Origin: Sphingomonadaceae bacterium
GTDB taxonomy: Bacteria > Pseudomonadota > Alphaproteobacteria > Sphingomonadales > Sphingomonadaceae
Assembly: GCA_019245455.1 (NCBI GenBank)
Contig: JAFARM010000234.1
Span: forward strand, 1 to 19,907
Reading direction: 5' to 3'
DNA length: 19,907 bases
A program made the translations under genes and the position numbers. The notes beneath the pieces are model-generated. The model saw only the letters and a program-made list of their open reading frames with translations, was not told the DNA's origin and searched no databases. Positions 1 through 19,907 of the stretch are shown in pieces. How positions within the stretch are numbered: position 1 is the stretch's first letter; every line of letters begins with the position of its first letter.

Positions 1-156
1 GTTGTGAAGCTCGTCGTACGTGATGTAGCCGCGCTTCTTGGCGCGGGCGATCAGCTTCTTGATCGACGCTTCGTTGAGATCCAGGAGCGGGGCTCCGTCC
101 GTGTCCGCCTTGATCGCCGACTCGTCCGCGTCCGCCGTCCCGTTCGCCTTTGCCAT
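1..156 (-). CDS. rpoD: RNA polymerase primary sigma factor RpoD, N-terminal part (cut by window edge)
   Basis: The reverse strand from the ATG at 156 reads 52 codons to the window edge. After an acidic, alanine-rich leader comes a stretch containing EASIKKLIARAKKRGYITYD, which is typical of sigma-70 region 1.1 of the housekeeping sigma factor. RpoD directs core RNA polymerase to most growth-phase promoters. The gene lies 51 bp downstream of dnaG on the same strand, the usual dnaG-rpoD order of the macromolecular synthesis operon, which supports the call. The ribosome-binding site is weak (GGAC about 9 nt upstream). Regions 1.2 to 4 are outside the window, so only the start can be judged. A different sigma-70 protein is unlikely because region 1.1 is specific to primary sigma factors. 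Confidence 0.9.
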   Translation of the reverse strand, partial: MAKANGTADADESAIKADTDGAPLLDLNEASIKKLIARAKKRGYITYDELHN

Positions 157-207
157 CAATATCGTCCAATCGGTTGCGCGGCCGACTCGCGTCAGGGGTG
201 GAGCCGC

Positions 208-2040
208 TTACTCGTTAATGACGGCAAATCCAACCGCGCCGTTGACGGCTTCGCCATCGGCCAGTTCCGCCCGGACTTCATGGTTGCGCCGCACCGCCGC
301 GAAGTCGCCTTCCGCCATGCTCGTTCGGAAATGGGCATTGGTTACAGCAATGTCATCCCCCAGCCGCGCGTCGGCGACCAAAGCATCGAGAAATCTGCAA
401 AACTGAGCAGCGGCAAGCGGCAGCGGCGTGTCGCGGCGAAGGAAGCCGAGGTTGCCAATGCCCGGCCGGAACGCCGCCAGCAAGGTCACGGCCGCATCTC
501 CCGCGCCGCGCGCGGCGACCGCCGACTGCAGCCGGTCGGCGTCGGGCGCGGCGTCGCCGGCATACGCGTCGAGCAGCGCCGTCCGCAGCGCATCGTGCCG
601 CGGGTCGGCAATGCGCAGCGCCGCCAGCGGCTCGAACCCGGCGTCGATCAGCGCCGGGCGCAGCAGGCAGGCGGTCAGCACCTGCTCGACCATCGCCGCG
701 CGCAGATCGGGCCGCCGCGTTCGCAGGACGCCGGGGGAGGGGGTGGACCGCTCACCCTTAACCCACGGCGTCCGCTCCGGCCGGCGGAACTGCGCGTAGA
801 AGCGGTCGCGCAGCTCGCTGCGATAGAAGCGCTGCACGGCCGGGTCGGCGATCGCGGCGGCATGGGCGTCGAGGCGGGCCAGGACCGCGGCGCGGCGCTC
901 GGGGGTCGTCGTGTCCGCCCCTTCCGTCTCGCTCCGCCACAGCCGATCGATCAGCGGCTCGGCCGCCGCCAGCACCCGCTCGACCGCTGCCGCCCCGCCG
1001 CTCCGCACCAGGTCGTCGGGGTCCTGTCCCACCGGCAGGGTGGCGAAGCGCAGCGACTTACCCGGCTCGAGCAGCGGCAGCGCCCGCAGCGCCGCGCGCA
1101 GCGCCGCCCGCTGTCCGGCGGCGTCGCCGTCGAAGCACAGGATCGGCTCGGGGGCATAGCGCCACAGCAGCGCCAGCTGCGCCTCGGTCAGCGCGGTGCC
1201 GAGCGGTGCGACGGCGTCGGCGATCCCCGCCTGCGCCAGCGCGATGACGTCCATATAGCCTTCGACGACGATCAGCCGCTGGCTCTTGCGCGCCGCCGGC
1301 CCGGCGCGGTCGAGGTTGTACAGCGTCCGCCCCTTGTCGAACAGCGGCGTGTCGGGCGAGTTCAGGTACTTGGGCTGCCCGTCCCCCAGGATGCGGCCGC
1401 CGAAGCCGATCACCCGCCCGCGCACGTCGCGGATCGGAAACATCAGCCGGCCGCGGAAGCGGTCGTAGGACGCGCGGCTGTCGCCCTCCGGCACGACCAG
1501 CAGCCCCGCCTCGACCAGCCGCGCCTCGCCGTGGCTGGCGAGCGCCGTCTTCAACCGGGTCCGGCTGTCGGGGGCGAAGCCGAGGCTGAACGCCGCCGCT
1601 ATTTCCGGCGTCACCCCGCGCTTGCCCAGATAGTCGCGCGCCGCGCCGCCTTCGCCCGCCAGCCACTCGGCAAAGAACGCGGCCGCCGCCGCCGTCACGT
1701 CGTGGAGGCTCGCCGCCGCTGCCTCGCGCTCGGCCGCGCGGGGATCCGGCGCGGGCATCGCCAGCCCCGCCTCCTGCGCCAGCGCCTTCACCGCGTCGAT
1801 GAACCCCAGCCCCTCCTGCTCGACGGTGAAGCGGATCACGTCACCGTGCGCGCCGCAGCCGAAGCAGTGGTAGAAGCCCTTGTCGTCGTTGACGTAGAAA
1901 CTCGGCGTCTTCTCGTTGTGGAACGGGCAGCACCCCTTCATCTCGCGCCCGGCGCGGGAAAGCTTCACCCGCCGCCCGACGACGCCGGACAGCGACACCC
2001 GCGCGCGCAGTTCGTCGAGAAAGGCAGGGGAGAGGGTCAC
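208..2040 (-). CDS. dnaG: DNA primase DnaG
   Basis: The 610-residue product makes RNA primers for leading- and lagging-strand synthesis at the fork. The N-terminal CHC2 zinc-binding domain has ligands C38, H41, C59 and C62, matching the spacing in E. coli DnaG. The RNA polymerase core follows, with a YDRFRGRLMFPIRD block near residue 195. The Toprim motif VVEGYMDV has its glutamate at residue 260, and CFDGDAAGQ carries D304 and D306. The C-terminal third is the less conserved helicase-binding region. The start is GTG at 2040, whose GTGA overlaps the stop of the upstream DUF559 gene. The Shine-Dalgarno sequence (GGAGG at 2051-2047) is supplied by a palindromic repeat and lies in the 3' arm of a potential hairpin. 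rpoD follows downstream. The length is slightly above the E. coli protein (581 residues). Confidence 0.96.
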   Translation of the reverse strand: MTLSPAFLDELRARVSLSGVVGRRVKLSRAGREMKGCCPFHNEKTPSFYVNDDKGFYHCFGCGAHGDVIRFTVEQEGLGFIDAVKALAQEAGLAMPAPDPRAAEREAAAASLHDVTAAAAAFFAEWLAGEGGAARDYLGKRGVTPEIAAAFSLGFAPDSRTRLKTALASHGEARLVEAGLLVVPEGDSRASYDRFRGRLMFPIRDVRGRVIGFGGRILGDGQPKYLNSPDTPLFDKGRTLYNLDRAGPAARKSQRLIVVEGYMDVIALAQAGIADAVAPLGTALTEAQLALLWRYAPEPILCFDGDAAGQRAALRAALRALPLLEPGKSLRFATLPVGQDPDDLVRSGGAAAVERVLAAAEPLIDRLWRSETEGADTTTPERRAAVLARLDAHAAAIADPAVQRFYRSELRDRFYAQFRRPERTPWVKGERSTPSPGVLRTRRPDLRAAMVEQVLTACLLRPALIDAGFEPLAALRIADPRHDALRTALLDAYAGDAAPDADRLQSAVAARGAGDAAVTLLAAFRPGIGNLGFLRRDTPLPLAAAQFCRFLDALVADARLGDDIAVTNAHFRTSMAEGDFAAVRRNHEVRAELADGEAVNGAVGFAVINE

Positions 2041-2507
2041 TTCTCCCCTCCCGGAACGGGAGGGGCAGGGGGTGGGCTTTCCCCTCCGGGTACGGGAGGG
2101 GCCGGGGGTGGGCAGTCGGCTAACGCCGCAGCAATCGTCCGCAGCACGCCCTCAAGGTTCACCATCACCTCGCGGTTCCAGAAGCGAACCACCCGATATC
2201 CGGCACCTTCCAGATATGCCGTCCGTCCCGCGTCGACCTCCGACGAATGCTGCCCGCCATCCACCTCGACGATCAGCTTCCGTGTCCGGCACACGAAGTC
2301 GGCGATGAACGGCCCGATGACGATCTGCCGGCTGAACTTCGCCCCATCGAGCGCACTACCGCGCAGGGCCTGCCACAGCTTCCGCTCCGCCGGCGTCGGC
2401 GCATTCCGCATCGCGATGGCGCGGCTTCGTTGTTGCCAGGTCACAGGTGATCTGCCCACCCCCGGCCCCTCCCGTTCCGGGAGGGGAGGCGGGCGGCCGT
2501 CGCTCAC
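2037..2507 (-). CDS. DUF559 family endonuclease-like protein, bracketed by palindromic repeats
   Basis: This 156-residue protein has the DUF559 fold, related to very-short-patch-repair and restriction endonucleases. Recognisable parts are NAPTPAERKLWQALR (residues 35-49), ADF with D70, the EVDGGQH block with E81, D83 and H87, and RVVRFWNREV (105-114). The acidic cluster is the expected metal site; activity and target are unknown. Residues about 5-20 and 132-156 are translated from palindromic repeats at 2455-2488 and 2043-2112, so the compact domain is roughly 23-131. The GTG start overlaps the yqeY-like stop and the TGA stop overlaps the dnaG start, so it is translationally embedded in a core operon. 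A later GTG before TWQQRSRAIAM is an alternative start that would skip the repeat-encoded leader. It is probably cargo, or the mobilising protein, of the repeat element. Confidence 0.87.
   Translation of the reverse strand: MSDGRPPPLPEREGPGVGRSPVTWQQRSRAIAMRNAPTPAERKLWQALRGSALDGAKFSRQIVIGPFIADFVCRTRKLIVEVDGGQHSSEVDAGRTAYLEGAGYRVVRFWNREVMVNLEGVLRTIAAALADCPPPAPPVPGGESPPPAPPVPGGEK
2041..2065 (-). promoter_or_regulatory. Repeat-derived hairpin holding the dnaG Shine-Dalgarno sequence
   Basis: On the minus strand CCCCTCCC (2065-2058) can pair with GGGAGGGG (2052-2045) around a short loop. The 3' arm is the dnaG ribosome-binding site, with GGAGG ending 6 nt before the GTG at 2040. Folding would hide it; translation of the overlapping DUF559 gene would open it. 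Confidence 0.5.
2043..2112. repeat. Two tandem family A arms at the 3' end of the DUF559 gene
   Basis: Two near-identical GC-rich arm units, 2043-2076 and about 2079-2112, lie head to tail; each contains a small palindrome (CTCCC..GGGAG). They encode the last 25 residues of the DUF559 protein on the minus strand (PPPAPPVPGGE twice). The inverted partner is at 2455-2488. Just inside the second unit, TGGGCAGTCGGC (2109-2120) is shared with the linker elements in pdhB and pdhC. Confidence 0.92.
2455..2488. repeat. Inverted family A arm at the 5' end of the DUF559 gene
   Basis: This 34-nt unit is the inverted counterpart of the unit at 2043-2076, differing by about one base, and encodes the leader PPLPEREGPGVG of the DUF559 protein. 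With 2043-2112 it brackets the nuclease domain, giving a 446-bp unit (2043-2488) with terminal inverted repeats. Confidence 0.92.
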
Positions 2508-2956
2508 GCCAGCGCGGCCTTCACCATGGCCGAGGCGCTCGACATATCGATCTGCCCGGCGAAGCGCTCCTTCAGCGCCGCCATGACGCGGCCCATGTCC
2601 TTGGGCCCGCTCGCGCCCAGCTCAGCAACCAGATCGCGGACCACCGCCTCCGCCTCGCCGGCGCTCATCCGCTGCGGCAGGAAGCTTTCGATCACGCCCA
2701 GCTCCGCCCGCTCGGCGTCGGCGAGTTCGGGGCGGTTGCCGGACACGTACATCTCGATCGATTCGCGGCGCTGCTTGGCCATCTTGGTCAGCACGTCGGC
2801 AACGGTCACATCGTCGTCCGCCGGCGCGGTGCCGGTGCGGAGCTCGATGTCCTTGTTCTTGAGTGCCGCCGCGATCAGGCGCAGCGCCCCCAGCCGCGCC
2901 GAGTTCTTGGCCTTCATCGCGTCGATCGTCGCCGCCTTGATATCGTCGCGGATCAT
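2504..2956 (-). CDS. GatB/YqeY domain-containing protein
   Basis: The 150-residue product matches the free-standing YqeY family, related to the tRNA-binding tail domain of the GatB amidotransferase subunit; its cellular role is not settled. Visible signatures are the start MIRDDIKAATIDAMKAK, RLGALRLIAAALKNKDIE (residues about 21-38), KQRRESIEMY, ESFLPQRMS and GPKDMGRVMAALK, in family order and at full family length. The ATG at 2956 is preceded by AGGA about 8 nt upstream; longer readings would extend into the divergent carA promoter region. It is the first gene of the yqeY-DUF559-dnaG-rpoD transcript and its TGA overlaps the next start (GTGA). In many alphaproteobacteria this gene is directly next to dnaG, which suggests the DUF559 gene was inserted between them. 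Confidence 0.9.
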   Translation of the reverse strand: MIRDDIKAATIDAMKAKNSARLGALRLIAAALKNKDIELRTGTAPADDDVTVADVLTKMAKQRRESIEMYVSGNRPELADAERAELGVIESFLPQRMSAGEAEAVVRDLVAELGASGPKDMGRVMAALKERFAGQIDMSSASAMVKAALA

Positions 2957-3016
2957 GGAATTCCTGTCGAGTCGTTGACCGCCGACCATAGCCGAACCGG
3001 CCCCGCCGACATAGGA

Positions 3017-3045
3017 TTGACCCCGCCGCCGCCGCCCCCTAGACC
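3017..3045 (+). promoter_or_regulatory. Candidate sigma-70 promoter for the car operon
   Basis: TTGACC at 3017-3022 and TAGACC at 3040-3045 are separated by 17 nt, a good fit to an alphaproteobacterial housekeeping promoter. Transcription would start near 3052, upstream of AAGGA at 3074-3078 and the candidate TTG start of carA at 3085. This is a pattern match only. Confidence 0.4.
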
Positions 3046-3128
3046 CTCCGCCGTTTGCCCGCCCGCCATATGTAAGGAACCGCCTTGGCCGACGCCCCGC
3101 GCCTGCTCGACCCACCGGCGCGGACGCC

Positions 3129-4286
3129 GTGGCGGCGCTGGCTGGACGGCCGACCGGGGTCCTTGTCCTCGCCGACGGCACCGTCGTTTGTGGCATCGGC
3201 CTGGGTGCCGACGGCAGCGCGGTTGGCGAGGTCTGCTTCAACACCGCCATGACCGGCTATCAGGAGGCGATGACCGACCCCAGCTATGCCGGGCAGATCA
3301 TCACCTTCACCACGCCGCACATCGGCAACACCGGGGCGAACGCCGAGGACGTCGAGGCGACCAACCCGCACGCGCTCGGCTGCATCCTGAGCGCTTCGCC
3401 CAGCGAGGCGGCGTCGTGGCGGGCGGCGCAGACCTTCGACGCCTGGCTGAAGGCGTGGGGGCGCATCGGGCTCGCCGGGGTCGACACGCGCGCCGTGACG
3501 CGCCGCATCCGCGACAAGGGCGCGCCGAACGCGGTCATCGCCCACGCGGCGAGCGGCGACTTCGACCTCGACGCGCTGAAGGCGCAGGCGGCGGCGTGGC
3601 CCGGGCTCGAGGGCATGGACCTCGCCAAGGCGGTCAGCGCGACGCAGAGCTACACCTGGGACGACGGCCTGTGGACGCTGGGGCAGGGGTATGCGACGCA
3701 CGCCGGCAACCCCGACGGCCCGCACGTCGTCGCCGTCGACTACGGCATCAAGCGCAACATCCTCAGGAACCTCGTCGCCGCCGGCGCGCGGGTGACGGTG
3801 GTGCCGGCGACCGCGACCTTCGACGAAATCATGGCGCATCGGCCCGACGGCATCTTCCTGTCGAACGGCCCCGGCGATCCCGCGGCGACGGGGGTGTACG
3901 CGGTGCCGATGATCCAGGCGGTCTTGAACGCCGGCGTGCCGCTGTTCGGCATCTGCCTCGGCCACCAACTGCTCGGGCTGGCGGTGGGAGCGAAGACGTA
4001 CAAGATGCACCAGGGCCACCGCGGCGCGAACCACCCGGTCAAGCGGCTGGACGACGGGCGCGTCGAAATCACCAGCATGAACCACGGCTTCGCGGTGGAT
4101 GTTGCGACGCTGCCCGAGGGCGCGAAGGCGACGCACGTCAGCCTGTTCGACGGCTCGCTGGCGGGTCTGGAGCTGACGGACCGGCCGGTGTTCAGCGTGC
4201 AGTATCACCCGGAGGCGAGCCCGGGGCCGCAGGACAGCCACTATCTGTTCGAGCGGTTTGTCAACCAGATCAAGGCTGCCAGATGA
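3129..4286 (+). CDS. carA: Carbamoyl-phosphate synthase small subunit (glutaminase) CarA
   Basis: The product hydrolyses glutamine and passes ammonia to CarB to make carbamoyl phosphate for arginine and pyrimidines. The small-subunit N-domain (VGEVCFNTAMTGYQEAMTDP) is followed by a class I glutamine amidotransferase domain with nucleophile C276 in GICLGHQ, and H360 and E362 in QYHPEASPGPQD. The coordinates start at GTG 3129, the only start codon in this frame, which gives 385 residues but has no good ribosome-binding site. A better-looking start, TTG at 3085 behind AAGGA, encodes M-A-D, as expected for this family, but is in another frame. One base inserted between 3088 and 3128 would join it to the body. 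The stop overlaps the next gene (ATGA). The identity is certain; the N-terminus is not. Confidence 0.95.
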   Translation: MAALAGRPTGVLVLADGTVVCGIGLGADGSAVGEVCFNTAMTGYQEAMTDPSYAGQIITFTTPHIGNTGANAEDVEATNPHALGCILSASPSEAASWRAAQTFDAWLKAWGRIGLAGVDTRAVTRRIRDKGAPNAVIAHAASGDFDLDALKAQAAAWPGLEGMDLAKAVSATQSYTWDDGLWTLGQGYATHAGNPDGPHVVAVDYGIKRNILRNLVAAGARVTVVPATATFDEIMAHRPDGIFLSNGPGDPAATGVYAVPMIQAVLNAGVPLFGICLGHQLLGLAVGAKTYKMHQGHRGANHPVKRLDDGRVEITSMNHGFAVDVATLPEGAKATHVSLFDGSLAGLELTDRPVFSVQYHPEASPGPQDSHYLFERFVNQIKAAR

Positions 4287-4891
4287 GCTACCGCGACTTC
4301 GAAAATCAGCTCCTCGTAGGGTTATATCGTGCTTGGCAAGATGGACGCGACTTGGTTCCGTTTGGGCGTGTAGTTGCAGATCAAGGTCTGGAATTTGAAC
4401 GCGGTTGGCTTGTAAGAGCTCACGATAGCTTGACGAGCAAAGGATATGTCCAAGGCCCTGCCAATCGACGCAACGAGGAAATGACTATCGGCCGTCTCAC
4501 GGCCGATGGCATGCTATTTGTCGAAGATAATCTACTTGATGAATCAGTCGTCGTCGAGGACGATCAGAGCAATTTGGTTCCCGCTGCAGATCGAGTTGTC
4601 TCACTTAGCCACAACCAATCTGCCGAAATCGAAATACCTCTTGAAGAAGTCATACGAGAGCTTGATACCAATAATGGCTTATCTGAAGACCCAACCTTTC
4701 GACAGCGAGTACTAGGACAGCTTCGTGCCGGGCGCGAGTTAATTCGCGCTGGTGAGTTCAAGCTAGCTCTCTTTCATCTAACCGTCATCACCGCCTTGAA
4801 TGAGCTCATAGTACGCTATCGTGACGGTATCATCGCTGGATTGGCTACTAATCTTTTGCAGTATCTGATCACTAACGGCTTCGGTAATTGA
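4283..4891 (+). CDS. Unrecognised accessory protein inserted between carA and carB
   Basis: I do not recognise this 202-residue protein. Residues about 1-82 look like a winged-helix domain: helices, then a basic [21 protein letters not shown] block, where the LTADG turn resembles the C-terminal wing and helix of many such regulators. The middle (about 85-135) is acidic and includes [14 protein letters not shown]. Residues 137-198 form long helices ending in a hydrophobic segment, [16 protein letters not shown], that might be amphipathic or membrane-interacting. The ATG overlaps the carA stop (ATGA) and the TGA overlaps the carB ATG (TGATG). Base composition is clearly AT-richer than both neighbours and rare codons are frequent, so recent transfer is likely. 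It does not resemble a carbamoyl-phosphate enzyme and no function is assigned. Confidence 0.82.
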
Positions 4892-7800
4892 TGCCCCGCC
4901 GCACCGACATCTCGTCCATCCTCATCATCGGCGCCGGCCCGATCATCATCGGGCAGGCGTGCGAGTTCGACTATTCGGGGACGCAGGCGTGCAAGGCGCT
5001 GCGCGCCGAGGGGTACCGCATCGTCCTGGTCAACTCGAACCCGGCGACGATCATGACCGATCCCGACCTGGCGGATGCGACCTATGTCGAGCCGATCACG
5101 CCCGCGGTCGTCGCCAAGATCATCGAGCGCGAGCGCCCCGACGCGCTGCTGCCGACGATGGGCGGGCAGACGGCGCTCAACACCGCGCTGGCGCTGTTCC
5201 GCGACGGCACGCTCGCGAAGTACGGCGTCGAGCTGATCGGGGCCGACGCGACCGCCATCGACAAGGCCGAGGACCGGCTGAAATTCCGCGACGCGATGGA
5301 CGCGATCGGGCTCGAATCCCCGCGCAGCCGCATCGCGCACGACATGAGCGAAGCGCTCGAAGCGCTTGAGTTCACCGGCCTGCCGGCGATCATCCGCCCG
5401 TCGTTCACCATGGGCGGGACCGGCGGCGGCATCGCCTATAACCGCGAGGAGTTCGTCCATATCGTTACGACCGGCCTCGACGCCTCGCCGACGACCGAGG
5501 TGCTGATCGAGGAGTCGGTCCTCGGCTGGAAGGAATATGAGATGGAGGTCGTGCGCGACCGCGCCGACAACGCCATCATCATCTGCGGCATCGAGAACGT
5601 CGATCCGATGGGCGTCCACACCGGCGACAGCATCACCGTCGCGCCGATCCTGACGCTGACCGACAAGGAATATCAGATCATGCGCAACGCGTCGATTGCG
5701 TGCTTGCGCGAAATCGGTGTCGAAACAGGGGGTTCGAACGTCCAGTTCGCGGTCGACCCGAAGGACGGGCGGCTCGTCGTCATCGAGATGAACCCGCGCG
5801 TCAGCCGTTCCTCGGCGCTGGCGTCGAAGGCGACGGGCTTCCCGATCGCCAAGGTCGCGGCGCTGCTCGCGGTCGGCTACACATTGGACGAGATCGAGAA
5901 CGACATCACCGGCGCGACGCCGGCGAGCTTCGAGCCTACGATCGACTATGTCGTGACAAAGATCCCGCGCTTCGCCTTCGAGAAGTTCAAGGGGGCGGAG
6001 GCGGTGCTCGGCACGGCGATGAAGTCGGTCGGCGAGGTCATGGCCATCGGCCGCTCGATCCACGAGAGCCTGCAGAAGGCGCTGCGCGGGCTGGAGACCG
6101 GGCTGACCGGCTTCGACGAGGTGCCCGAGCTCGTCGGCGCGTCGGACGAGGAGATCGCCGCGGCGCTGTCGATCCCCGGGCCAGACCGGCTGCGGATCGC
6201 GGCGGACGCGCTCCGGGCGGGGTTCAGCGTCGAGCGGGTGCACGCGATTGCGAAGTACGAGCCGTGGTTTCTCAACCGGATCGCAGAGATTGTTGCGGCG
6301 GAGGAGGAGGTGCGGGGCGGAGGACTTGACAATGTTCTTCCCCGTCATTCCCGCGAAAGCGGGAACCCATCTCCAGCGGCCGAGCGCAATGCGACGGCGA
6401 TTGTCCAGCGCGACGGAGGGCGGGAGATGGGTCCCCGCTTTCGCGGGGATGACGGGGTAGGGAGCGAACAGAGCGACGCGGAACGGGCCGCCACCCTCCG
6501 CCGCCTCAAGGCCATGGGCTTTTCCGACGCGCGGCTGGCAAGGCTCGCCGGTGTCGCCGCCGCCGACGTCACGGCCGCCCGCCAGCGCTTGCGCGTCGCC
6601 CCCGTGTTCAAGCGCATCGACACCTGCGCCGGCGAGTTCGCCGCGCGCACCCCGTATATGTATTCAAGCTACGAGACCCCGACCTTCGGCCGCGCCGAAT
6701 GCGAGGCCGAGCCGACGAATGCGCGCAAGGTCGTCATCCTCGGCGGCGGGCCGAACCGGATCGGGCAGGGGATCGAGTTCGACTATTGCTGCGTCCACGC
6801 CTGCTACGCGCTCAAGGCCGCGGGCTTCGAGACGATCATGGTCAACTGCAACCCTGAAACGGTCAGCACCGACTATGACACCGCCGATCGCCTCTATTTC
6901 GAGCCGCTGACCGCCGAGGACGTCATCAAGGTCATCACCCGCGAGGCGTCGAACGGCGAGATCGTCCGCGTGATCGTCAAGTTCGGCGGGCAGCCGCCCT
7001 TGAACCTTGCGCGCGCACTGAAGGACGCGGGCATCCCCATCCTCGGCACCTCGCCCGACAACATCGACTTGGCCGAGGACCGCGAGCGCTTCGCCGCGCT
7101 GGTCCGCGACCTGGGCCTGAAGCAGCCGAACAACGGCATCGCGACGAGCCGCGAACAGGCCGGCGCGATCGCCGCCACGGTCGGCTATCCGGTGCTGATG
7201 CGCCCGTCGTTCGTTCTCGGCGGCCGGGCGATGGAGGTGGTGGAGACACCGGCCGCCCTCGACGCCTACCTCCGCGACAACGCCGCGGCACTGTCGGGCG
7301 GCCCAGTCCTGATCGACCAGTACCTGCGTGACGCGGTCGAGGTCGACGTCGATGCACTCGCCGACGCCGACACGGTGTTCGTTGCCGGCGTCCTCCAGCA
7401 CATCGAGGAGGCGGGAGTTCACTCTGGCGACAGCGCCTGCTCGATCCCGCCGCATTCGCTGAGCCCTGCCGTCGTCGCCGAGATCGAACGGCAGACGGCG
7501 CTCCTCGCCCGCGTGCTCGACGTTCGCGGCCTGATGAACGTCCAGTTCGCGGTGAAGGACGACCAGGTCTATCTGATCGAGGTCAACCCGCGCGCCTCGC
7601 GCACCGTGCCGTTCACCGCCAAGGCGACCGGCATCCCCATCGCCAAGATCGCCGCGCGCGTCATGGCCGGCGAAAGCCTCGCCAGCTTCGGCCTCCAGCG
7701 TCCCGATTGGCAGCACATCGCCGTCAAGGAAGCGGTGTTCCCCTTCGCCCGCTTCCCGGGCACCGACCCGGTCCTCGGCCCCGAGATGAAGTCGACCGGC

Positions 7801-8283
7801 GAGGTGATGGGCATCGACGCCGACTTCGCGATGGCCTTCGCCAAGGCGCAGCTCGCCGCCGGCACGGTGCTGCCGATGGCGGGGACGGTGTTCCTGTCGG
7901 TCAAGGACAGCGACAAGGGCGTGGTGCTCGACGCCGCGCGCGACCTGATGGCGATGGGCTTCGACCTGATCGCGACCGACGGCACGGCGCAGTACCTGGT
8001 AGGGCAGGGGCTCGCTGTCGCTCGGGTCAACAAGGTGCAGCAGGGCCGGCCGCATATCGTCGACCGGATCAAGGACGGTGGCGTCGCGCTGATCGTCAAC
8101 ACGACCGAAGGCGTCCAGTCGCTCAAGGACTCCGCCTCGATCCGCGCCTCCGCGCTGTACGGCAAGGTGCCGTATTATACCACCGCCTCGGCGTTCAACG
8201 CCGCCGCCCAGGCCATTGCCGCGCTCAAGGCGAGGCCGCTTGAAGTGCGCTCCCTCCAGTCATACTATTCGGCGCTGGATTAA
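4891..8283 (+). CDS. carB: Carbamoyl-phosphate synthase large subunit CarB, with an in-frame palindromic insertion
   Basis: The 1130-residue product makes carbamoyl phosphate from bicarbonate, ammonia and two ATP. The start [18 protein letters not shown] is typical. The first ATP-grasp half carries [12 protein letters not shown] near residues 169-180; the second opens with [15 protein letters not shown] and has [13 protein letters not shown] near 770. An allosteric MGS-like domain ends the protein. Between the halves, in the oligomerisation region, residues about 484-522 are translated from a 118-bp palindrome (6340-6457), which helps explain why it is longer than the 1073-residue E. coli enzyme. 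The flanking sequence resumes normally, so the gene is probably functional. GGQPPLNLA near residue 700 replaces the more usual GGQTPL. The ATG overlaps the upstream gene stop; an in-frame TTG one codon earlier is less likely. Confidence 0.95.
6340..6457. repeat. 118-bp REP-like palindrome inside carB (family B)
   Basis: Two 35-nt inverted arms, 6340-6374 and 6423-6457, match each other with two differences and enclose a 48-nt centre. Each arm contains its own small hairpin (CCCGCGAAAGCGGG). The element is translated through, giving RHSRESGNP from the left arm and GPRFRGDDG from the right, peptides characteristic of this repeat when it invades genes. Another copy lies at 15795-15904. Confidence 0.93.
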
Positions 8284-8362
8284 GCCCCCGGACCCGAGAG
8301 TTGCCGTTACGCGGTGGTCTTTCCTCCGCGGGCACGGGCGTTGAACAGGGAAGTCAGCACGC

Positions 8363-8842
8363 ATGGCGACGGTCGATAAGTTTCCGATGCTCAGCGAGGG
8401 GCACGCGCAGCTCACCGCGCAGCTCCGCGACCTGAAGGAGGTCGAGCGGCCGAAGAATGTCGAGGATATCGAGACCGCGCGCGCCCACGGCGACCTGTCG
8501 GAAAATGCCGAGTACCACGCGGCGAAGGAGCGCCAGGGCCAGATCGAGGCGCAGATCATGGAGCTGGAGGACAAGCTCGCCCGCGCCGTTGTCATCGATC
8601 CGACGACGCTGTCGGGTGACAAGGTCGTGTTCGGGGCGACCGTCGGCCTGATCGACGAGGACGACAAGGCGGTCACCTATCAGATCGTCGGCCAGACCGA
8701 GGCCGACGCCAAACGCGGACGCATCAGCTATTCCTCGCCGCTCGGCCGGGCGCTGATCGGGCGCCGGGTCGACGAGGAGGTCGAGGTGACGACCCCGTCG
8801 GGCGACAAATATTACACCATCGCCAAGGTCGACTTCATTTGA
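8363..8842 (+). CDS. greA: Transcription elongation factor GreA
   Basis: The 159-residue product rescues backtracked RNA polymerase by stimulating cleavage of the transcript 3' end through the secondary channel. The N-terminal coiled coil contains [20 protein letters not shown], with the acidic tip residues (D and E of GDLSENAEY) that coordinate catalytic magnesium. The C-terminal FKBP-like domain includes [17 protein letters not shown] and [10 protein letters not shown]. The length is the family norm. The ATG at 8363 follows AGGGAAG at about 9-10 nt. It lies 79 bp after carB, and its stop overlaps the likely start of the rhomboid gene. Confidence 0.96.
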
Positions 8843-9516
8843 AGCCGGAGGGCGGGTTCGGCGGCGAGTCGTTCACCCCGCCGTCCGCGCCCGTCACCCG
8901 CGCGATCCTTGCGCTGTGCGTCCTGGTTCAGCTCGCCGCGACGATCGGGGGGGCGCATTTCGGCGCGGTCATGGCGCGCCATGCCGCGCTCATCCCGGGC
9001 CGGGTCACCGGGCGGCTGGCATCGCTGCCCGGCGACGTTCCGGCGGTGCTGACGCCGCTGACATCGCTGTTCGTCCACGCCGGCTGGCTTCACCTGACGC
9101 TCAACCTCGTCTTCCTGCTGTGGGTCGGGCGCAACGTCGAGATCGTCGTCGGGCGGGCGCGCTTCATCCTGCTGTTCCTGGTCAGCGGCGTCGCCGGCGC
9201 GCTGTTCGAGGTCGCCGGCGCGCCGGGATCGGCCGAGCAGGTGATCGGTGCCAGCGGCGCGATTGCCGGCGTCTTTGGTGCCTATGCGATGCTGTTCGCG
9301 CGGCAGCGGGCGCGGCCGCGGCGCGTGCTCGGGCTGACGCTGGGCAGCGCCGTGCTCACCGCCTTATGGTTCGCGGCGTCGTGGACGGGGCTGCAGCTGC
9401 TGACGGCGGCGGCGTTCAACACGGGCGAGGGCGGGATCGCCGTCCTGTCGCATATCGGCGGCTTCCTCGCCGGCCTGGCCCTCGCTCGCCCGCTGGCGCG
9501 GCGCGGGCTGCGATAA
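8839..9516 (+). CDS. Rhomboid family intramembrane serine protease
   Basis: The 225-residue integral membrane protein should cleave transmembrane substrates within the bilayer. The catalytic serine is S139 in GASGAIAG and its partner histidine is H205 in HIGGFLAG. H85 and N89 in HLTLNLVFL match the conserved helix-2 positions that stabilise the oxyanion. Hydrophobic helices occur near 22-37, 73-97, 107-125, 135-154, 166-190 and 200-218, consistent with the six-helix bacterial core. No ATG is available before the first helix, so TTG at 8839, overlapping the greA stop, is the best start; this part is uncertain. Substrates cannot be inferred from the context. It converges on the DUF4170 gene. 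Confidence 0.88.
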
Positions 9517-9657
9517 GCGCTGTCCTACAGGGGGTTGAGCGGCTAGGTTGCGGGGATGAACAGTGCCTCGCCCACCCTCTCCATCCTTCCGGCCCGCCGG
9601 TGCCGCACCGACGTTCCGCCCCCGTGCAGCCAGCGTCGCGGGGTGAACTTTGCGAAC

Positions 9658-9882
9658 TTAGGCCAGGTCCGGCGCGTCTGGCTCGAGCAGGCGGTGGAGG
9701 TGGACGACGACGTACTTCATCGCCGCGTCGTCGACGGTGCGCTGCGCGCTCGACCGCCACGCCTTCTCGGCCGACGCATAGTCGGGATAGATGCCAACGA
9801 CATCGAGCGCGGCGCAGTCGACGAAGTCGAGGCCCTGGGGATCGCGGACGCGGCCGCCGAAGACGAGGTGGAGTTTGCTCAT
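9658..9882 (-). CDS. DUF4170 domain-containing small protein
   Basis: The 74-residue protein matches the short alphaproteobacterial DUF4170 family: MSKLHLVFGGRV at the start, a central DVVGIYPDYASAEKAWRSSAQ and MKYVVVHLHRLLEP near the end. The function is unknown. It has no signal peptide or membrane segment. The ATG overlaps the stop of the carbonic anhydrase gene (ATGA), so the two are probably co-translated. The 141 bp between it and the convergent rhomboid gene contain no convincing gene or terminator. Confidence 0.82.
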   Translation of the reverse strand: MSKLHLVFGGRVRDPQGLDFVDCAALDVVGIYPDYASAEKAWRSSAQRTVDDAAMKYVVVHLHRLLEPDAPDLA

Positions 9883-10460
9883 GCCGCGGCCTCTAGCGCG
9901 GCGAACTCGGCCTGAACAGTCGCCATCGTGCGCGCCGCCCAGTCCTCGAACTCGGCGCCGTCCCAGGCGCGATGGTCGCCGCGGGCGTAGGCGAGGGCGT
10001 TCCTGTGGTAGAACAGCGCGTTCAGCCGGTTGGCGATCCAGCCGTTGGCCGTGCGGATGACCTTGGCCGGGGCGCCGACGACGACCGAGTTCGGCGGCAC
10101 CACCGTCCCATCGCGGACATAGGCGTGCTGACCGACGATCGAATTGTCGCCGATCACCGCCCCCGAATAGACGGTCGCATTGATGCCGACGAGGACATGG
10201 TTGCCGATGGTGCAGCCATGGAGCGTCGCGTGGTGCGTGATCGAGCAATAGTCGCCGACCACGACCGGCCGGCCCAGGTCGGTATGGACCATGACGAAGT
10301 CCTGGATGTTGCTGAACCGCCCGATCGCGATATGCGCCGCCTCGCTGCGCATGACGACGTTGGGCCACACCGAGCTGCCCTCGCCCAGCGACACACGGCC
10401 GTACAGCTGCGCGCTGGGATCGAGGTAGGCGGCGTGCGCGAGATCGAGCTGCGACGTCAC
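9879..10460 (-). CDS. Gamma-class carbonic anhydrase family protein (left-handed beta-helix)
   Basis: The 193-residue protein is built of hexapeptide repeats (for example VVVGDYCSI, CTIGNHVLVGINATVY, AVIGDNSIVGQHA), which fold as a left-handed beta helix and normally trimerise. H59 in MVHTD, H76 and H81 in THHATLHGC match the three zinc ligands of gamma carbonic anhydrases. A C-terminal helical region (about 140-193) caps the helix. Many members of this family (YrdA/PaaY type) have low or untested hydratase activity, so the reaction is likely but not certain. The start is GTG at 10460, with AAGG about 8 nt upstream. It lies 16 bp after the MlaC-like gene and overlaps the DUF4170 gene. Confidence 0.9.
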   Translation of the reverse strand: MTSQLDLAHAAYLDPSAQLYGRVSLGEGSSVWPNVVMRSEAAHIAIGRFSNIQDFVMVHTDLGRPVVVGDYCSITHHATLHGCTIGNHVLVGINATVYSGAVIGDNSIVGQHAYVRDGTVVPPNSVVVGAPAKVIRTANGWIANRLNALFYHRNALAYARGDHRAWDGAEFEDWAARTMATVQAEFAALEAAA

Positions 10461-10476
10461 GCGGGACCTTACGCCA

Positions 10477-11100
10477 TCAGGCGGAACGGGTGTTCGCCGA
10501 CTTCATCATCGCGACGAGCGCGTCGAAGCCGTTCTTCTGGATGAAGGCCGAGAAATCCGCTTCCTGCGTCAGGCTGATATTGATGCCCTCGACAGTGACG
10601 TTGCCGATCAGCCACTTGCCACCCTCGCCCTTCTGCACCAGCCAGATGATGTCGATCGGGTCCTTGCCCGGCGTCAGCACGCGCGAGAACACGTCGACGT
10701 TGCCGTTCGCGCCGTGCGCCTGCGTACGGACGATCTTGACACTGGCATCGGCGTAGTTGGTCAGCCGGTCAGCATAGACGTTGACGAAATAGTCGGGCAG
10801 GACCGCTTGATACGCGGCGAGCTGCGCCGGCGTGATCTGGTTGCGCCAGCGGCGGATCAGCCGCAGCCCCGCTTCGTCAACGGCGAAATTCTCCTTGAGC
10901 AGGCCGCGGAACTTGGCCCTGATCGCCGTCTTCGACTGGTTCTCCTTAAGGACGGCAAAAGCGCGGTCGGCAAGCTGCGAGACGAACTCGCCCGCCGCCG
11001 TCGCTTCCTGGGGCGTCGCCGCCGTCTGCGCTACTGCCGGAACCGCCACGATTGGCGCAAGCGCCAACGCCGCCGCCAATCCAATCACCATCCGCCGCAT
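10477..11100 (-). CDS. MlaC/Ttg2D family periplasmic phospholipid-binding protein
   Basis: The 207-residue secreted protein has a signal peptide (MRRM, then a long Ala/Leu/Val core, likely cleaved after AVA at residue 24). The mature part contains FRGLLKENFAVDEAGLRLIRRW, ITPAQLAAYQAVLPDYFVNVYADRL, a DVFSRVLTPG strand and KWLIGNVTVEGINISLTQEADF, which together match the MlaC family. Such proteins ferry phospholipid between outer-membrane and inner-membrane Mla components to keep the outer membrane asymmetric. No mlaDEF genes are in the window, so its transport partners are elsewhere. The ATG at 11100 is preceded by GAGGAG at a good distance; an upstream in-frame TTG lacks this. The gap to the DUF3618 gene is only 38 bp, so co-transcription is possible. 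Confidence 0.87.
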   Translation of the reverse strand: MRRMVIGLAAALALAPIVAVPAVAQTAATPQEATAAGEFVSQLADRAFAVLKENQSKTAIRAKFRGLLKENFAVDEAGLRLIRRWRNQITPAQLAAYQAVLPDYFVNVYADRLTNYADASVKIVRTQAHGANGNVDVFSRVLTPGKDPIDIIWLVQKGEGGKWLIGNVTVEGINISLTQEADFSAFIQKNGFDALVAMMKSANTRSA

Positions 11101-11138
11101 TTGCGCGCTCCTCAACGCTGTTCGTCGCCGCTGTAGCG

Positions 11139-11828
11139 TTAGTTGCCTGAACGCGTCGTGACCGGTCGCGCGAGCGCGCTGGTCGCCTCGTCGAGCACCG
11201 TTGTCAACGACTGCGTCAGGCGATCGACAAGCCCCGCAGTGCCGCCCTTGAGCGACAGCTTCGACGGGTCCAACTCGACCTTGGCGGCGGCGACAGCGGC
11301 ATCGGCAGCGGCTTCGATGCGCGCGCGGACCTCGCCGAACATCTCGCCCTCGACGGCGCTCAGCGGAATCACGGCACCAAGGAGCACACCCGTCGCGGCT
11401 CCGACCGCCAGCACCGCCAGCGGATTGTCGTCGACAGTGGCGTTGGCCGATTCGTGCAGCCGGTCCAACTGGGCACGCGCGGCCCCGACTGCCGGCTCGC
11501 CCGCAGCCAGATTATCGGCATAGCCCTCGTCATAGTCGGCGTACGCGGCGTAGCTGTCGCCATACTCGATCGTCGCCCGCTGGACGCGGCTGCGGGCAAG
11601 CAAGCCGATGCCGACGGCGAGGCCGGCTATGCCAAGGATCAGCGGGTGACCGGTCGCCGCACCCTTGAGCGATGCCACGGCATTGTTTCCGGCACTGCTC
11701 AGCGAGCCAAGGGCGTTGTCGACCAGTGCCTTGGGCGACAGCCGCGCCTGAAGTTCGTCGATGGTGTCGGCGATACGCTCGCGTGTCTCGGCGGCCTCGG
11801 CTTCGATCGTCTTCGTCTCGTCGGTCAT
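11139..11828 (-). CDS. DUF3618 domain-containing membrane protein
   Basis: The 229-residue protein begins with the DUF3618 motif, an acidic helix containing AAETRERIADTIDELQARLS (residues 12-31). Transmembrane segments follow at about 61-79 (HPLILGIAGLAVGIGLLAR) and 136-157. Between and after them are alanine-rich helices. Members occur with holin-like and ribosome-associated membrane proteins in stress-induced operons, and the biochemical role is unknown. The ATG overlaps the stop of the upstream holin-family gene (ATGA). It is the third gene of the set behind the EcfG-like promoter at 12699-12723. Confidence 0.8.
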   Translation of the reverse strand: MTDETKTIEAEAAETRERIADTIDELQARLSPKALVDNALGSLSSAGNNAVASLKGAATGHPLILGIAGLAVGIGLLARSRVQRATIEYGDSYAAYADYDEGYADNLAAGEPAVGAARAQLDRLHESANATVDDNPLAVLAVGAATGVLLGAVIPLSAVEGEMFGEVRARIEAAADAAVAAAKVELDPSKLSLKGGTAGLVDRLTQSLTTVLDEATSALARPVTTRSGN

Positions 11829-12214
11829 CCAACGCTCCCCCGGATGGTCTCGGCGTCCCGCTTGACCGAGCGAACCGTCTTATCGGGCACTAGGCTCGAC
11901 GCCGACAGCTTCTTCGCGCCCGCCATGATCAACACGCCGCCGATCACCAGCGCGGCGACACCGACGATGACTGCCGCCCAGCCGGCCCCGACAAGGGGCG
12001 TCAGGAAGGCGACGGCGGCACCGAGCAGCGTGAACACCGCGCCGAGCAGGAGTACGGCACCGACGCCGATCCCCGCGCTGCCGCGAACCGCCGCGGCGAC
12101 ATTATCGCGAACCTCTGCCTTCGCCAGCCGGATTTCGGTGCGGACGAGATGATTGCCGTCCTCGACCAGCTGCCGCAGCAGGTCGGCAATCGAGCTTTCC
12201 TCGTGGGTCGCCAT
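11825..12214 (-). CDS. Phage holin family (YqjE-like) membrane protein
   Basis: The 129-residue protein has a charged N-terminal helix (SSIADLLRQLVEDGNHLVRTE), typical of the family often annotated as phage holin family or Actinobacteriophage holin superfamily III, and two transmembrane segments at about 47-71 and 77-98. Despite the name there is no phage context: it is flanked by DUF3618 and YqjD-like genes, the arrangement seen for chromosomal yqjDEK-type operons linked to stress and stationary phase. It overlaps the genes on both sides (TAATG at the start, ATGA at the stop), implying coupled translation of the three proteins. Confidence 0.8.
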   Translation of the reverse strand: MATHEESSIADLLRQLVEDGNHLVRTEIRLAKAEVRDNVAAAVRGSAGIGVGAVLLLGAVFTLLGAAVAFLTPLVGAGWAAVIVGVAALVIGGVLIMAGAKKLSASSLVPDKTVRSVKRDAETIRGSVG

Positions 12215-12651
12215 TATCGGGCCCGCACGATCCGCGACACGACGAACCCGCCGGCAACGGCCAACGCGACGGCGAGCGCCGGGTTCGTCCGGACCAGGGT
12301 ACGCGTGTCTTCGAGCAGCTCGTCGACCGACTTGTCGTCGATCGTACCGCCCCAAGCCGCCACCCGGTCGGCAGCATCGTGGACATATTTCGCCAGCGGC
12401 GCAGCACCGCCGTCTTCAAGCTTGCCTGCCACGTCGCGCACCGCATCGGCGACGCCGTTGAGCGTCGACGAGACCTGCGACTTCGCCTCGCCCACGAGCG
12501 ACTGAACCGCCTGCGCCGGCTTCGTCGGCCCCGATCCCCCATGCGCCAGCGATGCCGGCGCGGCGGGTACGGCCTGTAGCGGCGGCATATCGAGCGCGTC
12601 GTGTGCGGCCGCGATCGGCGGCATCCCGGCAGAGGTCGTGTCGGTCGTCAT
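12214..12651 (-). CDS. YqjD/ElaB-like (DUF883-like) tail-anchored membrane protein
   Basis: The 145-residue protein has a Pro/Ala-rich N-terminus, a helical middle (about 45-120), and one C-terminal transmembrane segment (122-141, NPALAVALAVAGGFVVSRIV) ending in basic residues. That layout is typical of YqjD/ElaB-type inner-membrane proteins, which in E. coli tether ribosomes in stationary phase; similarity here is by architecture, not strong sequence identity. The ATG at 12651 follows AAAGG by about 9 nt and lies about 47 nt after the -10 element of the EcfG-like promoter, so it heads the stress operon. Confidence 0.72.
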   Translation of the reverse strand: MTTDTTSAGMPPIAAAHDALDMPPLQAVPAAPASLAHGGSGPTKPAQAVQSLVGEAKSQVSSTLNGVADAVRDVAGKLEDGGAAPLAKYVHDAADRVAAWGGTIDDKSVDELLEDTRTLVRTNPALAVALAVAGGFVVSRIVRAR

Positions 12652-12698
12652 CGATCAGCCTTTCGGTCGCGGAACGGTGCCCGTGAAGGTCAACCCCC

Positions 12699-12723
12699 AA
12701 CGTCATAGGCTTACCCCGGTTCC
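12699..12723 (-). promoter_or_regulatory. EcfG (general stress sigma factor) type promoter
   Basis: On the minus strand GGAAC (12723-12719) is followed after exactly 16 nt by CGTT (12702-12699). GGAAC-N16/17-CGTT is the established alphaproteobacterial EcfG promoter consensus, controlled by the PhyR-NepR phosphorylation switch. It points at the three-gene membrane-protein set starting at 12651, which is the kind of gene found in EcfG regulons. Transcripts may continue into the MlaC-like, carbonic anhydrase and DUF4170 genes. Confidence 0.75.
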
Positions 12724-12801
12724 GCGCCGGTGCAAGCCCGTTACGGAGGCGAAGCGACCGCACCGTTGTCGCGCCGCGGCAGCGACGTTAGGAGGCGCTG
12801 A

Positions 12802-14097
<1,296 letters not shown>

Positions 14098-14119
14098 GTT
14101 TCTAGGCGGAGACGGCCTT

Positions 14120-14267
14120 GTTCCTCCCCGGAACGGGGAGGGGGACCGCGCGGCTTCTTCAGCCGCGTGGTGGAGGGGTCGGTCGCCACGCGACGAACGT
14201 ACGTCGTGTGGCGAACGACCCCTCCGTCACCGCTGCGCGGTGCCACCTCCCCGTTCCGGGGAGGAAC
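14120..14267. repeat. 148-bp nested palindromic element downstream of eno
   Basis: Perfect 22-nt inverted arms at 14120-14141 and 14246-14267 each contain a small palindrome (CCCCGGAACGGGG or its complement). Inside lies a second inverted pair, about 14172-14195 and 14202-14225, around ACGTACGT at 14197-14204. It fills most of the eno-ftsB gap and could form a large cruciform or hairpin. Arm composition resembles the palindromes at 2043-2112, but the internal part differs. It might act as a transcription terminator, though no T-run follows. Confidence 0.88.
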
Positions 14268-14331
14268 GCGAGGCCGGTCCTCTTACTAACCCACCCTTGA
14301 ACCGCCCCGCCCGTCGCCGTATCGTCCGCGC

Positions 14332-14652
14332 ATGACCGCCCGCGTCCACCCCCTTGTCCTCGCGCGCAAGGCGGCCCTTCCTGCCGCGTGCCTCGCGGTG
14401 ATCGGCTACTTCGCTTTCCATGCCGTGGCGGGCAACACCGGCGTCATCGCCTGGCAGGGGTACAAAGCCGAACACGCCAAGGTCGCCACCCAGGCGGCGC
14501 AGGTCGCGGCGCAGAAGGCGGCGCTCGCGCGGCAGGTGGCGCTGCTCGACCCCCACCACGTCGACCGCGACATGGCCGACGAACTCGTCCGGCGCGATCT
14601 GGGGGTCGTTCGTCCCGATGAGGTTATTCTGCCGCTGCCCGACGCCAAGTAG
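14332..14652 (+). CDS. ftsB: Septum formation initiator FtsB (DivIC family)
   Basis: The 106-residue bitopic protein has a short cytoplasmic N-terminus, one transmembrane helix (about 13-33), an Ala/Gln-rich coiled coil (45-72), and the family tail containing DELVRRDLGVVRPDEVILPL (84-102). FtsB joins FtsL and FtsQ in the divisome and helps trigger septal peptidoglycan synthesis. Its position between eno and pdhA is conserved in alphaproteobacteria and supports the call. The ATG at 14332 has no clear Shine-Dalgarno sequence. Identification rests on architecture and context because the family is weakly conserved. Confidence 0.85.
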   Translation: MTARVHPLVLARKAALPAACLAVIGYFAFHAVAGNTGVIAWQGYKAEHAKVATQAAQVAAQKAALARQVALLDPHHVDRDMADELVRRDLGVVRPDEVILPLPDAK

Positions 14653-14664
14653 GCCGCTCGCGGG

Positions 14665-14692
14665 TTGATCGCCCGGTCCAACGGCGTATAGC
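14665..14692 (+). promoter_or_regulatory. Candidate sigma-70 promoter for the pdh operon
   Basis: TTGATC at 14665-14670 and TATAGC at 14687-14692 are separated by 16 nt in the 72-bp gap between ftsB and pdhA. It would initiate about 25 nt before the pdhA start and drive pdhA, pdhB, the membrane-protein gene, pdhC and lpdA. Pattern match only. Confidence 0.45.
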
Positions 14693-14724
14693 CGCACAGG
14701 TCGAACGAGAGGGCATCGTGCCAC

Positions 14725-15768
14725 ATGGCCAAGTCAGCCGCCGCCGCTTCACCGCCGTCGCCTGTCCGCGAACGCCCGGCTGAACCGAAACGGTACAGTG
14801 CCAGCAACGACGACCTCCTCGCCTTCTACCGCGAGATGCTGCTCATCCGCCGCTTCGAGGAGCGCGCCGGGCAGATGTACGGCATGGGGCTGATCGGCGG
14901 CTTCTGCCACCTCTACATCGGGCAGGAGGCGGTCGTTACCGGTGTCCAGTCGGCGCTGGCGAAGACCGACTCCGTCATCACCGGCTACCGCGACCACGGC
15001 CACATGATCGCCGCCGGCATCGACCCCCGCGCCGTCATGGCCGAGCTGACCGGCCGCGCCGCCGGCATCAGCAAGGGCAAGGGCGGGTCGATGCACATGT
15101 TCTCGGTCGAACACGGCTTCTACGGCGGCCACGGCATCGTCGCGGCACAGGTGCCGCTCGGCACCGGCCTCGGCTTCGCCCACAAGTACAAGGGCGACGG
15201 CGGGCTGGCGGTCACCTACTTCGGCGACGGCGCGGCCAACCAGGGCCAGGTCTACGAAAGCTTCAACATGGCCGAGCTGTGGAAGCTGCCGGTCATCTAC
15301 GTCATCGAGAACAACCAGTACGCCATGGGCACCAGCGTCAACCGCTCGTCGTCCGAGGACCAGCTCTATCGCCGCGGCGAGAGCTTCCGCGTGCCCGGCA
15401 TTCAGGTCGACGGCATGGACGTGCTCGCGGTTCGCGGCGCCGCCGACGTCGCGGTGGAGTGGGTTCGCGCGGGCAAGGGCCCGATCCTGCTCGAGATGAA
15501 GACATATCGGTATCGGGGTCATTCGATGAGCGACCCCGCCAAATACCGCAGCCGCGAGGAAGTCGCGGCGATGCGCGAGAGGTCCGACCCGATCGAGCAT
15601 TGCAAGAAGGACATCCTCGCCGCCGGCGCTGCCGACGAGGCGAAGCTGAAGACGATCGAGCAGGAAGTCCGCGCCGTCGTCGCCGACGCCGCCGACTTCG
15701 CCGAAAGCGCGCCCGAGCCCGCCGCCGACGAGCTGTTCACCGACGTGCTGGTGGGGACGTACGCGTGA
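14725..15768 (+). CDS. pdhA: Pyruvate dehydrogenase E1 component, alpha subunit
   Basis: The 347-residue subunit forms the alpha2beta2 E1 with PdhB and decarboxylates pyruvate using thiamine diphosphate. The TPP motif starts with GDGAAN (G167 to N172) and ends with IENN (N197). Other family blocks are RRFEERAGQMYGMGLIGGF, GHMIAAGIDP, KGGSMHMFS, FYGGHGIVAAQ and YRYRGHSMSDPAKYR, the last covering the loop that is phosphorylated in mitochondrial homologues. The length matches alphaproteobacterial E1 alpha. The ATG at 14725 has GAGAGGG about 12 nt upstream, a rather long spacing. It heads the PDH operon and is separated from pdhB by 162 bp holding a palindrome. Confidence 0.96.
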   Translation: MAKSAAAASPPSPVRERPAEPKRYSASNDDLLAFYREMLLIRRFEERAGQMYGMGLIGGFCHLYIGQEAVVTGVQSALAKTDSVITGYRDHGHMIAAGIDPRAVMAELTGRAAGISKGKGGSMHMFSVEHGFYGGHGIVAAQVPLGTGLGFAHKYKGDGGLAVTYFGDGAANQGQVYESFNMAELWKLPVIYVIENNQYAMGTSVNRSSSEDQLYRRGESFRVPGIQVDGMDVLAVRGAADVAVEWVRAGKGPILLEMKTYRYRGHSMSDPAKYRSREEVAAMRERSDPIEHCKKDILAAGAADEAKLKTIEQEVRAVVADAADFAESAPEPAADELFTDVLVGTYA

Positions 15769-15794
15769 GGGGGTGGGTGGCGCGACATGATGGC

Positions 15795-15904
15795 GTCATC
15801 CCCGCGCAAGCGGGGACCCATCTCCTGCGACCAGCTGCGTGGCGACCCACGTCTCCGCCTGGGACGGACGTCGGGAGATGGGTCCCCGCTTTCGCGGGGA
15901 TGAC
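15795..15904. repeat. 110-bp REP-like palindrome between pdhA and pdhB (family B)
   Basis: Inverted 31-nt arms at 15795-15825 and 15874-15904 differ at one position and match the core of the arms inside carB (6340-6457). The centres of the two copies differ. It can form a strong hairpin in the pdh mRNA between the two E1 subunit genes, where such elements often limit readthrough or protect the upstream transcript. Confidence 0.92.
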
Positions 15905-15930
15905 AGTTTTCAGCTCAGGGCACCCCTAAG

Positions 15931-17393
<1,463 letters not shown>

Positions 17394-17397
<4 letters not shown>

Positions 17398-17840
17398 GTT
17401 CGCCCAAGTCGACCTTCGACCGCCTATCAGAACGGCTGTTGAAGCTGTTTGCGCCTGCCATCCTCGCCATCGGACTGCCGCTCGCCCTTGCTGTCCAGCT
17501 CGCAAGGCTTAGCCGACCCGTGACTTGGTCATGGGGTGAAGCGCAGATCTACCCAAGCTTCAATTGGGAACAGTTCGGACGTGAGCTCGTGGCGGGATCA
17601 CTAGCCGGCGCGATATTCTGGTCTCTGCCTGTTCTATTTGTCTTACGCCGATACTCTTTGCGGATTAGATCATCTGCCGGTTATGTCGTGCTGAGCACAG
17701 GGGCTGGTCTTGCGGTTTTTGCGATACTGATCGCGCTGGGCGTCCAGTCTCCGGGAATGGTAATGGCGAGTGTCTGCTTGGGCTCTGCGGCTGCGGGATT
17801 GATGCTCTATAGCACGGACCGCCGGAAGCTGGAGCGATAA
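17394..17840 (+). CDS. Unrecognised four-helix membrane protein between pdhB and pdhC
   Basis: I do not recognise this 148-residue protein. It is predicted to cross the inner membrane four times: about 18-39 ([18 protein letters not shown]), 64-85, 95-117 and 120-140. A soluble loop with [17 protein letters not shown] separates the first two, and basic residues follow helices 2 and 4. No catalytic motif is visible. The GTG at 17394 overlaps the pdhB stop (GTGA), and its TAA stop is 2 nt before the pdhC GTG, so it is translated within the PDH operon. Base composition is more AT-rich than its neighbours. PDH operons normally have pdhC directly after pdhB, so this looks like an acquired gene; a link to pyruvate metabolism is not implied. 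Confidence 0.8.
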
Positions 17841-17842
17841 AC

Positions 17843-19327
17843 GTGCCCATTGACATCACCATGCCCGCGCTGTCGCCAACGATGGAGACGGGCACGCTCG
17901 CCAAGTGGCTGGTCAAGGTCGGCGACGCGGTCAAGTCGGGCGACATCCTCGCCGAGATCGAGACCGACAAGGCGACGATGGAGGTCGAGTCGATCGACGA
18001 GGGTACGGTCGTCGAACTCCTCGTCACCGACGGCACCGAGGACATCAAGGTCGGCGCGGTCATCGCGCGGCTGGCCGGCGAGGGCGAGGCGGCGGCTCCA
18101 GTTCCTCCCCCATCGGGGGAGGTGGCGGCGAAGCCGACGGAGGGGGCGGGTCGTGACACCGCCGCGTCCCGCCTAGCTCCCTCCACCGCGCCGGAAGAGG
18201 CCCCGGCGAAGGCCGAGGCGGCTCCCCTCCCGCTTGCGGGAGGGGCCGGTGGGCAGTCGGCTGCCCACGCGCCGCTCACCACTGACGCCGACGCCCCACC
18301 TCCGACCCCTCCCGCAAGCGGGAGGGGAGAAGAGGGCCGCATCGCCGCCAGCCCACTCGCCCGCCGTCTCGCCGCCGCCACCGGGCTCGACCTGGCGCAG
18401 GTGACAGGCACCGGCCCGCACGGCCGCATCGTCAAGGCCGACGTCGATGCGGCGGCGAAGGACGGGGTGCGAGCAGCTCCCCTCCCGCTTGCGGGAGGGG
18501 CCGGGGGTGGGGGAGCGATTAACGTAGCGCCGCCACCCGCACCCCCAGCCCCTCCCGCAAGCGGGAGGGGAGAAGGTGCCGCCGTTCCGGCTTCAGCCAT
18601 TGCTTCCTCCGCAGCCACCCTCCCGCCTCCCGCCGGGGTGCCGATGGAGGCAATCAAGCTGTCCAATATGCGCAAGACGATCGCTCGCCGGCTGGCCGAG
18701 TCGAAGGCGACGGTGCCGCACTTCTACTTGACCGTCGACGTGCGGCTCGACGCGCTGCTGAAGCTGCGGGGTGACCTCAACAAGTCGCTCGAAGCCACTG
18801 GAATCAAGCTGTCGGTCAACGACCTGCTGATCAAGGCGCTCGGCCTGGCTTTGGTCCGGGTTCCCGACGCCAATGTCCAGTTCGCAGGCAGCGAGCTGTA
18901 CAGGTTCAGCCGCGCCGACATCTCGGTCGCCGTTGCCATCCCCGGGGGCCTCATCACGCCCGTCATCACCGACGCCGCGAACAAGCGGCCGAGCGTGATC
19001 GCCAGCGAAATGAAGGACCTGGCGGCACGGGCGAAGGACGGCAAGCTGAAGCCCGAGGAGTACCAGGGCGGCACCGCCTCGCTGTCCAACCTCGGCATGT
19101 TCGGCATCAAGCAGTTCGACGCCGTCATCAACCCGCCCCAGGGCCTGATCCTCGCCGTCGGCGCGGGCGAGAAGCGGCCGTATGTCGTCGACGACGCGCT
19201 GCAGATCGCCACCGTGATGAGCGCCACCGGCAGCTTCGACCACCGCGCCATCGACGGGGCGGTGGGCGCGCAGTTCATGAGCGCGTTCAAGGCCTTGGTC
19301 GAAAACCCGATGGGGATGCTGGCATGA
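17843..19327 (+). CDS. pdhC: Pyruvate dehydrogenase E2 component, dihydrolipoamide acetyltransferase
   Basis: The 494-residue core subunit transfers the acetyl group from lipoyl-lysine to CoA. The lipoyl domain (1-80) has K43 in [10 protein letters not shown]. The peripheral-subunit-binding domain (about 170-205) includes [22 protein letters not shown] and HGRIVKADV. The catalytic domain runs from about 265 to the end, with [20 protein letters not shown] and the active-site DHRAIDG (H467, D471). Both interdomain linkers contain family A palindromes (residues 127-162 and 212-243). The start is GTG at 17843, encoding the usual [17 protein letters not shown]. The stop overlaps lpdA (ATGA). Linkers of E2 are naturally Ala/Pro-rich and mobile, so the insertions need not impair function. 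Confidence 0.96.
18222..18329. repeat. Family A palindrome in the first PdhC linker (108 bp)
   Basis: The left arm at 18222-18253 and right arm at about 18294-18329 are inverted copies with a few differences; total length 108 bp, 36 codons. The left arm reads [10 protein letters not shown] and the right [12 protein letters not shown]. It also shares TGGGCAGTCGGC (18250-18261) with the DUF559-flanking copy at 2109-2120. Confidence 0.92.
18477..18572. repeat. Family A palindrome in the second PdhC linker (96 bp)
   Basis: Inverted arms at 18477-18512 and about 18536-18572; total length 96 bp, 32 codons. The left arm reads [12 protein letters not shown] and the right [10 protein letters not shown], in the same phase as the other two linker copies. 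It lacks the 12-nt extension shared by the other two. Confidence 0.92.
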
Positions 19328-19907
19328 GCGAGCGCTTCGACCTCGCCATCCTCGGCTCCGGTCCCGGCGGCTACGTCGCCGCGATCCGTGCGGCGCAGCT
19401 CGGCCTCAAGACCGCGATCGTCGAACGCGAGCGGCTGGGGGGCATCTGCCTCAACTGGGGCTGCATCCCGACCAAGGCCTTGCTGCGGACAAGCGAGATC
19501 TATCACTATATGCAGCACGCCGACGCCTATGGGCTGAGCGCGACCAATGTTTCCTTCGACTTGGGGCGCGTTGTTGAGCGGTCGCGCAAGGTCGCCGGGC
19601 AGCTCAACGCCGGCGTCAAGACGCTGATGAAGAAGAACAAGGTCACCGTCGTCGAGGGCGAGGGGCGGCTGACCGGGCCGACGCAACTCACTGTGAAGGC
19701 CGGCGACCAGGAGCGCGTGCTCGACGCGGCCAACGTCATCGTCGCCACCGGCGCGCGTGCCCGCGACCTGCCGGGGGCGCCGGCGGACGGCAAGCGCATC
19801 TGGACCTACCGCCACGCCATGGTCCCGCCGGAGATGCCGACCAAGCTGCTCGTCATCGGCTCAGGCGCGATCGGCATCGAGTTCGCCAGCTTCTACCACG
19901 ACATGGG
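19324..19907 (+). CDS. lpdA: Dihydrolipoyl dehydrogenase (E3), N-terminal part (cut by window edge)
   Basis: 194 complete codons are visible. The FAD-binding motif [18 protein letters not shown] (residues 10-27) is followed by the redox-active disulfide [16 protein letters not shown], with C42 and C47, then [14 protein letters not shown], and the start of the NAD-binding motif [14 protein letters not shown] near 178-191. E3 reoxidises dihydrolipoamide on PdhC and PdhB and passes electrons to NAD+. The ATG overlaps the pdhC stop (ATGA), so this is the PDH-dedicated E3. The C-terminal dimerisation domain with the His-Glu pair lies outside the window. Confidence 0.95.

Follow-up and report, generated by a model that had tools for sequence, protein, structure and literature searches.

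The DUF559 gene of the window (the whole stretch of 19,907 nucleotides of Sphingomonadaceae DNA analysed here) is bracketed by inverted palindromic arms, and the window probably carries one member of a widespread group of small mobile units, about 450–520 bp long and built as triplex arm, DUF559 gene and inverted arm, whose nuclease would act on the arms. We infer that action, and mobilisation, from features read in the sequences, namely the framing, the edges, the unrelated sites, the covariation of arm and gene, the selection on the gene and the co-occurrence of gene and repeats.

The DUF559 gene, its arms and its protein

The gene was listed as a 156 amino acid open reading frame with a GTG start (2037–2507, minus strand), and its PF04480 DUF559 nuclease domain lies at 2121–2432 on the same strand (profile match E 3.4e-35). 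In the orientation of the gene the 5' arm (2454–2488; the arms have no assigned strand) is a hairpin, CCCCTCCC-loop-GGGAGGGG, with the inner third strand GGGGGTGGG. A search of the window for inverted pairs matched it to an outer copy of the 3' arm at 2043–2077 (2043–2077/2454–2488, 35 nt, 97%) and to an inner copy at 2080–2115 (2080–2115/2452–2487, 36 nt, 94%), and these two matches indicate that the left side of the gene carries two tandem copies of the arm. The bracketing claimed in the initial annotation is thus confirmed by this search; the bracket score at the gene is 32.5, with a maximum of 13.5 in nine control frames at the same locus, and comparison of reading frame and arm positions shows that both termini of the protein are encoded by arm sequence. 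The window's genome contains 85 copies of the core palindrome, CTCCCGNNNNCGGGAG, and none of the same pattern read backwards.

Arms of the element set consist of a pyrimidine block, a loop, a purine block and a mirror-image purine third strand, with the tail mostly inward, and so have the three-block build of the BoxC/PIT/TM repeats. Of 276 asymmetric arms, 197 have a perfect third strand and 45 have one if it is read as parallel; the share is 8% after block swapping and 1.3% after tail shuffles. The third strand therefore covaries with the stem, and this three-strand covariation suggests that selection maintains a DNA triplex and not merely a hairpin. A triplex-type tail points outward, additionally or instead, on the 5' arm of 12 of 77 elements and on the 3' arm of 9 of 77. 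The window arms (CCCCTCCC...GGGAGGGG..GGGGGTGGG) do not fit the published BoxC/PIT/TM consensus, CCCTCNCCCN3-6GGGNGAGGGN3GGGNGAGGG. Some arms from outside the window are closer to it.

Alignment of 70 DUF559 sequences shows residues D51, E62, D64, H68 and R76 to be invariant and E22 and D73 nearly so, and the gene is under purifying selection as judged from dN/dS values of 0.06–0.32 in 7 of 9 pairs (dS is saturated in the other two). Searched against the PDB, the DUF559 profile matches 3hrl (E 1.8e-36) and the homing endonuclease I-Bth0305I (3r3p, E 1.8e-4), to which by this sequence comparison DUF559 is akin; the protein is probably an EDxHD/Vsr-like endonuclease with a predicted nuclease action. 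The accessible part of PMC9403480 calls a DUF559-containing gene a member of the EDxHD group, and that of PMC12907096 gives Caulobacter VsrA, a DUF559 protein, a mismatch-repair-like role. The window protein has no match to Vsr (PF03852) in Pfam at E 1 or in NCBIfam at E 0.01; two sister copies match TIGR00632 at 17.6–19.3 bits (cut-off 97.85), and the YcjD model (PRK09767, NF007294) matches the window protein at 7.5e-23 and 80.9 bits, below its cut-off of 218. A role in defence was rejected, as neither the window protein nor YcjD matches a PADLOC defence model at E 0.01; sister copies reach only E 0.003–0.006, and one of them, L001, matches the anti-phage model ProA at 7.6e-4 with 17 bits (cut-off 1500).

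Framing, edges and sites of DUF559 units

Loci were chosen by Pfam domain and counted as framed at a bracket score of at least 20. Matching inverted arms frame 4 of 5 DUF559 loci in the window's own genome (control frames 0/41) and 28 of 29 in its family (control frames 0/248); when both sets are pooled, without control frames, with 61 further family loci, 81 of 95 are framed and 14 score below 20. The same comparison gives 15 of 28 in the phylum sample (control frames 3/258), where a few of the 13 loci below 20 are from the window's family, and 7 of 14, the other seven scoring below 20, in a plasmid collection (14 loci taken from 41 records, control frames 1/280). None of the 30 Vsr genes or 29 yqeY genes taken as controls is framed by matching arms, and with the family figures these controls bear out the suggestion that arms flank DUF559 genes far more often than other genes. 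Detectable arms are absent at many DUF559 loci outside the family, which counts against the mobile-unit reading. The arms are GC-rich and simple, and genome G145 yields 112 matches to the pattern but 42 to its backward form, as might be expected if the pattern were an artefact of chance or composition in GC-rich DNA; apart from G145, however, the backward-pattern matches are few, and control frames and control genes are negative or rare, so that this explanation is refuted and its probability is negligible.

The framed unit has terminal inverted repeats, as an insertion sequence or MITE does, and DUF559 matches number up to ten per genome (G091, one of them weak). In six of the 13 pairs of copies examined, the two copies lie at unrelated sites and their similarity is confined approximately to the stretch delimited by the outer arms (450–520 bp), ending at most 18 nt from them, and the unit therefore does occur at unrelated sites with sharp edges; another four pairs are syntenic across genera, which implies that movement is slow. 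No target-site duplication signal emerged, direct repeats outside the arms being no commoner than in shuffled pairs (81 elements, whose arm edges are known to within some bases). The repair-like role of VsrA (accessible part of PMC12907096) and the synteny of some copies would also suit a house-keeping function, in which a repair or structure-specific DUF559 nuclease makes triplex repeats tolerable and its gene is merely kept beside them, but this is improbable, as it leaves unexplained the paired inverted arms on the gene, the arm-specific DUF559 lineages within one genome, the copies at unrelated sites and their number per genome.

Empty sites in relatives, which the initial annotation had looked to as a check, were found in part. 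In G063, of the same genus as the element-bearing genome, the yqeY-dnaG site is 9 nt long with no repeat and no element, but this bare site is possibly a loss, because G072, of a different genus, carries a syntenic element there. The L002 site in G063 also lacks the element; its upstream flank is kept and its downstream flank unmatched, so that it is not a two-sided empty site. At ycjD, the DUF559 gene of E. coli K-12, no simple empty site was found in Nissle 1917 or O169:H41 Res13-Lact-PER13-34, and both of these ycjD-minus strains have efflux-type genes beside fabI or sapF. The fabI-aroC site of L001 holds in G063 an apparent lone degenerate arm and no DUF559, as homing into repeats would predict: the arms would have spread by other means, and a DUF559 homing gene would cut empty pairs and be copied in by recombination between arms. 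Outer-arm edges with no target-duplication signal suit such copying through arm homology, and so do the kinship to I-Bth0305I and the EDxHD assignment in the accessible part of PMC9403480. We nevertheless consider homing unlikely; the yqeY-dnaG site of G063 is repeat-free, and across families the number of repeats tracks the presence of DUF559, an effect that a mere passenger would not cause.

Arm types, DUF559 lineages and repeat numbers

Arm sequence covaries with DUF559 lineage, even inside genomes, as had been proposed: best partners by arm and by DUF559 agree in 129 of 185 cases (which are not independent), against a mean of 52 in within-genome arm shuffles (sd 6.6, maximum 70), and arm labels change 23 times on the DUF559 tree, against 42.2 when shuffled. 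Enzyme and repeat are paired by lineage in RAYT/REP systems as well. Repeat copy number is correlated with DUF559 (Spearman 0.66, 119 genomes), and its mean is higher in the DUF559-positive genomes of 7 of the 8 families that have both kinds. In a phylum sample of 150 genomes, 26 of the 31 that have a strong DUF559 match are rich in tailed palindromes, as are 4 of the 119 others (p 4e-20). Genomes rich in polymorphic copies of the repeat but with no DUF559 gene had been named as grounds for refutation; the gene is carried by most repeat-rich genomes (22 of 23 in the window's family and, in the phylum sample, 26 of 30), but five, G049 (78 palindromes), G136, G166, G171 and G254, are repeat-rich without a (strong) DUF559 match. 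The genomes G041, G014, G103, G129 and G146 have DUF559 and few repeat matches.

Inverted palindrome pairs look like REPINs, and Y1_Tnp genes are present in 21 of 119 family genomes, so that a REP system in which a Y1 tyrosine transposase (RAYT) spreads the palindromes has to be weighed. It is very improbable, and as mobiliser in the window it was rejected, since Y1_Tnp is absent from the window's genome and from 14 of 23 repeat-rich genomes, and arms of DUF559 type frame none of the 20 Y1_Tnp loci fetched. Nor do the arms belong to the GTAG or CGTC REPs, as neither tag is enriched in 81 arms (GTAG/CTAC in 7, background 10%; CGTC/GACG in 24, background 58%). Y1_Tnp, the sole rival gene class tested, is present in nine of the 23 family genomes that are rich in repeats, and the best inverted match at 20 of 20 fetched loci is not of DUF559-arm type, which also argues against homing into arms spread by other means.

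By the mobile-unit reading, the DUF559 nuclease would recognise the folded (hairpin or triplex) arms when they are single-stranded, for example at replication forks, and would nick or cut there; the whole unit, or two inverted arms minus the gene, would then be copied or inserted at another place, and repair would close the insertion with no evident target duplication. The nuclease would thus be the putative driver of spread, and the link to the arms supplies a candidate substrate for DUF559.

Known repeat systems and the short arm pairs

The accessible part of PMC4666352 describes BoxC/PIT/TM repeats as a C-rich, a G-rich and a second G-rich block, intergenic and partly in inverted pairs, in all of which they resemble the DUF559-arm repeats. 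Copy 9 of the E. coli motif (1351239–1351204; Holder et al. 2015, PMC4666352, accessible part) and the stop codon of ycjD are about 168 nt apart. Many DUF559 arms have a second hairpin in place of the 3-nt loop of the E. coli motif, and the motif has been shown to form a triplex in solution (accessible part of PMC4666352), whereas the DUF559 arms are known by sequence. The E. coli triplex-motif sites are described there as free of transposase or integrase remnants; here, in contrast, the repeats are tied to DUF559. CGTC REPs, a separate repeat class, are likewise described as having no transposase (PMC3733652, accessible part). The tie between one repeat class and one gene family, of which laboratory E. 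coli has a member in ycjD, makes the spread of palindromic repeats without RAYTs directly testable.

YcjD and Caulobacter VsrA have the same Pfam domain as the window protein, but in MG1655 arm-like sequence is seen solely 3' of ycjD, for which strain H240 gives a bracket score of 9, and VsrA has been studied as a mismatch-repair-like enzyme (accessible part of PMC12907096). REP/REPIN-RAYT "REPtrons" likewise have a small gene between inverted palindromes and short genomic pairs (PMC3733652, accessible part), but the DUF559 unit has a DUF559 nuclease rather than an HUH Y1 transposase, and its arms are of triplex type. The catalytic domain of the EDxHD homing endonuclease I-Bth0305I is detectably akin to DUF559, which differs in being a single domain of about 105 amino acids whose gene sits, at unrelated sites, between copies of its own repeat; neither an intron nor an intein was seen. 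Titles and the beginnings of abstracts, in a search that left most subscription journals uncovered, gave no report linking DUF559 or Vsr-like genes to such repeats. The chances are about even that these units are a new class of mobile DNA, in which a single Vsr/EDxHD-type nuclease, with intrastrand triplexes as ends and substrates and no transposase or recombinase, is the source of bacterial BoxC/PIT/TM repeats, including those of E. coli K-12 (ycjD), and co-evolves with its arms as RAYTs do with REPs; if this is true, DUF559 units may account for the origin of BoxC/PIT/TM-type repeats.

The inverted-pair search also recovered all three short-centre arm pairs without DUF559 that the initial annotation had listed (no strand assigned): 16187–16297 (111 nt; arms 16187–16231/16253–16297) in a pdhB-like frame (15931–17397), and 18222–18329 (108 nt; arms 18222–18252/18299–18329) and 18477–18572 (96 nt; arms 18477–18513/18536–18572) in a pdhC-like frame (17843–19327), the frames being labelled from their translations. 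Their proposed origin as deletion derivatives of the window's DUF559 copy is unsupported, as their hairpin loops match the arms of other DUF559 lineages better. The 12-mer TGGGCAGTCGGC, taken as a sign of that descent, has three occurrences on the two strands of the window, at 2109, 16218 and 18250, but it is mostly arm consensus: its TGGGCA is common to arms of several other elements, which leaves about six bases extra, and the two pdh copies (16218, 18250) may share it through kinship with each other. The short pdh pairs would be non-autonomous forms mobilised by DUF559 enzymes, probably not of the 2121–2432 lineage. Solo repeats modestly favour the DUF559 arms of their own genome, 9 of 28 in G091 and 4 of 26 in G000, where the share of arms predicts about 2.6 and 1.2, respectively.

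Inverted arms around DUF559 genes

The DUF559 ORF of the window (2037-2507, minus strand), which includes a PF04480 domain (2121-2432, minus strand; Pfam E 3.4e-35), is framed by inverted arms as the initial annotation had described; an inverted-repeat search places one arm on the gene's 5' side (2454-2488) and two tandem copies on its 3' side, an inner one at 2080-2115 and an outer one at 2043-2077. The window's own genome is a 2.65 Mb draft in 430 contigs (the window is contig C405) and contains 85 copies of the core palindrome CTCCCGNNNNCGGGAG, versus none of a backward-read control.

Framing was scored by local alignment of the 250 nt upstream of the domain with the reverse complement of the 250 nt downstream, with 20 or more taken as a pass and control frames placed elsewhere within the same loci. 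Four of the five own-genome DUF559 loci pass (control frames 0/41), as do 28 of 29 loci of the window's family (presumably Sphingomonadaceae, the closest named matches being sphingomonads) drawn from the top of the Pfam E-value list (0/248); with 61 further family loci, hand-picked from listed matches and mostly from multi-copy genomes, 81 of the pooled 95 own-genome and family loci pass, the first 34 included. Vsr and yqeY, taken from the same 119 family genomes, are framed in 0 of 30 loci and 0 of 29 loci with enough flank, respectively, so DUF559 genes are indeed flanked by arms more often than other genes, as had been proposed. Named-genome contigs give 57/79 (controls 7/10,056), but this set, the best 80 of 287 relatives less one whose flank was too short, is biased towards framed copies because the full-ORF query has arm-coded tails. 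A phylum-wide sample (presumably Pseudomonadota) gives 15/28 (3/258), and 7 of the 14 loci fetched from 41 DUF559-matching plasmid records pass (1/280), four from Deinococcus and one each from Pseudanabaena, Sinorhizobium and Azospirillum. We note that three Deinococcus plasmids (L298, L299, L300) have DUF559 at differing positions inside related hpa gene clusters. Cyanobacterial plasmid loci L301, L302, L303 and L305 have weak or no arms (scores 8.5-17), and the neighbourhood of their DUF559 gene includes DUF499, DUF1156 or PglX-type genes.

Covariation of arms, enzyme and repeat number

Arm sequence covaries with DUF559 phylogeny, as the initial annotation anticipated. Arm similarity follows protein identity among 86 framed family elements (Mantel rho 0.33, 0/1000 permutations as high); between genomes with at least three framed copies, the element with the most similar arms also has the most similar protein in 129 of 185 clear, non-independent cases, versus a mean of 52 and a maximum of 70 in 300 within-genome arm shuffles; and arm labels, assigned by our own rules, change 23 times versus 42.2 when shuffled on a DUF559 tree of few columns and many weak forks. 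A unit inherited as a whole would show such covariation, which on its own is no proof of recognition.

In genome-wide tests that correct only partly for phylogeny and base composition, DUF559 matches (weak ones included) correlate with palindrome number across the 119 family genomes (Spearman 0.66, 0/2000 permutations as high), and a net count of at least 10 tailed palindromes, overlapping matches being counted more than once, occurs in 26 of 31 phylum genomes with strong DUF559 (E below 1e-10) versus 4 of 119 others, 15 of which have only weak hits (150 genomes, p 4e-20). Where families are mixed for DUF559, the positive genomes have the higher palindrome mean in 7 of 8, one of these (f20) through a single genome with 6 versus a mean of 4.3; f23 runs in the opposite direction. 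Of the 30 repeat-rich phylum genomes, 26 have strong DUF559. Repeat-rich genomes without a strong DUF559, part of what had been named as evidence against the proposal, do exist: G049 (78 palindromes, no DUF559), G136, G166, G171 and G254. Conversely, G041, G014, G103, G129 and G146 have DUF559 and few pattern matches. G129 carries, 3' of its DUF559 gene (L130, 1840-2930), twelve tandem 94-96 nt units of an AT-richer arm variant outside the reach of the palindrome pattern. Most of these units contain a CCCCTCTTT...AAAGAGGGG palindrome, and a coding sequence that we take to be glyS-like follows them.

Spread of the palindromes by a Y1 transposase (REP-associated tyrosine transposase, RAYT) is a very unlikely alternative. 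Y1_Tnp is present in 21 of the 119 family genomes, but it was not found in the window's own genome, and it occurs in 9 and DUF559 in 22 of the 23 family genomes with at least 50 palindromes. Y1_Tnp loci were fetched in 20 cases, and in all 20 the flanks' best inverted match is of another type than the DUF559 arms. The DUF559 unit would work much as a REPtron (a RAYT gene with flanking REPs) does, but by two tests of membership it lies outside the REP-RAYT system.

Movement of the unit and the short copies

Six of 13 close element pairs lie at unrelated sites, their likeness ending within 18 nt of the outer arms on each side: L241/L242 (both in G071), L214/L215 (both in G031), L188/L190 (both in G091), L223/L241, L216/L231 and L002/L044. 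The last pair has one copy in each of two species from the window's genus, at 87% identity, and its likeness stops exactly at the arms in L002 and no more than 6 nt from them in L044. Another four pairs show synteny over their whole length (L032/L042, L003/L236, L208/L220, L217/L243), so some copies are long resident and others have moved. L025/L037 have flanks in common, L207/L210 match only partially, and in L199/L221, from different genomes, the 5' flank of one element matches the 3' flank of the other, as if the element had been inverted at one locus. Direct repeats outside the arms of 81 elements, whose arm edges are placed only to within some bases, gave no signal of target-site duplication. 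Both the layout and the statistics favour a mobile unit that has its own nuclease and ends of triplex type, the main rival being homing of the DUF559 gene into pre-existing repeats; for the mobile unit, we infer that the nuclease would cut the arms and that solo pairs would be mobilised.

The window's element lies at the yqeY-dnaG junction, which is readable in 29 of 30 fetched relatives and holds DUF559 in 5, at most 46 nt in 12 and other inserts in 12. The predicted empty site has a candidate in the bare 9 nt junction of same-genus genome G063, but an element may have been lost there, given that G072, which is more distant, carries a syntenic one. The junction may be a general hot spot, since six relatives (L171, L174, L176, L179, L180, L184) carry another repeat there, of the TTCGTCCCGAGCGAAGTCGAGGGACG type and variants. 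DUF559 genes directly downstream of yqeY occupy two places on the protein tree, L003/L236 and 7 of 10 rows of another clade (L032, L042, L239, L206, L033, L191, L227; support 92/90). At the fabI-aroC site of L001, G063 has an apparent lone degenerate arm.

The short-centre arm pairs at 16187-16297 (111 nt, inside a pdhB-like frame), 18222-18329 (108 nt) and 18477-18572 (96 nt; both inside a pdhC-like frame) were recovered by the inverted-repeat search; their lengths are all multiples of three and they code Pro/Ala/Gly-rich linkers. Their suggested origin as deletion derivatives of the window's DUF559 unit is not upheld: it is plausible that they are non-autonomous forms of another, perhaps lost, DUF559 lineage, because their loops match L191/L210/L227-lineage arms better than the window's own. 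Solo repeats best match their own genome's DUF559 arms in 9 of 28 cases within 400 kb sampled from G091 and 4 of 26 in G000, a modest preference over the roughly 2.6 and 1.2 expected from share of arms by our arithmetic. The inverted pairs at 6337-6460 and 15794-15904, one of them inside a carB-like frame, belong to a separate family of palindromes, of GTCATCCCCGC...GCGGGGA type and presumably CGTC REP-like.

Triplex-type arms and the DUF559 enzyme

The arms share the build of the E. coli BoxC/PIT/TM motif (C-rich block, G-rich block, second G-rich block) described by Holder et al. (2015; PMC4666352), but the window's arms do not match the letter consensus published there. The 209 loci examined for a third strand (the pooled 95, the 80 from contigs, 27 of the 28 from the phylum sample and the 7 plasmid loci that pass) yield 322 hairpin arms. 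The purine block is asymmetric in 276 of them, and 197 of those 276 carry an inward tail that mirrors the block perfectly, with either A or T accepted opposite A, versus 45 in parallel reading, 8% with swapped blocks and 1.3% with shuffled tails; related arms are non-independent in these counts, which span more than 20 block types. Inward-pointing tails are found on both sides in 57 of the 77 family elements (of 86) with both hairpins found.

Holder et al. state that no transposase or integrase remnants were ever found around the E. coli motif sites (PMC4666352). The DUF559 genes include ycjD of E. coli; in K-12 an arm-like sequence overlaps its 3' end, and copy 9 of the 23 motifs (1351239-1351204; PMC4666352) is located some 168 nt beyond the ycjD stop (1351407), a single case for which we calculate a chance of about 0.003 that one of 23 motifs falls so near a given gene of that size. 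Megablast detects ycjD in 3365 of 5426 E. coli genomes, and matches to motif copy 9 are in 5375, at a median of 18 places. In MG1655 (L312, 2200-2430) the stretch that separates ycjD from the BoxC repeat includes an incomplete second copy of the gene's 3' end, and in strain ETEC6 (L315) an IS1 interrupts ycjD.

For Caulobacter VsrA, a DUF559 protein, PMC12907096 reports a repair-like role. A profile of 70 DUF559 sequences matches 3hrl in the PDB (1.8e-36), then I-Bth0305I (3r3p, 1.8e-4) and, weakly, PvuRts1I (0.029), and R15, W26, F39, D51, E62, D64, G65, H68 and R76 are invariant in the 70. Of 9 DUF559 pairs, 7 have a dN/dS of 0.06-0.32, and dS is saturated in the other 2.
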